DNA from: Pseudodonghicola flavimaris
Lineage (GTDB): Bacteria > Pseudomonadota > Alphaproteobacteria > Rhodobacterales > Rhodobacteraceae
DNA length: 64,000 bases
Direction of reading: 5' to 3'
Assembly: GCF_030164425.1 (NCBI RefSeq)
Contig: NZ_JASNJD010000007.1
Span: 1 to 64,000, forward strand
Part shown: in pieces, positions 1 through 64,000 of the stretch
Layout of the letters: each line of letters opens with the position of its first letter
How positions within the stretch are numbered: the stretch's first letter is position 1
Translations under genes and position numbers: made by a program
The notes under the pieces: generated by a model
Databases searched by the model: none
What the model was told of the DNA's origin: nothing
Seen by the model: only the letters and a program-made list of their open reading frames with translations

Positions 1-937
1 CGTTGTCATCGGCATCGAGCAGCTTGATGACCACGCCGGCCCAGCCGGGATCGCCGGCATCGCGCACGCCGTCACCGTCCAGATCCTCGAACTTGACGCC
101 GGAGATGTCGAATTTCTCGAAATTCCCGAAATCGTAGCTTTCGACCGAGCCGAGCTCATAGCCATTCGCGCCCTCGACGATGACGTAGCTGCTGCCGACG
201 TCTTCGCGCACGACCGCATCGGGATCGTCCCATTCGTCCTGAGTGATCGCCGAGATGGTCCAGCTGCCGTCCGCGGCGGTGAGGGCGGATTTCTCATCGG
301 CATCGAAGACGCCGTCATTGTCGGCGTCGATGAAGATGCGGATGCCCGCCAGACCGGGATCGCTTGCGTCCTGGCTGCCGTCGCCATCCTGGTCGATGTA
401 TTTAACCCCGGAGATTTCATAGAGCTTGGGCGAGGTGCCGACCTGTTTGTCGGACCCGCCACCATCGCCGTCGCCATCGCCGTCGGCATCCGGGCCGATC
501 GACTGGATCCGGACCCCGAACTGCTGTTCCGCGAAATCGTTCAGCGACAGGTCGCGCAGCGAACTGGAAATCGTCAGCGTCACGGTGGCGTAATCGTCAT
601 GCAGGTCGGGCGGCGCATCCAGCGTTATCCCGTAGTCGAAGCCGCCGCCTTCGATCGGCAGCGGGTTCAGGCCGGGATCGACCGAGTCATCGCCGCTTTC
701 GATGGATTCGATCGGGTCATGACCGTCCTCCAGAGCGCCGGTGATCGAAAGTGTCCCCAGCAATTCTTCGTTCACGTCGAAGTAGAGCCGGCTGAAATCG
801 CCGATGTCAGCGCCACCGACTCCCACCTGGGTGAATTCCATGGTGATCGACCCATCTGGATTTTCAGTCAGGGTCACGATTGTATCAATGGTGCTGCCGG
901 CGACGGCCTGAGAAAGCGTAAAAGAAAACGAGGACAT
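1..937 (-). CDS. Large Asp-rich repeat protein with SdrD/Cna-B-like modules (5' part, continues past left edge)
   Basis: The first 312 codons are in the window and no stop is reached before base 1. The start at 937 is preceded by GGAG with an 8-nt spacer. There is no Sec signal at the N-terminus. Residues 1-145 look like a beta-rich domain I do not recognise. Residues 150-162 are an Asp/Gly linker (DADGDGDGDGGG). From residue 175 begin modules opening ISGVKxxDxDGDGxxDAxDPGxAG, a pattern known from SdrD B-like/Cna-B surface repeats, with Asp residues suited to calcium binding. The second module starts at residue 278, so the period is 103 residues. Such proteins in this group are often exported by type I secretion with C-terminal RTX signals, but that end is outside the window, so secretion is inference. 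Confidence 0.85.
   Translation of the reverse strand, partial: MSSFSFTLSQAVAGSTIDTIVTLTENPDGSITMEFTQVGVGGADIGDFSRLYFDVNEELLGTLSITGALEDGHDPIESIESGDDSVDPGLNPLPIEGGGFDYGITLDAPPDLHDDYATVTLTISSSLRDLSLNDFAEQQFGVRIQSIGPDADGDGDGDGGGSDKQVGTSPKLYEISGVKYIDQDGDGSQDASDPGLAGIRIFIDADNDGVFDADEKSALTAADGSWTISAITQDEWDDPDAVVREDVGSSYVIVEGANGYELGSVESYDFGNFEKFDISGVKFEDLDGDGVRDAGDPGWAGVVIKLLDADDN
29..415 (-). repeat. Two copies of an SdrD-like module start, 309-nt period
   Basis: On the minus strand, 415-338 and 106-29 encode near-identical module starts (ISGVKYIDQDGDG... and ISGVKFEDLDGDG...). They are exactly 103 codons apart in the same frame. The rest of the array lies beyond base 1. Confidence 0.75.
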
Positions 938-939
938 GA

Positions 940-1059
940 CTAAAACTCCGGATTGGGCTGTGAAAACAGATCAATCGATTTCAGCCTGCGTCTGGGGAGT
1001 GTGAGATTGTTGCGTTTCCTGTGCAGGGAACCGCTGGGGCTCTGTGACCCCGGTCTCAT
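940..1059 (-). CDS. Possible 39-aa leader peptide ORF
   Basis: Within the leader of the repeat-protein gene, an ATG at 1059 opens a 39-codon frame whose TAG ends 2 nt before the main ATG at 937. AAGAGG (1073-1068) sits 8 nt upstream, a good ribosome-binding-site spacing. The predicted peptide is basic (HRKRNN, PRRRLK). The main gene's GGAG lies inside the last codons of this frame, so the two would be translationally coupled. A frame of this length could arise by chance, and no family is recognised. Confidence 0.3.
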   Translation of the reverse strand: MRPGSQSPSGSLHRKRNNLTLPRRRLKSIDLFSQPNPEF

Positions 1060-1140
1060 TGCCAGTGCCTCTTGGTGTCATGTGCCGTGACGCGGGCGCA
1101 CCGGTTCCGCCGTTAATTCAGGAACAGGGAGCGCACAAAA

Positions 1141-1168
1141 ATTATACTTTTGGTAAAAATAATGTCAA
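1141..1168 (-). promoter_or_regulatory. Consensus sigma-70 promoter of the repeat-protein gene
   Basis: Reading the minus strand, TTGACA (1168-1163), a 16-bp spacer and TATAAT (1146-1141) match both hexamers perfectly. They lie in an AT-rich island in otherwise GC-rich DNA. Transcription would start near 1134, giving a leader of about 195 nt before the ATG at 937. Confidence 0.75.
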
Positions 1169-1593
1169 GTTTTAGGGGGTTACGCTGCGGTGCAGTAACA
1201 GTCATAGGTTGAATATGCTGGGGCGGGGCGTTTGCTCCTATTGTCCTGCGCGGGATTTATTCATGAACGGGGCCGGGGTAACACCTGCGCTGGTTCGACA
1301 ATGCCGCGAAGTGATTTTCTTTTTTTCGCAGTCCTTTCGGTCCTGCCCGAAGAAACCGGTTTGGGGGTGGTATTTCCAGGGAGGTGGATCCGGATGACCG
1401 CCCGGGGCACTCGCGTTTGCAGATAGTTCGGGTAGCCGGGAAAAAAGCCGGCGCTGGAGTGCAGCATGGGGATTTCCCGCATTGTGGGCGGTAAGGAGGC
1501 GGCGAATCGCACCTGTCCCCGGGGGCCCATCGGGGAGGCGGCGCACCCGAATGCTGAGGGGATGCCGCCGCCGACGGGCCGAGCGCAGCCGGT
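1169..1593. other. Intergenic stretch without a convincing gene
   Basis: This is 425 bp between the repeat-gene promoter and the 3' end of the DadA-like gene. Short open frames occur on both strands but have neither a good ribosome binding site nor family resemblance. A T-rich run lies at about 1312-1328. A weak CCCCG/CGGGG stem at 1517-1535 is the only terminator-like element seen downstream of the DadA-like gene. Confidence 0.5.
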
Positions 1594-2829
1594 TCAGTGG
1601 ATCGCCTGGTCCGGGTGCAAAGCGCTTGCCAGATCTGAGGGGACGCCGGCCATCGTCTCGGCCAGCAGCTCCGCGGTCACCGGCCCGAGGGTGAACCCCT
1701 GATGGCCGTGGCCGAAATGAACCCAGAGGCCGGGAGTGCGCCGCAGCTCTCCCAGCACCGGCAGCATCCCGGGCAGGCAGGGCCGGGTGCCGACCCAGGG
1801 GGTCGCCTCCACTGCGTCCCCCAGATCGAACATCCGCCGGGCCCGCGCTTCGGCACGGGCGATCTGACTGCGGTTGACCGGTGCCGACATCGGCACCAGT
1901 TCGGCGCCGGTGGCGATACGCAGTCCGGCCCGCATCGGCGACATCACAGAGGATACGGTCGTGTCCATCAGCGGCAGGTTCAGCGTGGGGGCGCCCCGCA
2001 GATGCAGGTGATAGCCGCGCTTGGCCACCGTCGGTGCGCGGTAGCCGAAGCGTTTGAGCAGCGCCGGCGTCCAGGGGCCGAGCGCCAGCACCACCCGCGC
2101 CGCCTCGATCGGACCGTCGGGGCCGGTCACCCGCCAGCCGGCGCCGGCGCGGGTCAGGCTCTCGGCCTCGGCGCGGGTCACCTGACCGCCACGTCGGGCG
2201 AAGAGATCGGCGTAGCCGGCGACCAGCGCGCCGGGATCGCTGCAGGCCCAGCAATCGGTCCATTCGATGGCGCCGGGATAGCGCAGCCGCAGACCCGGTT
2301 CGGCCCGCGCCAGCGCCGCCCCGTCGAGCAGCCTGAGCCCGCGGTCATAGCTCTTTGCCAGCCGTTCGGCCTCCGGACGGGCGGCGTCGAAGGCACGCGC
2401 GGTCTCGAAGGCCACACGGAAACCATGCGGTCGCATCAGGGCGGCGGCACCGGATGCCGCGACCAGCGGTTCGTGTGCGGCGATGGCGCGGGCGGTCAAC
2501 CGGGCATAGACGGCGGAGATCGCCCGATGCCGCGCGGTGCGGGAGTTGTTGAGGTAGCGCAGCAGCGCCCCCGCCTGGCCGAGCACCCCGGCGGCGGTCA
2601 GCCGCACCGCATTCTCCGCCCCCAGCGCCAGACGCAGCAAGGTCAGGGGATTTGTCGGCAGACCATAGGGTTCGGCGGCCTCGCCCTGGATCACCCCGGC
2701 GTTGCCGTAGCTGGTTTCCTGTCCCGGCGCGCGGCGGTCGGCGAGGACCACGTCATGACCCCGTGCCTGCAACGCCAGAGCCGTCGCGGTGCCGACCATG
2801 CCGGCGCCGAGAACCAGAATTTCGGCCAT
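1594..2829 (-). CDS. FAD-dependent D-amino acid oxidase/dehydrogenase (DAO, DadA-like)
   Basis: A 411-aa single-domain DAO-superfamily flavoprotein. The N-terminal Rossmann motif LGAGMVG (residues 7-13) binds FAD. A second conserved block near the C-terminus (HFGHGHQGFTLGP) is typical of DadA/glycine-oxidase-like enzymes, which oxidatively deaminate amino acids to imines and then 2-oxo acids, passing electrons to quinone or oxygen. No signal peptide is visible. It lies 13 bp downstream of ridA on the same strand, so the imine product has a dedicated hydrolase. The deacylase across the TRAP operon suggests a D-amino acid substrate, but substrate and electron acceptor are inferred. Confidence 0.85.
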   Translation of the reverse strand: MAEILVLGAGMVGTATALALQARGHDVVLADRRAPGQETSYGNAGVIQGEAAEPYGLPTNPLTLLRLALGAENAVRLTAAGVLGQAGALLRYLNNSRTARHRAISAVYARLTARAIAAHEPLVAASGAAALMRPHGFRVAFETARAFDAARPEAERLAKSYDRGLRLLDGAALARAEPGLRLRYPGAIEWTDCWACSDPGALVAGYADLFARRGGQVTRAEAESLTRAGAGWRVTGPDGPIEAARVVLALGPWTPALLKRFGYRAPTVAKRGYHLHLRGAPTLNLPLMDTTVSSVMSPMRAGLRIATGAELVPMSAPVNRSQIARAEARARRMFDLGDAVEATPWVGTRPCLPGMLPVLGELRRTPGLWVHFGHGHQGFTLGPVTAELLAETMAGVPSDLASALHPDQAIH

Positions 2830-2842
2830 CTTCCCGCCGCTC

Positions 2843-3190
2843 TCAGGACAGATCGGCGATGACGGTGATTTCGACCCGGGCCTCCGGCAGTGCCAGACCG
2901 GAGATCACGGTGGTCCGCACCGGCAGCGGATCGCTGAAGAATTCGCTGTAGGCGGCATTGAAGGCGGCGAAATCGGCGGCGTCGGTCAGATAGCAGGTGC
3001 AGCTGATCACCTTGCTGAGGTCGAGCCCTTGCGCCTTCAGCGTCTCGGCGATGCGCGACAGGGCCAGCCGGGTCTGGGATTGCACATCGCCGGTCACCCG
3101 GCCATCGGCATCGAAGCCCAGTTCGCCGGAGAGATAGAGCGTATCGCCCAGGCGGCGGGTCTTGGAAAAGGGCAGGGCGGGGATGGACAT
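2843..3190 (-). CDS. RidA-family (YjgF/YER057c/UK114) imine deaminase
   Basis: A 115-aa protein of normal RidA length. RidA proteins hydrolyse reactive enamine/imine intermediates released by PLP and flavin amino-acid enzymes to 2-oxo acid and ammonia. The family core (YLSGELGFDADG, the T-R-ALSRI helix, the C-terminal VEITVIADL strand) is visible. The family arginine appears to be in the segment PVRTTVISG. The start at 3190 was preferred over 3220 because AAGGAG lies 7 nt upstream of it. It is immediately upstream of the DadA-like oxidase, so the two are very likely co-transcribed. Confidence 0.9.
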   Translation of the reverse strand: MSIPALPFSKTRRLGDTLYLSGELGFDADGRVTGDVQSQTRLALSRIAETLKAQGLDLSKVISCTCYLTDAADFAAFNAAYSEFFSDPLPVRTTVISGLALPEARVEITVIADLS

Positions 3191-3290
3191 GGGAGGACTC
3201 CTTTTGGTTCCCGGCAGCACGGCCGGACCTCATCAGGTTAATTGAACGCCGTCCAATAACGCAAGAATTATCCGCTGTTCAATAGATTCG

Positions 3291-4025
3291 TCAGCCTTCG
3301 TGCCCGGGTTTGCGGCTGCGCGCCGAGAGGCCCTCGATCAAAGTGTCGACAAGCATCCGGAACCCGGTGTCGAGCGGCGCTTCCGATCCGTTCTTCCAGC
3401 GGGTGACGAAAGCCCGGTTGCGCATCTTCGGATAGAGCGCGGTCAGATGCGGGTATTCCTCGGGCGACAGGGCGTTCATCTTCTCGTCGAGGCTCTGTTC
3501 CCATTCCTCCTTGGAATCCGGGGCACCGCCCAGTTCCATGGTGGTGAAGCCGACGGCGCCGCCGACCAGTGCGTTGAAGGCATCGATGGCCTCCTCGCCT
3601 TCGAGCCCGCCTTGATGCAGCGCGTCCAGGATGATCTCGACCCAGGGCGCGTTCGGGGCGCCGTTGGAGCGCATCTGAGCCCCGATCATCGGCGCCACAT
3701 GCGGATGCGCGTGCATCCGGGCGCGGTAACGGTCGAACAGGTCGCGCAGCGTGTCGCGCCAGTCGTCGCTGACCTCGTCGCGGGTCATCAGATCGGCCAT
3801 CACGCCGCCGCAAATCTCGCTGAAGAGATCGGATTTCGAACCGCCGATGTGCCAGTAGATGGCCGCCGGATAGACCTTGAGCCGGCGACCGAGATCCCGG
3901 ATCGAGAAGCTGTTCAGCCCGTTTTCGTCGATCATCTGAATCGCCTCGGCGACGATCTTTTCCTTCGTCAGGCCGATGGCCGCTGCCCGCCCGAGGGGCT
4001 GTTTGGTCTTTTTCGCGCCGCCCAT
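3291..4025 (-). CDS. TetR/AcrR-family transcriptional regulator
   Basis: A 244-aa protein with an N-terminal TetR helix-turn-helix at about residues 15-65 (LTKEKIVAEAIQMIDENGL, then FSIRDLGRRLKVYPAAIYWHI). A helical ligand-binding C-terminal domain follows, resembling TetR_C proteins. The start at 4025 has GAAGGG upstream; a frame extension to 4088 lacks a comparable site. It is divergent from the TRAP operon at 4241 and upstream of ridA and the oxidase. It probably controls both, and an inverted repeat lies in the shared region (4094-4131). The effector is unknown. Confidence 0.88.
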   Translation of the reverse strand: MGGAKKTKQPLGRAAAIGLTKEKIVAEAIQMIDENGLNSFSIRDLGRRLKVYPAAIYWHIGGSKSDLFSEICGGVMADLMTRDEVSDDWRDTLRDLFDRYRARMHAHPHVAPMIGAQMRSNGAPNAPWVEIILDALHQGGLEGEEAIDAFNALVGGAVGFTTMELGGAPDSKEEWEQSLDEKMNALSPEEYPHLTALYPKMRNRAFVTRWKNGSEAPLDTGFRMLVDTLIEGLSARSRKPGHEG

Positions 4026-4093
4026 CTTTTCACCCTTCCGCTGCGTCCCGTCCGGCGGGACGGAACCAGAGTCGAAATAATTCACCACCGGAC

Positions 4094-4131
4094 AATTGAC
4101 AGGTGAATGATTTGTTGATCACTGTACAATT
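4094..4131. promoter_or_regulatory. Imperfect inverted repeat, candidate TetR-type operator
   Basis: AATTGACAGGTGA (4094-4106) faces TCACTGTACAATT (4119-4131). The arms match apart from one offset base on each side. A TTGACA hexamer (4096-4101) is embedded in the left arm and TACAAT (4125-4130) in the right. The position between the divergent regulator and the TRAP operon suits a repressor site. Confidence 0.5.
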
Positions 4132-4240
4132 AATCGAGACGCAGACCCGGTCCCGCACAGACATGCTCCGCATGTTATAGCGGCCGGGCGGCAAAAAACA
4201 CAACGCGGGCCGCGGCCTGCCCAAGGACAGGACCGATCTC

Positions 4241-5521
4241 TTGCCCGTTGTCGTCATCTCCGTTTTCTCTCTGGCGCTGCTGATCGGGGGCGCGGTGCTG
4301 TCCCATATCATCGGCACTGCCTCGATCCTGTCGTTCATCGCGCTGGGGCGGGATCGGTTCCTGGCCGCCGCGCCGCAACGCATTCTCGCCAACATTGACC
4401 TGTTCTCGCTGATGTCCATGCCGCTGTTTATCCTCGCCGGCGAGATCATGAACCGCGCGGGAGTGACGCAGGCGTTGCTGGATCTCGCCTCGGCGATGAT
4501 GGCGCGGTTGCGGGGCGGGCTGGGCCATGTGAACGTGCTGACCTCGGTGTTCTTCGCCGGCATCTCGGGATCGGCGGTGGCCGATGCGGCCTCGGTCTCC
4601 AACACGCTGGTGCCGGCGATGCGGAAATCCGGCTATCCGATGGCCTATGCCTGCGCGATCACCGCCGCCTCCTCGGTGATCGGGCCGATCATCCCGCCGT
4701 CGATCACGCTGATCTTCTATGGCGCGCTGATGCAGACCTCGGTCACCGCGCTGTTCATCGCCGGCATCGTGCCGGGGCTGCTGATGGCCTTGGTTCTGTT
4801 CGGGCTCAACGCCTATATGGCGCGCCGCCACGATCACCCGCGCGGTGAACGGGTGGCGTTCGGGGTGTTCCTGCGCCGGGTCTGGGTGGCGGCGCCGGCG
4901 ATGCTGATCCCGGCCATCATCATGGGCGGCATCGTCTTCGGCATCATGACCCCGACCGAGGCCGCCGCCGTCGCCGTGCTCTGTGCCATCGTCGCCGGGC
5001 TGATCTACCGGCAGATGTCGATCGAGGTGATCTTCCAGTCGCTCTATCGCACCGCCGTCATGTCGGGGTCGATCTTCATCCTGCTGGCGGCGGTGGCGAT
5101 CTTCGGCTACCTCGCGGGGATCGAACAATTGCCGCGCGCGATCTCCGGGCTGATCACCGATCTGGGGCTGGACGGCTGGCGCTATCTGCTGCTGTTGAAC
5201 CTGATATTCCTGGTGTTCGGCACCTTCCTCGACGTGCCGGTGGCGCTGGCGCTGTTCGTGCCGCTGCTGGTGCCGCCCGCGATCGAGATGGGGGTGGACC
5301 CGGTTCATATGGGCATCGTTATCCTCGTCAACCTGATGCTGGGGATCGTCACCCCGCCGCTGGGGGCGGCGCTCCTCGTGGTGTCGACGGTGACCAAGGT
5401 GAATTACTGGACCATCGCCCGCGCCGTGCTGCCGTTCCTGCTGGTGCAGATCGCGCTTCTGATGCTGCTGACCTTCGTGCCGGCACTGTCCACCGCGCTG
5501 CCGCGCGCCTTCGGATACTGA
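4241..5521 (+). CDS. dctM: TRAP transporter large permease (DctM-like)
   Basis: A 426-aa, very hydrophobic protein of the TRAP-T large-subunit family, with about 12 membrane segments. It contains family signatures such as FAGISGSAVADAASVSNTLVPAM and SVIGPIIPPSITLIFYG. It forms the sodium-driven channel of a tripartite periplasmic-binding-protein-dependent importer with DctQ and DctP. A TTG start at 4241 is used, with ACAGGA 8 nt upstream. It is first in an M-Q-P operon, whereas TRAP operons most often begin with the binding protein. Confidence 0.92.
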   Translation: MPVVVISVFSLALLIGGAVLSHIIGTASILSFIALGRDRFLAAAPQRILANIDLFSLMSMPLFILAGEIMNRAGVTQALLDLASAMMARLRGGLGHVNVLTSVFFAGISGSAVADAASVSNTLVPAMRKSGYPMAYACAITAASSVIGPIIPPSITLIFYGALMQTSVTALFIAGIVPGLLMALVLFGLNAYMARRHDHPRGERVAFGVFLRRVWVAAPAMLIPAIIMGGIVFGIMTPTEAAAVAVLCAIVAGLIYRQMSIEVIFQSLYRTAVMSGSIFILLAAVAIFGYLAGIEQLPRAISGLITDLGLDGWRYLLLLNLIFLVFGTFLDVPVALALFVPLLVPPAIEMGVDPVHMGIVILVNLMLGIVTPPLGAALLVVSTVTKVNYWTIARAVLPFLLVQIALLMLLTFVPALSTALPRAFGY

Positions 5522-5534
5522 GAGGAGAGAGCGG

Positions 5535-6080
5535 ATGAGAATATTCGCCAGGCTGTTCGAGGCGCTCTACGCGCTCACCCGTGGGGTCAATACCGTCGCC
5601 GGCATCTTCGCGGTGATCTGTTTTGGCGCCATGCTGCTGGTGGTGTTGCTGCAGGTGGTAGCGCGCTATGTCTTCGCCGCACCGCCGTTCTGGACCGAGG
5701 AGCTGGCCCGCTGGCTGATGGTCTGGGGCGGCATGATAGGGGCGACGGTAGCCTTTCACACCCATACCGATCCGTCGCTGGTGACGCCACGGCCCGACAG
5801 TCAGGCCCGCACCGCCATCCGCGCGGTGGCGCGGGCGGTGGCGGCCTGGGGTTTCTTCCTGCCGGTGCTGCTCTATTCCTACCCCTTCGTGCTGCGGCAG
5901 GTCGGGCGCACGTCCGAGGGGCTGGGGATCTCGACCGCCTTCATGTCGGTGGCGCTGCCGGTGGCCTGCGTCATCATCTGCCTGCATGCGGTCTCCGGCA
6001 TCGGCATCTTGTTTTCCGCCCGGGTCCGCGCCCGCGAGGCGGCGACGCTGACCGAGATCGTCACCGCCGAACCCGCCTGA
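5535..6080 (+). CDS. dctQ: TRAP transporter small permease (DctQ-like)
   Basis: A 181-aa protein with four predicted membrane helices and the DctQ-type motif FWTEELARWLMVWGGMIGA. It bridges the large permease and the binding protein in the inner membrane. It begins 13 bp after dctM with an AGGAGAG site upstream. Confidence 0.92.
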   Translation: MRIFARLFEALYALTRGVNTVAGIFAVICFGAMLLVVLLQVVARYVFAAPPFWTEELARWLMVWGGMIGATVAFHTHTDPSLVTPRPDSQARTAIRAVARAVAAWGFFLPVLLYSYPFVLRQVGRTSEGLGISTAFMSVALPVACVIICLHAVSGIGILFSARVRAREAATLTEIVTAEPA

Positions 6081-6117
6081 TCCATCACAACAACACCATC
6101 CAACAGAGGACCTTTTC

Positions 6118-7104
6118 ATGACCCTTCGTCTGCCCATTGCCGCGGCCCTCGTGGCGCTTGCCGGCACCCCCGTCTTCGCCCAGAGCGTGACGCTGGCCGA
6201 GGATACCGTGCCGGATCTGAAGAACTCCGGCACCGCGCTCTGGTCGCATACCTTCATCGAGGCGCTGAAGGCCGATGGCTGGAGCACCGAGGTCTTCCCC
6301 TACAACACCATCGGCGGCGAGGATGAGCGGCTCGACCAGATCCGCTCCGGCATCCTCGACGTGTCGATGTCGGATTATCGCGTCGCGGTGGAGTTCAACC
6401 CCGAGATGCGGGTGCCGCAGTTGCCCTATCAGTTCCAGAACGAGGCACATTATACCCGGTTCATGGAGGAGTCCGGTTTCCTGGCCGGGGTCAACGAGAC
6501 GCTGGTGCCGGAGGGGTTCCAGGTGCTCTCCAGCATCCCGCTGGGGCCCTTTGCCGGCCTCTTCAACAACAAGCATGCGGTGAAGACCGCCGCCGACATG
6601 TCGGACCTGCGGATGCGGGCGCTCGACACCATGCAGATGGATCTGTTCGGTGCCCTCGGGGCCTCCGGCGTGGTGGTGCCCTGGACCGAGGTGCCCAATG
6701 CGATCCAGACCGGCATCGCCGACGGCTACATCAACCCGGTGGGGGTGCCGGTGACCTTTGGTCAGGCCGATCTCTTCGACTATTTCACCGACTTCAAGGC
6801 GGCGCCGGGGGTGCGGATCTCCATCGCCTCCACCACTTGGCTCGACGGTTTGTCGGAGGCGGAAAAGGCCCAGGTCGCGGCGGCGGTGAAAGCCGCGGAT
6901 GAGGCGGTGAAGGCCTGGCTTCCCGACGTCGACGAACGGCAGAAGGCAGAGGTGGCGGCCGCCGGCATAGCGGTCTATGAACCGACTGCTGCCGAACTGG
7001 CCACCTTCGCGGAGGCCGCCGCGCCGATTGCCGAGGCGGTCGACGGTGTCGCGCCGGAGCGGTTGAAAGCCATCCTTGAGGATATCAAGTCCTACGCGGA
7101 ATGA
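6118..7104 (+). CDS. dctP: TRAP transporter solute-binding protein (DctP-like)
   Basis: A 328-aa periplasmic protein with a Sec signal peptide (MTLRLPIAAALVALAG, cleavage expected after VFA near residue 20). The DctP fold is indicated by the central block around FAGLFNNKHAVKTAADM, the family arginine in DLRMRALDT and the segment PNAIQTGIADGYIN. DctP proteins usually bind organic acid carboxylates. Given the adjacent deacylase and D-amino acid oxidase, an N-acyl amino acid or similar anion is plausible but unproven. AGAGGA is 7 nt upstream of the ATG. Two strong hairpins follow the stop codon. Confidence 0.92.
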   Translation: MTLRLPIAAALVALAGTPVFAQSVTLAEDTVPDLKNSGTALWSHTFIEALKADGWSTEVFPYNTIGGEDERLDQIRSGILDVSMSDYRVAVEFNPEMRVPQLPYQFQNEAHYTRFMEESGFLAGVNETLVPEGFQVLSSIPLGPFAGLFNNKHAVKTAADMSDLRMRALDTMQMDLFGALGASGVVVPWTEVPNAIQTGIADGYINPVGVPVTFGQADLFDYFTDFKAAPGVRISIASTTWLDGLSEAEKAQVAAAVKAADEAVKAWLPDVDERQKAEVAAAGIAVYEPTAAELATFAEAAAPIAEAVDGVAPERLKAILEDIKSYAE

Positions 7105-7142
7105 TCGGCGACCCGGTCCGGGGCGTCGCAGCCTGCTGACCC

Positions 7143-7165
7143 CGCGCGCCGGCGACCGGCGCGCG
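7143..7165 (+). terminator. Intercistronic stem-loop after dctP (first)
   Basis: A perfect 10-bp stem CGCGCGCCGG/CCGGCGCGCG with a 3-nt loop, 38 nt after the dctP stop. It has no T tract, so it is more likely an mRNA 3'-end stabiliser or attenuator inside the operon than a full terminator. Confidence 0.6.
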
Positions 7166-7180
7166 AACCCACTTCCCGGC

Positions 7181-7200
7181 CGGGCGCGAAGGCGCGCCCG
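7181..7200 (+). terminator. Intercistronic stem-loop after dctP (second)
   Basis: An 8-bp stem CGGGCGCG/CGCGCCCG with an AAGG loop, 15 nt beyond the first hairpin and 37 nt before the deacylase start. It also lacks a T tract. Confidence 0.55.
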
Positions 7201-7237
7201 TGTCGGATCCTCTCTTCGGATTATCAGGAGCATCCAT

Positions 7238-8731
7238 ATGTCCGCGCAATACGACATCGTGATCCGCAACGGCCGTGTCATGGACCCGGAAACGGGCCGT
7301 GACGAGGTGGCAGATGTGGCCATCAAGGGCGATACCATCGCCGCCATCGGCCAGGGGCTGGGGGCGGGCGAGACCGAGCTCGACGCCAGTGGCAAGATCG
7401 TCTGCCCCGGCTTCATCGACCTGCACGGTCACGGCCAGTCGATCCCGGCAGACCGGATGCAGGCCTTCGACGGGGTGACAACCTCGCTCGAACTCGAGGT
7501 TGGTGCCATGCCGGTCGGCCCCTGGTACGATCTGCAGGCGGAACGCGGACGGGTGCTGAACTATGGCGCCGCCGCCGCTTGGATCATCGCCCGCATGGCG
7601 GTGATGACCGATTTCCCGCTGGAGGAATGCGTGGAGCCGCTGATGGCGATGGGCAACGCCAGCAAGGACACCCGCTGGTCGACCGATGCAGCCACCAACG
7701 AACAGGCCCATGCGATCGCCGACATGGTCGCGGCGGAACTGGCCGACGGGGCGATCGGTGTCGGCATTCCCAACGGCTATGCCATGGGCACGGGCATCAA
7801 GGAACTGGTATGGGTCTGTGATGCGGCAAAGGCGGCCGATTGCGCCACCTTCACTCACGTTGCCTTTGCCCGCAACACCGATCCGCAATCGGCGGTCGAG
7901 GCCTATGTGCGCATCATCGGTCTGGCCGGGGCGACCGGCTGCGACATGCATATCTGCCACCTCAACTCGACCTCGCTGCTGGATATCGAACATGCAGTGA
8001 CGGTGCTGAAGAAGGCGCAGGATCAGGGGCTGCCGGTCACGGTCGAGGCCTATCCCTATGGCACAGGTTCCACCGTCGCCTCGGCCTCCTTCCTGCGGTC
8101 GGAGAACTTCACCGATGTGACCGGCTCGCAATATTCCGACATCGAGACGGTGCGGAACCGCCGCCGCTTCACCTCGCGCGAGGACTTCCTTGAGGTCGGT
8201 GACGAAAGCCCGTCCGAGCTGATCATGTGGCACTTCCTCAATATTGCAGAAAAGCCGGAACATCAGGACCTGCTGGATATGTCGGTGACCTATCCGGGCG
8301 GCGCCATCGGCTCGGACGCGATGCCCTGGATCAAGCCGGACGGATCGCTCTACACCGGAGAGGAATGGCCGCTGCCCTCGGATGTCTCGGCACACCCGCG
8401 ATCGGCCGGCTGTTTCACCAAGTTCATCCGCGACTATGTCCGCGAACGCCAGCTGGTGCCGCTGATGGAGGGCATCGCCAAATGCACCATCATCCCGGCC
8501 TCGGTGATCGAGAAGGGCACACCGCAGATCGCCCGCAAGGCGCGGCTGCAGGAGGGGATGGACGCCGATATCCTGGTCTTCGACCTCGAGCGGCTGACCG
8601 ACAAGTCCGATTTCTCCAACATGGTGCAGCCCTCTGAGGGGGTGGAGCATCTGCTGGTCAATGGCGCACCGGTGATCCGCGACGGGCTGCTGGTGGAAGA
8701 GGCGCGGCCCGGGCGGGCGATCCGGCGATGA
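7238..8731 (+). CDS. N-acyl-D-amino-acid deacylase family amidohydrolase (N-acyl-D-glutamate deacylase-like)
   Basis: A 497-aa metal-dependent amidohydrolase. The HxH metal motif is DLHGHG (His63, His65). Further likely ligands lie in FTHVAF, HICHLN and IGSDAM. The family removes the acyl group from N-acyl-D-amino acids, and DLH-x-HGQ is how I remember D-glutamate-deacylase-type members. The start at 7238 has CAGGAG 7 nt upstream; an earlier frame start would overlap dctP. It overlaps the downstream GTPase by 4 nt (ATGA). With the D-amino acid oxidase and RidA it would turn N-acyl-D-amino acids into free amino acid, then 2-oxo acid and ammonia. Exact substrate unknown. Confidence 0.82.
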   Translation: MSAQYDIVIRNGRVMDPETGRDEVADVAIKGDTIAAIGQGLGAGETELDASGKIVCPGFIDLHGHGQSIPADRMQAFDGVTTSLELEVGAMPVGPWYDLQAERGRVLNYGAAAAWIIARMAVMTDFPLEECVEPLMAMGNASKDTRWSTDAATNEQAHAIADMVAAELADGAIGVGIPNGYAMGTGIKELVWVCDAAKAADCATFTHVAFARNTDPQSAVEAYVRIIGLAGATGCDMHICHLNSTSLLDIEHAVTVLKKAQDQGLPVTVEAYPYGTGSTVASASFLRSENFTDVTGSQYSDIETVRNRRRFTSREDFLEVGDESPSELIMWHFLNIAEKPEHQDLLDMSVTYPGGAIGSDAMPWIKPDGSLYTGEEWPLPSDVSAHPRSAGCFTKFIRDYVRERQLVPLMEGIAKCTIIPASVIEKGTPQIARKARLQEGMDADILVFDLERLTDKSDFSNMVQPSEGVEHLLVNGAPVIRDGLLVEEARPGRAIRR

Positions 8732-9657
8732 GCCTGCCGGTTCTGGTTCTGACCGGCGCCCTCGGCGCCGGCAAGACCACGCTGATCAACCGGCTACTGA
8801 CCGGCGCCCACGGGCGCCGGATTGCCGCCATCGTCAACGATTTCGGCTCGATCAACATCGATGCGGAGCTGATCGCCGGCCAGACCGAGGAAATCCTCGG
8901 GCTGCGCAACGGCTGCATCTGCTGTTCGCTGCAGGGCGATTTGCTGCGCAGTCTCAAGACGCTTCTCGATCGCACACCGCTGCCGGAGCTGATCGTGGTG
9001 GAGGCCAGCGGCGTCTCCGATCCGGCGGGGATCATCGAGGCGCTCTACGATCCGGTGCTCTTCGGTCACGTCACGGTGGAGGCGGTGGTCTGCGTCGTCG
9101 ACGCCCAGGCGATCACCGACGACGGGACGGTGACCCACGATCCCCTGTGGCAGGCGCAGGTGGCCGGCGCCGATCTGCTGGTGCTGTCGAAGGCCACGGG
9201 ACTGAGCGAGGCGGAACGGACCCGGCTGCATGCGTTGATGGCGGCACAGGGCAAATCGCGGCTCTATGATCCCGACCGCGATGCGGAGGAGCTGGAGCTT
9301 CTGCTGCTGGCGCCGGAAACGGTGCAGAGCGGTGCCGCCGCGCGTCTCGCCGGGCTGCCGCGGGCGCCGGTCACGGCCGACCGCTTTGCCACGCTGGAAT
9401 GGACCCGGGACGGGGCCCTGTCGATGCCGCGGTTCCAGCGGGCGATCCAGACGCTGGCGCCGGGGCTGCTGCGCGCCAAGGGGTTCATCGACAGCGTCGA
9501 TCACCCCGGTACGCCGCTGCTGTTTCAGCTGGTCGGCCGTCGCGCCACGGTGGAGCGCGCCGATCCCGCCACCGCGCCGGGCTGTCGTCTGGTGCTGATC
9601 GGGCGGGCGGGGCTGTTCGATCCCGACGCCGCGCGCGCCCTGCTGGAGGGCTGCTGA
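8728..9657 (+). CDS. CobW/COG0523-family GTPase, putative metallochaperone
   Basis: A 309-aa protein with a Walker A at residues 10-18 (GALGAGKTT), the COG0523 metal motif CICC at 63-66, switch region ASGVSDP at 93-99 and a C-terminal CobW_C domain. These G3E GTPases deliver zinc or other metals to target enzymes. Coupling by ATGA overlap to a metal amidohydrolase suggests that enzyme is the client. The G4 specificity motif, normally NKxD, reads SKAT (154-157), so the base-specifying Asp is missing. It converges on the DUF1028 gene with only 4 bp between stops. Confidence 0.88.
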   Translation: MSLPVLVLTGALGAGKTTLINRLLTGAHGRRIAAIVNDFGSINIDAELIAGQTEEILGLRNGCICCSLQGDLLRSLKTLLDRTPLPELIVVEASGVSDPAGIIEALYDPVLFGHVTVEAVVCVVDAQAITDDGTVTHDPLWQAQVAGADLLVLSKATGLSEAERTRLHALMAAQGKSRLYDPDRDAEELELLLLAPETVQSGAAARLAGLPRAPVTADRFATLEWTRDGALSMPRFQRAIQTLAPGLLRAKGFIDSVDHPGTPLLFQLVGRRATVERADPATAPGCRLVLIGRAGLFDPDAARALLEGC

Positions 9658-9661
9658 GCCC

Positions 9662-10375
9662 TCAGCGCGCCTGCAGCTCGCGTTCCCGCGCGGCGATGGC
9701 GCGGTCGATCTCGGTGCGGTCGGTGGTGCCCGAGAAATTGTCGCGGGTGCCGAAGGCCCGCGAGAAGATCAGATAGCGCTCCGAGGCCACCTCCAGCAGC
9801 CGCTCCAGCTCGCTCAGCGGATCGGGGTGGTCGTCCGAGCGGATGTCGAGCCAGGGGTAATCCTGACCGTGATGGATGCGCAGGGCGGCGGACTGGCGGC
9901 CGCGCTTGTCGCCACCGGCGGCCTCACCGGCGCGCATCGCCAGCAGCAACCGCTCGGCAAATGGGCGGTCGGGATTGTCGAGATAACAGGCCAGCGTATC
10001 CTCGATCACCGCTGGTCCCGCCAGCATGTTGCCGGCGACCGAGATGCCCTCGGCGCAGCAGTGACCGGCCCAGTCGACACAGTCGGCGCCGGTGTGGGCG
10101 GCGATCCGGTTGTCGGCGTCGATCATATGCGCCTGCCGCTGCCGGTGACCGGTATCGCGAGCGATGAAATCGGCCAGAACGGTGGCTGCGCTTTCCCCCG
10201 CCTTCAGCCGCTCGGCCCCCTCGACGCCCCACATCGGGTTGACGAAGGCCTGGGTGGCGACGGCGCCGCTGGCGTGGAGATGGGGCACGACGGCGCCGAC
10301 CGCGAAGAACCGGCTGGCGACGGCGATGCCCAGATGCCCGGTGGCGGGATCGCGCGCGACGATGGAATAGGTCAT
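9662..10375 (-). CDS. DUF1028 family protein (Ntn-hydrolase-like)
   Basis: A 237-aa protein matching the DUF1028 family from its first residues (MTYSIVARDP, then LGIAVASRFFAVGAVVPH, TQAFVNP). The family has an Ntn-hydrolase-like fold of unknown physiological substrate and is often found with gamma-glutamyltransferase and peptide transport genes, as here. AGGAGG overlaps the stop of the upstream GGT gene and lies 8 nt before the ATG, so the pair is coupled. A hydrolase acting on a gamma-glutamyl or amide compound is a guess from context. Confidence 0.85.
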   Translation of the reverse strand: MTYSIVARDPATGHLGIAVASRFFAVGAVVPHLHASGAVATQAFVNPMWGVEGAERLKAGESAATVLADFIARDTGHRQRQAHMIDADNRIAAHTGADCVDWAGHCCAEGISVAGNMLAGPAVIEDTLACYLDNPDRPFAERLLLAMRAGEAAGGDKRGRQSAALRIHHGQDYPWLDIRSDDHPDPLSELERLLEVASERYLIFSRAFGTRDNFSGTTDRTEIDRAIAARERELQAR

Positions 10376-10387
10376 CCTCTGCTCCTC

Positions 10388-12181
10388 CTAGCGGCCGACG
10401 GCATAGGCCTGCATCAACCGCGGCGTGGCCGCGGCGCGCAGCAGCCCGTTGGGATCGCGGGCGGCGGCGGTCAGCCGGCCGATCGCCCAGGGGTCGGAGA
10501 CATCGACATCGTGGCCACGCGCGCGCAGCTCGTCGATCACCTCGGCGCCGGCGGTGGGTTCGATCATCATCCGGCCGGGGGTCGCAACCCGCGGATAGAA
10601 GGAGCCGGTGAAGTGCTGCGAGTGGAACAGCGGCGCGTCGATCACCTCCTGCATGTTCTGCTGGCCGTGGACCAGGCGCAGGAAGAAGATCAGCTGCCAC
10701 TGGTCCTGCTGGTCGCCGCCCGGGGTGCCGAAGGCCAGATGCGGCCGGCCGTCCTTCAGCGCCAGCGACGGGGTCAGCGTGGTGCGCGGGCGCCGGCCCG
10801 GGGCCAGGCTGGTGGGCAGGCCCTCGTCGAGCCAGAACATCTGCGCCCGGGAGTTCAGCGCGAAGCCGAGGCCGGGGATCACCGGCGAGGATTGCAGCCA
10901 GCCGCCGGAGGGCGTCGCCGAGACCATGTTGCCCCAGCGGTCGATGACGTCGATGTGAACGGTATCGCCGCGCCGGTTCGACAGATGCGCCATGGTCGGC
11001 TCGCCGGCATCGGCTCCCACGGCGACGCTGGCGGCACCGGCGGCGCGGTCGATGGCGGCCTGGGCCAGATGCTCCAGTCCCGGGATCAGCCCCGGTCGCT
11101 GCTCAAGCGAGGCCTCGGGGCCGATCAGCGCGCTGCGCGCGGCAGCGTAGTCGTCCGAGAGGAGTTGTGCCATCGGGATATCGGAGAACAGCGGATCGCC
11201 GTAATAGGCCTCGCGGTCTGCATAGCTGAGCTTGATGGCCTCGATCACCGTGTGGATGAAATCCGCCCCCATCAGCGGCATCCCGGCGATGCCGGCGTGC
11301 TTGAGCAGTTGCAGGCTCTGGAGCAGGACCGGGCCCTGACCCCAGGGGCCGGTCTTGCAGACGGTCCAGTTGCCATAGTCGAGGGTGAGGGCGTCTTCCC
11401 AGCTGGCGCTCCAGCCGGCCAGATCCTCGGCCGTCAGCACAGCGCGGCGCCGGGCGCCGGTGCCATCCATGACGCAGGCGTCCTTCAGGTAGGCCTCGAT
11501 CGCCTCGGCGATGAAGCCGCGGTAGAAACAGTCGCGTGCCTTGTCGATCTGCGCCTCGCGGCCGGAGACGGTCTCCGCCTCGCGCAGAACGCGATCCCAG
11601 GTGTCGGCCAGCGCCGGGTTGCAGAACAGGCTGCCGGGGGCAGGGGCCTTGCCACCGGGCATCCAGGTCTCTGCCGAGCTCGGCCATTCCTGTGTGAACA
11701 ACTCCTCCAAGCTCTCGATCGCGCCGGAGACCCGCTCCAGCACCGGATGACCATGGCGGGCATAGGAGATCGCCGGTTCCAGCACCTCGCGCAGGGACAG
11801 GGTGCCCTTGTCGCGCAGCATCAGCATCCAGGCGTCGAAGGCGCCGGGGATCACCGTGGCCAAGAGCCCGGAGCCCGGGATCAGCTCCAGCCCCTCGTCG
11901 CGGTATTTCGCGATCGTCGCCCCGGCCGGTGCCGTCCCCTGACCGCAGAGTACCTGAACCTTGTCATCCTTCGCAGTGTAGACGATGGCGGGCACCTCGC
12001 CGGCCGGACCGTTCAGATGCGGTTCGACCACCTGCAGCACGAAGCCCATGGCGACGGCGGCATCGAAGGCATTGCCGCCCTTTTCCAGCAGTCCGAAACC
12101 GACCGAGGAGGCCAGCCAGTGGGTGGAAGTGGCAACGCCGAAGGTGCCGGCGATCTCGGGGCGGGTGGTGAATGCGGCCAT
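10388..12181 (-). CDS. Gamma-glutamyltransferase family protein
   Basis: A 597-aa Ntn-hydrolase proenzyme. The expected nucleophile and autoprocessing site is Thr407 (GDTVHIDVID), at the start of the small subunit. GGTs transfer or hydrolyse gamma-glutamyl groups from glutathione and similar amides. No signal peptide is seen, so it probably acts in the cytoplasm on imported substrate, unlike the periplasmic enterobacterial Ggt. GGGAG precedes the ATG. It lies between the GntR regulator (30 bp upstream) and the DUF1028 gene (12 bp downstream), forming one minus-strand operon divergent from the first ABC importer. Confidence 0.9.
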   Translation of the reverse strand: MAAFTTRPEIAGTFGVATSTHWLASSVGFGLLEKGGNAFDAAVAMGFVLQVVEPHLNGPAGEVPAIVYTAKDDKVQVLCGQGTAPAGATIAKYRDEGLELIPGSGLLATVIPGAFDAWMLMLRDKGTLSLREVLEPAISYARHGHPVLERVSGAIESLEELFTQEWPSSAETWMPGGKAPAPGSLFCNPALADTWDRVLREAETVSGREAQIDKARDCFYRGFIAEAIEAYLKDACVMDGTGARRRAVLTAEDLAGWSASWEDALTLDYGNWTVCKTGPWGQGPVLLQSLQLLKHAGIAGMPLMGADFIHTVIEAIKLSYADREAYYGDPLFSDIPMAQLLSDDYAAARSALIGPEASLEQRPGLIPGLEHLAQAAIDRAAGAASVAVGADAGEPTMAHLSNRRGDTVHIDVIDRWGNMVSATPSGGWLQSSPVIPGLGFALNSRAQMFWLDEGLPTSLAPGRRPRTTLTPSLALKDGRPHLAFGTPGGDQQDQWQLIFFLRLVHGQQNMQEVIDAPLFHSQHFTGSFYPRVATPGRMMIEPTAGAEVIDELRARGHDVDVSDPWAIGRLTAAARDPNGLLRAAATPRLMQAYAVGR

Positions 12182-12211
12182 GTGGGCTCCCGTCTTGGTG
12201 GTCTTGTGGTC

Positions 12212-12952
12212 TTAGCGTTTGCGAAGGTCGGTAAAGACCGATGGGCCCACCGCGTGATAGAGCGACGGGGTCCAGCGGCTGAGGACATGGGCGAGGTGGG
12301 TGGAAATCGCCCGTTCGGCATGATCGGCATCGCCTGAGGTCAGCTCGGCCAGCAGCGCGCGGTGCTCTGCATCGACGCCGGCCTCCTGATAGAACTGGCG
12401 CGGCACCTCGACACTGCCGAGTGTGAAGCGGTGGATATGCAGCGCGCAGCGCAGCAGCAGCGGCGACAGCAGGTCCATGCCGGCGGCGGAGGCCAGCGCG
12501 CAGTGAAATGCGCGGTCGAGCTCGCTGCCCTGATAGAGGTCGTCCTTGCGATGCGCCTCTGCCATCTGCTCGATCACCTTGTCGAGCTGCGGCTGATGCG
12601 GGGTGAAGTCGATTTCGGCGATCTTGCGGGCGACGCCGCGTTCGATGGACAGCCGGATCCGCACCATCTCGACCGCTTCGCCAAGGCTGGTTTCGGTCAC
12701 CCGGGTGCCACGATAGCCGGACCGCTTGACCAGCCCGTCGTCGTCGAGCCGCAGCAGCGCCTCGCGCACGGTGCCCTGACTGCACCCGAACCGCCCGGCC
12801 AGATCCTGTTCGAGAAGCTGTGCATCGGGCGGCAACTGCCGGAACAAGATCGCCCGTTTCAGGGCCAGATAGATCAGGTCCGACTTCTTTCCGCCCACAT
12901 TGGGCAGGTCCGCAGTCAATTCCCTCAGGGCCGATTGAGTGATGGTTGACAT
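12212..12952 (-). CDS. GntR-family regulator, FadR/FCD subgroup
   Basis: A 246-aa protein with a winged helix at about residues 24-92 (LEQDLAGRFGCSQGTVREALLRLDDDGLV) followed by an all-helical FCD ligand-binding domain. In the FCD domain, His residues in ELDRAFHCAL and DAEHRALL are probable metal/ligand sites. FCD regulators usually respond to organic acids or amino-acid-like molecules. It is first in the minus-strand GGT operon and divergent from the ABC operon at 13038. A 20-bp near-palindrome lies between them, so it probably represses both sets until a transported compound or product appears. Confidence 0.9.
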   Translation of the reverse strand: MSTITQSALRELTADLPNVGGKKSDLIYLALKRAILFRQLPPDAQLLEQDLAGRFGCSQGTVREALLRLDDDGLVKRSGYRGTRVTETSLGEAVEMVRIRLSIERGVARKIAEIDFTPHQPQLDKVIEQMAEAHRKDDLYQGSELDRAFHCALASAAGMDLLSPLLLRCALHIHRFTLGSVEVPRQFYQEAGVDAEHRALLAELTSGDADHAERAISTHLAHVLSRWTPSLYHAVGPSVFTDLRKR

Positions 12953-12972
12953 ATTTTCGAGCTTCCCTCTAG

Positions 12973-12992
12973 TATCAATATCGATAATGATA
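12973..12992. promoter_or_regulatory. 20-bp palindrome, candidate operator of the GntR regulator
   Basis: TATCAATATCGATAATGATA equals its own reverse complement except at one symmetric pair of positions (6 and 15), i.e. 18 of 20 bases. It lies in the 85-bp region between the divergent gntR-GGT and ABC operons. Confidence 0.65.
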
Positions 12993-13037
12993 AAAGCTCA
13001 GGCTGTCTAGGCATTTGGGTAGGGAAGCACAAAGAAA

Positions 13038-14030
13038 ATGACGCTCCTTCGCGTTGAAAACCTGGCAATTGACGTTGCCCGCGACGGCGGCTCCTGCCGT
13101 CTGGTGCATGATGCGCATTTCTCGGTGGATCGTGGCGAAACGCTTGCCGTGGTTGGGGAATCCGGGTCGGGCAAGTCGCTGACCGCGCTGGCGGTGATGG
13201 GGCTGCTGGGCGAGGGGCTGTCGGTCTCCGGCGGCCGCATCCTGTTTGGCGACGAAGACCTGGCGCAGATGTCGCCGCAGGCCCGCAACGATCTGCGTGG
13301 CAGCCGAATCTCGATGATCTTTCAGGAGGCGATGACCTCTCTGAACCCGGTGCGGTCGATCGAACATCAGCTCATCGAAGGGATGCGCCTAAAAAAGAGG
13401 CTGAGCCGTCGGGCCGCGCGGGCGCGGGCGCTGGAGCTCTTGGCAGAGGTCGGGATCTCGGACCCGGAGCGTCGGTTGAAACAATATCCCCACCAGCTCT
13501 CCGGCGGGATGCGGCAGCGGGTGATGATCGCTATCGCCCTGGCCTGCGACCCCGAACTGATCCTGGCGGATGAACCGACCACGGCGCTGGATGTGACCAT
13601 TCAGGCCCAGATCCTGGCGCTGACCTCGCGGCTGTGCCGTGATCATGGCGTCGGGCTGGTGCTGATTACCCATAACCTGGGGATCGTGGCGCGCTACGCC
13701 CAGAAGGTGGCAGTAATGTATGGTGGCCGGGTGGTCGAACGCGCCAGCGCCCGCCAGCTCTACCGTGCCCCGCAGCATCCCTATACCCAGGGGCTTCTGG
13801 CCTCGGTGCCGCGACTGGACCTGCCGCGCGACACGCCCTTGCGCCCGATCCCCGGGGCGCCGCCGGATCCGACGGTGCGCCTGGGCGGCTGCCGGTTCCA
13901 TCCCCGCTGTCCCCGCGCCAGCGATCTCTGCGCCACGGAGGTGCCGCCCTTCGTCACCGATGGCGGACATGAAGTGGCCTGCTTGCATTCCGGCAGCCAG
14001 AGCTCCAAACCGAAGGGGGCCGCCGCATGA
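13038..14030 (+). CDS. Peptide/amide ABC importer 1, ATP-binding protein (DppD/OppD-like)
   Basis: A 330-aa ATPase with Walker [11 protein letters not shown] (residues 37-46), Q-loop [13 protein letters not shown] signature [12 protein letters not shown], Walker B LILADEPT and H-loop LITHNLG. The C-terminal oligopeptide/dipeptide extension has the [15 protein letters not shown] cysteine cluster, which in DppD/OppD proteins can hold an Fe-S cluster. First gene of the importer operon, 45 bp after the palindrome. It overlaps the next ATPase by 4 nt. Confidence 0.92.
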
Positions 14031-15025
14031 GCGAGGATCAGCCGCTTCTCGAGGTCGAAAACCTCCACGTCAGCTTTCCGATCCGCAAGGGGTTCTTCCA
14101 GCGCACCGTCGGCGCGGTGCAGGCGGTCAACGGGGTGTCCTTTTCGGTGCCGCGGGGCACGTCCTTCGGGCTGGTCGGGGAATCCGGCTGTGGCAAGACC
14201 ACCGTGGCGCGCGCCGTGCTGCAACTGGTCGAGCCGACTGCCGGGGCCATCCGGTTCGACGGCGAGGATGTCGCGAAAATGGATGCGGTGGCGCTGAACC
14301 GGTTCCGTGGCCGGGTGCAGGCGGTGTTCCAGGATCCCTTCTCCTCGCTGAACCCGCGGATGAGCACCGGACGCATCATTTCCGAACCGCTGCGGGTGCA
14401 CCGGCTGACCCCGGAGAGCCAGATCAAGGCTGAGGTGGCACGGCTCCTGGACATGTGCGGCCTGCCGGCGCGTTTCGCCGATCTCTACCCGCATGAGATG
14501 TCGGGTGGCCAGCGGCAACGCGTCGGCATCGCCCGCGCCCTGGCGATGAAGCCGGAGCTGATTGTCTGCGACGAGGCGGTCTCGGCGCTCGATGTGTCGA
14601 TCCAGGCGCAGATCATCAACCTGCTGGAAGACCTGCAGAAAGAGCTGAACCTAACCTATTTGTTCATCGGCCACGACCTGTCGGTGGTGCGTCACATCTG
14701 TGATCAGGTGGCGGTGATGTATCTGGGGAGGATCGCGGAAACCGCCCCCTCAGACCCGCTCTTCGCGGCGCCGCGCCACCCCTATACCCAGGCGCTGATC
14801 GATGCGGTGCCCAACCCCGACCCGGATTACGAGGCCGGCCGCCATATCGCCCCGCTGGAAGGCGAGGTGCCGAGCCCGGCCAATCCGCCTTCGGGCTGTT
14901 TCTTCCATCCGCGCTGCCCGCTGGTGACGGACCGCTGCCGTCAGGAGGCCCCGCACCTCGACCCGGTGGCGCCGGCGCATTTCGCAGCCTGCTGGGAGAC
15001 GGCACAGACCGTCCCCGCCGAATAA
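14027..15025 (+). CDS. Peptide/amide ABC importer 1, ATP-binding protein (DppF/OppF-like)
   Basis: A 332-aa partner ATPase with Walker A GLVGESGCGKT, signature MSGGQRQRVGIARAL, Walker B LIVCDEAVSALD and the same C-terminal oligopeptide domain (GCFFHPRCP). ATGA overlap with the preceding gene couples translation and favours a heterodimer. It is 36 bp upstream of the binding-protein gene. Confidence 0.92.
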   Translation: MSEDQPLLEVENLHVSFPIRKGFFQRTVGAVQAVNGVSFSVPRGTSFGLVGESGCGKTTVARAVLQLVEPTAGAIRFDGEDVAKMDAVALNRFRGRVQAVFQDPFSSLNPRMSTGRIISEPLRVHRLTPESQIKAEVARLLDMCGLPARFADLYPHEMSGGQRQRVGIARALAMKPELIVCDEAVSALDVSIQAQIINLLEDLQKELNLTYLFIGHDLSVVRHICDQVAVMYLGRIAETAPSDPLFAAPRHPYTQALIDAVPNPDPDYEAGRHIAPLEGEVPSPANPPSGCFFHPRCPLVTDRCRQEAPHLDPVAPAHFAACWETAQTVPAE

Positions 15026-15061
15026 GATCACCTACGGAACAAGACCAACAGGGAGCCCAAG

Positions 15062-16834
15062 ATGAAATATTCCGGGAAATTGACCAAGAAGATGCGCCAG
15101 CTCTGGGATGAGGCGCATGACTTCGATCCCAGCGACCCGATGCTGGGGCTGACCGGCAAGGAGCTGTCGGGGCCGAAACTGTCGCGCCGCGCCACGCTGC
15201 GACTGCTGGCCGCCGGCGGCACGCTGACCGCGGCGCATCTGATGCCCGGGTTCTCGGGCATGGCGCAGGCCTCCGGCGCGCCGGGCGGCACGCTGAGCTG
15301 CGGCTGGGCCGGCGTGGCCGAAATCCAGACGCTGGATCCGGCCAAGATCGGCCAGGTGCTGCAATTCCAGATCACCTCCAACGTGCTGTCGGGGCTGATG
15401 CATATCGATGCCTCGCTGGTGGCTCAGGGCGATCTGGCCGAGACTTGGACGGTGTCCGACGACGGGCTGGAATATACCTTCAAGCTGCGCGAAGGGGTGA
15501 CCTTCCACAATGGCGATCCGTTCAGCGCCGACGACGTGATGTATACTTTCGAACGGTCGTCCAACCCCGAAATCTCGATCCACTCCAAGAACCTCGCCAA
15601 TGTTGAGAAGCTTGAGAAGCTCGGCGATTACGAGGTGAAATTCACCCTGAAGAAGCCGCAGGCCTCGTTCCTGACCAAGACGCTGGAACGCGCCTCCGGC
15701 CGGGCCATGACCATCGTCTGCAAGGGCGCGCTGGAGCAGATGGGCGATGCGCAATACGGCCTCACCCCGGTGGGCACCGGCCCCTTCAAGGTGACCGAAC
15801 ATGTTCTGGGCCAGGGTGTCGTGCTGGAGAAATTCGCCGATTACTACGATCCCGAACGGCCGAAGCTGGACAAGGTGGTGATCAAGCCCATCGACGGGGT
15901 GGAGCCGATCGCAGCGGCGCTGGAAGCCGGCGACATCCAGTACATCGGGGGCAATCCGCTGGCAGCCCAGCTGATCGACCGGTTCAAGGCGAACTCCGAC
16001 CTGATCGTCGACATCAAACCGGCGCCGGGGTTCCAGTCGGTCTGGATGAACCCGTGGCGTGAGCCGATGAAGGTCACCGATTTCGACAAGCCGATGGAAG
16101 AGTTGCTGAAGGACAAGGGCTTCATGGTGCGGCTCGCGCTGGCCAAGGCGCTGGATCGCGACACCTATGTCAAACAGGCGCATTTCGGCTATGCCGTGCC
16201 GGGCTACGGCACCATCAACCCCGCCATGGCGTTCTACTACGACGAGGCGATTGCCGATAAGTCGCAGCAGGCCTTCGACCCCGACGGCGCCCGCGCGCTT
16301 CTGGCCGAGGCCGGCTTCCCGGGCGGCAAGGGCTTCCCGGAGCTGGAGCTGATCACCACCCCGGCGCAGAAACGCAACGGTCTGGTTCTGGCCAATATCT
16401 ACAAGCAGGTGCTGGGGATCACCGTCAAGGTGGTGCCGAAGGAATTCTCGGTCGGCATCCAGGACTTCAACAACTGCGAATACGACATGCGCCTGGGCGG
16501 GTCGGGCGGCGACTACGATCCCGACGACGGCATCGTCGACTGGATGATGACCGCCTCGAAGTTCAATGGCCGGACCCGGGACAAGGAGAAATACGCCTTT
16601 GGCTATTTCAGCAACGCCGAGGCCGACGGGTTGATCGAGAAACAGTCGGTCACCGCGGGTCTGGAGGCGCGCAAGGCGCTTGTGCAGGAGGCCAACCAGA
16701 TCACCTCGGATCGCGTCGCTTGTGGCTTCCTCTATCACCCTGTCGACGTCCAGGTACGCCACAAGTCGGTGAATTACCCGGCCGAAAGCCGCATCCCCGG
16801 GCTGCACGATCTCGATCGTGTGACGCTGGGCTGA
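15062..16834 (+). CDS. ABC importer 1, family 5 (peptide-type) substrate-binding protein with unusual Tat-like signal
   Basis: A 590-aa family 5 extracellular solute-binding protein (motifs YTFKLREGVTFHNGDPFSADDVMYTFER, TGPFK). A twin-arginine segment SRRATLRLLAAGG begins at residue 41, after a 40-residue polar n-region, and leads to a hydrophobic stretch and a small-residue cleavage area around MAQASG. The n-region is longer than usual, yet GGGAG places the start at 15062 and no later Met lies close to the Arg pair. The ligand is not predictable. GGT, amidase and DUF1028 neighbours suggest an amide or gamma-glutamyl compound. Confidence 0.9.
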   Translation: MKYSGKLTKKMRQLWDEAHDFDPSDPMLGLTGKELSGPKLSRRATLRLLAAGGTLTAAHLMPGFSGMAQASGAPGGTLSCGWAGVAEIQTLDPAKIGQVLQFQITSNVLSGLMHIDASLVAQGDLAETWTVSDDGLEYTFKLREGVTFHNGDPFSADDVMYTFERSSNPEISIHSKNLANVEKLEKLGDYEVKFTLKKPQASFLTKTLERASGRAMTIVCKGALEQMGDAQYGLTPVGTGPFKVTEHVLGQGVVLEKFADYYDPERPKLDKVVIKPIDGVEPIAAALEAGDIQYIGGNPLAAQLIDRFKANSDLIVDIKPAPGFQSVWMNPWREPMKVTDFDKPMEELLKDKGFMVRLALAKALDRDTYVKQAHFGYAVPGYGTINPAMAFYYDEAIADKSQQAFDPDGARALLAEAGFPGGKGFPELELITTPAQKRNGLVLANIYKQVLGITVKVVPKEFSVGIQDFNNCEYDMRLGGSGGDYDPDDGIVDWMMTASKFNGRTRDKEKYAFGYFSNAEADGLIEKQSVTAGLEARKALVQEANQITSDRVACGFLYHPVDVQVRHKSVNYPAESRIPGLHDLDRVTLG

Positions 16835-16849
16835 GGCCGAACCGATCTT

Positions 16850-16876
16850 CCGGGCCGGCCGCTGGGGCCGGCCCGG
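16850..16876 (+). terminator. Intercistronic stem-loop after binding-protein gene 1
   Basis: A perfect 11-bp stem CCGGGCCGGCC/GGCCGGCCCGG with a 5-nt loop, 15 nt after the stop and 30 nt before the permease start. It has no T tract. It probably protects the binding-protein mRNA or dampens read-through. Confidence 0.6.
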
Positions 16877-16906
16877 ACCCCCTGGACTTCTGAAAGGACG
16901 GCTTCC

Positions 16907-17854
16907 GTGGCAAGCTATATGCTGCGTCGATTTATCGGGTCGATCATCGTCATGTGGGCGGTGGCGACGCTGGTGTTTTTCATGCTGCGGTTCGTGCCGG
17001 GCGATCCCATTGCCGCCATGCTGGCGGATGCGGGCGGCCCGGACGAGATCGAGGCGATGAAACGCAATCTCGGGCTCGACCGCTCGCTCTTCGTGCAATA
17101 CGCGATCTGGTTCCAGAACATGCTGCACGGAGATCTGGGCAATTCGATCTACGGCAGCCGCGTCGCCGTCACCGCAGTTCTGGCCGAGGCGATCCCGCGC
17201 ACCCTGTCGCTGTCGCTTCTCGCTTTCGTGATCGCGCTGGCGATCGCGCTGCCGGCGGGCATTCTGTCGGCGACCCGGCGCAACACCGCGACCGATACCA
17301 CGGTGTCGCTTCTGGCGTTTCTGGGCCTGTCGATGCCGGATTTCTGGCTGGCGATCCTTCTGATCATCGTCTTCGCCGCCAATCTGCAATGGTTGCCCGC
17401 CATCGGCTATGCGCCGCTCTCGGACGGGTTCTGGCCCTGGTTCAGCCACCTGATCCTGCCGTCCATCGCCATCGGCACCGCCTTTTCCGCGATCATTGCG
17501 CGGATGATCCGCTCCTCTCTGCTTGAGGTGTTGAAGGCCGACTACATGCGCACCGCCCGGGCCAAGGGTCTCACCCCCTGGATGATCATGTTCGGCCATG
17601 CGCTGCCCAATGCGATGATCCCGGTGATCACCGTGATCGGGATCGCCTTTGCGCTGCTGATCTCCGGCGCGGTGGTGGTGGAGAACGTCTTTGCCATCAA
17701 GGGGCTGGGACGGGTCCTGATCGAAGGCATCCTGAACCGCGATTACCCGGTGGTGCAGGGCGCCGTTCTGGTGGTCTCCGCCATCTTCGTCTTCTCCAAC
17801 TTAATCGTCGATCTGCTCTATGGCGTGATCGACCCGAGGATCCGGTTGAACTGA
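16907..17854 (+). CDS. ABC importer 1, permease (DppB-like)
   Basis: A 315-aa membrane protein with a DppB/OppB-type N-terminal helix and the EAA coupling motif (ADYMRTARAKGLTPWMIMFGHALPN). It begins with GTG at 16907, preceded by AAAGGA. Its TGA shares one base with the ATG of the DppC-like gene. It forms a heterodimeric channel with that protein. Confidence 0.92.
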   Translation: MASYMLRRFIGSIIVMWAVATLVFFMLRFVPGDPIAAMLADAGGPDEIEAMKRNLGLDRSLFVQYAIWFQNMLHGDLGNSIYGSRVAVTAVLAEAIPRTLSLSLLAFVIALAIALPAGILSATRRNTATDTTVSLLAFLGLSMPDFWLAILLIIVFAANLQWLPAIGYAPLSDGFWPWFSHLILPSIAIGTAFSAIIARMIRSSLLEVLKADYMRTARAKGLTPWMIMFGHALPNAMIPVITVIGIAFALLISGAVVVENVFAIKGLGRVLIEGILNRDYPVVQGAVLVVSAIFVFSNLIVDLLYGVIDPRIRLN

Positions 17855-18735
17855 TGTCCGATACCTCCCAAGGCTTCGAAGCAGAGCAGCGTCCCAAGCG
17901 CCGGTCGCGCTTTCAGGCGACACTGGTGCGCGACCGCAAGGCGCAGGCTGGTCTGCTGGTGCTGCTGCTGTTCGTGATCGGGGCGGTCTTCGCACCGCTG
18001 CTGGCGCCCTTCGACCCGAATGAAATGACGCTCGAGATGATGTCGGGGCTGACCTGGACCCATCCTCTGGGCACCGACGATCTGGGCCGCGATCTGCTCA
18101 GCCGTATCCTTTACGGCACCCGGGTGTCGCTGTTCATCGGGATCTCCACCGTCGGCATCGCGCTGGTGATCGGCATCGCGCTGGGGCTGGTGGCCGGCTA
18201 TTTCGGCGGCTGGATCGATCTGGTGATCATGCGCTACATCGACCTGCAGTGGGCTTTCCCGAACTTCATCATCGCGGTCTATCTGGTGGCGGTTTTCGGC
18301 ACCGGCCTGCTGAACGTGATCGTGGCGCTGTCACTGGCCTTCGTCGACGATTTCGCCCGGGTGGCGCGGTCGATGACCCTGTCGCTGCGCGAAGAGCAAT
18401 ATGTCGATGCCGCCCGGACGCTGGGGTTCTCCAAGGCGCGGACCCTGTTCATCCATATCCTGCCCAATGCGGTGGCGCCGATCATCGTCCAGGCGACGGT
18501 CAGCGTGTCCTACGCCATTCTGGGCGAGGCGAGCCTGTCGTTTCTTGGCCTGGGCGTCGATGCCTATACCCCGACCTGGGGGCTGATCCTGGCCGATGGC
18601 CGCGGCTTCATCACCCAGGCCTGGTGGCTGGGCGTGTTCCCCGGGCTGGCGATCATGCTGGTGGTGCTGGCGATCAACTTCGTCGGCGACTGGCTGCGCG
18701 ACGCGCTGGATGTGCGTCAGGCGGTGACGGACTGA
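17854..18735 (+). CDS. ABC importer 1, permease (DppC-like)
   Basis: A 293-aa permease with a cytoplasmic N-terminal tail, the DppC-type HPLGTDDLGRDLLSRILYG segment and an EAA loop (YVDAARTLGFSKARTLFIHILPNAVAPI). It is coupled to the DppB-like gene by a TGATG overlap and followed after 107 bp by the amidase, apparently in the same operon. Confidence 0.92.
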   Translation: MSDTSQGFEAEQRPKRRSRFQATLVRDRKAQAGLLVLLLFVIGAVFAPLLAPFDPNEMTLEMMSGLTWTHPLGTDDLGRDLLSRILYGTRVSLFIGISTVGIALVIGIALGLVAGYFGGWIDLVIMRYIDLQWAFPNFIIAVYLVAVFGTGLLNVIVALSLAFVDDFARVARSMTLSLREEQYVDAARTLGFSKARTLFIHILPNAVAPIIVQATVSVSYAILGEASLSFLGLGVDAYTPTWGLILADGRGFITQAWWLGVFPGLAIMLVVLAINFVGDWLRDALDVRQAVTD

Positions 18736-18842
18736 GCCGGACCGGGCCCCGCGCCTGAGACCAAACAGGGCAGGCGGCCGTACAGAATGGCCGCCGCCGC
18801 GACCGACTGCAGATGCGATCCAATCCAAACAGGAGCCACAGC

Positions 18843-20492
18843 GTGGAAGACAGGACCATTACCGAGGCCGATATCGAAGCCGCCGAACGCCTGATGGGGG
18901 TGATGTTCACGGCGCGCGAACGCAGCCAGATGATCGGCAATCTCGACGGTCAGATCGCCTCGGCCATCGATCGGCGACGGGTCGATTTGCCCAACAGCGT
19001 GCCGATGGCGCTGCGCTTCGATCCGCGTCTGCCGGGGTTTGCCATGCCCACCGCCAGCGGCGTGACCGGCAGCGTGCCGCAGACTCCGCTGCCCGAGGCC
19101 GATGAGGATATCGCCTTCGCAACCCTGCCGGAGCTGGGCGCCTGGATCGCCTCCGGCGCGCTGAGCAGCCGTCGGCTGACCGAAATCTACCTGGCCCGGA
19201 TCGCGGCGCTGAACCCGCAGCTGTTCTGCTTCGCCACGGTGATGGCCGACAGCGCCCTGGCCGAGGCCGACGCGATGGATGCGCTGACCGCGCAGGGGAT
19301 TTCCCGCGGGCCGCTGCATGGCATTCCCTACGGGGTGAAGGATCTGTTCGACACCCGCGACGTGGTCACCGGCTGGGGGGCAGAGCCCTATCAGGACCGC
19401 GTGCCGCAGAGCGACGCGCGCATCGTCACGCTGCTGCGCGCCGCCGGGGCGGTGCTGCTGGGCAAGACCACCGTGGGCGCGCTGGCCTATAACGACATCT
19501 GGTACGGCGGCCGTACCCGCAATCCCTGGAACACCGAGGAGGGATCCTCCGGCTCTAGCGCCGGGTCCGCCTCGGCCACAGCCGCCGGGCTCTGCGGATT
19601 TTCCATCGGCACCGAGACCCTGGGCTCCATCACCTCGCCCAGCCAGCGCTGCGGCACCACCGGGCTGCGGCCCACCTTCGGCCGGGTCAGCCGGGCGGGC
19701 GGCATGGCGCTCTGCTGGTCGCTGGACAAGGTCGGCCCGATCTGCCGCGGGGTTGAGGATACGGCGCTGGTCCTCGACGCGATCAACGGTGCCGACATCG
19801 CCGATCGCTCCTCGATCCAGGCGCCCTTCGCCTATCGCGCCGGCAAGGAGATCACCGGGCTGAAGCTGGGCTATCTGCCCGAGGCTTTCGGCGAGGGCGC
19901 CACCGCCGTCGATCACGCCGCTCTGGCCGCGGCGCGCGATCTGGGCATCGAGGTGGTCGAGGTGTCGCTGCCCGATCTGCCCTATGGCGCGCTGATGAAC
20001 ACGCTCTATGCCGAGGCCGCCGCCGCCTTTGAACATCTGACGCTGAGCGATCTGGACGATACGCTGACCTGGCAGGACGACGGCGCCTGGCCGAATACCT
20101 TCCGCAAGGCGCGCTTACTCTCCGCCGTCGATCACGTCCAGCTCGACCGGCTGCGCTATCTGGTGATGCAGGCGCTCGACGGGCTGTTCCAGCAGGTCGA
20201 CGCGCTGATCGGGCCGTTCATGACCGGGCCGATGCTGGTGGCATCGAATTTCACCGGCCATCCCTGTCTGCATCTGCGCGCCGGGTTCGAGGATCTGGGC
20301 ACCCGTGGCGCCGCCTCGCTCGGCGCCGGCAAGCTGACCACCGGCGAGGCCGACGCCAGCGGTGAAACCCATCGGGTGCCGCAGGGCATCTCGATCTGGG
20401 GGCGGCTCTTCGAGGAGGGCACCATCCTGAATATCGGCGAGGCGCTGGAACGCCGGCTCGGCGTGGCCGCCGAACGGCCGTCCCTGTCCTGA
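18843..20492 (+). CDS. Amidase signature (AS) family amidohydrolase
   Basis: A 549-aa AS enzyme hydrolysing a carboxamide to acid plus ammonia or amine. The Ser-cisSer-Lys triad is visible: Lys166 (GVKDLFD), the Gly/Ser-rich stretch GSSGSSAGSA (234-243) and Ser262 in GTETLGSI. About 90 residues precede the AS domain. A GTG start at 18843 is chosen because AGGAG lies 7 nt upstream; the ATG at 18813 has no such site. No signal peptide. Its position between two importers suggests it acts on an imported amide. Confidence 0.88.
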   Translation: MEDRTITEADIEAAERLMGVMFTARERSQMIGNLDGQIASAIDRRRVDLPNSVPMALRFDPRLPGFAMPTASGVTGSVPQTPLPEADEDIAFATLPELGAWIASGALSSRRLTEIYLARIAALNPQLFCFATVMADSALAEADAMDALTAQGISRGPLHGIPYGVKDLFDTRDVVTGWGAEPYQDRVPQSDARIVTLLRAAGAVLLGKTTVGALAYNDIWYGGRTRNPWNTEEGSSGSSAGSASATAAGLCGFSIGTETLGSITSPSQRCGTTGLRPTFGRVSRAGGMALCWSLDKVGPICRGVEDTALVLDAINGADIADRSSIQAPFAYRAGKEITGLKLGYLPEAFGEGATAVDHAALAAARDLGIEVVEVSLPDLPYGALMNTLYAEAAAAFEHLTLSDLDDTLTWQDDGAWPNTFRKARLLSAVDHVQLDRLRYLVMQALDGLFQQVDALIGPFMTGPMLVASNFTGHPCLHLRAGFEDLGTRGAASLGAGKLTTGEADASGETHRVPQGISIWGRLFEEGTILNIGEALERRLGVAAERPSLS

Positions 20493-20503
20493 CATCAACG
20501 AGA

Positions 20504-20521
20504 CCGCCCGGTTCAGGGCGG
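20504..20521 (+). terminator. Short stem-loop after amidase gene
   Basis: A 6-bp stem CCGCCC/GGGCGG with a 6-nt loop, 11 nt after the amidase stop. No T tract follows, so read-through into the second importer is expected. Confidence 0.35.
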
Positions 20522-20581
20522 CGATCCCCCCTCAAGACCGCGGCCACAGACGCCGCGGAGGTCCAACAAGGAGAAACACCA

Positions 20582-22120
20582 ATGAAACGCAGAGACTTTC
20601 TGAAATCCACCACGGCGCTGATGGGCGGCACCGTTCTCTACGGGCTGGCGACGCCGGCTTTCGCGGCCACGCCGGTCTCCGGCGGCACGCTGATCTGGGG
20701 CCATTCGGAAACCACCCAGAACCTCGACATGCATCAGACCGGCACTGCCTCCACCGGCCGGGTGCTGCAGAACGTGCATGACTCCATCGTCACGGTCGAC
20801 AAGGATCTGAACGTGATCCCGAACCTGGCGGAGAGTTTCGAGCAGAGCGCCGACGGGCTGGTCTATACCTTCAAGCTGCGCCCCGACGTGACGTTCCACA
20901 ACGGCAAGAAGATGACTTCGGCCGATGTGAAATTCTCCTTCGAGCGCTGCAAGGATCCTGCCACCGGCGCCGTCAACTTCGAGGTCTTCAACGCGGTCGA
21001 AAGCATCGAGACCCCCGATGATCTGACCGTTGTCATCACCCTGGGTTCGGTCAATGCGCCCTTCCTGTCGCGGCTGGCCGAGAACGGCGCCGGCGTTATC
21101 ATGCCCGAAGGCAGCGGCGACGTGCAGGGCACCACGCCGATCGGCTGCGGCCCGTTCAAATTCGTCCGTCGCGAGTTCGGCAACGAGGTGGAGCTGGAGC
21201 GGTTCGACGAGTACTGGGGCGGCCCGGCCTATCTGGACAAGGTGATCGCCCGCGAGATCACCGAACCCACCGTGCGCCTGACCGGCCTGCGCACCGGCGA
21301 GCTGCACATGATCAACGACATTCCGGCCGATCGCATCGCCGAGATCGAAGGCGACCCCGATCTGCAGGTGGTGTCGTGGTTCCCGCTGAACTGGGATTTC
21401 GTCAACTTCAACCACGATTTCGAGCCCTTCAAGAACCCCAAGGTCCGCGAGGCCTTCGATTACATGATCGACAAGGAGGCGCTGCTGGAAGGCGCGCTCT
21501 GGGGGCAGGGCGCGGTCACCGCATCGCCCAGCTATCCGACCTCCGCCTCTTACAACCACGACCTGAAGCAACGCCCGCAGGACTTCGATAAGGCCAAGGC
21601 GCTGCTGGCCGAGGCCGGCTATGGCGAGGGCGAGCTGTCGGTGGTGTTCAAGGCGACCACCAACTACCCCTATCACATCGAGGCGGCGCAGATCATGCTG
21701 GAGTGGTTCCGCATGGCCGGGGTCAACGCGACCATCGAACAGCTGACCTGGTCGGACTGGCTCAGCCAATGCTGGGTCGACAAGGACTTCCAGATCACCA
21801 TGATGAACTTCTTCACCCTGTGGGAGCCGGATTTCCTCTATTACTCCCTTTGGAACACCGAAGGGGCGTTCAACTACCGCAAGATCTCCAACCCGATGGT
21901 GGACGAGCTGACCGCCAAGGCGCGGGTGACTGTCGATCCGCAGGCGCGGGCGGATATCTACAAGCAGGTCCAGACCATCATTCACGACGAGACGCTGGAC
22001 GTGATCCTGTGGTTCCGCAACGGCACCATCGGCGCCCAGCCCAGCGTGATGGGTCTGGACACGATCGTGCACCCGAACGGTTCCAACCTGAACTTCCACA
22101 GGGTCTGGCTGCAGGGCTGA
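20582..22120 (+). CDS. ABC importer 2, family 5 substrate-binding protein (Tat-exported)
   Basis: A 512-aa family 5 solute-binding protein with a compact Tat signal: RRDFLK near the N-terminus, hydrophobic core TALMGGTVLYGLAT, cleavage expected after AFA around residue 29. The body has the family motifs (YTFKLRPDVTFHNGKK, TPIGCGPFKF). AAGGAG precedes the ATG. Distinct from the binding protein at 15062 in length and signal. Ligand unknown. Confidence 0.92.
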   Translation: MKRRDFLKSTTALMGGTVLYGLATPAFAATPVSGGTLIWGHSETTQNLDMHQTGTASTGRVLQNVHDSIVTVDKDLNVIPNLAESFEQSADGLVYTFKLRPDVTFHNGKKMTSADVKFSFERCKDPATGAVNFEVFNAVESIETPDDLTVVITLGSVNAPFLSRLAENGAGVIMPEGSGDVQGTTPIGCGPFKFVRREFGNEVELERFDEYWGGPAYLDKVIAREITEPTVRLTGLRTGELHMINDIPADRIAEIEGDPDLQVVSWFPLNWDFVNFNHDFEPFKNPKVREAFDYMIDKEALLEGALWGQGAVTASPSYPTSASYNHDLKQRPQDFDKAKALLAEAGYGEGELSVVFKATTNYPYHIEAAQIMLEWFRMAGVNATIEQLTWSDWLSQCWVDKDFQITMMNFFTLWEPDFLYYSLWNTEGAFNYRKISNPMVDELTAKARVTVDPQARADIYKQVQTIIHDETLDVILWFRNGTIGAQPSVMGLDTIVHPNGSNLNFHRVWLQG

Positions 22121-22128
22121 GCGATCGG

Positions 22129-22163
22129 CCGGGGCGCGCGATGGGGACGCGCCCCGGTCTTTT
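22129..22163 (+). terminator. Stem-loop with T-rich tail after binding-protein gene 2
   Basis: A 10-bp stem CCGGGGCGCG/CGCGCCCCGG (22129-22138 / 22148-22157) with a 9-nt loop, followed by TCTTTT. This is the most terminator-like of the binding-protein hairpins, yet the permease begins only 58 bp later, so partial termination (attenuation) is likely. Confidence 0.65.
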
Positions 22164-22220
22164 CCCGATTTTCCACAACCTCTCTGCGCCGTCTTCGGGC
22201 GGGCGAGGAAAGGGCTGGGC

Positions 22221-23162
22221 GTGAGCTATATTCTGAACCGCATCCTGTCGATGCTTCTGACGCTGTTTCTGATCTCGGCGATCACCTTTGCCGTGACCAA
22301 CATCCTGCCCGGCGACGTGGCGATGATGATCATGGGCACCCAGTCCAACCCCGAGGCGCTGGCCGGGCTGCGGGAGACGCTGGGGCTGAACGATCCGCTG
22401 CTGGCGCAATACGGCCGCTGGATCGGCGGCATGCTGACCGGCGACTGGGGCACCTCGCTGGTGTTCAAGGAACCCATCGCGCCGCTGCTGATCCAGAAGA
22501 TGACGGCGAGCGGGCTGATCGTACTGCTCTCCATGACCATTGCGCTGGTTTGCGCCGTACCGCTTGGGGTCTGGGCGGCGGTGCATCCCAATCGCTGGCA
22601 GGATACCGCGTCGAGCTCGGCCGCGCTCCTGGGGGTGAGCCTGCCAGACTTCTTCTGGGGCATCATGCTGATCCTGCTGTTCGCCCGGGCGCTGCACTGG
22701 CTGCCATCCTCGGGGTTCGTCGATCCGCGCGAAGACCTGTTGCTGGCGCTGCGCCACGCGCTGCTGCCGGCGCTGGCACTGGGGCTGGGGCTGATGGCGC
22801 ATCTCACCCGGATGACGCGCGCCACGATGACCGGCATTCTGAACCAGGAATTCATCCGCGTCGCCCGCGCCAAGGGCCTTGGCGAAGGCACCGTGGTCTG
22901 GCGCTACGGGCTGGCCAATGCGGTGGGCCCGGTGATGACGGTGGCGGGACTTCAGGTCGGCTATCTCTTCGGCTCGATCATCGTGATCGAGAGCCTCTTC
23001 AACTACACCGGCATGGGCTGGCTCACCTACCAGGGGCTGCTGAACCGGGATATCCCGCTGATCCAGGCCAGCGTCTTCGTCATCGCCGCGGTGGTGATGC
23101 TGGCCAATTTGCTGGTTGATATCCTCTATGTGCTGGTCGACCCGAGGATCCGTCTGTCATGA
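22221..23162 (+). CDS. ABC importer 2, permease (DppB-like)
   Basis: A 313-aa membrane protein with a DppB-type N-terminus, the LPDFFWGIMLILLFA segment and an EAA loop (EFIRVARAKGLGEGTVVWRY). GTG start at 22221. It overlaps the DppC-like gene by ATGA. Confidence 0.92.
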   Translation: MSYILNRILSMLLTLFLISAITFAVTNILPGDVAMMIMGTQSNPEALAGLRETLGLNDPLLAQYGRWIGGMLTGDWGTSLVFKEPIAPLLIQKMTASGLIVLLSMTIALVCAVPLGVWAAVHPNRWQDTASSSAALLGVSLPDFFWGIMLILLFARALHWLPSSGFVDPREDLLLALRHALLPALALGLGLMAHLTRMTRATMTGILNQEFIRVARAKGLGEGTVVWRYGLANAVGPVMTVAGLQVGYLFGSIIVIESLFNYTGMGWLTYQGLLNRDIPLIQASVFVIAAVVMLANLLVDILYVLVDPRIRLS

Positions 23163-23992
23163 AGCTGCCCGCCGCGTTCCGAACCTCCAAGGGTCTGATC
23201 GGCACCGGTCTGGTCATCGCCATCCTGCTGGTGGCGGTGCTTGCCCCGATGCTGATCCCGGCCGACTGGGCCACCAAGATGGACATGCGCGCCCGGCTGT
23301 CGCCACCGACGCTGGCGCATCCGCTGGGCACTGACCAGCTGGGGCGCGATCTGCTCTACCGTGTGCTGCTCGGGACCCAGACGTCGATCTTCATCGCCGG
23401 AGCGGCGGTGCTTATGTCGATCGTGATCGGCCTGCCGCTGGGGCTGATCTCGGGCTATGCCGGCGGCACCACCGACAATGTGCTGATGCGGCTGGTCGAC
23501 ACGCTGCTGAGCTTTCCCGCCCTGCTGCTGGCGCTGACCATCAGCGCGGTGCTGGGGCCGAACCTGCATAACACGGTGATCGCCATCGGCATCGCCTTCA
23601 CCCCGTTCCTGGCGCGCATCATCCGGGGCGAGGCGCTGCGGGTGGCGCAGATGCCCTATGTCGAGGCGGCGCGCACGGCCGGCAATTCCGACAGCCGGCT
23701 GATCCTGCGCCACATCCTGCCTAACATCATGCCGGCGATCATCGTGCAGTCGACGATCAGCCTGGCCTTCGCCATTCTCGCCGAAGCCGGGCTGAGCTTC
23801 CTGGGGCTGGGCACGCAGCCGCCCGATGCCTCCTGGGGGCTGATGATCCAGGCCTCGCGCGATTATCTCGACCGCGCGCCCTGGACCGCGCTGGTGCCCG
23901 GGGCCGCCGTGGCGCTGACGGTGCTGGGCCTGAACATGTTCGGGGATGCGCTGCGCGATGCGCTCGACCCCCGCAGCAAAGGAGCCTCGTGA
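23159..23992 (+). CDS. ABC importer 2, permease (DppC-like)
   Basis: A 277-aa permease with the HPLGTDQLGRDLLYRVLLG signature and EAA loop (YVEAARTAGNSDSRLILRH). It overlaps the upstream permease by 4 nt and shares the A of TGATG with the fused ATPase. Confidence 0.92.
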   Translation: MKLPAAFRTSKGLIGTGLVIAILLVAVLAPMLIPADWATKMDMRARLSPPTLAHPLGTDQLGRDLLYRVLLGTQTSIFIAGAAVLMSIVIGLPLGLISGYAGGTTDNVLMRLVDTLLSFPALLLALTISAVLGPNLHNTVIAIGIAFTPFLARIIRGEALRVAQMPYVEAARTAGNSDSRLILRHILPNIMPAIIVQSTISLAFAILAEAGLSFLGLGTQPPDASWGLMIQASRDYLDRAPWTALVPGAAVALTVLGLNMFGDALRDALDPRSKGAS

Positions 23993-25815
23993 TGCCGGAC
24001 GGGCAAACCCCTCTCGTTTCGATCGAGAACCTGCGGGTCGAATTCCAGGGCGAAGACGGCCCCATCGTCGGCGTCGAAGACGTCAGCTTCTCCATCGCCC
24101 CGGGAGAGACCGTCTGTGTGGTCGGCGAAAGCGGCTCGGGCAAGTCGGTGACCTCGCTGTCGCTGATGCGGCTGGTCGAATTCGGCGGCGGCCGGATCGT
24201 CGACGGACGGCTGGAGTTCGCCCGCGACGGCGGCGTCGTCGATGTCGCTCAGGCCGATCCGGACACCATGCAGGCGATCCGCGGCAATGAGATCGGGATG
24301 ATTTTTCAGGAGCCGATGACCTCGCTCAACCCGGTTTTCACCATCGAACGGCAGATGACCGACGGGCTGCGGATGCATCGCGGCCTGAGCGCCGAGGCCG
24401 CCCGCGCCCGGGCGCTGGAGCTGCTGCGGCAGGTCCGCATTCCCGAACCCGAGCGGCGGCTGAAGCAATATCCGCATGAGCTGTCGGGCGGCATGCGCCA
24501 GCGGGTGGTGATCGCCATGGCGATGGCCTGCGAACCGCGCCTGCTGATCGCCGACGAGCCGACTACCGCGCTCGACGTGACGATCCAGGCGGAAATCCTG
24601 TCGCTGATCAATCGGCTGAAGCGCGAAACCGGCATGGCGGTTCTGTTCATCACCCACGATATGGCGGTGGTCGCCCAGGTCGCCGACCGGGTGGTGGTGA
24701 TGTATCGCGGCAATCTGGTCGAGGAAGGCCCGGTCCAAGAGATCTTCGCCCATCCGAAAGAACCCTATACCCGCGCGCTGCTGGCTGCGGTGCCCCGGCT
24801 GGGCGAGATGCGCGGCAAGAGCGCACCGGAACCGCTGCGCCTGGTCGGAGAGGATGAGCACCGGCTGACGCCCACCGCCCCGGCGGAGCGCGGCCCGCTC
24901 CTCGAAGTATCGCATCTGACGACGCGGTTCCCGGTCAAGGGCGGGCTGTTCCGCCGCACCGTCGCCAATGTCCACGCGGTTGAGGACGTGAGCTTCGTCA
25001 TCAACCGGGGCGAGACGCTGGCGCTGGTGGGCGAATCCGGCTGCGGCAAGTCCAGCTGTGGCCGGTCGATCCTGCGGCTGTCCCAGCCGACCTCCGGCAC
25101 GGTCCTGTTGGACAAGCGCGATATCCTCGGGCTGAACGACCGCGATCTGCGCCGGGCCTGGGCCGATATGCAGATGGTGTTCCAGGATCCCTTCGCTTCG
25201 CTCAACCCCTATATGCGGCTCAGTGAACAGGTGGCCGAACCGCTGACCAACTACGGGCTTGCCCGCGGGTCCGAGGTGCAGGATCGGGTCGCCGGCCTCT
25301 TCGACCGGGTGCAGCTGCCGCGCAGTTTCATGTCGCGGTTCCCGCATGAGCTTTCCGGCGGCCAGCGCCAAAGGGTCGCCATCGCCCGGGCGCTGGCGGT
25401 CCGGCCCAAGCTGATCATCGCCGACGAGGCGGTCAGCGCGCTGGATGTCAGCGTGCAGGCGCAGGTCCTGAACCTGATGATGGAACTGCAGGCGGAGCTC
25501 GATATCTCGTTTCTCTTCATCAGCCACGACATGGCGGTGGTGGAGCGGGTCTCCCATCGTGTCGGGGTGATGTACCGCGGCCGGCTGGTGGAGATCGGCG
25601 ACCGCGCCCAGGTGATGGAATCCCCGCAGCACGCCTATACCCGCAGCCTGCTGAGCGCGGTTCCCATCGCCGATCCGGCGCGCCGGACCATCGGCGAGGA
25701 TATGAATTTCCGCCCGATCCCCTCGCCGGTCTTCCCGATCGGCCATGAGGCCGCCCCCTCCGTCTATGAAGAGGTGGCGCCGGGCCATCTCGTGCTCAGC
25801 ACCGCCTTCGACTGA
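23992..25815 (+). CDS. ABC importer 2, fused double ATP-binding protein (DppD-DppF in one chain)
   Basis: A 607-aa protein with two complete ABC domains. Domain 1 has [24 protein letters not shown] and [11 protein letters not shown]. Domain 2, from about residue 300, has LVGESGCGKS, LSGGQRQRVAIARAL and IIADEAVSALD. One polypeptide replaces the DppD/DppF pair used by importer 1. ATG 23992 is preferred to the overlapping GTG 23989 because AAAGGAG is 7 nt from it. Importer 2 therefore has a complete set of genes. Confidence 0.92.
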   Translation: MPDGQTPLVSIENLRVEFQGEDGPIVGVEDVSFSIAPGETVCVVGESGSGKSVTSLSLMRLVEFGGGRIVDGRLEFARDGGVVDVAQADPDTMQAIRGNEIGMIFQEPMTSLNPVFTIERQMTDGLRMHRGLSAEAARARALELLRQVRIPEPERRLKQYPHELSGGMRQRVVIAMAMACEPRLLIADEPTTALDVTIQAEILSLINRLKRETGMAVLFITHDMAVVAQVADRVVVMYRGNLVEEGPVQEIFAHPKEPYTRALLAAVPRLGEMRGKSAPEPLRLVGEDEHRLTPTAPAERGPLLEVSHLTTRFPVKGGLFRRTVANVHAVEDVSFVINRGETLALVGESGCGKSSCGRSILRLSQPTSGTVLLDKRDILGLNDRDLRRAWADMQMVFQDPFASLNPYMRLSEQVAEPLTNYGLARGSEVQDRVAGLFDRVQLPRSFMSRFPHELSGGQRQRVAIARALAVRPKLIIADEAVSALDVSVQAQVLNLMMELQAELDISFLFISHDMAVVERVSHRVGVMYRGRLVEIGDRAQVMESPQHAYTRSLLSAVPIADPARRTIGEDMNFRPIPSPVFPIGHEAAPSVYEEVAPGHLVLSTAFD

Positions 25816-25832
25816 AGAGAAAGCCCCTGACC

Positions 25833-26783
25833 ATGACCCACCACCTGAAAGCCAGCCCCGAAACCTGTGCCTGGGGCTATTTCGATGCGGCCCTCGCGCC
25901 CGCCCTTGAGGTCGAGAGCGGTTCCGTCGTCGTGATCGACACCGTCTCCGGCGGGCCGGGGCAGATCCCCGATCCCGCCTCCGGCCGCCATATTCCGCCC
26001 GAGCTCTTCGATATCCACGCGCGCAGCCCGCGGCAGGAGCCCGGCCATATCCTGACCGGTCCGGTTGCGGTCACCGGGGCCCGGCCGGGGCAGGTGCTGC
26101 AGGTCGATATCCTCGATGTCACGCTGCGTCAGGACTGGGGCTGGAACATCATCCGACCGCTGTCGGGCACCCTGCCGCTGGAGTTCCCCGAGGCCAGAAC
26201 CGAGATCATTCCGCTCGATCTCGATGCCATGACCGGGCAGCTGTCCTGGGGGCTGGAGCTGCCGCTGAAACCCTTCTTCGGGGTGATGGGGGTGGCGCCG
26301 CCGCCGAATTGGGGCCGGATCTCGACCATCCAGCCCCGCGCCCACGGCGGCAATCTCGACAACAAGGAACTGGTGGCGGGCACGACGCTCTTTCTGCCGG
26401 TCCATGCCGAAGGCGCGCTGTTCTCTTGCGGCGACGGCCACGGGGTCCAGGGCGATGGCGAGGTCTGCGTGACCGCGATCGAGACCGCGCTTCAGGGGCG
26501 CTTCCGACTGACCCTGCGCGACGATATGGAGCTGAGTACGCCACAGGCCGAGACGCCGACGCATCTGATCACGATGGGGTTGCACGAAGATCTGAACCGC
26601 TGTGCCGAGATGGCACTGCGCGAGATGATCGCGCTGATCGTTGCACGCACCGGGCTCAGCCGCGAGGATGCCTATATGCTCTGTTCGCTGGCCGGCGATC
26701 TGCGGATCACGCAGACGGTCAACGGCAACAAGGGCGTGCATATGATGATGGAAACCGCGCTGCTGAGCCAGGGCGCGGTCTGA
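25833..26783 (+). CDS. Acetamidase/formamidase family protein
   Basis: A 316-aa FmdA/AmdA-family amidohydrolase of normal length for the bacterial single-domain type. Conserved blocks include FFGVMGVAP, the Gly-Asn-Asp/Asn segment HGGNLDNKELVAG, GALFSCGDGHGVQGDGEVC and YMLCSLAGDLRI. Members release ammonia from short amides such as formamide and acetamide in the cytoplasm. It begins 17 bp after the fused ATPase, so it sits in the importer 2 operon. The substrate may be a larger amide. Confidence 0.9.
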   Translation: MTHHLKASPETCAWGYFDAALAPALEVESGSVVVIDTVSGGPGQIPDPASGRHIPPELFDIHARSPRQEPGHILTGPVAVTGARPGQVLQVDILDVTLRQDWGWNIIRPLSGTLPLEFPEARTEIIPLDLDAMTGQLSWGLELPLKPFFGVMGVAPPPNWGRISTIQPRAHGGNLDNKELVAGTTLFLPVHAEGALFSCGDGHGVQGDGEVCVTAIETALQGRFRLTLRDDMELSTPQAETPTHLITMGLHEDLNRCAEMALREMIALIVARTGLSREDAYMLCSLAGDLRITQTVNGNKGVHMMMETALLSQGAV

Positions 26784-26799
26784 GCCGGAGACGAAGAGA

Positions 26800-27762
26800 A
26801 TGACTGTCAAAACCGCAGTGATCGGGCTGGGGATCATGGGCCGGCGGATGCTGGAGCATATGGAGCGTCACGAGGGATATGCCCCGGTGGCGATCTGGGA
26901 CCCGGACCCCGAGGCCTGCCGACTGGCCGCGGAGCTTTCTGCCGGGGCCGGCGTCGCCGCCTCGCCGGAGGCGGCCATCGCCGCCGCCGATCTGGTTTAT
27001 CTTGCCTGCCCGCCGGTGCCACGCAAGGCCTATGCCCTGGCGGCAGCGGAGGCCGGCAAGGCGGTGTTCCTGGAAAAACCGCTGGGTGTCGATGTGGCCG
27101 AGAGCGAGGCGCTGGTCGCCGGGCTGAACGCGGCGGGGGTGCCGGCGGCAGTGAATTTCACCCAGGCCGCGGGGGCGGCGCTGACCGATGTGCAGGCCGC
27201 CGCCCGGGCGGGAGAGCTGGGTGATCTGGCCGGCGTCGACATGGTGGTGACCTATGCGGCCTGGCCCAGGGCCTGGCAACAGGCCGCAGACTGGCTGCGC
27301 TTCCGGGCCGAGGGCGGCATGACCCGCGAGGTGATCTCGCATTTCCTGTTCTTCTCCGAACGCATTCTCGGGCCGCTGCAGGTGGTCTGGGCGCGGCCGT
27401 CCTATCCGGCGGACCCGGTGTTGTGCGAAACCCACCTGCTGGCGCGGCTGGAAACCGCCACCGGCGTCCCGGTGAGCATTCTCGCCAGCGTCGGCGGTGC
27501 CCAGCCGGACCGGCAGGAGCTGACCGTGAAGGGCAGCATCACCAGCCGGCGGATTTCCGAATTCTACATTGACGCGGTCTCTGACGGCGGGGCTTTCACC
27601 GATCTGGCGCCGCCGCCGGAGGACCCGCGCGCCATCAGCCTCAGGGCGCAGCTGGACGACCTGCTGTTGTGCATCGCCGGAAAACCGCATCGGCTCGCCA
27701 CGCCGGAGGAGGCGCTGCGGGTGCAGAAACTGGTCGAGACCATGCTGGCAGGGGCCGGCTGA
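26800..27762 (+). CDS. Gfo/Idh/MocA-family NAD(P)-dependent oxidoreductase
   Basis: A 320-aa dehydrogenase with an N-terminal Rossmann motif GLGIMGRRML (residues 8-17), the LEKPLGVDV motif whose Lys is catalytic in this family, and a C-terminal alpha/beta substrate domain (VKGSITSRRISEFYID). It is the last gene of the importer 2 operon, 16 bp after the acetamidase. The family oxidises or reduces sugar-like and cyclic polyol substrates, so the imported molecule may have a carbohydrate or imino part. This is inference. Confidence 0.85.
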   Translation: MTVKTAVIGLGIMGRRMLEHMERHEGYAPVAIWDPDPEACRLAAELSAGAGVAASPEAAIAAADLVYLACPPVPRKAYALAAAEAGKAVFLEKPLGVDVAESEALVAGLNAAGVPAAVNFTQAAGAALTDVQAAARAGELGDLAGVDMVVTYAAWPRAWQQAADWLRFRAEGGMTREVISHFLFFSERILGPLQVVWARPSYPADPVLCETHLLARLETATGVPVSILASVGGAQPDRQELTVKGSITSRRISEFYIDAVSDGGAFTDLAPPPEDPRAISLRAQLDDLLLCIAGKPHRLATPEEALRVQKLVETMLAGAG

Positions 27763-27811
27763 TCCCGGCGCGGGTTCCGATTGCGGCAGGGATTCCACAG
27801 ATACAACGAGA

Positions 27812-27838
27812 AGCGGGGCCAAAAATGGCCCTGCTTTC
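27812..27838 (+). terminator. Probable terminator of the importer 2 operon
   Basis: Stem AGCGGGGCCA/TGGCCCTGCT (27812-27821 / 27826-27835), nearly perfect with one G-T pair and an AAAA loop, ending in a short T run. It lies 50 nt after the last gene and before an AT-rich intergenic region. Confidence 0.6.
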
Positions 27839-28131
27839 GGATTCCATAATGAATTTTATCATTTATTGAGGAATTTTGCCCATCAATCGGCATCAGGCAT
27901 GGGCGGAGCGCCCGGCCTGGCGTTGACCTTACGAAAACCTGAAGCCGGCGGCAGCGCTGGCTGCTAGGGTACCCCCGGACGTCCGAATCCAAACCTGCGC
28001 CATGCGACACCCGGCGAAAGCCGCGGGCCGGAACGCGCGCGGGATGGGCGCCGAGCAGGGGGCGGACATGGTCGCGCCGCAGAAGTGACACCGCGGAGGC
28101 GCTTCCGCGAAGCCGAGGACGAGAGCAGGCG
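27839..28131. other. Intergenic region upstream of the cyclase operon
   Basis: Together with the terminator this is a 369-bp gap. It starts with an AT-rich island (27838-27886) that may hold the cyclase promoter. A TTGACC hexamer at 27923-27928 has no convincing -10 partner. No gene is seen. Confidence 0.45.
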
Positions 28132-30318
28132 ATGACGCGGCAGCTGGCAGAGGCGACGACGGATCCGCAGGGTCCGGATCAGGGGCGGACGGCGCCGCCG
28201 CGGCGACGGTTCTCCGTCCCGCTGAAACCGGCGGTTCTGCTGGTGGTCATGGCGCTGACGGTGCCGGTTCTGCTGGCGATCATCGACATCAACTACCGCT
28301 CCACCGACCGCGTGGTGCGCGATCACGCCACAGCGCTGGTCGAACGGTTCCGCAGCGAGGCGATCGACGATATCGTCGGAGAATTCGATCATCTGACCGG
28401 CCAGATCGCCACGGCGGCCGAGCTGGGCCATCAGGAACCGGCCTTCTTCGCGGACGACCGCGCGCTCAGCTATCTGTTCCGGGTGCTCGAACACAGCCCC
28501 ACGGTGCTGAACGTCTATGTCGGGCTGCAGGACGGATCGTTCCGGCAGGCCCGGCGGATCGGCGATCCGTCGCAGCCGGTGCTGGGGCAGGTGCCGCCGG
28601 AGGGCACGCGATATGCCTATCGGCTGGTGGAACCGAAGGCGGGTGCGCCGGTTCAGGATCGCTATATCTTCCTCGACGCGCATCAGACCGAACTGGGCGA
28701 GGTCTCCGAACCCAGCCGCTACGATCCGCGCCAGCGCGCCTGGTATCGTCAGGCCGTCGCCGCCGGTGGCACGCTGACCACGGATCCGGAGCTGTTCTGG
28801 GCGCTCGGCCTGGTGGGGTTTTCCGTCGCCGCCCCCTTCGGGCCCGACGATCGGCTGTCCGGCGTGGTGGCGGTGGATGTGACGCTCGACCGGTTTTCAA
28901 ACTATCTGGCGGAGAACCCGCTCAGCCCCAACAGCGTGAGCTATCTTCTGGACGAGAACGGCAACGTTCTGGCGGCCTCGGACGGCACCTCGGTCTATGG
29001 CAGCGCCAATGAGGCGGTGCATCTGCGCCATGTCGCCGATGTCGGCAACCGGCTGGTGGCGCTGGCCTATGCCAACCGCCCGGTGACCGGCAGCGCAGAG
29101 GTCTATCCCTTCTCGCAGGACGGGCGCGACTATCTGGTCGGGCTGACGGATTTCGGCGCCCGCTTCGGCAAGCCCTGGCGGCTCCTGGTGGTGACGCCGC
29201 TGTCGGATTTCACTGCCACGCTCAGCCGCCACAACCGCCAGATGGTGACCTTCGGGCTCTGCGCCGTGGCGGTGCAGCTGTTCCTGATCTACCTGATCGC
29301 CAGCCGGGTGGCGGCGCCGCTGCGCGGGCTGTCGGCCAAGGTCAAGCGTATCCGGTCGCTGGAGCCGGCCGACGATCTGCCGGTGGTCCATTCCTCGGTC
29401 CGGGAAATCGCGGCGCTGTCGCATGCGATTGAAACCCTCGATATCGCGGTGCAGGCCTTCGCCCGCTTCGTGCCGGTGGGTCTGGTGCGCCAGCTTCTGA
29501 CTTCGGAACAGCGGTTGGAGGTCGGCGGTCAGAGCAAATTCCTGACCATCTTCTTCTCCGACATGGAGGGGTTTTCGACTCTGGCCGAAAAGATGGCCTC
29601 CCGCGAACTCCTCGACCGGATTTCCACAATGCTGGAGCTGGTGTCGAAATCGGTGCACCAGGAACAGGGCACCATCGACAAATTCGTCGGCGACGGGGTC
29701 ATGGCCTTCTGGGGCGCGCCGGCGCCGCTGGAGGATCACGCCTGGCATGCCTGTGTCGCGGCGCTGCGTTTGCAGCATGTTCTGGGCCAGCTGAACGAGA
29801 CCTGGCGCGATGCCGATGCGCCGCAGATGCGGCTGCGGGTCGGCATCCATTCCGACGCGGTGCTGGTCGGCAACGTCGGTTCGCGGGAGCGGATGAGCTA
29901 TACCGTGCTGGGCGACGGGGTGAATATCGCGGCGCGGCTGGAGACGCTGAACAAGGAGTATGGCACGCTGATCTGCATCAGCCAGGACACCTTCCGCGAG
30001 GCTGGCGACCGGCTGTGCGTGCGGCCGGTCGATGAGGTGTCGCTGAAGGGGCGGCGGGCCCGGACCACGGTCTATGAGCTTCTCGGGGTCGAGGGGGCGG
30101 AGCCTGAGCTGCGCCCCTCCACCGAAGCGATCGAACTGGCCCGCCTGACCCGCCATGCCTTCGACGCGCTGACCGCCGGCGATCGTGAGGCGGCGCTGGC
30201 GGGGTATCGCGCGGTTCTGGCGCTCCGGCCGCATGACCCGGTGGCGCAGGTGCAGATCGCCCGGCTTTCGACCCGAGACACTTTCCAAATCGCAGGGCTT
30301 TCTCATGAGCAGCATTGA
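28132..30318 (+). CDS. Membrane class III adenylate/guanylate cyclase with periplasmic Cache-type sensor and HAMP-like linker
   Basis: A 728-aa receptor cyclase. TM1 is about residues 33-53; a periplasmic double-Cache-like domain fills 54-370 (WYRQAVAAGG and YLLDENGNVLAASDG are typical); TM2 is about 372-391; a HAMP-like segment follows. The cyclase domain runs from about 465 to 650. Metal-binding Asp477 (FFSDMEGF) and Asp521 (DKFVGDGVMAFWGAP), Lys517, and SYTVLGDGVNIAARLE are all present, so it should be active, probably making cAMP. The Cache fold often binds amino acids or carboxylates. It overlaps the methyltransferase gene by 14 nt. Confidence 0.92.
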   Translation: MTRQLAEATTDPQGPDQGRTAPPRRRFSVPLKPAVLLVVMALTVPVLLAIIDINYRSTDRVVRDHATALVERFRSEAIDDIVGEFDHLTGQIATAAELGHQEPAFFADDRALSYLFRVLEHSPTVLNVYVGLQDGSFRQARRIGDPSQPVLGQVPPEGTRYAYRLVEPKAGAPVQDRYIFLDAHQTELGEVSEPSRYDPRQRAWYRQAVAAGGTLTTDPELFWALGLVGFSVAAPFGPDDRLSGVVAVDVTLDRFSNYLAENPLSPNSVSYLLDENGNVLAASDGTSVYGSANEAVHLRHVADVGNRLVALAYANRPVTGSAEVYPFSQDGRDYLVGLTDFGARFGKPWRLLVVTPLSDFTATLSRHNRQMVTFGLCAVAVQLFLIYLIASRVAAPLRGLSAKVKRIRSLEPADDLPVVHSSVREIAALSHAIETLDIAVQAFARFVPVGLVRQLLTSEQRLEVGGQSKFLTIFFSDMEGFSTLAEKMASRELLDRISTMLELVSKSVHQEQGTIDKFVGDGVMAFWGAPAPLEDHAWHACVAALRLQHVLGQLNETWRDADAPQMRLRVGIHSDAVLVGNVGSRERMSYTVLGDGVNIAARLETLNKEYGTLICISQDTFREAGDRLCVRPVDEVSLKGRRARTTVYELLGVEGAEPELRPSTEAIELARLTRHAFDALTAGDREAALAGYRAVLALRPHDPVAQVQIARLSTRDTFQIAGLSHEQH

Positions 30319-31009
30319 TACCGCCACCGTTTCCGCCTTCCGGCCCAGCATTCACACCTCGGCCGTTCTCCGTCAGGTCCTGTTGCTGGGACCGCGGCTG
30401 CGCGGCGCCCGGGTGCTGGACATCGGCTGCGGCAGCGGCGTGCTGCTGGCCGCAGCCGCCGAGCTCGGCGCGGCAGAGCTCTTCGGCGTCGATGTGGAAC
30501 CGGATGCGCTCGACGAAACCGGTCGGTTGCTGGGCGGCCTCGGTCTCCCGGCGCGGGTCGAGACCGGGCTTGGCCATCTCTATGCGCCGGTCGGGGCACG
30601 GCGGTTCGATCTGGTGCTGGCGAACCTGCCGCATTTCCCGATGCATGCGGCATCGGTCGATGGCCGGCTGCCGACCTGGAGCGATGGGGGCCGCGACGGC
30701 CGCCGCCTGCTGGGGCCGATGATCGCCGGGCTTGGCGAGCATCTGGCGCCGGGCGGCTCTGCCATCGTCGCCCATAACGCCTTCACCGATCTGGACGAAA
30801 CCCGCGCGGTGTTGGCAGCGCAGGGTCTGACGATGGAGATCGCAGACCGGCTGCTGATCCCGGTCGCGGCGGAGAAGCTGATCTGGATGACGCCGGAGAT
30901 CCTGGATCGAGAGCTGGGCCGGACCATCCATCGGATCGGCGATCACGTGTTCACCGAGGTCGCCGTGCTGCGGATCGCGGCGCCGGATGCGGCCGGGGCG
31001 GCGGCTTGA
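30305..31009 (+). CDS. Class I SAM-dependent methyltransferase
   Basis: A 234-aa protein with SAM motif I VLDIGCGSGVLLA and an acidic motif II (FGVDVEPDAL). Instead of the NPPY of nucleic-acid/protein-glutamine methyltransferases it has NLPHF. It therefore resembles the PrmA/HemK-like group but its target is unclear. The start at 30305 lies inside the end of the cyclase gene, and its TGA overlaps the TTG of the next gene, so it is embedded in a tightly coupled operon. A role in modifying a signalling or transport partner is speculation. Confidence 0.8.
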   Translation: MSSIDTATVSAFRPSIHTSAVLRQVLLLGPRLRGARVLDIGCGSGVLLAAAAELGAAELFGVDVEPDALDETGRLLGGLGLPARVETGLGHLYAPVGARRFDLVLANLPHFPMHAASVDGRLPTWSDGGRDGRRLLGPMIAGLGEHLAPGGSAIVAHNAFTDLDETRAVLAAQGLTMEIADRLLIPVAAEKLIWMTPEILDRELGRTIHRIGDHVFTEVAVLRIAAPDAAGAAA

Positions 31010-32652
31010 TCGCGCGTCTCTTTGGCGGCTGTCTCGGCCTGATCCTGACCCTCTGGGCCGCCACTGCCACGGCGGAGACCCCCGAACAGGGGCTGGAGCG
31101 GTTGCTGGACGATCTGCGCGCCGGGATGCCGGCCACCTGCGGCGCGCCGGAACCCGACCGGCTGCTGCAGGTGCTCTGTTCCGGCAAGCTGCGGATCGGC
31201 GTGCGCGACAATTATCCGCTGTTCGCCACGGAGGCGGGCGGCCACCGCACCGGCTACGATATCGAAGTAGCGCGTGCCCTGGCGGCGCATCTGGGGGTCG
31301 TGGCCGAATGGGTGCCGGTGCGCCCCGCCACGCGCATCTCCACCCTTGCCGAGGGCGCCGCCGATGTGGTCATCGCCACCATGGGCCACAATACCCGCCG
31401 TGACACAGAGGCGCGGTTCATCCGGCCGCATTACTACCGGTCCGAGACCATCATTGTCGGCCCGCGCGATGTGGCGGTATCGGATTGGGACGACCTGCGC
31501 AGCCGGACCGTCTGCACCACCATCGGCAATTACGCCAATGCGCATATCGTGTCGCGCGACGTGCGGGTGATGCTGTTCGACAGTGCTAGCCGCCTGCCGG
31601 AGGCCCTGCGCAACGGCACCTGCCGCTTCGTCGCCCATGACGACAGCTTCTTCGCCTCTTATCTGCGCACGGGTCCCATCGCCGAGGCCTTCGACCGCAA
31701 GTTCGGCTTCGACCCGGTGCCCTGGGGCATGGCGGTGGCCGCAACCGGTAGCACCGAACTGGCCCGCGCCCTCGACCTGATCAGCGAGATCATGCACCGG
31801 GACGGCGAATTCCTCGCCCTCGCGCGGCAGAGCGGCATCTTCACCGCCTTTCTGGAGGAGCAGCAGCGGCTGTGGCAGAGCCGGGCCTGTAGCGAGACGC
31901 CGCAAAGCTGCCTGATCCCGGCGCTGAACGCGGTGCCGCCGCCCACTGCCTTCGCCCCGCGGGTGGAACAGGTTCTGGCCTGGACGGAGCGCAACCTGGG
32001 CTTCAGCCCGTCACTGCCGATGCTGATGACCCAGCCGGCCTGGGATCTGTTCCTGGCCGGGATCGTCAATTCGCTGGTGCTGGTCTTCGGGGCGCTGGTG
32101 GCGACGCTGGTGTTCTCCGTCGGTGTCGGGGCGCTGTCGGCGCTGCCGTTCCGGCTGACCCGGGCGCTGTCCTGGCTGATCGTGGTGGCGCTGCAATCCT
32201 CGCCGGTGCTGCTGACGCTGGTCGTGGTCACCGCGGTGGCGCATGTTCTCTTCACCTATTCCTCCGGCGTGGCGCTTGGCGCCGCCATCGTGGCGCTGGG
32301 GCTGATGAACGGGGCCAATGCCGGGCAGGCCATCGGCGAGGCGGCCGAGAGCCTGAGACGCGAACAGGGACTGGGGCGCAGCCTGACGCTGCCGCTGTTC
32401 GGCGCCGCCATGTCGCGGTCGCTGACCCAGATCCTGTCGTTCCTGGTCAATGCCGCCAAGGGCACGCCGGTGGCCAGCTTCACCGGTGCGCCGGAGCTGC
32501 TGGCGGCGCTGACCGATATCACCTCCTTCTCCTCCGGGCGCGGCGATACCTATGCCATCGTGCTGGTCTTCTATCTGGGCGTGGTGTCGCTGGTGGTCTG
32601 GGCCAGCACCCGCACTCGCCGCGCCATCGAACGTCGGAGGGCAGGGGCATGA
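31006..32652 (+). CDS. Fused amino-acid-type solute-binding protein and ABC permease
   Basis: A 548-aa protein starting with TTG (TTGA overlap). It has a Sec-type signal (LFGGCLGLILTLWAATATAE), then a family 3 binding domain at about residues 55-290 (LRIGVRDNYPLF, GYDIEVARALAAHLG). The ligand-gripping Arg of amino-acid binders is apparent (PATRISTLAEGAADVVIA), and so is the late Asp (AHDDSFFAS). From about residue 340 a HisM/GlnP-type permease domain follows (NSLVLVFGALVATL, ESLRREQGLGRSLTLPLFG, YAIVLVFYLGVVSL). Such receptor-permease fusions are known in amino-acid ABC systems. No ATPase gene is adjacent. Confidence 0.88.
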   Translation: MIARLFGGCLGLILTLWAATATAETPEQGLERLLDDLRAGMPATCGAPEPDRLLQVLCSGKLRIGVRDNYPLFATEAGGHRTGYDIEVARALAAHLGVVAEWVPVRPATRISTLAEGAADVVIATMGHNTRRDTEARFIRPHYYRSETIIVGPRDVAVSDWDDLRSRTVCTTIGNYANAHIVSRDVRVMLFDSASRLPEALRNGTCRFVAHDDSFFASYLRTGPIAEAFDRKFGFDPVPWGMAVAATGSTELARALDLISEIMHRDGEFLALARQSGIFTAFLEEQQRLWQSRACSETPQSCLIPALNAVPPPTAFAPRVEQVLAWTERNLGFSPSLPMLMTQPAWDLFLAGIVNSLVLVFGALVATLVFSVGVGALSALPFRLTRALSWLIVVALQSSPVLLTLVVVTAVAHVLFTYSSGVALGAAIVALGLMNGANAGQAIGEAAESLRREQGLGRSLTLPLFGAAMSRSLTQILSFLVNAAKGTPVASFTGAPELLAALTDITSFSSGRGDTYAIVLVFYLGVVSLVVWASTRTRRAIERRRAGA

Positions 32653-33293
32653 GCATGATCGCCGAGCTGCTGCAGTCGGGCTATCCGCGCGATCTGGCCA
32701 GCGCCATGGTGGTGAATTTTCGCATCGCCGGCCTGGCGCTGGCGATGGGGCTGGCCCTGGGGCTGCCGCTGGCCCTGGCCCGTGCCGGGGGGCGGGCCTG
32801 GCGCCATGCGGTGGCGCCGGTTCTGGGGCTGATGCGGGCGGCGCCGACCTTCGTGGTGATGTTCTATCTGCTGAATGTGGTGCCGCGCGATTTCAGCCTG
32901 GGCGGGGTGTCGCTGGCGCCGTCGGGGCCGATGATCGTGGCGCTGTCGCTGGTGCCCTATGCGGCGGCCTATGCGGCCGACAATGGCGGCGAGGCGCTGC
33001 GGAGCCTGCGGCGCGGCTCGCTCGACGGGGCGCTGCTCTTCGTTCCCAATATCGTGCGAGCCTTCTTCGTACTGGTGATGTCCTCCAGTACCGGCGCCGC
33101 CATCGGCGTGAACGAGGGGGTGGCTGTCGTCCTGCGTGAGGCCGACCGCTGGAACACGCTTGGCGACAAGCTGATCGTCTTCGCCATTGGCGTGATCGCC
33201 TTCGGCCTGGTGTTCCAGTCCGGTTTCGCGCTGATGCGGCTGGCGGTGGCCCGCCTGGGGCGGCGTCACCGCGCCCGGATCCGCTCGGGCTGA
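32649..33293 (+). CDS. Amino-acid-type ABC permease (second channel subunit)
   Basis: A 214-aa HisM/GlnP-type membrane protein with about five helices and a coupling loop around GGEALRSLRRGSLDGALLF. It is coupled by ATGA to the fused receptor-permease and presumably pairs with it. It ends 16 bp before the convergent histidine kinase gene, so the operon stops without an ATP-binding subunit. Confidence 0.88.
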   Translation: MSMIAELLQSGYPRDLASAMVVNFRIAGLALAMGLALGLPLALARAGGRAWRHAVAPVLGLMRAAPTFVVMFYLLNVVPRDFSLGGVSLAPSGPMIVALSLVPYAAAYAADNGGEALRSLRRGSLDGALLFVPNIVRAFFVLVMSSSTGAAIGVNEGVAVVLREADRWNTLGDKLIVFAIGVIAFGLVFQSGFALMRLAVARLGRRHRARIRSG

Positions 33294-33309
33294 ACGTACC
33301 TGGCGCGGC

Positions 33310-34545
33310 TCAGCTGTCGCCGGCTGGACGGGGCGGAAAGCGCAGAGCCACCTCGGCGCGGTCCTCCGCCACCGACATCTGCAGGTCGATGCCGTTCTGC
33401 CGCGCGATGGTCTCGACTATGGTGAGGCCCAGCCCGGCGCCGGCGGAGTCGGGGGACTTGTCGAACCGGCCCGGCCTGAGCCGGGCACCCGGCGCCACCG
33501 GGTTGGTGATGCTCAGCACCGGCCCCGGGCGCAGCCGCACCGACACCAGACCGGTGCCATGCGCCTCGGCGTTGCGCAGCAGATTCCCCAGCAGGATCGC
33601 CAGCGCGTCCGGGTCGATGGCGACCCACGCGGTCTCCAGATCGCCGTCGTCGAAGCGGATCCGGTCGCGGGGCAGGTCGCGGATCAGCAGCCGCAGTACG
33701 GCCACCAGATCGGCGCGGGAGGCGGCATCGCCGATCCCGGCCTCGGCGCGCGACAGCTGCAACAGGCGTTCCACGGTATCGCCCAGCCGGCTCAGCGCCC
33801 GGGCCATCTGGGCCGCGGATTCCGGCCCGGCGGTGCCGGCGGCGATCAGCTGCGCCTGCGCCGAGGCGGCGGCAATCGGTGTGCGCAGCTCATGCGCGGC
33901 ATGGCCGGCAAAGGCGCGCTCGGCACTCAGCAGGGTCTCGATCCGCGCCAGATAGGCATTGAAGGCCTCCGGCACCGGGGCCAGTTCGCGCGGCAGATCC
34001 GCAGCCGAAATCGGTGACAGATCGCGGGCATCCCGGTCGCCGACCCGGCGCGCCAGATCCTGCGCCGGGGCCAGCCCGCGGGCGATGGTGCCGCGCAGGA
34101 TGAACAGGACCAGCGCCAGGAACGGCAGCATCAGCCACAGGAAGGCGCGGGCGATCTCCATCATCTCCTCGCGCCGCCAGGCCTCGCTCTGGCCCAGCTC
34201 CAGGATCACGCCGTCGGCGGGGGCGGATTGGCGCATCACATGCCAGCCGCCGCCCTCCCAATGTCCGTCGGCAGCAAGGGGGGGCCAGTCGGCGGCGCGG
34301 GTCTCGACCCCGTCGCGGATCACCCGCACGGCTTCCGCGGAATTGAGCGGCAGGGTCTCGGCCGGGCCGGTGCGGACCATCTCCAGCGCCAGCAGGCTCT
34401 GGCTTTCCAGTGTCGCATCCAGAAGCTCGTTGACCTCGTGATTGATGACGGCCAGCGCCAGGCCGAATGCGATGACCCAGCCGACGGCCACCGCCAGCGC
34501 CACGCGAACCGTAACCCGCCCGCTGAGGGACCAGCGCCGGGTCAT
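33310..34545 (-). CDS. Sensor histidine kinase (QseC/PmrB-like)
   Basis: A 411-aa HK with TM1 at about residues 15-33, a periplasmic loop to about 133, TM2 at about 135-150, a HAMP segment, phospho-acceptor His218 (AAHELRTPIA), and an ATPase domain with an N-box (GNLLRNAEAHG) and G-box (GAGLGLTIVETI). It overlaps the response regulator stop by ATGA. It probably senses a periplasmic or membrane signal and phosphorylates its partner. Confidence 0.92.
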   Translation of the reverse strand: MTRRWSLSGRVTVRVALAVAVGWVIAFGLALAVINHEVNELLDATLESQSLLALEMVRTGPAETLPLNSAEAVRVIRDGVETRAADWPPLAADGHWEGGGWHVMRQSAPADGVILELGQSEAWRREEMMEIARAFLWLMLPFLALVLFILRGTIARGLAPAQDLARRVGDRDARDLSPISAADLPRELAPVPEAFNAYLARIETLLSAERAFAGHAAHELRTPIAAASAQAQLIAAGTAGPESAAQMARALSRLGDTVERLLQLSRAEAGIGDAASRADLVAVLRLLIRDLPRDRIRFDDGDLETAWVAIDPDALAILLGNLLRNAEAHGTGLVSVRLRPGPVLSITNPVAPGARLRPGRFDKSPDSAGAGLGLTIVETIARQNGIDLQMSVAEDRAEVALRFPPRPAGDS

Positions 34546-35195
34546 GGCACCAGATACCCGAGGCCACGGCGCGTCTCGATCACCCCGGCGCCGAGCTTCG
34601 AACGCAGCCGCGAGACATAGACCGCCACCGCGTTGCCCTCGATCTCGGCATCGAAATCATAGAGCCGGTCTTCCAGCTGGGCCTTCGACAGCACATGGCC
34701 GCGCCCGGCCAGCAGCGCATCGAACAGCGCCCATTCGCGCGAGGTGAGGTGGATTTCCGCATCCTTGCGAAACACCCGGCCACGCGCCCGGTCGATGCGC
34801 AGGCCGGCCAGATCGATCTCGGCCGCCGGGTCGCTGCTGGCGCGCCGGGCGTTGGCGCGCAGCCGCGCCGCCAGCTCGCCCAGATCGAAGGGTTTGACCA
34901 GATAGTCGTCCGCCCCGGCATCGAGCCCGGCGATGCGGTCGCTGATCTGGTCCCGCGCGGTGGCCACCAGCACCGGGGTGCGATCGCCCCGGGCGCGCAG
35001 CCCGCGCAGCAGATCAAGCCCGGAGCCATCCGGCAGGCCGAGATCGAGGATGATCGCATCGTAGCCGACAAGCGCCAGCGCATCCTCTGCCGCAACGCAG
35101 GAGGCCGCCAGATCCACCGCGTGCCCCTCGCTGCGCAGCGCGCGGGCAACGGCATCGGCCAGATCGGTGGTATCCTCGACAAGAAGCAGGCGCAT
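34542..35195 (-). CDS. OmpR/PhoB-family response regulator (QseB-like)
   Basis: A 217-aa protein with a receiver domain whose phospho-acceptor is Asp51 (IILDLGLPDG), with conserved Lys in DDYLVKPFDL, and a C-terminal OmpR winged helix (EIHLTSREWALFDALL, VAVYVSRLRSKLG). The ATG at 35195 is the natural start of the receiver fold. Upstream in-frame Mets would run into the next gene. It is transcribed with the kinase. Targets are not apparent; the convergent transporter operon is a possibility. Confidence 0.92.
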   Translation of the reverse strand: MRLLLVEDTTDLADAVARALRSEGHAVDLAASCVAAEDALALVGYDAIILDLGLPDGSGLDLLRGLRARGDRTPVLVATARDQISDRIAGLDAGADDYLVKPFDLGELAARLRANARRASSDPAAEIDLAGLRIDRARGRVFRKDAEIHLTSREWALFDALLAGRGHVLSKAQLEDRLYDFDAEIEGNAVAVYVSRLRSKLGAGVIETRRGLGYLVP

Positions 35196-35337
35196 GGCGC
35201 GACAATAGGCCGGAACGCCTTGTAAGTGCGAGAGAAAATTGCCTCTGTAATCGGAATGAAATGTCGCGGTGGAGCGGTTTACCGGGGCGTCCCGGGTCGG
35301 CAAGGGAGGGGATGCCGGGCCCGCTGGGTACAGGACA

Positions 35338-35367
35338 CCGCGCCCGAGCCGGAGAGCCGGGGCGCGG
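35338..35367 (-). terminator. Stem-loop downstream of the nitrilase/gentisate cluster
   Basis: An 8-bp stem CCGCGCCC/GGGCGCGG with a 14-nt loop begins 16 nt after the stop of the flavin-reductase-like gene, before the response regulator. There is no T tract, so it is a weak terminator call. Confidence 0.45.
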
Positions 35368-35382
35368 GCAGGGTGGCGAGCC

Positions 35383-36027
35383 TCAGTCCTTTCGCGGCGG
35401 GGGCGCAGCGGCGGGGTCGAAGACAGGGCGGTCCATATGGAACATCTCGCCGCCATGACGATACCAGCCGCCGCCATGCATGCGGGCGACCAGATCCAGC
35501 GCCGGCGTATCGACATAGCCGCGTGCCGGATCCAGCAGGAACCGGTCGGCGATATGGATCGCCACCACCCGGCCAATCACCACCATCTGCTTCGGCCCAG
35601 TCAGAACCGCGGTCAGCAGCCGGCATTCGAAGGACACCGGGGCCTCGGCCAGACGCGGCGGCGCGATCAGGCGCGACGGCGCGGTGGCCAGCCCGGCGAT
35701 CTCCGCCTCGCTGTGGCCGCGCGGCGCATTCACCGCGGTCATGTTCATCTGATCGGCCATGTCGCGCGGTACCAGGTTGATCACGAATTCGCCGGTGGCC
35801 GAGATATTCTCACCGGTGTCCTTCAACCCCTTGGCCGGGTCGCGCAACAGCCCCAGTGCCACAGTGGGCGGCTCGTGTCCCATCACGTTGAAGAAGCTGT
35901 AGGGCGCCACGTTGACCACCCCGTCCTGCGACAGGGTCGAGACCCAGGCGATCGGGCGCGGCGTCACTGTCGCCGTCATCAGCTTGTAGACGAATGGCTC
36001 CGGATGCTCGGCGCAGTCGTAGAACAT
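35383..36027 (-). CDS. Flavin reductase-like (DIM6/NTAB, FMN-binding) family protein
   Basis: A 214-aa split-barrel FMN-binding protein (ATVTPRPIAWVSTLSQDGVVNVAPYSFFNVMGHEPP is the family's N-terminal block, given here only as a landmark around residues 19-54). Family members reduce flavin for two-component monooxygenases or act as FMN oxidoreductases. It is the last gene of the cluster, 5 bp after the nitrilase. A partner monooxygenase is not in the window. Confidence 0.85.
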   Translation of the reverse strand: MFYDCAEHPEPFVYKLMTATVTPRPIAWVSTLSQDGVVNVAPYSFFNVMGHEPPTVALGLLRDPAKGLKDTGENISATGEFVINLVPRDMADQMNMTAVNAPRGHSEAEIAGLATAPSRLIAPPRLAEAPVSFECRLLTAVLTGPKQMVVIGRVVAIHIADRFLLDPARGYVDTPALDLVARMHGGGWYRHGGEMFHMDRPVFDPAAAPPPRKD

Positions 36028-36032
36028 CGCTC

Positions 36033-36971
36033 TCAGCCTCCGATCCGGCGCACGGCCGCCTTGGGTCGCGTATCGACCTCAAGACTGAAGACGTCGGGGC
36101 GGGCATAGTGGCCGGCGACGTCGAAATCGAATTTCGCCCGGGCGATCCGGTCGGGGTCGAGATCGGCATAGAGCACGGTTTCGCCGCTGAAATCGGGGCC
36201 GGCCAGCACCTCGCCCAGCGGATCGACGATCATGCCGCCGCCGCGCATCATCACCGTTTCCGGATCGTCGCCCAGGGCCGATTCATGGTCGGGCCCGTAG
36301 GCCTCGCGGGTAATGTACTGGCAGGAGGACAGCACGAAGCAGCGCCCTTCCAACGCGATATGGCGCATGGTGGCGGCCCAGCTGTCGCGGTCGTCGGCGG
36401 TGGGGGCGCAATAGAACTCCACTCCCTGGGCAAACATGTGCATGCGCAGCATGGGCATGTAGTTCTCCCAGCAGATCACCGCGCCGATGCGGCCCAGCTC
36501 GGTGTCGATAACGTCCATGGTCGATCCGTCGCCGAAGCCCCAGATCAGCCGTTCGCCGCCCGTCGGCATCAGCTTGCGGTGGGTGCCGACGATGCCGCGG
36601 CTGCCGTCGATGTAGACCGCGGTGCAATAGACGGTGGCGCCGTCGCGTTCAATCACCCCGATCACCACCACCATGCCGGTTTCGGCGGCGGCCTCGGCGA
36701 CCAGCGCCAGTTCCGGCCCGTCGATTCTGACGGAAGTCTCGTAATAGACACGATAGGCCTCGCGGCCCTCGGGCTTGCGGATGCCGATGGGGGCGCCGAA
36801 AGACGCCCCCTTGGGATAGCCGCCGATCAGCGCCTCGGGAAAGACGATGAGCCGTGCGCCGTTTCCGGCGGCCTCGCGCACCGTCTTGGCCGCTTTCTCT
36901 GCCGTGGCCAGAGAGTCGGTCGGGATCGACGCCAGCTGTGCGACGGCGGCGCGGAAGCCTCTCTGGCTCAC
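36033..36971 (-). CDS. Nitrilase
   Basis: A 312-aa carbon-nitrogen hydrolase with the Glu-Lys-Cys triad: Glu46 (FPEALIGGYP), Lys133 (HRKLMPTGGE), Cys167 (AVICWENYMPM). C-W-E-N after the nucleophile marks true nitrilases (R-CN to acid plus ammonia) rather than amidase-like branches. The GTG start at 36971 is preceded by GGGGGA and overlaps the FAH stop as GTGA, so translation is coupled. Aromatic-acid genes next door suggest an aryl or arylacetonitrile substrate, unproven. Confidence 0.88.
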   Translation of the reverse strand: MSQRGFRAAVAQLASIPTDSLATAEKAAKTVREAAGNGARLIVFPEALIGGYPKGASFGAPIGIRKPEGREAYRVYYETSVRIDGPELALVAEAAAETGMVVVIGVIERDGATVYCTAVYIDGSRGIVGTHRKLMPTGGERLIWGFGDGSTMDVIDTELGRIGAVICWENYMPMLRMHMFAQGVEFYCAPTADDRDSWAATMRHIALEGRCFVLSSCQYITREAYGPDHESALGDDPETVMMRGGGMIVDPLGEVLAGPDFSGETVLYADLDPDRIARAKFDFDVAGHYARPDVFSLEVDTRPKAAVRRIGG

Positions 36972-37909
36972 GACCGTTTTCCCCCGGTTTCTGCCGGACC
37001 GGAGGCGATGACCGGGTTGCGCAGCAGGCCGATACCCTCGACGCAGGCCTCGATGATGTCGCCGGGCCACAGCCATTCCTGCGGATCGCGGCCGGCGCCG
37101 ACGCCCTCGGGCGTGCCGGTGGCAATGATGTCGCCGGGCTCCAGCGTGATGCCCTTGCTCAGATCAGCGATCAGGGCAGGGATCTTGAAATACATGTGCT
37201 TGGTGTTCGAGCGCTGCTTTTCGACGCCGTTCACCGTCAGCCACAGATCCAGACCATGCGGATCCTCGATCTCATCCGCAGTGACGATCATCGGGCCGAA
37301 GGGGGCATAGCTGTCCATCCCCTTGGAATAGATCCACTGACCGGCACGGCGGTTGTCGCGGGCGGAGATGTCCACCAGCACCGAGTAGCCCCAGACATGG
37401 CCCATGGCGTCGGCCTCGGCGACCTTGGTGGCGCGGGCCCCGATGATCACCGCCAGCTCGACCTCCCAGTCCAGCTGCTGGGTCATGGTGATGTCATGCT
37501 GCACCGGGTCGCCGGGGGCGGTGATGGCGGTCGGCGGCTTGGAAAAGATCACCGGCTCTTTCGGCATCTCCTTGCCGGTGTCGAGCGCGCGGCTCGATTC
37601 CTCGACATGCTCGGCATAGTTCAGGCCGATACCGAAGATGTTCTTGCGCGGCGTCGGGATCGGCGCCAGCAGCTTGACGTTGGCCAGTGGCCGGGCGGTG
37701 CCCATCGGCCAGAGGTTGCTGCGGTCATAGATGATCGCCCGCAGCGCATCGAGGCCGGGGGTGCCGAGGTCGATCAGCTCCAGCATGGTGGCGGGAAGCG
37801 GTTCTCCGATCGCTGCCCCCAGGGCGGGAACATCGACGACGATATCGTCCAGAACAACACCGAGGCGGCCCGCCGCGTCGGGGGCAGGGCGAAAGGTAAC
37901 GAGTTTCAT
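36968..37909 (-). CDS. Fumarylacetoacetate hydrolase (FAH) family protein
   Basis: A 313-aa FAH-fold enzyme. The metal-binding acidic cluster is visible in NYAEHVEES, DWEVELAVIIGARA and the DMSARD-like stretch DISARDN; TGTPEGVGAGR is the family's C-terminal signature. In gentisate pathways such enzymes hydrolyse fumarylpyruvate or maleylpyruvate to pyruvate plus a dicarboxylate. It lies 15 bp downstream of the dioxygenase gene. No maleylpyruvate isomerase is seen, so direct maleylpyruvate hydrolysis is possible. Confidence 0.88.
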   Translation of the reverse strand: MKLVTFRPAPDAAGRLGVVLDDIVVDVPALGAAIGEPLPATMLELIDLGTPGLDALRAIIYDRSNLWPMGTARPLANVKLLAPIPTPRKNIFGIGLNYAEHVEESSRALDTGKEMPKEPVIFSKPPTAITAPGDPVQHDITMTQQLDWEVELAVIIGARATKVAEADAMGHVWGYSVLVDISARDNRRAGQWIYSKGMDSYAPFGPMIVTADEIEDPHGLDLWLTVNGVEKQRSNTKHMYFKIPALIADLSKGITLEPGDIIATGTPEGVGAGRDPQEWLWPGDIIEACVEGIGLLRNPVIASGPAETGGKRS

Positions 37910-37924
37910 GGTAGGGTCTTCTCC

Positions 37925-39046
37925 TTAGGCGGTCACAGGCTGGTGCCCGTCGTTTTCGGCCAGCGCTTCCTCGCGGTAAATCCCCAGAGAGCGCATGACC
38001 GGAAGGTCGTTGAGACAGAAGAGGCAGGCATCCTCGGTCGCCGAGCCATTGGCATGTTCATGCCAGGCCCAGCTGGGCACACAGAAGATGTCGCGTTCGG
38101 TCCAGTCGAATTTCTGTCCGTTGATGATCGAGGACCCGGACCCCTTGCAGACCTGATAGAGGTAGCTGCCGGTATGGCGGTGGGCCTTGGTCTTCTCGCC
38201 CGGGCGCAGCATCTGCATGCTGGCGCCCATGGTCTGCATCACCGGGCCGTTGTTGGTGGGGTTGACGTATTCCATCAGGATGCCGTCGAAAGGGGAGCCG
38301 TCGCTGACCGCGGCGTAATTGCTCAGCGCCTCGTAGGTGCGGTCCCATTCGTATTTGAAGAGCGGGCTGTACCCCTTGGACCAGGCGCCGCCGCCCGGGG
38401 TCAGCCCGGGGTTGCCCCAGGTCCGGGTCATGTCGTTGACCGGATGGGTGACGGCCTGATGCAGATCGGGATGCACCTCGTAGAAATTCGATTCCAGGGC
38501 ATTCATCAGCGGGATGTCCAGGCCATCCTGCCACAGGCATTCGGTGCCGGTTTCCTCCACCGCATGTTCGTGCCAGGTGCCGTTCGGGGTCAGCACGAAG
38601 TCATTGGCGCCCAGCGTCATCTTATGGCCATCGACGATGGTATAGGCGCCAGCGCCCTCCATGATGAAGCGCACGGCGGAGGCGGAGTGGCGATGGGCGG
38701 AGGCGCGTTCGCCCGGCCGCATCACCTGCAGCCCGGCATAGATCCAGCCGACGGCGGCAGCGACATCGGAGCGGCCCGGATTGTCCAGATAGATCACCCG
38801 GCGCCCGGCCTTCTCCGGCGTCACCAGATCGAGCGAGCGCAGCACATCGGCACGCAGGTCCTTGTAGCGCCACAGCATCGGGACGGAGGAGGAGACCGGC
38901 TCCCACGGCTCGATCTTGTTGGCGACGGTCCAGAGCGCGCCGACGCCCTTCCTTTTCAGATCGTCGTAATAGCGGACAAGCTCGGGGGTATCTTCGACAT
39001 TCGCCCGGCCGGCGACTTCTTCGCGGTACTGATCGTGCCTGGACAT
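37925..39046 (-). CDS. Gentisate 1,2-dioxygenase-like bicupin
   Basis: A 373-aa two-cupin ring-cleavage dioxygenase. Cupin 1 has the Fe(II) ligands His118, His120 (SAHRHSAS) and His159 (TWHEHA). Cupin 2 has a parallel set (KAHRHTGS, WAWHEHAN). Gentisate dioxygenases open the ring between C1 and C2 to maleylpyruvate. The start at 39046 follows AAAGGAG. First gene of the minus-strand cluster, divergent from a GntR regulator. Substrate could instead be another hydroxy-aromatic acid such as salicylate or 1-hydroxy-2-naphthoate, used by related enzymes. Confidence 0.87.
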   Translation of the reverse strand: MSRHDQYREEVAGRANVEDTPELVRYYDDLKRKGVGALWTVANKIEPWEPVSSSVPMLWRYKDLRADVLRSLDLVTPEKAGRRVIYLDNPGRSDVAAAVGWIYAGLQVMRPGERASAHRHSASAVRFIMEGAGAYTIVDGHKMTLGANDFVLTPNGTWHEHAVEETGTECLWQDGLDIPLMNALESNFYEVHPDLHQAVTHPVNDMTRTWGNPGLTPGGGAWSKGYSPLFKYEWDRTYEALSNYAAVSDGSPFDGILMEYVNPTNNGPVMQTMGASMQMLRPGEKTKAHRHTGSYLYQVCKGSGSSIINGQKFDWTERDIFCVPSWAWHEHANGSATEDACLFCLNDLPVMRSLGIYREEALAENDGHQPVTA

Positions 39047-39133
39047 GGGATCTCCTTTGCTGGTTGCCCGGAGCCTGCGCGAGTCGAAGATCGAAGTAAA
39101 GCCAGATTTTCGAAAATATTGCATCACGTCGAT

Positions 39134-39147
39134 AACCATGAAAGGTT
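39134..39147. promoter_or_regulatory. AACC-N6-GGTT box 1, candidate GntR operator
   Basis: AACC (39134-39137), 6 nt, GGTT (39144-39147), within the divergent promoter region of the dioxygenase and GntR genes. The preceding GAT makes a GATAACC half-site shared with box 2. Confidence 0.55.
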
Positions 39148-39153
39148 GCGTAG

Positions 39154-39171
39154 ATAACCGCCGTTGGTTAT
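39154..39171. promoter_or_regulatory. ATAACC-N6-GGTTAT box 2, candidate GntR operator
   Basis: A perfect 6-bp inverted repeat ATAACC/GGTTAT with a 6-nt spacer. It has the same AACC-N6-GGTT core as box 1 and is centred exactly 22 bp away, two DNA turns. Confidence 0.6.
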
Positions 39172-39213
39172 GCCGCCACGGCCATCGGGCCAAAGCTGGA
39201 GTTCGAAGACGCC

Positions 39214-39900
39214 ATGACCCTGTCCAACACCGTCTATGAAAAACTGCGCGCCGATATCATCGACGGGCTGTTCGCGCCGCATCAGCCGTTGCGGCTGGAG
39301 CAGCTGAAGCAGCAATATGGCGTCGGGTTCTCGCCACTGCGCGAGGCGCTGAACCGGTTGCAGGGCGAGCGGCTGGTGGTCTCGGCGCTGCAGCGGGGGT
39401 TCCGGGTCAGCTCGCTGTCGGTCGAGGAGATGTGGGATGCGGTCAACAGCCGGATCTTCGTCGAGGGCGAGGCGCTGCGGCGGTCCATCGGTCTGGGGGA
39501 CGACGACTGGGAAGCGGCGCTGGTGGCAAGCTTTCACGCGCTTTCGATCATCGTCAAACGGCTTGGCCAGGCCGATCGGGAGATCGACAAGGACAGCTTT
39601 GACGAGCTGGAGCGCCGCCACCGGGAGTTTCACGCCGCGCTGATCTCGGCCTGCGGCTCCGCCTGGCTGCTGGATTTCGCCGAGAAGCTGAACACCGAAA
39701 CCGAACGCTACCGGGTGATGGCGCTGCGCTCGGCCACGCTGCGGCATGAGCGCGACGTGGAGGCCGAACACAAGGCGATCCTGGAGGCGACGCTGCGCCG
39801 CGATGCCGATGCCGCGTCCGGGCTGCTGCGCGATCATTATCACGCCACCGGGCAGTTTCTGGAACGGGTGCTGCGCGACCGCGTCGCGCGGGCCTCCTGA
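39214..39900 (+). CDS. GntR-family regulator, FCD subgroup
   Basis: A 228-aa protein with a winged helix at residues 1-70 (LEQLKQQYGVGFSPLREALNRLQGERLV) and a helical FCD domain with the metal-ligand pattern RRHREFHAALI and EAEHKAILEA. It is divergent from the nitrilase/gentisate cluster with twin inverted repeats between, so it most likely regulates that cluster in response to an aromatic acid or product. It is convergent with urtE, 18 bp apart. Confidence 0.9.
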   Translation: MTLSNTVYEKLRADIIDGLFAPHQPLRLEQLKQQYGVGFSPLREALNRLQGERLVVSALQRGFRVSSLSVEEMWDAVNSRIFVEGEALRRSIGLGDDDWEAALVASFHALSIIVKRLGQADREIDKDSFDELERRHREFHAALISACGSAWLLDFAEKLNTETERYRVMALRSATLRHERDVEAEHKAILEATLRRDADAASGLLRDHYHATGQFLERVLRDRVARAS

Positions 39901-39901
39901 T

Positions 39902-39917
39902 CCGGGCCGGCGCCCGG
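39902..39917. terminator. Short hairpin between convergent gntR and urtE
   Basis: Stem CCGGGC/GCCCGG with a 4-nt loop occupying almost the whole gap between the two stop codons. It could serve both strands. No T tract. Confidence 0.4.
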
Positions 39918-39918
39918 C

Positions 39919-40614
39919 TCAGACCGAAACTTTGGACAACAGCTGGTCGCGGCTGATCTCGGCCTTTGGGCCCTTCAGGATCACCTCGCCGCGGCGCATC
40001 ACCACGATGCGGTCGGCCAGCCCATAGGCGAAATCGAAATATTGCTCCACCAGCACGATGGCCATGCCGCCACGGTCGCGCAGCAATTTGATCACCTCGC
40101 CGATCTGCTTGATGATATTGGGCTGGATGCCCTCCGTCGGCTCGTCCAGAAGCAGCAGCTTCGGCTTGGTGATCAGCGCCCGGGCGATCGCCAGCTGCTG
40201 TTGCTGGCCGCCGGACAGATCGCCGCCGCGCCGACCGAGGAAATCCTTGAGGATCGGGAACAGCTCGAAAATCTCGTCGGCGATGAACCTCTCCGAGGCC
40301 GGCAGACAGGCATAACCGGTCTCGAGGTTCTCCTTCACCGTCAGCAGCGGAAAGATCTCCCGCCCCTGCGGCACATATCCCACACCCTTATGTGCCAGCT
40401 GATGCGACGGCAGCACCCCCAGCGTTTCGCCGTCGAGCTCCACCGTCCCGCCGGAGCGCGGGTGCGCCCCCGACAGCGCCTTGAGCAGAGAGGTCTTGCC
40501 GACGCCATTGGTGCCCATGACGCAGGTGACCTCTCCGGCGGCGGCCTCGAAGGAGATGCCGTTCAGGATCTGGCTGTGGCCATAATGCAGGGTCAGATTT
40601 TCGGTCTTCAGCAT
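39919..40614 (-). CDS. urtE: Urea ABC transporter ATP-binding subunit UrtE
   Basis: A 231-aa LivF-type ATPase with Walker A GTNGVGKTS, signature LSGGQQQQLAIARAL, Walker B LLLLDEPTEGIQP and UrtE-like features (LPSHQLAHKGVGYVPQGREIFPLLTV). The last gene of urtABCDE, 43 bp after urtD. UrtD and UrtE energise high-affinity urea uptake. Confidence 0.92.
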   Translation of the reverse strand: MLKTENLTLHYGHSQILNGISFEAAAGEVTCVMGTNGVGKTSLLKALSGAHPRSGGTVELDGETLGVLPSHQLAHKGVGYVPQGREIFPLLTVKENLETGYACLPASERFIADEIFELFPILKDFLGRRGGDLSGGQQQQLAIARALITKPKLLLLDEPTEGIQPNIIKQIGEVIKLLRDRGGMAIVLVEQYFDFAYGLADRIVVMRRGEVILKGPKAEISRDQLLSKVSV

Positions 40615-40657
40615 GTCAGCCTCTCGGGTGCTGCGGGGGATATGCGATCGGCATCGC

Positions 40658-41410
40658 TCAGCGCCCCAGATAGACGTCGATGACCTGCTGGTTGGCGGTC
40701 ACGTGGTCAAGGCTGCCCTCGGCCAGCACCGACCCCTCGTGCAGCACGGTCACCTTGCAGTTCAGCCGGCGGACGAATTCCATATCGTGCTCCACCACCA
40801 CCACGGCGCGGGTCTTGGCGGCCTCCACCAGAATGTCGGTGGTCTGTTCGCGTTCCGCCAGCGTCATGCCGGCAGCGGGTTCGTCGACCAGCAGCAGCCG
40901 GGGTTCCTGCGCCAGCAGCATGCCGATCTCCAGCCATTGCTTCTGGCCATGGCTCAACTCGCCCGATTTGCGGTGAATTTCCTCGGCCAGGCCGATTTCG
41001 CTGGCCAGCTGTTCGACCCGGCCCCGATCCTTGAAGCTGGGGCGATAGAGCAGCACCGAAAACGGCCCGCGGGCGTTCTTCACCGCCATCAGCAGGTTGT
41101 CGTAAACGCTCTGATCCTCGAAGACGGTGGGGCGCTGGAACTTGCGGCCGATCCCGGCCTGGGCGATCCGCGCCTCGTTCATGCCGATCAGGTTGATGCT
41201 CTTCTCTCCCCAGAGCACATGGCCTTCGTCGGGCCGGGTCTTGCCGGTGACGATATCCATGAAGGTGGTCTTGCCGGCGCCATTGGGCCCGATGATCGCG
41301 CGCATTTCCGCCGGGCCGATGGAGAAGGAGAGATTGTTGATCGCCCGGAAGCCGTCGAAGGTGACGGAGACGCCGGAAACCTCCAGCAGCTGGCCTTTCA
41401 ACTCGGTCAT
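40658..41410 (-). CDS. urtD: Urea ABC transporter ATP-binding subunit UrtD
   Basis: A 250-aa LivG-type ATPase with Walker A GPNGAGKTTFMDIVTGKTRPD, signature LSHGQKQWLEIGMLL (the H replacing G is usual for UrtD), and Walker B LLLVDEPAAGMT. ATG 41410 overlaps the urtC stop as ATGA. A longer open frame upstream is antisense-like read-through in the urtC region and is not used. Confidence 0.92.
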   Translation of the reverse strand: MTELKGQLLEVSGVSVTFDGFRAINNLSFSIGPAEMRAIIGPNGAGKTTFMDIVTGKTRPDEGHVLWGEKSINLIGMNEARIAQAGIGRKFQRPTVFEDQSVYDNLLMAVKNARGPFSVLLYRPSFKDRGRVEQLASEIGLAEEIHRKSGELSHGQKQWLEIGMLLAQEPRLLLVDEPAAGMTLAEREQTTDILVEAAKTRAVVVVEHDMEFVRRLNCKVTVLHEGSVLAEGSLDHVTANQQVIDVYLGR

Positions 41411-42639
41411 TCCACCGCCTCCTTCTCGCGCAGCGATCCCTGATCCGGGCCCAGATCGTCGCCATGGCGATCCGGACCGCGCCGCGCCGCGATCAGGTCG
41501 AAGAGCCCGCCGATGCCCTTCGGTGCGAAGAGGGTGACCAGGACGAAGGATAGCCCCAGCACGATCAGCCACCAGTCGACCCATTTCACGGTATAGAAGC
41601 CCAGATTGACATCGGGCGCCTGACCGCCGGTGAACCAGGTGGAGACCAGCGATACGAAGACCGCCCCGATCACCGCGCCATAGAGCCGGCCACGCCCGCC
41701 GATGGCGACCCAGACCGCCAGATAGATCGAGGCGATCGGCGCGATTTCCGCCGGGTTGATGATGCCCGCCTGCGGATAATAAAGCGCCCCGGCGATGCCG
41801 GCGATCATCGCGGTGAGGGTGAAGATCACCAGCTTGTAGCTTTCCACCGAATAGCCCAGGAACCTTACCCGCGCCTCGTTGTCGCGGATGCCGCGCACCA
41901 CCGAACCGAACTTGCCCGAGACCAGCCAGGCCGCCAGCAGATACCCGAGCCCGAGGGCGAGGGCGGAGGCCCAGAGGAACCAGATCGACACCACAGCCTG
42001 CGGCACCGCGTCGAGCCCGGGCAGGTTCTGCAGGCCGGAGAGCCCGTTGTTGCCGCGCAGGCCGCTGTCGTTCTGGAAGAGGTAGAGCGACAGTGCCAGC
42101 GTCATCGCCTGGGTCAGGATCGACAGGTACACCCCGGTGACCCGGCTGCGGAAGGCGAGCCAGCCGAAGACCAGCGCCAGGAGCCCGGGCAGGATCACCA
42201 CCAGCAGCAATTGCAGCACCAGGCTGTCGGCGAAGGCCCAGACCAGGGGAAATTCGCTTGATCCCACGACGCCGAAGATCTGGTTGCCGATGGCATCGAC
42301 CACCTCCTGCGGTGTCGGCGGGATCGGTGCCTCGGCCAGCGAGGCCTCGACGATGCCGCGGGTGCGCTCGTACATCAGCCACATGCCGATCATATAGCCG
42401 CCGAGCCCGAAGAAGGCGAAATGACCGAGAGAGAGGATGCCGCAATAGCCCCAGACCAGATCCATCGCCACCGCCACCAGCGCCAGGCAGAGCGTCTTGC
42501 CCAGCGTCTTGACGAAGGAGGTGGAGATGAGAGCCACGCCGAACCCCTCGGAGAGCGCGGTGACCGCCAGGGTGAAGAAGGCCAGAAGCGCCAGGAAGAC
42601 CAGGATCGACGGGTTGCGCAGGACGAAGGAGCGGTTCAT
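41407..42639 (-). CDS. urtC: Urea ABC transporter permease UrtC
   Basis: A 410-aa LivM-type permease with many hydrophobic helices and the motif LVWGYCGILSLGHFAFFGLGGY. GGAGG is upstream of the ATG. It is coupled to urtD and separated from urtB by 175 bp, a gap in which I saw no gene. Confidence 0.92.
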   Translation of the reverse strand: MNRSFVLRNPSILVFLALLAFFTLAVTALSEGFGVALISTSFVKTLGKTLCLALVAVAMDLVWGYCGILSLGHFAFFGLGGYMIGMWLMYERTRGIVEASLAEAPIPPTPQEVVDAIGNQIFGVVGSSEFPLVWAFADSLVLQLLLVVILPGLLALVFGWLAFRSRVTGVYLSILTQAMTLALSLYLFQNDSGLRGNNGLSGLQNLPGLDAVPQAVVSIWFLWASALALGLGYLLAAWLVSGKFGSVVRGIRDNEARVRFLGYSVESYKLVIFTLTAMIAGIAGALYYPQAGIINPAEIAPIASIYLAVWVAIGGRGRLYGAVIGAVFVSLVSTWFTGGQAPDVNLGFYTVKWVDWWLIVLGLSFVLVTLFAPKGIGGLFDLIAARRGPDRHGDDLGPDQGSLREKEAVE

Positions 42640-42814
42640 GCCTGCGCCCTCCGGCCCCGGGATCGGTCCATTGAGTCGGTCCCCTGCCGCCCGGCCGCAG
42701 ATCTCAGGCCACCTCTCACGCGGGATGAGGCCTGCGGTTTCCCCGGCACGCGCGGCGCGCGGAGGTGATCCTTGCAGGTGCTGATTTTGGGCGTGTTGGT
42801 CACGATAGACATGC

Positions 42815-44809
42815 TCAATCCCCCGCCGCGCGGCCCTTGAGCGCGATGATCCCGCGCGGCCGGAACTGGATGAAGATGATGATGAAGATGATCATGTAGG
42901 TCTGCGCCGCCAGCGTGTTGGACGGGTTCAGCCATTCGATGCCCTTCTGCAGGAAGCCGATCAGCGTGGCACCGGCGAGCGTGCCCCAGACATTGCCGAC
43001 GCCGCCGACCACCACGGTCATGAAGCTCTGCACGATGTAATCCTGACCGAGCTCGGAGGTGACCTTGGCGAAGAGCCCGATGGCGACGCCGGCGATCCCG
43101 GCGATGCCGGAGCCGAGCCCGAAGGTCAGCATGTTGACCCGGTCGGGGTTGATCCCCATGGAGCCCGCCATCTTCGGGTTCTGGGTTACCGCCCGCGTCT
43201 CCAGCCCCAGCCGGGTCCGGTTCATGATCCAGAGGTAGATGGCCAGGAACACCAGCGCGAGGACGAAGATGGCGATGCGGATATAGGAGATCCCCACCAC
43301 GTCGTTCAGCGCCCAGGCGCCGTCCAGCCACGCCGGGGCGGTCAGTGGCCGGGCCTGGGTGCCGAAGATGTTCTTGGCCAGCTGCTGCAGGGCGATGGAA
43401 ATGCCGAAGGTTGCCAGCAGCGTCTCCAGCGGCCGGTGATAGAGCCAGCGGATCACCAGCCGCTCCATCGCCACCCCGGCGGCGAAGGTGACGGCGAAGG
43501 CCACCGGGATCGCCAGCAGGATCGACAGGGTGTAATCCGGCACGATCTGCTGGATCACATAGCCGGTATAGGCGCCCATCATGATGAATTCGCCATGCGC
43601 CATGTTGATCACCCCCATCACGCCGAAGGTGATGGCGAGCCCGATCGCGGCGAGGAAATAGATCGAGGCGAGCGACAGCGCATCCAGCGTCAGATCCAGC
43701 GCCTGGTTGACGCCGACGGTGGTGGAGATCGCCGCCAGCGTCTCGGCCGCCGCGTCGGTGATGGCGGCGGAGGGTTCGTCATAGACGGCCCAGAACCGGC
43801 CGGAGGCCACGGCGTCGGCCTCGGTCTGGCCCGGGGTGAAGGGGGCCACCACGCCCGCCTCGGCCAGCGCGGCATAGGCGCGGTCGCGGGCCGCCTGCGT
43901 GTCCAGCTGGCCGATCGGCACACCGCCGACCTTGCCGCCGTCGATATGGGCGATCAGCGTCGCCTTGCGCTCGGCGGCACCGGGCAGCGCAGGGGTGGCG
44001 CCGGCGGTCACCATCATCGCATGGGCCTCTGCCACGCTCAGCTCGGCGCCGCCGGGGCTGACCTGATGGGCGATATTGCCGACGGGCGGCTCGGGCGAAA
44101 ACAAAACCTTGGTCGCCAGCAGCGGGTTCAGCGCGGCGCGCGCATCGACCCCGAGATCGCCCTTGAAGGAGCGGATCGCCGCCAGCCGTTCATTCTCCAC
44201 GTCGGAAAAGCGGATGGTCAGCAGCCGCAGCGTGCGTTCCTTGGCGGCCTTGATCGCGGCATCCGTTTCGCCGGCGATGGATGCGGCGATGGCGTCGAGG
44301 TGCGAGGCCTCCGCATCGCGGGCGATGGCGTCCAGCGCCGCGCGGCGTTTCTCCGGGTCGGGGTCGGTCAGCTGGAAGCGCACCAGCGCCGCGCCGATCA
44401 GCCCGCGCACCCCGGAATTGGGTTTGAGCTGTTTCAGATCGTCATCCGGCACCGGCCCCAGATCGGCGCCGCTGTCGAAATCGTAAAGCTGCACGGTATC
44501 GCGGTCGATTTCCCGGCCACGAAAGAAATAGCCGTCGGTCTCGCGCTGCCACATCTCCTTGGCCTGCCAGCTCTCCAGCACGCTCTGTGCCTGGGGCAGG
44601 CCGGAGCCGGTGATGGCGTCGATCGCCTCGCCCACAGTCTTGCGCGAGCTTTTCTCGATCAGCGCGCGGTGCGCCTGCAGGACCGACTGGATCGGTCCGG
44701 CCGCGGTGTCCTGCGCCTGGCCGGGGGCCGGCACGAGGGCCGCACAGACAAGGGTCAGGCCCAGCAGCAGGCATGCGGGGAGGGCGACGATCCGGGATCG
44801 TATCGACAT
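42815..44809 (-). CDS. urtB: Urea ABC transporter permease UrtB (long form)
   Basis: A 664-aa protein. A signal-like N-terminus (VALPACLLLGLTLVCAAL) is followed by about 350 residues of a helical extracytoplasmic domain (repeated Leu/Ala-rich segments, e.g. RALIEKSSRKTVGEAIDAI), then a LivH-type permease domain (LAITFGVMGVINMAHGEFIM). Long UrtB proteins with such an N-terminal region occur in proteobacteria. ATG 44809 is preferred to a GTG at 44860, because the latter lies inside a hairpin that follows urtA; neither has a strong ribosome binding site. Confidence 0.88.
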   Translation of the reverse strand: MSIRSRIVALPACLLLGLTLVCAALVPAPGQAQDTAAGPIQSVLQAHRALIEKSSRKTVGEAIDAITGSGLPQAQSVLESWQAKEMWQRETDGYFFRGREIDRDTVQLYDFDSGADLGPVPDDDLKQLKPNSGVRGLIGAALVRFQLTDPDPEKRRAALDAIARDAEASHLDAIAASIAGETDAAIKAAKERTLRLLTIRFSDVENERLAAIRSFKGDLGVDARAALNPLLATKVLFSPEPPVGNIAHQVSPGGAELSVAEAHAMMVTAGATPALPGAAERKATLIAHIDGGKVGGVPIGQLDTQAARDRAYAALAEAGVVAPFTPGQTEADAVASGRFWAVYDEPSAAITDAAAETLAAISTTVGVNQALDLTLDALSLASIYFLAAIGLAITFGVMGVINMAHGEFIMMGAYTGYVIQQIVPDYTLSILLAIPVAFAVTFAAGVAMERLVIRWLYHRPLETLLATFGISIALQQLAKNIFGTQARPLTAPAWLDGAWALNDVVGISYIRIAIFVLALVFLAIYLWIMNRTRLGLETRAVTQNPKMAGSMGINPDRVNMLTFGLGSGIAGIAGVAIGLFAKVTSELGQDYIVQSFMTVVVGGVGNVWGTLAGATLIGFLQKGIEWLNPSNTLAAQTYMIIFIIIFIQFRPRGIIALKGRAAGD

Positions 44810-44845
44810 GGGCAGCAACGCTCGGAACAAGGGGCGGGAGGAGGT

Positions 44846-44875
44846 CCCGGGGACACGCACCGTGGCGGCCCCGGG
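44846..44875 (-). terminator. Intercistronic stem-loop after urtA
   Basis: A 7-bp stem CCCGGGG/CCCCGGG with a 16-nt loop, 12 nt beyond the urtA stop on the minus strand. No T tract. It parallels the hairpins after the other binding-protein genes. Confidence 0.5.
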
Positions 44876-44887
44876 TCATAAGCAGGA

Positions 44888-46171
44888 TCAGTAGTTGGAC
44901 TTGATCTGCACGCAGGTCTCGGTCTCGGTGTTGTACATACCGCAGCCCAGATCCTTCCAGTCCGACTTCAGCACCGCCGATTCCGGCAGGTAGTCGGTCC
45001 AGGCATCGCCCGGCACCGGATCGGTCTGGCTGAGGATGTCGAACTGGCCATCGGCCTGAATCTCGCCGATCAGCACCGGTTTGGACAGGTGATGGTTCAC
45101 CCCCATCTTGGCGGTGCCGCCGGTGAGGTTGGGGAACTCCTGGCCCCACATATGTTCGCGCACCGCGTCCACGTCGGTGGTGCCCGCCTCGGTCACCGCG
45201 TTCACCCACATGTTGAAGCCGATGTAATGGGCTTCCATCGGGTCGTTCGTCACGCGGGTGTCGTCACCGATGAAGGCGTGCCATTCCTTGATGAAGGCGG
45301 CGTTGGCCTCGGTATCGGCGGACATGAAGTAGTTCCAGGCCGCCAGGTGGCCGACAAGGTTGGCGGTATCGAGACCGGAGAGTTCCTCCTCGCCGACAGA
45401 GAAGGCGACAACCGGGATATCGTCGGCGGAGACGCCGGCCGCGGCCAGTTCCTTGTAAAAGCCGATGTTGGCGTCGCCGTTGATGGTGGAGATCACGCCC
45501 ACCTTCTTGCCGTCGGCCCCCAGCGCCACCACGTCGGCGACGATCTTGGACCAGTCGGAATGACCGAAGGGGGTATAGTTGACGAAGATATCCTCTGCGG
45601 CGATGCCCTTGGCCTTGAGATAGCTTTCCAGGATGTTGTTCGTGGTCCGGGGATAGACATAGTCGGTGCCCAGCAGCGCGAATTTCTCCACCCCGAGCTC
45701 ATCCAGGAAGTAATCCGTTGCCGGGATCGCCTGCTGGTTCGGCGCCGCGCCGGTATAGAACACGTTCTTCGAGCTTTCCTCGCCTTCGTACTGGACCGGA
45801 TAGAACAGCAGCCCGTTCAGCTCCTCGATCACCGGCAGAACCGATTTGCGCGACACCGAGGTCCAGTTGCCGAAGATCACATCGACATTATGGACTGTCA
45901 GCAGTTCGCGCGCCTTCTCGGCGAAGAGCGGCCAGTCCGAGGCCGGATCGACCACCACGGCCTCCAGCTCGCAGCCCAGGACCCCGCCTTTCTTGTTCTG
46001 CTGGTCCACCAGCATCAGCATGGTGTCCTTCAGCGTGGTTTCGGAAATCGCCATCGTTCCGGAGAGAGAGTGCAGCACCCCGACCTTGATTGGGCAATCG
46101 GCCGCAGCCGCCGCGGTGCTCATCGCCGCGAGCGCCGTGCCCGCGAACAGTGCGCGTTTCAGAAAAGTCAT
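44888..46171 (-). CDS. urtA: Urea ABC transporter substrate-binding protein UrtA
   Basis: A 427-aa periplasmic binding protein with a Sec signal (MTFLKRALFAGTALAAMSTA, cleavage near AAAAA-DCP). Strong UrtA-type blocks follow: GVLHSLSGTMAISETTLKD, VVVDPASDWPLFAEKAREL and LFYPVQYEGEESSKNVFYTG. ATG 46171 follows GGGGAG with a 6-nt spacer; a frame open to 46555 is rejected. First gene of the operon. No urease genes are in the window. Confidence 0.93.
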   Translation of the reverse strand: MTFLKRALFAGTALAAMSTAAAAADCPIKVGVLHSLSGTMAISETTLKDTMLMLVDQQNKKGGVLGCELEAVVVDPASDWPLFAEKARELLTVHNVDVIFGNWTSVSRKSVLPVIEELNGLLFYPVQYEGEESSKNVFYTGAAPNQQAIPATDYFLDELGVEKFALLGTDYVYPRTTNNILESYLKAKGIAAEDIFVNYTPFGHSDWSKIVADVVALGADGKKVGVISTINGDANIGFYKELAAAGVSADDIPVVAFSVGEEELSGLDTANLVGHLAAWNYFMSADTEANAAFIKEWHAFIGDDTRVTNDPMEAHYIGFNMWVNAVTEAGTTDVDAVREHMWGQEFPNLTGGTAKMGVNHHLSKPVLIGEIQADGQFDILSQTDPVPGDAWTDYLPESAVLKSDWKDLGCGMYNTETETCVQIKSNY

Positions 46172-46642
46172 AAAATACTCCCCGCGAGGGCAAGACACAG
46201 GCTTGAATGCATGAAAATGCAACCTTAAATCTCCCCCGCAACTTCTTGTTGCACCTGTGTGGCGGCCGGTCTGGTTCCACCTCAGCATGGCCGTCACACG
46301 CCCTCCTTCATTATTTTTGTCGGGATCGCTCCCGGAGGGCAAAATCAGCGTCTGTTCAACATGGACATTCGGGCAATCCTGATGCGGGTCTGGGCGGCGT
46401 CGCGGCGGGGCGGTGCGTATTTCCTGGGCGATGGCGACGTATTTGCCCGCAAATTGATCTGAATTTGTCCGATCGCGCGGAGGCACGCCGGCGCGTACCT
46501 CCATTTGCACCCGGATCGGGCCATGGCCGGTCTGCCCCAGCCCGGGCCGCGACACGCCGCGTCACGGGCGCACAGCCAACGATCGCGGATGGCTCCTCCC
46601 TCCGCTTCGGCCTAGGATCGGCGCAAATCGAAAGGCCCGCAG
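46172..46642. other. Divergent promoter region of urtA and ftsH
   Basis: 471 bp with no convincing gene. It holds two small inverted repeats near urtA (TGCAT-N4-ATGCA at 46208-46221 and GCAAC-N5-GTTGC at 46238-46252), a CGGGA/TCCCG hairpin at 46321-46334 and an AAATT-N6-AATTT repeat at 46451-46466. Nitrogen control (NtrC/sigma-54) would be expected for urt, but I found no clear sigma-54 -24/-12 match. Confidence 0.4.
46208..46252. promoter_or_regulatory. Pair of inverted repeats upstream of urtA
   Basis: TGCAT-GAAA-ATGCA (46208-46221) and GCAAC-TTCTT-GTTGC (46238-46252) lie 37-81 bp upstream of the urtA start. They may bind a nitrogen regulator, but the match to the NtrC consensus is poor. 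Confidence 0.35.
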
Positions 46643-48454
46643 ATGAACGGAAAAGCAAAATTCAACATGTGGTACTGGGTCGCGGCCTTCTTCGCCGTGA
46701 TGGCGATCCAGTATTTCTATGTCTCGGCAACCCAGATCGCCACGATCCCCTACAGCCAGTTCGAAACCTATCTCAAGGACGGCAAGATCACCGAGGTCGC
46801 GGTGTCGGACCGGTTCATCCAGGGCAGTTTCAAGGACCCGGTGGACGGCCGGCCGATGTTCGTGACCACCCGGGTCGATCCGCAGCTCGCCCAGGATCTG
46901 CAGCAGTACAATGTCGTGGTCACCGGCCAGATCGAAAACACCTTCCTGCGCGATCTGGCCTCTTGGGTGCTGCCGGTGTTGCTGTTCGTCGGCATCTGGA
47001 TGTTCATGCTGAAACGGATGGGCGGGGGCGGCATGGGCGGCGGTCTGATGCAGATCGGCAAGTCCAAGGCCAAGGTCTATGTCGAGAGCGATACCGGTGT
47101 CACTTTTGCCGATGTCGCCGGTATCGACGAGGCCAAGGACGAACTGGTCGAGATCGTCGATTTCCTCAAGAACCCGGCCGATCACAACCGTCTGGGCGGG
47201 CGGATGCCGAAGGGGATCCTGCTGGTGGGCCCGCCGGGCACCGGCAAGACGCTGCTGGCCAAGGCCGTCGCCGGTGAGGCGGGGGTGCCGTTCTTCTCGA
47301 TTTCCGGCTCCGAATTCGTCGAGATGTTCGTGGGGGTCGGGGCAGCCCGGGTGCGGGATCTGTTCGAGCAGGCGCGCCAGAAGGCGCCGGCGATCATCTT
47401 CATCGACGAGCTCGACGCCATGGGCCGGGCCCGTGGCATCGGGCCGATGGCCGGCGGCCATGACGAGAAGGAACAGACGCTGAACCAGCTTCTGGTCGAA
47501 CTCGACGGGTTTGACAGCTCCTCCGGGCTGGTGCTGCTGGCGGCCACCAACCGGCCCGAGATCCTCGATCCGGCGCTGCTCCGCGCCGGCCGCTTCGACC
47601 GGCAGGTTCTGGTCGACCGGCCGGATCGGGTGGGGCGGGAGCAGATCCTGAAAATCTACATGGCCAAGGCCAGGATCGCCGCCGATGTGAAGCCCGAACA
47701 GATCGCAGCGCTGACGCCCGGTTTCACCGGCGCCGATCTGGCCAATCTGGTGAACGAGGCGGCGCTGCTGGCGACCCGGCGCAAGGGCGATGCGGTGACG
47801 ATGGAGGATTTCAACAACGCCATCGAACGGATCATCGCCGGGCTGGAGAAACGCAACCGGCTGCTGAACCCGCGCGAGCGTGATATCGTTGCGCATCACG
47901 AAATGGGCCATGCGCTGGTGGCGATGACCCTGCCGGGGGTCGATCCGGTCCACAAGGTCTCGATCATTCCGCGCGGCATCGGCGCGCTCGGCTATACCAT
48001 CCAGCGCCCGACCGAGGACCGCTTTCTGATGACGCGGGAGGAGCTGGAGAACAAGATGTGCGTGCTGATGGGCGGGCGCGCGGCGGAATGGGTGGTCTAT
48101 TCTCACCTGTCCACCGGTGCCTCGGACGATCTGGTCAAGATCACCGATATCGCCCGCGCCATCGTCACCCGCTACGGCATGGACGAGCAGCTGGGTCATG
48201 TGGCGTTGGAACAGGACCGCCGCGCGTTTCTCGCCGGTGACCAGCCCTATTACGGCCCGCAGGAGCGCAGCTATTCCGAGGCGACGGCGGCGGCAGTGGA
48301 TGCAGAGGTGCGCCGGATCATGGCCGGCGTCTTCGACCGCACCGTCGCCCTGCTGCAGGAGCGGCGCCCGGTCCTGGAACGCACCGCGGCGCTGTTGCTG
48401 GAAAAGGAAACGCTCTCAGCGGCTGAGATCAGGGCGGTGATCGACGCCGCCTGA
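46643..48454 (+). CDS. ftsH: FtsH-type ATP-dependent zinc metalloprotease (HEMGH variant)
   Basis: A 603-aa membrane AAA+ protease. TM1 is at about residues 9-27, a short periplasmic domain follows, TM2 is at about 107-123. The AAA domain has Walker A GPPGTGKT (196-203), Walker B IIFIDE (251-256) and [23 protein letters not shown]. The zinc site is HEMGH (419-423) rather than the usual HEAGH, with the third ligand Asp expected in the [12 protein letters not shown] segment. It is slightly short, with little C-terminal tail after IRAVIDAA. Probably a second FtsH paralogue beside the housekeeping copy. Confidence 0.92.
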
Positions 48455-48460
48455 TCCGCC

Positions 48461-48883
48461 TCAGTCGCCGATCTTGGCCAGCCGGAACACGCCCTGGGCC
48501 CGGCTGCAGACGTCGCCGGCGGCATCGATCAGCTCGGCTTCCATGAAAAAGGTCTTGGCGCCGCCGCCGACCTTGCGGCTTTCGATCACCGCGCGGCCCG
48601 GGGTGAGCGCCTTGATGAACTGCGTGTTCATCGACAGGGTGACGCAGCGCCGACGCGGCGCGCCGCTCTCGCTGTAGGATGCACCCATGCCCATTGCGAA
48701 ATCCAGCACCGTCATCGCGGCGCCGCCATGGGCGATGCCGAGGCCGTTCAGATGCTTTTCCTCGACCTCGAAGACCACCCGCGCAGCCCCCGGCGCCCAG
48801 GCGTCCAGGGTCACCCCGACCATCTGGTTGAAGGGGCCGAAATCCATCTCCGGCAGGCTGCTGTCCCAGATCTGCTCGCTCAT
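48461..48883 (-). CDS. PaaI-like hotdog-fold thioesterase
   Basis: A 140-aa 4HBT/PaaI-family protein. The active-site helix is LNGLGIAHGGAAMTVLDFAMG and the core strands are RCVTLSMNTQFIKALTPGR. Such enzymes hydrolyse acyl-CoA thioesters. ATG 48883 follows GGGAG; earlier in-frame starts lack a site. Convergent with ftsH, 6 bp between stops. Confidence 0.88.
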   Translation of the reverse strand: MSEQIWDSSLPEMDFGPFNQMVGVTLDAWAPGAARVVFEVEEKHLNGLGIAHGGAAMTVLDFAMGMGASYSESGAPRRRCVTLSMNTQFIKALTPGRAVIESRKVGGGAKTFFMEAELIDAAGDVCSRAQGVFRLAKIGD

Positions 48884-49016
48884 GCTTTGCTCCCGTGTCG
48901 CGCCGACCCGACGCGTATAGGCGCAAAGCGCGCTCCGGTGCAACGGAACGTAGCGTCGGCCCGGGGTCTTTTCCGGCCGGCGAGATCACGGGGTGAGGCC
49001 GCGGCCCGAGGGCAAA

Positions 49017-49029
49017 GACCCTCAGGGTC
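49017..49029 (-). terminator. Weak terminator of the fds operon
   Basis: GACCC-TGA-GGGTC on the minus strand followed by TTTG, 31 nt after the fdsD stop. An overlapping GAGGG/CCCTC stem at 49008-49023 could form instead. Confidence 0.4.
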
Positions 49030-49060
49030 CGGCCCTGTGGCTACCGCGCGCCCCCGGCGG

Positions 49061-49309
49061 TCAGTCCTGGAGTTCCGGCACCCGGATCGAGGGGATCGCC
49101 GCCAGCACCAGCGGCTCCAGCCCGGCGCCATCAGCGGCGGCATAGGCGCAAATCCGGGCGCGCATGCGCGGATCCCAGAAATCGTTGATGTGATCGGCGA
49201 CCTGCTCGGCCTGCGTCCCCCCGGGTTGCGAGGCGAAGAAGGTGGCGATCTGATTGGCCATGGCGATCAGCTTGCGGGGGGGATTGGCATCGGCCTGATC
49301 AGGCGACAT
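49061..49309 (-). CDS. fdsD: Formate dehydrogenase delta subunit FdsD
   Basis: An 82-aa protein with the FdsD-type core KLIAMANQIATFF and VADHINDFWDPRMRARI. This small accessory subunit of NAD-dependent Mo formate dehydrogenase is thought to help maturation. ATG 49309 follows AGGAG and lies within the end of fdhD (11-nt overlap). Confidence 0.9.
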   Translation of the reverse strand: MSPDQADANPPRKLIAMANQIATFFASQPGGTQAEQVADHINDFWDPRMRARICAYAAADGAGLEPLVLAAIPSIRVPELQD

Positions 49310-50117
49310 CGGTGGCTCCTGTCTCGATACGCTGCGGGTGGGCATAGAGGTCGAACCCGCCGCCGCGGGCAAAGGCGGCGAGCGTCAGACCGGCCTCTTC
49401 GGCCAGAGAGACCGCCAGCGCGGTGGGGGCGGAGACGGCGATCAGCACCGGGCAGCCGGCCATCACGGTCTTCTGCACCATTTCGACCGACACGCGCGAG
49501 GTGATGACGAAGGCCGATTGCGCCGGGTCCTGTCCGCCGCGCACCAGCGCGCCGATCAGCTTGTCGAGCGCATTGTGGCGGCCGACATCCTCGCGGGCAC
49601 AGGTGATCCGGCCGTCGGGACCGAGCGCGCCGGCGGCATGGACCGCACGGGTGCGGTCGTGCAGCGGCTGCCAGTGGCGCAGCGTATCGCTGGCCTGCGC
49701 CACCTGATCGCGGTGCAGCCGCAGATTCGAGCGCAGCCGGGGCAGAGGCCGGATGGCCTGATCGATGGAATCGATCCCGCAGAGCCCGCAGCCCACCGGC
49801 CCGGCCATGCTGCGACGCCGCGCCGCCAGCACCTGGCCCTGCGCCCGGTTCAGCCAGAAGCGCGCCTCGATCCCCTTGGCGTGATGGGCAATCTCCAGTT
49901 CGGCGATCTGATCGGCGGTTTCGATGAAGCCCTCGGTCAGCGCGAAACCGGTGGCGAAATCCTCCAGATCGGTCGGGCTGGCCATCATCACCGCCTGGGT
50001 GGTGCCGTCGAAGACCATCGCCACCGGCACCTCTTCGGGCAGCGCCCGGGTTACCCGGCGGGCGCCGTCGCGCTGGACCGACAGGCCCGGGGCGGTGGAA
50101 TGGGCGGGGCGGCGCAT
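49299..50117 (-). CDS. fdhD: Formate dehydrogenase sulfurtransferase FdhD/FdsC
   Basis: A 272-aa FdhD-family protein with the conserved CxxC (CGLCG), TCAREDVGRHNALDKLIG and TSRVSVEMVQK. It binds and sulfurates the molybdenum cofactor before insertion into the formate dehydrogenase. It lies 4 bp after fdsA. Confidence 0.92.
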   Translation of the reverse strand: MRRPAHSTAPGLSVQRDGARRVTRALPEEVPVAMVFDGTTQAVMMASPTDLEDFATGFALTEGFIETADQIAELEIAHHAKGIEARFWLNRAQGQVLAARRRSMAGPVGCGLCGIDSIDQAIRPLPRLRSNLRLHRDQVAQASDTLRHWQPLHDRTRAVHAAGALGPDGRITCAREDVGRHNALDKLIGALVRGGQDPAQSAFVITSRVSVEMVQKTVMAGCPVLIAVSAPTALAVSLAEEAGLTLAAFARGGGFDLYAHPQRIETGATDVA

Positions 50118-50121
50118 CGGC

Positions 50122-53022
50122 CTATTCCGCCGCCGGCAGGATGCGGCGGGATTTCTCCGCCTGGGCGCTATAGGCCTCCTGCCAGTCGCTCGGCCCGTTC
50201 GACGGGCTCACCTGCACCGCGGTCACCTTGTATTCCGGGCAGTTGGTGGCCCAGTCGGAATAGTCGGTGGTGATCACATTGGCCTGGGTCTCCGGGTGGT
50301 GGAAGGTGGTATAGACCACGCCGGGGCTGACCCGGTCGGTGATCAGCGCCTTCAGCGTGGTATCGCCCGAGCGCGAGGCCAGGCGGATCCAGTCGCCATC
50401 GCGGATGCCCCGAACCTCGGCGTCATGCGGATGGATCTCCAGCACGTCCTGATCGTGCCAGATCACATTCTCGGTCCGTCGGGTCTGGGCGCCGACGTTG
50501 TACTGGCTGAGGATCCGGCCGGTGGTCAGCAGCAGCGGGAAGCGCGGCCCGGTCTTTTCGTCCGTCGCCACATATTCGGTGATCATGAACCGCCCCTTGC
50601 CGCGCACGAAGCCGTCGACATGCATCATCGGCGTGCCCTCGGGGTGGGTCTCGTTACAGGGCCACTGGATCGAGCCTTTCTGATCCAGCAGATCGTAGGT
50701 GACCCCGGCGAAGCTGGGCGTGGTTGCGGCGATCTCCGCCATGATCTGCGACGGGTGAGTGTGGTGCCAGTCCGCCCCCATCGCATTGGCCAGCAGCTGG
50801 GTGACTTCCCAGTCGGCATATCCCGCCTTGGGGGCCATCACCTCACGCACGCGGTTGATCCGGCGCTCGGCATTGGTGAAGGTGCCGTCCTTTTCCAGGA
50901 AGGACGAGCCGGGCAGGAAGACATGGGCGTAATTCGCCGTCTCGTTCAGGAAGAGGTCATGCACGATGACGCATTCCATCGCCGCGAGGCCGGCAGCCAC
51001 ATGCTTGGTGTCCGGGTCCGATTGCAGGATGTCCTCGCCCTGGCAATAGAGCCCGCGGAACCGGCCCTCGACCGCGGCATCGAGCATGTTGTTGATCCGA
51101 AGGCCCGGCTCCGGATCGATCTCCACCCCCCAGGCGTCCTCGAAGATGGCGCGTACCTCGGGCAGTTTGACATGGCGATAGCCCGGCAGCTCATGCGGGA
51201 AGGAGCCCATGTCGCAGGAGCCCTGCACGTTGTTCTGACCGCGCAGCGGGTTCACGCCGACACCGGGCCGGCCCATGTTGCCGGTCAGCATCGCGAGGTT
51301 GGCGATACCCATCACGGTGGTGGAGCCCTGCGAATGTTCCGTCACCCCCAGCCCGTAATAGATCGCGCCATTGCCGCCCTTGGCGTAGAGACGCGCGGTG
51401 GCGCGCAGCTCTGCCGCCGGCACGCCGGTCAGCATCTCGGTCGCTTCCGGGCTGTGGCGCGGGTCGGCGACGAATTCGGCATATTGCTGGAATTCGTCCC
51501 AGTCGCAGCGCTCCTTGATGAAGCTCTCGTCGCAGAGCCCTTCGGTGACGATCACATGCGCCAGCGCGGTCACCACGGCGACATTGGTGCCGGGGCGCAG
51601 TGCCAGATGGTGGGCTGCCCGGACATGGGGCGATTTCACCAGGTCGATGCGGCGCGGATCGATGACGATCAGCTGGGCGCCCTGGCGCAGCCGCTTCTTC
51701 AGCCGCGAGCCGAACACCGGGTGGCCGTCGGTCGGGTTGGCGCCGATCACCAGCACCACGTCGGAAGCTTCGATACTGTCGAAATCCTGGGTGCCGGCGG
51801 AGGTGCCATAGGTCTGGCCCAGCCCGTAGCCGGTGGGCGAATGGCAAACCCGGGCGCAGGTATCGGTGTTGTTGTTCAGAAACACCGCGCGGGCCAGTTT
51901 CTGCACCAGATAGGTTTCCTCGTTGGTGCAGCGGCTGGAAGTGATCACCCCGACGGACCGGCGGCCGTATTTCTCCTGCAGCCCGCGCATCTTGGTGGCG
52001 GCGAAGCTCAGCGCCTCTTCCCAGCCGACCTCGCGCCAGGGCTGGTCGATGCTGTCGCGGATCATCGGCGACAGGATGCGGTCGGGATGGGTAGCGTAGC
52101 CATAGGCGAAGCGGCCCTTGACGCAGCTGTGGCCGCGGTTGGCCTTGCCGTGTTTCCACGGCGTCATCCGCACCAGCTGATCGCCCTGCATCTCCGCCTT
52201 GAAGGAACAGCCCACGCCGCAATAGGCGCAGGTGGTGATGACGGACCGGTCGGGCGTGCCCATCTCGATCACCGATTTCTCCTGCAGCGTCGCGGTCGGG
52301 CAGGCCTGAACGCAGGCGCCGCAGCTGACGCAGTCGGAGCTGAGGAAATCGTCGCCGGCCGCCCCGGGAGAGACGCGGCTGTCGAAGCCGCGGCCCTCGA
52401 TGGTCAGCGCGAAGGTGCCCTGCACCTCTTCACAGGCGCGGACGCAACGGTTGCAGACGATGCACTTGCTGGGATCGTAGCTGAAATAGGGGTTGGAATC
52501 GTCCTTTGGCAGCCATTCCGGATTGGCTTCGCCGGAGGTGTTGCGCGCCTCGAAGTGATTGGCCAGCGCGCCGCCCTCGGGCGCGGCATAGCGCACGTCG
52601 CGCAGGCCCACGGCACCGGCCATGTCCTGCAGTTCGCAATCGCCGTTGGCGGCGCAAGTCAGGCAATCCAGAGGGTGGTCGGAGATATAGAGCTCCATCA
52701 CCCCCTTGCGGATCTTGCGCACCTTGTCGGACTGGGTGTGCACCACCATGCCCGGATGCACCGGCGTGGTGCAGGAGGCCGGCGTTCCGCGTCGCCCCTC
52801 GATCTCCACCACGCAGAGCCGGCAGGAGCCGAAGGCGTCGAGGCTGTCGGTGGCGCAGAGTTTCGGGATCTGGGTGCCGATCTCTGCCGCCGCCCGCATC
52901 ACCGACGTGCCCTCGGGCACCGTCACCTCGACCCCGTCGATGATCAGCGTGACCGGCTTGCCGTGTTTCTCGGGCGTGCCCATGTCGCGGGTGTCGTCCC
53001 AGGGGATGATGAAGTCTTTCAT
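50122..53022 (-). CDS. fdsA: NAD-dependent formate dehydrogenase alpha subunit FdsA
   Basis: A 966-aa catalytic subunit. N-terminal [2Fe-2S] domain (CATDSLDAFGSCRLC); His/Cys [4Fe-4S] (HPLDCLTCAANGDC); two ferredoxin clusters (CIVCNRCVRAC, CVSCGACVQACP); then the bis-MGD domain opening with CAYCGVGC and carrying the likely Mo-ligand Cys in CARVCHSPTG. It oxidises formate to CO2 and sends electrons through FdsB to NAD+. ATG 53022 follows GGAGG. The length fits known alphaproteobacterial FdsA. Confidence 0.94.
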   Translation of the reverse strand: MKDFIIPWDDTRDMGTPEKHGKPVTLIIDGVEVTVPEGTSVMRAAAEIGTQIPKLCATDSLDAFGSCRLCVVEIEGRRGTPASCTTPVHPGMVVHTQSDKVRKIRKGVMELYISDHPLDCLTCAANGDCELQDMAGAVGLRDVRYAAPEGGALANHFEARNTSGEANPEWLPKDDSNPYFSYDPSKCIVCNRCVRACEEVQGTFALTIEGRGFDSRVSPGAAGDDFLSSDCVSCGACVQACPTATLQEKSVIEMGTPDRSVITTCAYCGVGCSFKAEMQGDQLVRMTPWKHGKANRGHSCVKGRFAYGYATHPDRILSPMIRDSIDQPWREVGWEEALSFAATKMRGLQEKYGRRSVGVITSSRCTNEETYLVQKLARAVFLNNNTDTCARVCHSPTGYGLGQTYGTSAGTQDFDSIEASDVVLVIGANPTDGHPVFGSRLKKRLRQGAQLIVIDPRRIDLVKSPHVRAAHHLALRPGTNVAVVTALAHVIVTEGLCDESFIKERCDWDEFQQYAEFVADPRHSPEATEMLTGVPAAELRATARLYAKGGNGAIYYGLGVTEHSQGSTTVMGIANLAMLTGNMGRPGVGVNPLRGQNNVQGSCDMGSFPHELPGYRHVKLPEVRAIFEDAWGVEIDPEPGLRINNMLDAAVEGRFRGLYCQGEDILQSDPDTKHVAAGLAAMECVIVHDLFLNETANYAHVFLPGSSFLEKDGTFTNAERRINRVREVMAPKAGYADWEVTQLLANAMGADWHHTHPSQIMAEIAATTPSFAGVTYDLLDQKGSIQWPCNETHPEGTPMMHVDGFVRGKGRFMITEYVATDEKTGPRFPLLLTTGRILSQYNVGAQTRRTENVIWHDQDVLEIHPHDAEVRGIRDGDWIRLASRSGDTTLKALITDRVSPGVVYTTFHHPETQANVITTDYSDWATNCPEYKVTAVQVSPSNGPSDWQEAYSAQAEKSRRILPAAE

Positions 53023-53125
53023 GCCACGCCTCCAACGGATTTGAGAACGACCGAGGATTGTGCCCGGCACCGAGCGGAAGCGCCCTCGCGCTCAGAAAAG
53101 AAATATGTGTCGCTGACAGAGAGGA

Positions 53126-54643
53126 TCATTCCGCCGCCTCCTTCACCGTGCCGAACTCTTCCGGGAAGCGTTGCAGCGCCGACAGCACCGGATAGGGGGT
53201 GAACCCCCCCAGCGCGCAGAGCGAGCCGTCCTTCATCACCTCGCAGAGGTCGGTCAAGAGCGGCACCGCGCCAGTGTCACCGGCGGCAATCCGGTCCAGC
53301 GTTTCCACCCCGCGCACCGCGCCGAGCCGGCAGGGGGTGCATTTACCACAGCTCTCGACCGCGCAGAATTCCATCGCGAAGCGTGCCATGTGCAGCATGT
53401 CGGCGCTGTCGTCGAAAACCACCAGGCCGGCGTGGCCGATCAGCCCGCCCTGGCCGTCGAATTCCTCGTATCCGAAGGGGGTGTCGAAGTCGGCGGTGGC
53501 GAAATAGGCCCCGAGCGGGCCGCCGATCTGCACCGCCTTCACCGGCCGGCCGCTGGCGGTGCCGCCGGCGACATCGTTCACCAGCTCGCCCAGCGGCATG
53601 CCGAAGGCGGTTTCGAACAGCCCGCCGTATTTCACATTGCCGGCGATCTGCACCGGGATGGTGCCCTTGGACCGGCCGAGGCCGAAATCGGCGTAATGCT
53701 GCGCGCCCTTCTCGAAAATCACCGGCACGGTGGCCAGCGAGATCACGTTGTTGACCACCGTCGGCCGGCCCAGGAACCCTTCCAGCGCCGGCAGCGGCGG
53801 CTTGGCCCGGACCACGCCGCGCTTGCCTTCGAGAGAGTTCAGCAGAGAGGTTTCCTCACCGCAGACATAGGCGCCGGCGCCGACCCGCACCTCCATGTCA
53901 AAGCTGCGGCCAGAGCCCAGGACGGAGCTGCCCAGAACCCCATCGGCACGGGCGATGTCGATCGCCTGGCGCAGCAACTCGATCGCCACGGGGTATTCCG
54001 AGCGCAGGTAGACGTATCCCTTGGTCGCCCCGGTGCCGAGCCCGGCGATGATCATGCCCTCGATCAGGCAGAACGGATCGCCCTCGATGATCATCCGGTC
54101 GGCGAAGGTGCCGCTGTCGCCCTCATCGGCGTTGCAGACGATGTATTTCTGCGACGCATGGGCCATGCGCACGGTGTCCCACTTGATGCCGGTGGGAAAG
54201 CCGGCGCCGCCACGGCCGCGCAGGCCGGAGGTCTTGACCTCGTCGACCACGGCCTCTGCCGTCATTCCCAGCGCCCGGCGCAGACCGGAGAGCCCGCCAT
54301 GCGCCTGATAGTCAGCCAGCGACAGCGGATCGGTCAGCCCGCAGCGGGCGAAGGTCAGCCGGGTCTGGCGGGCGAAGAACGGCATGTCCTCGACCCGGCC
54401 CAGCGTGTCCAGGGTGCGGTCCAGCAGGGCGGGAACCTCGGCCGGGGTCAGCGGCCCGTAGGCCAGCCTTTCGCCACCGTCTTCGACCTCCACCAGCGGT
54501 TCCAGCCAGACCATGCCGCGGGTGCCGTTGCGGATCAGCTCGATCTCGAGCCCGCGCGCCTCGGCCTCTGCCGCGATGGCGGCCGCGACCTCATCTGCGC
54601 CGAGCGCCTTGGCGGCGCTGTCGAGGGGGACGTAAATCTTCAT
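53126..54643 (-). CDS. fdsB: Formate dehydrogenase beta subunit FdsB (NuoF-like diaphorase)
   Basis: A 505-aa protein: N-terminal thioredoxin-like segment, then a NuoF-type FMN/NADH domain (GLRGRGGAGFPTG, CNADEGDSGTFADR, YVCGEETSLLNSLEG) and a C-terminal [4Fe-4S] motif (ESCGKCTPCRLG). It transfers electrons to NAD+. ATG 54643 overlaps the fdsG stop as ATGA. Confidence 0.93.
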   Translation of the reverse strand: MKIYVPLDSAAKALGADEVAAAIAAEAEARGLEIELIRNGTRGMVWLEPLVEVEDGGERLAYGPLTPAEVPALLDRTLDTLGRVEDMPFFARQTRLTFARCGLTDPLSLADYQAHGGLSGLRRALGMTAEAVVDEVKTSGLRGRGGAGFPTGIKWDTVRMAHASQKYIVCNADEGDSGTFADRMIIEGDPFCLIEGMIIAGLGTGATKGYVYLRSEYPVAIELLRQAIDIARADGVLGSSVLGSGRSFDMEVRVGAGAYVCGEETSLLNSLEGKRGVVRAKPPLPALEGFLGRPTVVNNVISLATVPVIFEKGAQHYADFGLGRSKGTIPVQIAGNVKYGGLFETAFGMPLGELVNDVAGGTASGRPVKAVQIGGPLGAYFATADFDTPFGYEEFDGQGGLIGHAGLVVFDDSADMLHMARFAMEFCAVESCGKCTPCRLGAVRGVETLDRIAAGDTGAVPLLTDLCEVMKDGSLCALGGFTPYPVLSALQRFPEEFGTVKEAAE

Positions 54644-55116
54644 GCCTCGATCTCCCCGATGATGCGGTCGAGCCGGTCGGCATCGACCCGGCCCAGCAGC
54701 TTGCCGTCGACCATCGCCGCCGGCCCGCAGGCGCAGAGCCCCAGGCAATAGACCGGCTCCAGCGTCACCGCGCCGTTCTCGGTGGTTCCGTGCCACTCCA
54801 CCCCCAGGCGGGCGAGGGCATGATCGGCCAGCGCCGCCCCGCCCATCGCCTGACAGGCCTCGGCCCGGCAGATCTTCACCACGTGGCGGCCGGCGGGCAG
54901 GCTGCGGAAGTCGTGATAGAAGGAGATGACCCCATGCACTTCCGCCCGGGAAATGTTCAGCGCCGCGGCGATCAGCGGCACAGCCGCCACCGGCACGATC
55001 CCGTAGGCGTCCTGCAGGGCGTGGAGGATCGGCAGCAGCGGCCCTTCCAGATGCAGTTGCGCGTCGATGAGAGACTGGATCTCGTCCACCTCTGGCTGCG
55101 GGATGTCCCGTGGCAT
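54640..55116 (-). CDS. fdsG: Formate dehydrogenase gamma subunit FdsG (NuoE-like)
   Basis: A 158-aa NuoE-type thioredoxin-fold protein with a [2Fe-2S] site (CRAEACQAMG, YCLGLCACGPA). First structural gene of the fds operon. ATG 55116 is chosen, with GGAG 12 nt upstream, a slightly long spacing. A start at 55182 would lie within the likely promoter. Confidence 0.92.
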   Translation of the reverse strand: MPRDIPQPEVDEIQSLIDAQLHLEGPLLPILHALQDAYGIVPVAAVPLIAAALNISRAEVHGVISFYHDFRSLPAGRHVVKICRAEACQAMGGAALADHALARLGVEWHGTTENGAVTLEPVYCLGLCACGPAAMVDGKLLGRVDADRLDRIIGEIEA

Positions 55117-55193
55117 GATGTTTCGCACTCCGAATGTCTTGGCACTGCTCTGCGACGGGATGCCATGTGGATCAATATCCAAGTTTCGTCAGC

Positions 55194-55212
55194 CGATAGA
55201 TGATATCTATCG
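55194..55212. promoter_or_regulatory. Perfect inverted repeat upstream of fdsG, candidate FdsR operator
   Basis: CGATAGATGATATCTATCG: 8-bp arms with a 3-nt centre. It lies 11 bp after the lysR stop and 78 bp before fdsG, where a LysR-type activator site is expected. The half-site CGATAG/CTATCG recurs at 56121-56145. Confidence 0.65.
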
Positions 55213-55223
55213 TCGTGAGCGCC

Positions 55224-56111
55224 TCAATCGTGCCGCCGCAGCGCCTCGGCCAGTTTCAGCAGCGCCTGCAGCACCGGGGTCGCCGGGTCCTGCTGCGGCG
55301 CGATCATCCCCACGGCCGGCCGACTGCCGCGCCGCTCGATCGGGATCAGCGCCAGATCGTGGCCGGCGGCGGTGAACCGGGCCATATCCTCGGGCAGGAT
55401 GGTGGCGAAAGGGCCGTTCAGCACGGTATTGACCATGACGATGGTGGAATTCGATTCCACCCGCACCTCGGGCGTCACCCCGGCCTCCATCAGGTTGCGA
55501 TTGATGATCCGCCGGTTCTGCATGTCCGGGGTCAGCAGGCACAGCCGCTGCCCCGACAGCTCGGCCCAGGCGATTGTGTCGCGCTGCGCCATCGGGTGGT
55601 GCCGCGGACAGACCAGCGCGTAGTCCTCGCGATAGAGCTCGCGGCTTTCCATCCGACCCAGCGGTTCGTTGTCGAGATAGGTGATCCCGGCATCGACATC
55701 GAGGTTGTCGAGCATCTGCAGGATCTCGCCGGACGACCGCGACAGCACGGTGAAGCTGACATTGGGGTGACGCTCGGAATAGCCGGCGGTCAGCCGGGCC
55801 GCCCAGGTCAGGGCGGTGGGGATCACCGCGATGCGCAGATGCCCCGACAGCCCGGCGTGGGAGGCGCGCATCTCGTCGCGCAGGCGGCGGCTGTCGCCGA
55901 CGATGCGCCGAGCCCAGTCCAGCGCCCGCTGCCCCTCCGGCGTCAGCCCGCCATAGCGCGAGCCGCGCTGCACCAGCCGCACGCCCAGCTGTTCCTCCAG
56001 CCGGCGGATCCCGGCGGAGAGCGTCGGCTGGGTGATCCCCAGCGTTTCGGCGGCGCGGCCGAAGTGCTTTTCCTTGGCCAGCGCCAGCAGCATCTCCAGC
56101 TTGTCTATCAT
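55224..56111 (-). CDS. LysR-family regulator of formate dehydrogenase (FdsR-like)
   Basis: A 295-aa LTTR with a helix-turn-helix at about residues 15-45 (HFGRAAETLGITQPTLSAGIRRLEEQLG) and an effector-binding domain. It is placed upstream of and co-oriented with fdsGBA-fdhD-fdsD, the arrangement known for fdsR in related bacteria. It therefore likely activates the operon in response to formate or an intermediate. Potential operators flank it on both sides. Confidence 0.9.
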   Translation of the reverse strand: MIDKLEMLLALAKEKHFGRAAETLGITQPTLSAGIRRLEEQLGVRLVQRGSRYGGLTPEGQRALDWARRIVGDSRRLRDEMRASHAGLSGHLRIAVIPTALTWAARLTAGYSERHPNVSFTVLSRSSGEILQMLDNLDVDAGITYLDNEPLGRMESRELYREDYALVCPRHHPMAQRDTIAWAELSGQRLCLLTPDMQNRRIINRNLMEAGVTPEVRVESNSTIVMVNTVLNGPFATILPEDMARFTAAGHDLALIPIERRGSRPAVGMIAPQQDPATPVLQALLKLAEALRRHD

Positions 56112-56120
56112 CGCAAGGTC

Positions 56121-56145
56121 CTATCGAAATTCAGGTATGCGATAG
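56121..56145. promoter_or_regulatory. CTATCG-N13-CGATAG repeat upstream of lysR
   Basis: A 6-bp inverted repeat 9 bp upstream of the lysR start. Its half-sites match those of the fdsG site in the opposite order, suggesting LysR autoregulation. Confidence 0.55.
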
Positions 56146-56324
56146 TAAAATATGATGCATGGGTGGCGAACGTCCAGTGCGGTGAGGGCCGGCGCCCGGC
56201 GGGGCAGGGGCCCGCCGCCGGAACCGGCGCCGGCGCGGAGGCGGTCCGGCAGCGCTTCGATTCGGCGCGGGCGGCGGGAAATGCCGCAGCGCGGCGCCAC
56301 CGCACCTTGATCCATGACAGATCC

Positions 56325-56354
56325 GTTCACGGCTAACGTCACGTTATCGTGAAC
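56325..56354. promoter_or_regulatory. 30-bp inverted repeat upstream of cyoABCD
   Basis: GTTCACGGCTAACGT faces ACGTTATCGTGAAC across a single C. The arms pair over 13 positions with a small GC versus A/T irregularity. It is far from both starts (263 bp before cyoA) and has no T tract, so a protein-binding site is more likely than a terminator. Confidence 0.5.
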
Positions 56355-56616
56355 AGCGCCGTGATCTGAGCGAAACATCGCCGTCCGCTAAAATAGGTGG
56401 AAAACCGGGGTATTTTCCCGAAATGCGGATTTTCAGCGCGTTCGGGCCCGCGCACGACGCCCGGGTCGGATCGGCGCAGGAAAAGGGGGTGCGGCGCTCC
56501 GCCGCAGTGCGGCACTGATTGCAGCCCCTTAGGCCCCGCACATTCACTCGCGATCCCGATTGCCGCTTGGCCCTTGCTTGCTCTTCGGCACTTCGGACAA
56601 GACCAAGAGGCTCAAC

Positions 56617-57687
56617 TTGAAACTCAAGAAACCCCTGCTGGCAATCGCAGGCGCCTTTGCGCTTTCGGGCTGCCAGTACCATGTCCTCGCGCCGCGGGGT
56701 TGGGTCGGGGGTCAGGAACGCGACCTCCTGATCATCTCGACCCTGCTGATGCTGATCGTGATCATCCCCGTCCTGGTGATGTCGGTCTATTTCCCGCTGA
56801 AATACCGCGCCGAGCGGCCCGACACCTCGGATTACGATCCCAGTTTCGAGCATTCCAACAAGCTCGAAGCGGTGATCTGGGGGGTGCCGATCCTGATCAT
56901 CGTGGCTCTGGGCTGGTACACCTACGTCTATACCCACCGGCTCGACCCCTATCGTCCGCTCGATCATCTGGAGGCCGGCAAGCCGGTTGAGGTCCAGGCG
57001 GTCTCGCTGGACTGGAAATGGCTGTTCATCTACCCGGAATTCGGCGTCGCTTCGGTCAACGAGCTGCCGATCCCCGCCGGCCGGCCGATCAACTTCAGCC
57101 TCAGCTCCTCGACGGTGATGAACACGCTGTCGATCCCCGCGCTCGGCGGCATGGTCTATTCCATGGCCGGGATGGAGACCAAGCTGCACCTGATCGCCGA
57201 TCACACGGGCACCTATCCGGGCCGCTCGGCGCATTATTCGGGGCCGGGTTTCTCGCATATGACCTTCAACACCCTGGCGATGAGCGACGAGGACTTCCTG
57301 GCCTGGGTCGCCAAGGCCAAGTCCGAGGGCGAGCCGCTGACCCGCGCCAGCTATCTGACGCTGGAGCAGCCCAGCATCGCCACCCCGGTGCGCTACTACG
57401 GGTCGGTCGAAGACGGGCTCTTCGAACGGGTCGTCGGCATGTGCGTCGAGGACAACAAGGTCTGCATGGGTGACATGATGATGCAGGACATGATGGGGGG
57501 CGGCGGTCTGGCCGGCATCCCGAATGCCGCCGCCTATGATTACGACCGCAAGCGCGCCATCGACGGGTTCGGCAACCCGGTCGATCTGCCCTCGAACCTT
57601 CCGGAGCTGGACACGCATGCCTTCCTCTTCTCGCCCGAGGAGATCTGCAGCGTGACGCCCAAGGAGACCAAGACCAATGTCAACTGA
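56617..57687 (+). CDS. cyoA: Ubiquinol oxidase subunit II (CyoA)
   Basis: A 356-aa lipoprotein. The signal peptide ends in the lipobox LSGC, Cys19. Two TM helices follow (about residues 36-60 and 80-105), then a cupredoxin-like periplasmic domain lacking the CuA cysteines, as in quinol oxidases. TTG 56617 has AAGAGG 6 nt upstream and directly precedes the signal; a start at 56560 would add a non-signal stretch. It overlaps cyoB by 11 nt. Confidence 0.92.
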
Positions 57688-59671
57688 ACAGATACAACCG
57701 GCCGAGACCTTCTCGCCGATTTTCGGGCGGCTGACGCTCGATTGGATCCCCTACCACGAGCCGATCCTGATCGGCACCTTCGCCGGCATCGCGTTTGGCG
57801 GGCTGGTGGTGCTGGTGCTGATGACCTACTTCCGGCTCTGGATGCCGCTGTGGAAGAACTGGGTCACCAGCGTCGACCACAAGAAGATCGGCATCATGTA
57901 CATGGTGCTGGGCTTCATCATGCTGATCCGCGGCTTTGCCGACGCGCTGATGATGCGCGCCCAGCAGGCGATGGCCGCCGGCGGGGCAGAGGGCTATCTG
58001 CCGCCGCACCACTTCGACCAGGTCTTCACCGCGCATGGCGTGATCATGATCTTCTTCGTGGCGATGGTCTTCGTCACCGGCATCATGAACTATGTCATGC
58101 CGCTGCAGATCGGCGCCCGTGACGTGGCCTTCCCCTTCCTCAACAACTTCTCCTTCTGGATGACGGTTGCCGGCGCGCTGCTGGTCAACGTCTCGCTGTT
58201 CATCGGGGAATTCGGACGCGTCGGCTGGCTCGCCTTCCCGCCGTTGTCGGGGCCGAGTTTCAGTACCGGACCGGGGATGGATTACTACCTCTGGTCGCTG
58301 CAGATCGCCGGGGTCGGCACCACGCTGTCGGGCATCAACCTGATCGCCACCATCCTGAAGATGCGGGCGCCCGGGATGAAGCTGATGGACATGCCGATCT
58401 TCGCCTGGACCACGCTGATCACCAACGTGCTGATCGTGGTGGCCTTCCCGGTGCTAACCGCCACCCTGGCGCTGCTGACGCTCGACCGCTATCTCGGGTT
58501 CCACTTCTTCACCAATGACTTTGGTGGGAACGCGATGATGTACATCAACCTGATCTGGATCTGGGGTCACCCGGAGGTCTATATCCTGATCATCCCCTGC
58601 TTCGGGGTGTTCTCGGAAATCGTGTCGACCTTTTCCGGCAAACCGATCTTCGGCTACAAGACCATGGTCTGGGCCACTGCCTGCATCATGATCCTGTCGT
58701 TCGTCGTCTGGCTGCACCACTTCTTCACCATGGGGTCGGGCGCCAATGTGAACACCTTCTTCGGGATCACCACGATGATTATCGCGGTGCCGACGGGTGT
58801 GAAGATCTTCAACTGGCTCTTCACCATGTACAAGGGCAAGGTCCGGCTCGAAGTTCCGATGCTCTGGACCATCGGCTTCCTGATCACCTTCACCATCGGT
58901 GGCATGACCGGGGTTCTGCTGGCGGTGCCGCCGGTCGACTTCCAGCTGCACAACACGCTGTTCCTGATCGCGCACTTCCATAACGTGATCATCGGCGGGG
59001 TGGTCTTCGCCGTCTATGCCGCCGTCACCTACTGGTGGCCCAAGGCCTTCGGCTTCCGGCTCAGCGAGAAATGGGGGCGTCGCAGCTTCTGGTTCTGGTT
59101 CACCGGCTTCTACTTCGCCTTCATGCCGCTCTATGCGCTGGGGCTGATGGGGGCGACCCGCCGGGTCAACATGTACCCCGATGCCGGCTGGCAGCCCTAT
59201 TTCATCGTCGCGGCCTTCGGCGCCTTCCTGATCCTGCTGGGCATCGTGTCGACCTTCATCAACTTCTACGTGTCGATCATGAACCGCAAGGCGCTCGCCT
59301 GTGGCAACGACCCCTGGGATGCCCGGACCCTGGAATGGGCCACCCAGTCGCCGCCGGCGCCCTATAACTTCCCGCAGGACATCACCGTCCGCGGCCGGGA
59401 AGAGTTCTGGCGGATGAAACAGGAAGGTTTCAGCTGGTCGACCAACTATGCGCCGATCCATATGCCCAAGGGCACCGCAACCGGTGTTCTGCTGGCCGCC
59501 GGCGCCCTGGTCTTCGGCTTTGCCATGGTCTGGTACATCTGGTGGCTGGCGCTGCTGAGCTTCCTCGGCATGCTGGTGATCGGTATCGGCCATACCTTCA
59601 ACTACAACCGCGACTACTACATCCCCGTCGATGAAGTCGCCGCGACCGAAGCAAAAGGAGCCATGGCATGA
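57677..59671 (+). CDS. cyoB: Ubiquinol oxidase subunit I (CyoB, cytochrome bo3 type)
   Basis: A 664-aa haem-copper oxidase core subunit. The CuB site is visible ([14 protein letters not shown] with the Y-H crosslink pair, WLHHFF). Haem ligands are in the [12 protein letters not shown]-like stretch ([12 protein letters not shown]) and [11 protein letters not shown]. It reduces O2 and pumps protons in the inner membrane. It overlaps cyoA and cyoC. Confidence 0.94.
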
Positions 59672-60303
59672 GCCCGCTCGACGTGACCCAGCCCGCCCCC
59701 GCAACGGGGGCCGGCGCTGCCGCGGGCCATGACGCCCACGGCGGTCATCACGCCAGCCCGACGCCGATCGGGTTCTGGATCTACCTGATGAGCGACTGCA
59801 TCATCTTCGGTGCACTCTTCGCCACCTATGCTGTGCTGGGCTATAACTATGCCGGCGGTCCGGGGCCCAAGGATCTGTTCGAACCCGGCTTCGTGGCGGT
59901 GGAAACCGCGCTGCTGCTGTTCTCCTCGATCACCTTCGGGCTGGGCATGCTGCAGGCCGACAAGGGCCGGTTGAACGGCACGCTGATGTGGCTGGTGGTG
60001 ACCGGCCTGCTCGGCGCCGGCTTCATCGCGATGGAGATCTACGAGTTCCGCCACCTGATCCATATTGGGGCAGGGCCGGACCGCTCGGCCTTCCTGTCGG
60101 CCTTCTTCGTGCTGGTCGGCACCCACGGTCTGCACGTGACCGGCGGTCTGATCTGGCTGATCACCCTGGTGATCCAGCTGCGCATGCACGGGCTGATCGG
60201 CGCCAACATGCGCCGTCTGGGCACGCTCAGCATGTTCTGGCACTTCCTCGATCTGGTGTGGATCGGGGTGTTCTCCTTCGTCTATCTGGTGAGGCTGATC
60301 TGA
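59668..60303 (+). CDS. cyoC: Ubiquinol oxidase subunit III (CyoC)
   Basis: A 211-aa, five-helix subunit III with a His/Gly-rich N-terminus and [20 protein letters not shown] and [12 protein letters not shown] motifs. ATGA overlap with cyoB; TGATG overlap with cyoD. Confidence 0.93.
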
Positions 60304-60671
60304 TGAGCGACCATACCCAACACGCCAGCCACGGCACCATGGGCCGGCTGATGATCGGCTTCGCCCTGGCGGCGATCCTGACCATCATTCCCTTCGCCCT
60401 CGTCATGGGCGAGGTCGAGATGGAGCGCACCACGCTGATCGGCATCATCATGGGCCTGGGCGCGGTGCAGATCATCGTGCATCTGGTCTATTTCCTGCAT
60501 GTCAGCGGCGATTCCGAAGAGGGCTGGACCCTCGGTTCGACGTTGCTGGCCATCATCATCCTGTTCATCGTGCTGGCGGGCTCGCTCTGGGTCATGCACA
60601 ACATGAACGTGAACATGATGCCGATGCCCGACATGGATCAGATGCTGAACCTGCAGTCGCAGCAGGGCTGA
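60303..60671 (+). CDS. cyoD: Ubiquinol oxidase subunit IV (CyoD)
   Basis: A 122-aa protein with three TM helices and a Met-rich C-terminus (MNVNMMPMPDMDQM). It stabilises the oxidase complex. Last gene before a strong terminator; cyoE is not in the window. Confidence 0.92.
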   Translation: MSDHTQHASHGTMGRLMIGFALAAILTIIPFALVMGEVEMERTTLIGIIMGLGAVQIIVHLVYFLHVSGDSEEGWTLGSTLLAIIILFIVLAGSLWVMHNMNVNMMPMPDMDQMLNLQSQQG

Positions 60672-60691
60672 TCCGACGCGGACGCAATCAC

Positions 60692-60723
60692 CGCCGGGGC
60701 CGCGCGTCGGCCCCGGCGTTTTT
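60692..60723 (+). terminator. Rho-independent terminator after cyoD
   Basis: A 10-bp stem CGCCGGGGCC/GGCCCCGGCG with a 7-nt loop (60692-60718) followed by TTTTT. It ends only 15 bp before the SURF1 gene, so SURF1 is expressed by read-through or from a promoter overlapping the hairpin. Confidence 0.85.
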
Positions 60724-60737
60724 CATGGAGAGACCCG

Positions 60738-61454
60738 ATGCAGAGCCTGCGCTGGCCCCGGCTGATCGTCCTGACCCTGATCGCGCTGATCGGCGTGGCG
60801 GGGTTTTCCCGTCTCGGCATCTGGCAGGTGCATCGCCTGCACTGGAAGCTCGACCTGATCGAACGGGTCGACAGCCGCATTCACGCCGATCCCGTCGCCG
60901 CCCCCGGGCCGGAGGCCTGGGACGGGCTAACCGCGGAGAGCGCCGAATACACCCGGGTGCGGCTGAGCGGCCGGTTCCTGAACGATCAGACGGTGCTGAT
61001 CTATACGCCCTCGGACTACGGGCCGGGCGACTGGGTGCTGACCCCGCTGCTGCGCGACGACGGCACCATCGTGATGATCAACCGCGGCGTGGTGCCGGAG
61101 GCGCGGGCGCAGGCCGGCGACTATGACATCGAGACCGGCGAGGTCACCGTCACCGGGCTGTTGCGGATGTCCGAGGACCGAGGCTGGCTGTTTTCCCGCA
61201 AGAACGATCCCGAGAACGGCAACTGGTATCGCCGCGACATCGGCTCGATCACCCGCGCCAAGGGATACGAGCGGGCGGCGCCCTATTTCGTCGATGCGGA
61301 GCTGGGCGATCCCCAGGCCTGGCCAAGGGGCGGGCGAACCGTGGTCAGCTTCCGCAACTCGCATCTGAGCTATGCGATCACCTGGTTCACCCTGGCGGTG
61401 GTGGTACTGGCCGGCTACGGGCTGGTGATGGCCCACGAACTGCGCCGTCGCTGA
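60738..61454 (+). CDS. SURF1-family oxidase assembly protein
   Basis: A 238-aa protein with one TM helix at each end (LIVLTLIALIGVAGF and ITWFTLAVVVLAGYGLVM) and SURF1 landmarks (LGIWQVHRLHWKLDLI, near the C-terminus NSHLSYAITWF). It assists haem a/o insertion into the oxidase core. AGAGA precedes the ATG. Its place after cyoABCD fits assembly of this quinol oxidase. Confidence 0.92.
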   Translation: MQSLRWPRLIVLTLIALIGVAGFSRLGIWQVHRLHWKLDLIERVDSRIHADPVAAPGPEAWDGLTAESAEYTRVRLSGRFLNDQTVLIYTPSDYGPGDWVLTPLLRDDGTIVMINRGVVPEARAQAGDYDIETGEVTVTGLLRMSEDRGWLFSRKNDPENGNWYRRDIGSITRAKGYERAAPYFVDAELGDPQAWPRGGRTVVSFRNSHLSYAITWFTLAVVVLAGYGLVMAHELRRR

Positions 61455-61600
61455 GGGCAGATGGCCACTCCGGCGCCGCATCACAGCGCGCCGGAGCACA
61501 GGTCCTTTTCACGCCGCCATGCGCAGCAAAGACGGACGCACATTCCCGCCGGGCGGTGGTCTATATGCTTGAAAAGCCCAATAATACTGGAGTTTGGCAC

Positions 61601-61618
61601 CAACGCCCCAGGGCGTTG
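61601..61618 (-). terminator. Tight hairpin directly 3' of tRNA-Ser
   Basis: CAACGCCC/GGGCGTTG with a 2-nt loop, immediately adjacent to the CCA end. It lacks a T tract and could be a processing or termination signal for the tRNA transcript. Confidence 0.45.
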
Positions 61619-61708
61619 TGGCGGAGAGACAGGGATTCGAACCCTGGGTGGGCTTGCACCCACAACGGTTTTCGAGACCGCCCCGTTCGACCACTCCGGC
61701 ACCTCTCC
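61619..61708 (-). tRNA. tRNA-Ser, anticodon CGA
   Basis: A 90-nt type II tRNA on the minus strand. Acceptor GGAGAGG (61708-61702) pairs with TCTCTCC; D-loop TGGTCGAAC; anticodon loop CTCGAAA with anticodon CGA; long variable arm GTGGGTGCAAGCCCAC; T-loop GGTTCGAATCC; encoded CCA at 61621-61619. It reads UCG serine codons. Confidence 0.97.
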
Positions 61709-61832
61709 GCGGGGGTCTGTGGGGGGTGCGTTTAAAGGCAACCGCAGACCGTTGCAAGGGCCCTTTTGGGCAGGCTTTCGCTTTTCTTGGATTTTCCGTT
61801 GCCGGGCGGCGAAAATCTCTTACCTTTCAGTC

Positions 61833-62729
61833 ATGAGCCAGCCCCACACCGCCCGTTTCGCCCCGCTTTTCCCGCTGCCGCTGCGGCATCTTCTGCCGCG
61901 GGTCACGATGTTCGCCCTCGCTCTGGCCGTGACCCTGGCCTGCCTGTTCCTGCCTCAGGCCGGGCAGGCCGCCGACCGGCAGCGGATCGAGGCCTTTCTG
62001 AAGGTGACAGGATTCGATGTGGCGCTGGACAGTATCGCGCTCTCGGCCTCGGCCGCGCCGAAGATGCTGGGGGTAGATCCCGGTGCCTTCGGGTCGGAGT
62101 GGGAACGGCTGTCGCAGGAGGTCTTCGATCCCAAGACGATGCGCACCATGGCGCTGGAGCTGCTGGAACCGACGCTGAGCGACAACGCCTTGGCCCATGC
62201 GGCGGAGTTCTACGCCTCCGATCTCGGCCAGCGGCTGGTGGCAGCGGAGAATGCCTCGCAACAGCGCAGCGACGACCAGGCCAAGAAGGCCGAGGGCGAG
62301 ACGATTCTGGACGACCTGCGGCAGAGCGATCCCGAGCGGGTCGCCCGGCTGCAGCAGATGACCGATGCGACCGGGGCGGACGAAACCAGCCTGCGGGCGC
62401 TGCAGGAGATCCAGTTCCGCTTTCTGATGGCCGCCAGCGCCGCCGGGGTGGTGGAACTGCGCACCGATGCCGACGGGCTGAGGGCGCTGCTGAAACGCAA
62501 TGAGGCCGAGCTCAGGGCGGCGATCCGCGCCTCGGCTCTGGCGGGGGCGGCCTATACCTATCGCGATTTCACCACCGCTGAGATCGCCAGCTATACCGAA
62601 GCGCTGAAAACCCCGGAGATGCAAAGCGTCTACGAGCTGCTCAGCGCGGTGCAGTTCGAAATCATGGCCAACCGCTTCGAGGCGCTGGCGGCGCGGATGG
62701 CGGGGCTGCGGCCCGGTCAGGATATCTGA
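61833..62729 (+). CDS. DUF2059-family protein (exported), first of two tandem paralogues
   Basis: A 298-aa protein with an N-terminal signal or membrane anchor (MFALALAVTLACLFL, ending AGQA-AD) and a helical DUF2059-like body (AEFYASDLGQRLVAAE is the family's typical block). Function unknown; periplasmic location inferred. The start at 61833 has no clear ribosome binding site, and ATG 61909 at the signal core is an alternative. It is 3 bp from the next paralogue. Confidence 0.8.
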   Translation: MSQPHTARFAPLFPLPLRHLLPRVTMFALALAVTLACLFLPQAGQAADRQRIEAFLKVTGFDVALDSIALSASAAPKMLGVDPGAFGSEWERLSQEVFDPKTMRTMALELLEPTLSDNALAHAAEFYASDLGQRLVAAENASQQRSDDQAKKAEGETILDDLRQSDPERVARLQQMTDATGADETSLRALQEIQFRFLMAASAAGVVELRTDADGLRALLKRNEAELRAAIRASALAGAAYTYRDFTTAEIASYTEALKTPEMQSVYELLSAVQFEIMANRFEALAARMAGLRPGQDI

Positions 62730-62732
62730 GCG

Positions 62733-63554
62733 ATGCGGCGCCGGGGATCCTCCCTGATCGTGGTGCTGCTCATCGTCGCCGGGCTGGCGATGGCGCCGGC
62801 GCGGGGGATGGCGGCGGATCTGGCCCAGCTCCTGCGGCTGCCGGATCTGGCCGAGGCGCTGCGGCAGGAGGGACTGCAGGACGGTGCCGCATTGGATCGG
62901 GAGATGCTGGAGGGGCAGGGCGGCAGCTACTGGGCCTCAGAGCTCGACCGGATTTACGATGCCGGGCGGATTCAGGCGGCGATGCGCGCGGCGCTGCAGG
63001 ACGGGCTGACCCCGGCCGAGATTGCCGCCACCGAGGGCTTCTTCGGCTCCGATCTGGGGCAGCGGGTACTGGGGCTGGAAATCTCCGCCCGCGTGGCCAT
63101 GCGCGACCCGGATGTGGAGACCGCCGCGCGGGACAGGCTCGCCACCCTGCGCCGCGCCGGCGATCCCCGGCTCGCCGCGGTGGGCCGGTATATCGCGGCG
63201 ATGGATCTGATCGACCGCAATGTCGCCAGCGCGCTCAACAGCAATTTCGCCTTCATGCGCGGGCTGTCGCGCGGCGGCGCCATCGAGGCCGGCGATGCCA
63301 TCCTGCTGGACCAGGTCCGGGCGCAGGAGGCAGAGACCCGCGATCAGGTCGACAGCTGGCTGACGGCCTATCTGCTGCTGTCCTACACGCCGCTGTCGGA
63401 CGCCGAGCTGACACGCTATACCGATTTCGTCGAAAGCCCGGCGGGGCAGGCGGTGAACAAGGCGCTGTTCAGCGGCTTCGCCCGGCTCTATGAGGAGATC
63501 TCCTATACCCTCGGGCTGCGGCTGGCCGGGGCTCTGGCCTCAAGCCGGCTGTAG
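62733..63554 (+). CDS. DUF2059-family protein (exported), second tandem paralogue
   Basis: A 273-aa protein with a signal peptide (SLIVVLLIVAGLAMAPARGMAA) and two DUF2059-like blocks, TEGFFGSDLGQRVLGLE and the later LTRYTDFVESPAGQAVNKAL. It resembles the preceding gene in length, layout and motif spacing, so the pair arose by duplication. Function unknown. Confidence 0.82.
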   Translation: MRRRGSSLIVVLLIVAGLAMAPARGMAADLAQLLRLPDLAEALRQEGLQDGAALDREMLEGQGGSYWASELDRIYDAGRIQAAMRAALQDGLTPAEIAATEGFFGSDLGQRVLGLEISARVAMRDPDVETAARDRLATLRRAGDPRLAAVGRYIAAMDLIDRNVASALNSNFAFMRGLSRGGAIEAGDAILLDQVRAQEAETRDQVDSWLTAYLLLSYTPLSDAELTRYTDFVESPAGQAVNKALFSGFARLYEEISYTLGLRLAGALASSRL

Positions 63555-63605
63555 CGGCCGAAACGACCTGCTGCCGCGCCCCGGAACACCGGTTGACATC
63601 ACGGC

Positions 63606-63634
63606 TTGACATGGCAGGGCGATCTGTCCATAAG
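63606..63634 (+). promoter_or_regulatory. Probable promoter of rplU
   Basis: TTGACA (63606-63611), 17-bp spacer, CATAAG (63629-63634). A second TTGACA lies 13 bp upstream (63593-63598) without a good -10. The transcript would carry a leader of about 145 nt. Confidence 0.6.
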
Positions 63635-63713
63635 CGCGCATCCCGGCCCGTCACTGGCGCGCCGGGTTTCTCTATCATGACGCTCCGAAAGGGGCGCGCT
63701 GTCCGACGGTGGA

Positions 63714-63728
63714 CCGGGATCGTCCCGG
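63714..63728 (+). promoter_or_regulatory. Stem-loop in the rplU leader
   Basis: CCGGGA-TCG-TCCCGG, extendable by further pairs around one mismatch, 56 nt before the rplU ATG. It could be a ribosomal-protein leader structure, but no known L21 leader motif was recognised. Confidence 0.35.
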
Positions 63729-63783
63729 ACCGCAACACCCCGGAGCGGGGACCACAGGACGCGGCAACGAAAAGGAATGACCC

Positions 63784-64000
63784 ATGTTCGCGGTCCTCAA
63801 GACCGGTGGCAAGCAGTATAAAGTCCAGGCGGGCGACGTGCTCCGCGTGGAAAAACTGGCTGCCGATGCCGGCGAGAAAGTTCAATTCAATGACGTGCTG
63901 ATGCTGGGTGGCGACGCCCCCGTCGTCGGTGCGCCCTTCGTTGCCGGGGCTGCCGTGCAGGCCGAAGTGATCGATCAGATCAAGGGTGACAAGGTCATCC
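63784..64000 (+). CDS. rplU: 50S ribosomal protein L21 (5' part, continues past right edge)
   Basis: The first 72 codons (FAVLKTGGKQYKVQAGDVLR, then the EVIDQIKGDKVI region) match ribosomal protein L21, a 23S rRNA-binding protein of the large subunit. ATG 63784 follows AAGGA. About 30 residues are expected beyond the edge; rpmA normally follows. Confidence 0.96.
   Translation, partial: MFAVLKTGGKQYKVQAGDVLRVEKLAADAGEKVQFNDVLMLGGDAPVVGAPFVAGAAVQAEVIDQIKGDKVI

Follow-up and report, generated by a model that had tools for sequence, protein, structure and literature searches.

A cyclase operon in Pseudodonghicola flavimaris with an importer-like permease pair lacking the ATPase docking loop: a putative ATP-free amino acid receptor

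Genes and domains of the operon

The DNA analyzed here (the window, 64,000 nucleotides of a P. flavimaris contig) contains four genes on one strand, designated CYC, MT, SBPP and PERM2 (Table 1), which are joined by overlaps of 14 nt, TTGA and ATGA, all located where a preliminary description had put them. The first of these overlaps depends on taking MT from the ATG at 30305, the mechanically defined reading frame extending to a GTG at 30185. SBPP starts with the TTG of the second, and from this start its N-terminus is hydrophobic and signal-peptide-like. On the opposite strand, the end of the neighboring convergent gene is at 33310, 16 bp from PERM2, also as described before. A scan for promoters and terminators gave no signal clearly exceeding chance.

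Table 1. Positions of the genes and sequence features in the window.
Feature	Position	Strand	Description
CYC	28132..30318	+	membrane-bound class III nucleotidyl cyclase, 728 aa
dCache_1 sensor domain of CYC (part)	28702..29139	+	residues 191-336; Pfam, PctB/PctA alignment
Catalytic domain of CYC	29542..30075	+	residues 471-648; D477, K517, D521, T591, N598, R602
MT	30305..31009	+	HemK/PrmC-like SAM methyltransferase, NLPHF replacing NPPY, 234 aa
SBPP	31006..32652	+	signal peptide, family 3 amino acid-binding domain and permease-type membrane domain, 548 aa
SBP_bac_3 domain of SBPP	31189..31827	+	residues 62-274
Permease-type membrane domain of SBPP	32032..32649	+	residues 343-548; AF2 helices, hhalign
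Former EAA coupling loop of SBPP	32326..32400	+	~residues 441-465; shortened, without motif
PERM2	32649..33293	+	second permease homologue, 214 aa
20-residue deletion in PERM2	33033..33038	+	between L129 and L130, where the canonical EAA coupling loop sits

CYC has transmembrane segments at approximately residues 35-53 and 371-389 with a dCache domain between them, followed by a linker that is HAMP-like by eye and by the catalytic domain. In Pfam, dCache_1 (PF02743) reaches 40.8 bits, slightly below its cut-off of 45, and Guanylate_cyc (PF00211) 66.4 bits against a cut-off of 21.9. Residue conservation was counted over 33 rows, made up of the window and those 32 loci whose genes are complete, with L020, L024, and L029 set aside. 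The metal-binding D477 and D521, the K517/T591 pair, N598, and R602 are invariant in all of them, and we take these to be the catalytic set of class III cyclases (two metal Asp, a Lys/Thr pair for the base, Asn and Arg), the K/T pair presumably being of the ATP type (class IIIb). Judged by these residues, CYC looks like a IIIb-like adenylyl cyclase able to make cyclic AMP, and the earlier reading of a Cache-domain class III cyclase with intact catalytic residues is borne out. In the sensor, Y197, R202, W204, Y205, and D249 are likewise invariant (33/33), and five of the six PctA ligand positions compared are present (Y121, R126, W128, Y129, Y144, and D173 in PctA, as given in the available text of PMC10104139), the position of PctA Y144 being E220 in the CYC of the window. 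With a periplasmic sensor of its own, CYC could function alone.

MT indeed reads NLPHF in place of NPPY, the motif of HemK/PrmC glutamine methyltransferases that is absent from this protein, and it scores below the equivalog cut-offs. The N, L, P, and F of the motif are invariant across the 33 rows, and H is found in 32 (Q in L005).

The only Pfam match of SBPP is SBP_bac_3 (PF00497, 71.4 bits), a domain found in all 27 members. R132 and D213 align with an Arg and an Asp of the amino acid-binding AncQR, and R132, D133, D212, and D213 do not vary in any of the 33 rows. Its membrane domain matches canonical PAAT (polar amino acid) permeases in hhalign (98.4%, E 1e-14) and PERM2 far more weakly (58.6%, E 1e-4), whereas Pfam BPD_transp_1 gave no match to it in any of the 27 members at an E-value of 1. 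When the complete SBPP model was compared by fold, the 50 matches listed showed periplasmic binding protein folds, and the assignment of the membrane domain therefore rests on sequence profiles. A family 3 binding protein fused to a permease, as previously proposed, agrees with both the PF00497 domain and the hhalign result. The closest relative of SBPP in the same genome, C2 (42% over residues 27-312), was considered as a spare transporter and rejected, since it consists of a binding domain, NMT1 and Gly_transporter without a permease.

Coupling loop and importer ATPases

PERM2 has no Pfam match at E 0.01, BPD_transp_1 being sub-threshold (E 0.023, 14.9 bits). It resembles the permease 4yms_D in fold comparison (Z 19.4, rmsd 3.1, 193 residues aligned) and in HMMER (E 1.1e-4), and canonical permeases in hhalign (98.4%). 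PERM2 and the membrane domain of SBPP are thus both homologous to the permeases of PAAT-type ABC importers and have a type I fold.

In type I importers, the EAA coupling loop is the docking site of the nucleotide-binding domain (NBD). This loop, which PAAT-type importers need for ATPase docking, is deleted in PERM2, and its motif is gone in SBPP. The HMMER alignment of PERM2 with 4yms_D is interrupted at the deletion site (4yms_D 122 to 145), and most canonical permeases among the matches listed align to the PERM2 profile only until position ~126-129 of 203. The corresponding segment of PERM2 is 66-69 aa long in every one of the 37 loop-less rows and 89-99 aa in all 14 loop-bearing ones, and the deletion is near-constant in length in loop-less relatives down to 28-43% identity. 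In SBPP the segment comprises 82 aa in the window, 74-90 in 20 loop-less rows and 90-97 in eight canonical permeases. A tree of 51 permeases places the loss of the loop on one branch (support 82/99). Because the loop was lost once, loop state and ATPase state have no independent replication, and the independent-pairs test of one against the other comprises a single pair, the bootstrap of the loss branch being 82.

When the flanks of 44 homologous loci were scanned for ATPase motifs and searched by tblastn using two ATPases of the Opp type, no PAAT-type importer ATPase was detected at any locus, the flanks available exceeding 7 kb downstream in only 33 of the loci and ending within 1.5 kb of PERM2 in several; the absence of an adjoining ATP-binding subunit gene, reported before for the window, was confirmed within the same scope. 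Likewise, the flanks examined for the 37 loop-less rows contained none. All 14 loop-bearing rows have a nearby ATPase, in 13 of them within ~2 kb and in L145 at a distance of ~9 kb within one contig. It is GlnQ-like in both loci typed (L144 and L148), and in L144 it lies on the strand opposite to the permease pair. An ATPase gene that is regularly adjacent in close homologues, which would have spoken against the preliminary description, was thus not found; PAAT ATPases occur only beside the more distant, loop-bearing relatives.

Several other ATPases in the flanks were considered and rejected, none being PAAT-type judging from its best family matches. The gene directly downstream of PERM2 in L025, cut by the contig end, encodes an exporter with membrane and ATPase parts (ABC_membrane; best match MsbA). 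A dipeptide-type double ATPase (oligo_HPY) lies divergently beside the cyclase in L010, 3.6 kb from SBPP; L031 has an ATPase nearest to the nitrate/taurine type 3.5 kb downstream, L032 an exporter (ABC_membrane) at 5.4 kb, L037 a DrrA/RbbA-like protein at 6.2 kb, L141 a PhnT/PotA-like one on the other strand ~2.5 kb past the methyltransferase, and L047 an Opp-type match 3.8 kb past the cyclase. In the window, the ATPase gene closest to SBPP (23989-25815) encodes two ATPases and lies 5.2 kb upstream; further ones lie 6.6 kb downstream and farther upstream. Typing with NCBIfam covered the ATPases other than those of the window, L032, and L047.

The genome as a whole has at least 150 ABC_tran matches (the best 150 of 263 candidates, all matching). 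With the ATPase of a loop-bearing relative as PAAT query, two ATPases of the genome proved more than 50% identical among the best 150 of 190 candidates, and both adjoin their own permeases in separate importer operons. The orphan HisP/GlnQ-type ATPase for which a search had been suggested was absent from the best 150 of 190 candidates of the PAAT search and the best 150 of 263 of the ABC_tran search.

Gene order and output enzymes in relatives

Homologous loci were found via SBPP; of 46 initially collected, L049 and L050 were dropped (match over 53 residues only), and L023 and L034, cut by contig ends, were counted as neither order. The order CYC-MT-SBPP-PERM2 on a single strand is present in 33 of the 44 loci, which do not represent 33 independent events because some of the Reyranella loci hardly differ from each other and the locus of genome G138 (L081) is identical with L005. 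It spans several alphaproteobacterial orders and is kept down to ~50% identity across Rhodobacteraceae, Rhizobiaceae, Reyranella, and other alphaproteobacteria, so that an order not conserved in relatives, named beforehand as a result that would contradict the proposal, was not observed. The cyclase is incomplete in three of the 33 (L020, at a contig end; L024, frame broken; L029, C-terminal part only), L024 and L029 being metagenome assemblies. SBPP and PERM2 overlap by 4 nt in 35 of 43 measurable loci (starts chosen by script), and the CYC/MT junction is less conserved, with gaps from -20 to +74. Over the 33 rows, the pairwise distances obtained with each of the four proteins show correlations of 0.89-0.96, kinship being ignored. 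In a sample of 385 genomes of the class, close PERM2 (E < 1e-70) and close full-length CYC (E < 1e-180) occur in an identical set of seven genomes, neither being present in any other, among the first-look candidates scored, whose number per genome was capped, and in a family sample of 198 genomes close SBPP occurs in three, including the window's own. The conserved co-occurrence of the four genes that had been put forward as a check was therefore found, and the view that they belong together gains from both conserved order and co-occurrence; the translational coupling from which it had been drawn is, by itself, weaker support.

Seven of the 44 loci lack the cyclase. One of them (L036, genome G314) carries a cyclase on another contig; for the other six, no full-length CYC relative was detected in the assemblies searched, five being without a match at E 1e-20 and G582 having a match to the catalytic domain only (1e-39). 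In L038 and L047 the cyclase is convergent downstream.

Loop-less relatives retain the pair while the output enzyme varies. In clade A, the pairs adjoin a dCache class III cyclase. A SpoIIE phosphatase stands beside the loop-less pair in L141, L142, and L143 (Pfam SpoIIE and HAMP) and in L146 (tblastn), with STAS genes close to L142 and L146, and in L143, a single example, an RsbW-like HATPase_c_2 domain is fused to the C-terminus of PERM2 (E 7e-21). L101 has a SAM-cyclase-AAA gene upstream, and the usual methyltransferase is not directly upstream in L101, L143, and L180. L144, which is loop-bearing and has an ATPase, lies beside a SpoIIE/RsbW/STAS set, and relatives of this type are a possible living intermediate between importer and receptor.

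Possible function and comparison with known systems

The loss of the loop within a conserved cyclase gene set suggests an uptake machine turned sensor. With a probability of roughly 0.6, SBPP and PERM2 constitute an ATP-free amino acid receptor derived from a PAAT importer that feeds the cyclase, a reading for which we infer the ligand class, the receptor function, the contact with CYC, the cyclic AMP product and the role of the methyltransferase. The two proteins would form a heterodimeric membrane receptor, whose family 3 binding domain would bind a periplasmic ligand resembling an amino acid and relay its open or closed state to both permease-type membrane domains. With the EAA coupling loop missing from PERM2 and degenerate in SBPP, an ATPase would find no place to dock, and the membrane pair may therefore be a ligand-driven conformational switch rather than a pump. 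Its partner here would be CYC, the putative membrane-bound adenylyl cyclase, which carries its own dCache sensor, so that the module would tune cyclic AMP output to a periplasmic ligand; in the sister branch, the pair would feed partner-switch signaling. The probable role of MT, and the least certain step, is to modify some part of the complex or the signal it gives. Among the three options formerly offered for the transporter, a sensor fits best.

It is unlikely that the pair is instead an ATP-independent channel or facilitator, through which a loaded binding domain would send solute down its gradient while CYC senses amino acids via its own dCache, for which it has most of the PctA ligand positions compared, and is merely co-regulated. 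The permease fold is complete except for the loop, passive transport may be compatible with the loss of ATPase docking, and the binding domain of C2 is fused to Gly_transporter (TRIC-type), presumably an ATP-free family; but the recurrent pairing of loop-less pairs with varied families of signaling enzymes and the PERM2/RsbW-like fusion in L143 are left unexplained. We consider it improbable that the four genes have separate jobs and owe their proximity merely to joint transfer or common regulation: the patchy distribution within the family agrees with such hitch-hiking, whereas the order kept to ~50% identity across Alphaproteobacteria, the correlated distances (kinship ignored) and the frequent 4-nt overlap of SBPP and PERM2 argue against it. 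There is very little chance that a normal importer draws on an ATPase encoded elsewhere. The available text of PMC7658222 describes type I importers with multitask NBDs, and the genome is rich in ABC_tran matches, but both permeases lack an intact docking loop, the two PAAT-type ATPases found belong to their own operons, and the closest loop-bearing relatives have their ATPase near the pair; the two remaining earlier options, a borrowed ATPase and solute movement with a remote partner, are therefore disfavored, both of them also by the lack of an orphan PAAT ATPase among the candidates scored. Decay of an importer is hardly credible: a permease without a motor might be a relic, and L024 has a broken cyclase frame and L029 only part of the cyclase, but SBPP and PERM2 frames are open in some 40 loci, the four binding-domain residues are invariant, and the deletion is clean and near-constant in length in distant relatives.

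A wider proposal, tentative and with slightly less than even chances, is that this is a new transmembrane receptor family. ABC importers would have lost ATPase and docking loop in a single event and would since have become widespread in the Pseudomonadota, providing interchangeable ligand input to cAMP cyclases, to SpoIIE/RsbW partner switches, and possibly to the activation of contractile injection systems (eCIS, T6SS). If true, an ABC importer would have been converted into a pure receptor, and it could be asked by experiment which part of the conformational change of binding protein and permease signals without ATP, and how the partner enzyme is reached. A likely ligand-controlled input would also be named for one alphaproteobacterial adenylyl cyclase among the many without an assigned input.

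The operon resembles PAAT importers (ArtQN 4yms, HisQMP, and GlnPQ) in having a family 3 binding protein and two permeases of type I fold, GlnPQ also sharing the fusion of binding protein and permease, and differs from them in the absence of an ATPase gene, the deleted EAA loop and the cyclase neighbor. Transport machinery is used for sensing in UhpC and yeast Snf3/Rgt2, transporter-derived sensors of the MFS, and in BceAB-BceS, a transporter-sensor complex that has kept its ATPase, unlike the ABC-derived, ATPase-less SBPP and PERM2. RsbU/RsbW/STAS proteins, which act by partner switching, are the output enzymes in the sister branch of the pair and are absent from the operon of the window; we know of no ABC-derived receptor for them. 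CyaD1, CyaD2, and CyaK of Sinorhizobium meliloti are, in the accessible part of their description, membrane adenylyl cyclases of an alphaproteobacterium that also need a separate envelope protein, but they have a CHASE2 domain and an outer-membrane-associated partner (reportedly NsrA) and, unlike the CYC module, no importer relative. The accessible part of the open-licence PMC literature contains no description of an ATPase-less ABC-derived receptor. A periplasmic binding protein feeding a signaling enzyme is also found in the SBP-stimulated receptors, which include chemoreceptors, sensor kinases, diguanylate cyclases/phosphodiesterases, and Ser/Thr kinases, adenylyl cyclases not being among them in the available text (PMC9602780). 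SBPP differs from these in that its binding protein is joined to an importer-type membrane pair.

Gene content and conservation of the operon

The membrane-bound class III cyclase (CYC), the methyltransferase (MT), the binding protein fused to a permease domain (SBPP) and the second permease (PERM2) of this 5.31-Mb genome are listed below with the related loci. Their places, their overlaps (14 nt for CYC/MT, and 4 nt each for MT/SBPP and SBPP/PERM2) and the convergent neighbour 16 bp beyond PERM2 are all as the preliminary description had stated, and its observation of one four-gene operon is confirmed.

Coordinates of the operon genes and of features at homologous loci (L-numbers)
Feature	Location	Position	Strand	Content
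CYC	Window	28132-30318		Two membrane segments flanking a dCache domain; class III catalytic domain
MT	Window	30305-31009		HemK-like methyltransferase, NLPHF motif
SBPP	Window	31006-32652		Signal peptide, family 3 binding domain, membrane domain
PERM2	Window	32649-33293		Second permease, without a Pfam family above cut-off
Possible effector	L038	5768-6856		cNMP_binding and Rce1-like (CAAX protease) protein
Cyclase-less locus	L039	833-6035		
Cyclase-less locus	L040	4338-10120		
SBPP paralogue	L080 (this genome, contig C2)	6597-9185	-	SBP_bac_3, NMT1 and Gly_transporter (TRIC-type)
Loop-less pair	L100	1-10828		
Fused second permease	L143	7906-9060		
Loop-bearing locus	L144	5491-13883		
Loop-less pair	L180	5448-16001		

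A search with SBPP returned 46 loci, of which two matching over 53 residues only were set aside. Conservation of the order in relatives had been proposed as a check, and CYC-MT-SBPP-PERM2 was found on one strand in this order in 33 of the 44 loci counted (three with an incomplete cyclase). In two more (L038 and L047) MT-SBPP-PERM2 is followed by a cyclase gene in convergent orientation, seven loci have these three genes and lack a cyclase, and a contig end truncates the remaining two. SBPP and PERM2 overlap by 4 nt at 35 of 43 measurable junctions. One cyclase-less locus, L036, is contig C103 of genome G314, as judged by length and hit positions, and the cyclase of that genome sits on another contig. 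In the other six genomes no full-length relative of CYC was found: five are without a match at E 1e-20, and G582 has a match to the catalytic domain only (E 1e-39). Next to the three genes in the cyclase-less L039 and L040, both of the window's branch, lie PBP_like_2 and NMT1_3 (TAXI-type) genes. The protein tabulated for L038 lies near a cyclase-bearing locus and is possibly a cAMP effector.

CYC could work alone. PERM2 of the window's kind (E < 1e-70) and CYC of the window's kind (E < 1e-180, two candidates scored per genome) occur in the identical 7 of 385 genomes of the class, the next cyclase matches being a second copy in one of these (E 3e-146) and then one at E 5e-118. Since a close SBPP was found in only 3 of 198 genomes sampled from the window's own family, this genome included, the module has a sparse and patchy distribution in that family.

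Loss of the docking loop and probable loss of the ATPase

The EAA loop is the established docking place of the ATPase in type I importers. The structure model of PERM2 (pLDDT 86.6) has its closest match, with Z 19.4 over 193 residues, in 4yms_D, a permease chain from an ABC transporter for amino acids. When PERM2 sequences were aligned with permeases of ordinary polar amino acid (PAAT) importers, including those of this genome, the EAA-holding stretch comprised 67-69 residues in the window and 19 other loop-less rows, and at least 88 in 12 loop-bearing rows; in PERM2, 20 residues are gone at a single place, between L129 and L130. Three further views agree with this loss: when HMMER aligns the family profile to 4yms_D, the alignment breaks at residue 122 and picks up at 145; canonical permeases from 385 genomes, among the matches listed, mostly cover only positions ~10 to 126-129 of the 203 in the PERM2 profile; and profile-profile alignment places large gaps at the loop site. 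The SBPP membrane domain is a permease homologue (98.4%, E 1e-14) despite a shortened and variable loop (74-90 residues in 20 rows, as compared with 90-97 in eight canonical permeases, 91 in six of them) from which the EAA motif is absent. The docking place of the ATPase is lost from both permeases. A passive flux through SBPP/PERM2 is possible.

In a tree of 51 permeases built with loop columns excluded, all 37 loop-less rows fall on one side of one branch (support 82/99) nested among importers having an ATPase, and 84% of 200 bootstrap trees imply a single loop change. An ATPase lies near every one of the 14 loop-bearing rows (four rows of this genome, two each of L103 and L104, and those of L147, L148, L181, L182, L144 and L145), at 1.3 kb on the opposite strand in L144 and about 9 kb off on the same contig in L145; the L144 and L148 ATPases resemble GlnQ most. 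No PAAT-type ATPase was found within the flanks examined of the 37 loop-less rows, where other ABC ATPases are of other types, where typed. This suggests that the ATPase went together with the loop, and it speaks against the alternative that the ATPase had simply moved in this genome. Because the loop loss is one event, the association between loop and ATPase is unreplicated evidence.

Putative signalling partners and ligand

In the window's branch, the partner of the loop-less pair is CYC. Downstream of the pair in L141, L142, L143 and L146 stands a gene for a SpoIIE phosphatase-domain protein of ~630-660 residues (the domain was called by Pfam, along with HAMP, in L141, L142 and L143, and by tblastn in L146), and L142 and L146 also have STAS genes in their surroundings. 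The second permease of L143 is in one reading frame with an RsbW-like HATPase_c_2 domain (E 7e-21), ahead of the phosphatase gene, and L101 has a SAM-cyclase-AAA gene upstream of the pair. Since the signalling partners change and fusion to one occurs, the pair reads, from gene context, as an input module for signalling enzymes. L144 has kept both loop and ATPase, with SpoIIE, HATPase_c_2, STAS and methyltransferase genes already in its neighbourhood, and is plausibly an evolutionary intermediate.

The HemK-like methyltransferase with NLPHF accompanies the pair in the cyclase branch. In the other branch, a dissimilar methyltransferase is found with it in L100, L102, L141, L142, L144 and L179, and none lies directly upstream of it in L101, L143 and L180; one guess is that the enzyme methylates the receptor. 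Two loop-less pairs have genes of contractile injection systems close by: in L100 these are tail tube, CIS_tube, sheath and eCIS_core, and in L180 the start of a T6SS VipA gene. An NMT1_3 protein is also present in L179.

SBPP R132 and D213 are invariant in 33 of 33 rows and align with the Arg and Asp of the amino acid-binding AncQR, residues which presumably contact the carboxylate and amino group of the ligand. In the dCache domain of CYC, five of six checked positions of the amino acid-binding PctA are present, with Glu at the place of Y144. The likely ligand is an amino acid or an amino acid derivative. CYC has the full set of catalytic residues, and we take their Lys/Thr pair to suggest ATP as substrate. 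The closest paralogue of the SBPP binding domain in this genome (L080) is one more binding domain joined to a membrane domain, of a different kind than that of SBPP.

Comparison with known systems

We favour, with a probability of roughly 0.6, the reading that SBPP and PERM2 constitute an importer-derived, ATP-free receptor working with an adenylyl cyclase. The interpretation in the preliminary description is partly supported: among its options (a sensor, a borrowed ATPase or a remote partner), the sensor gains support. A search of open-licence PMC literature found no description of an ATP-free importer-derived receptor. We could place the architecture in no described family, and it would represent transporter-derived sensing in a new variant.
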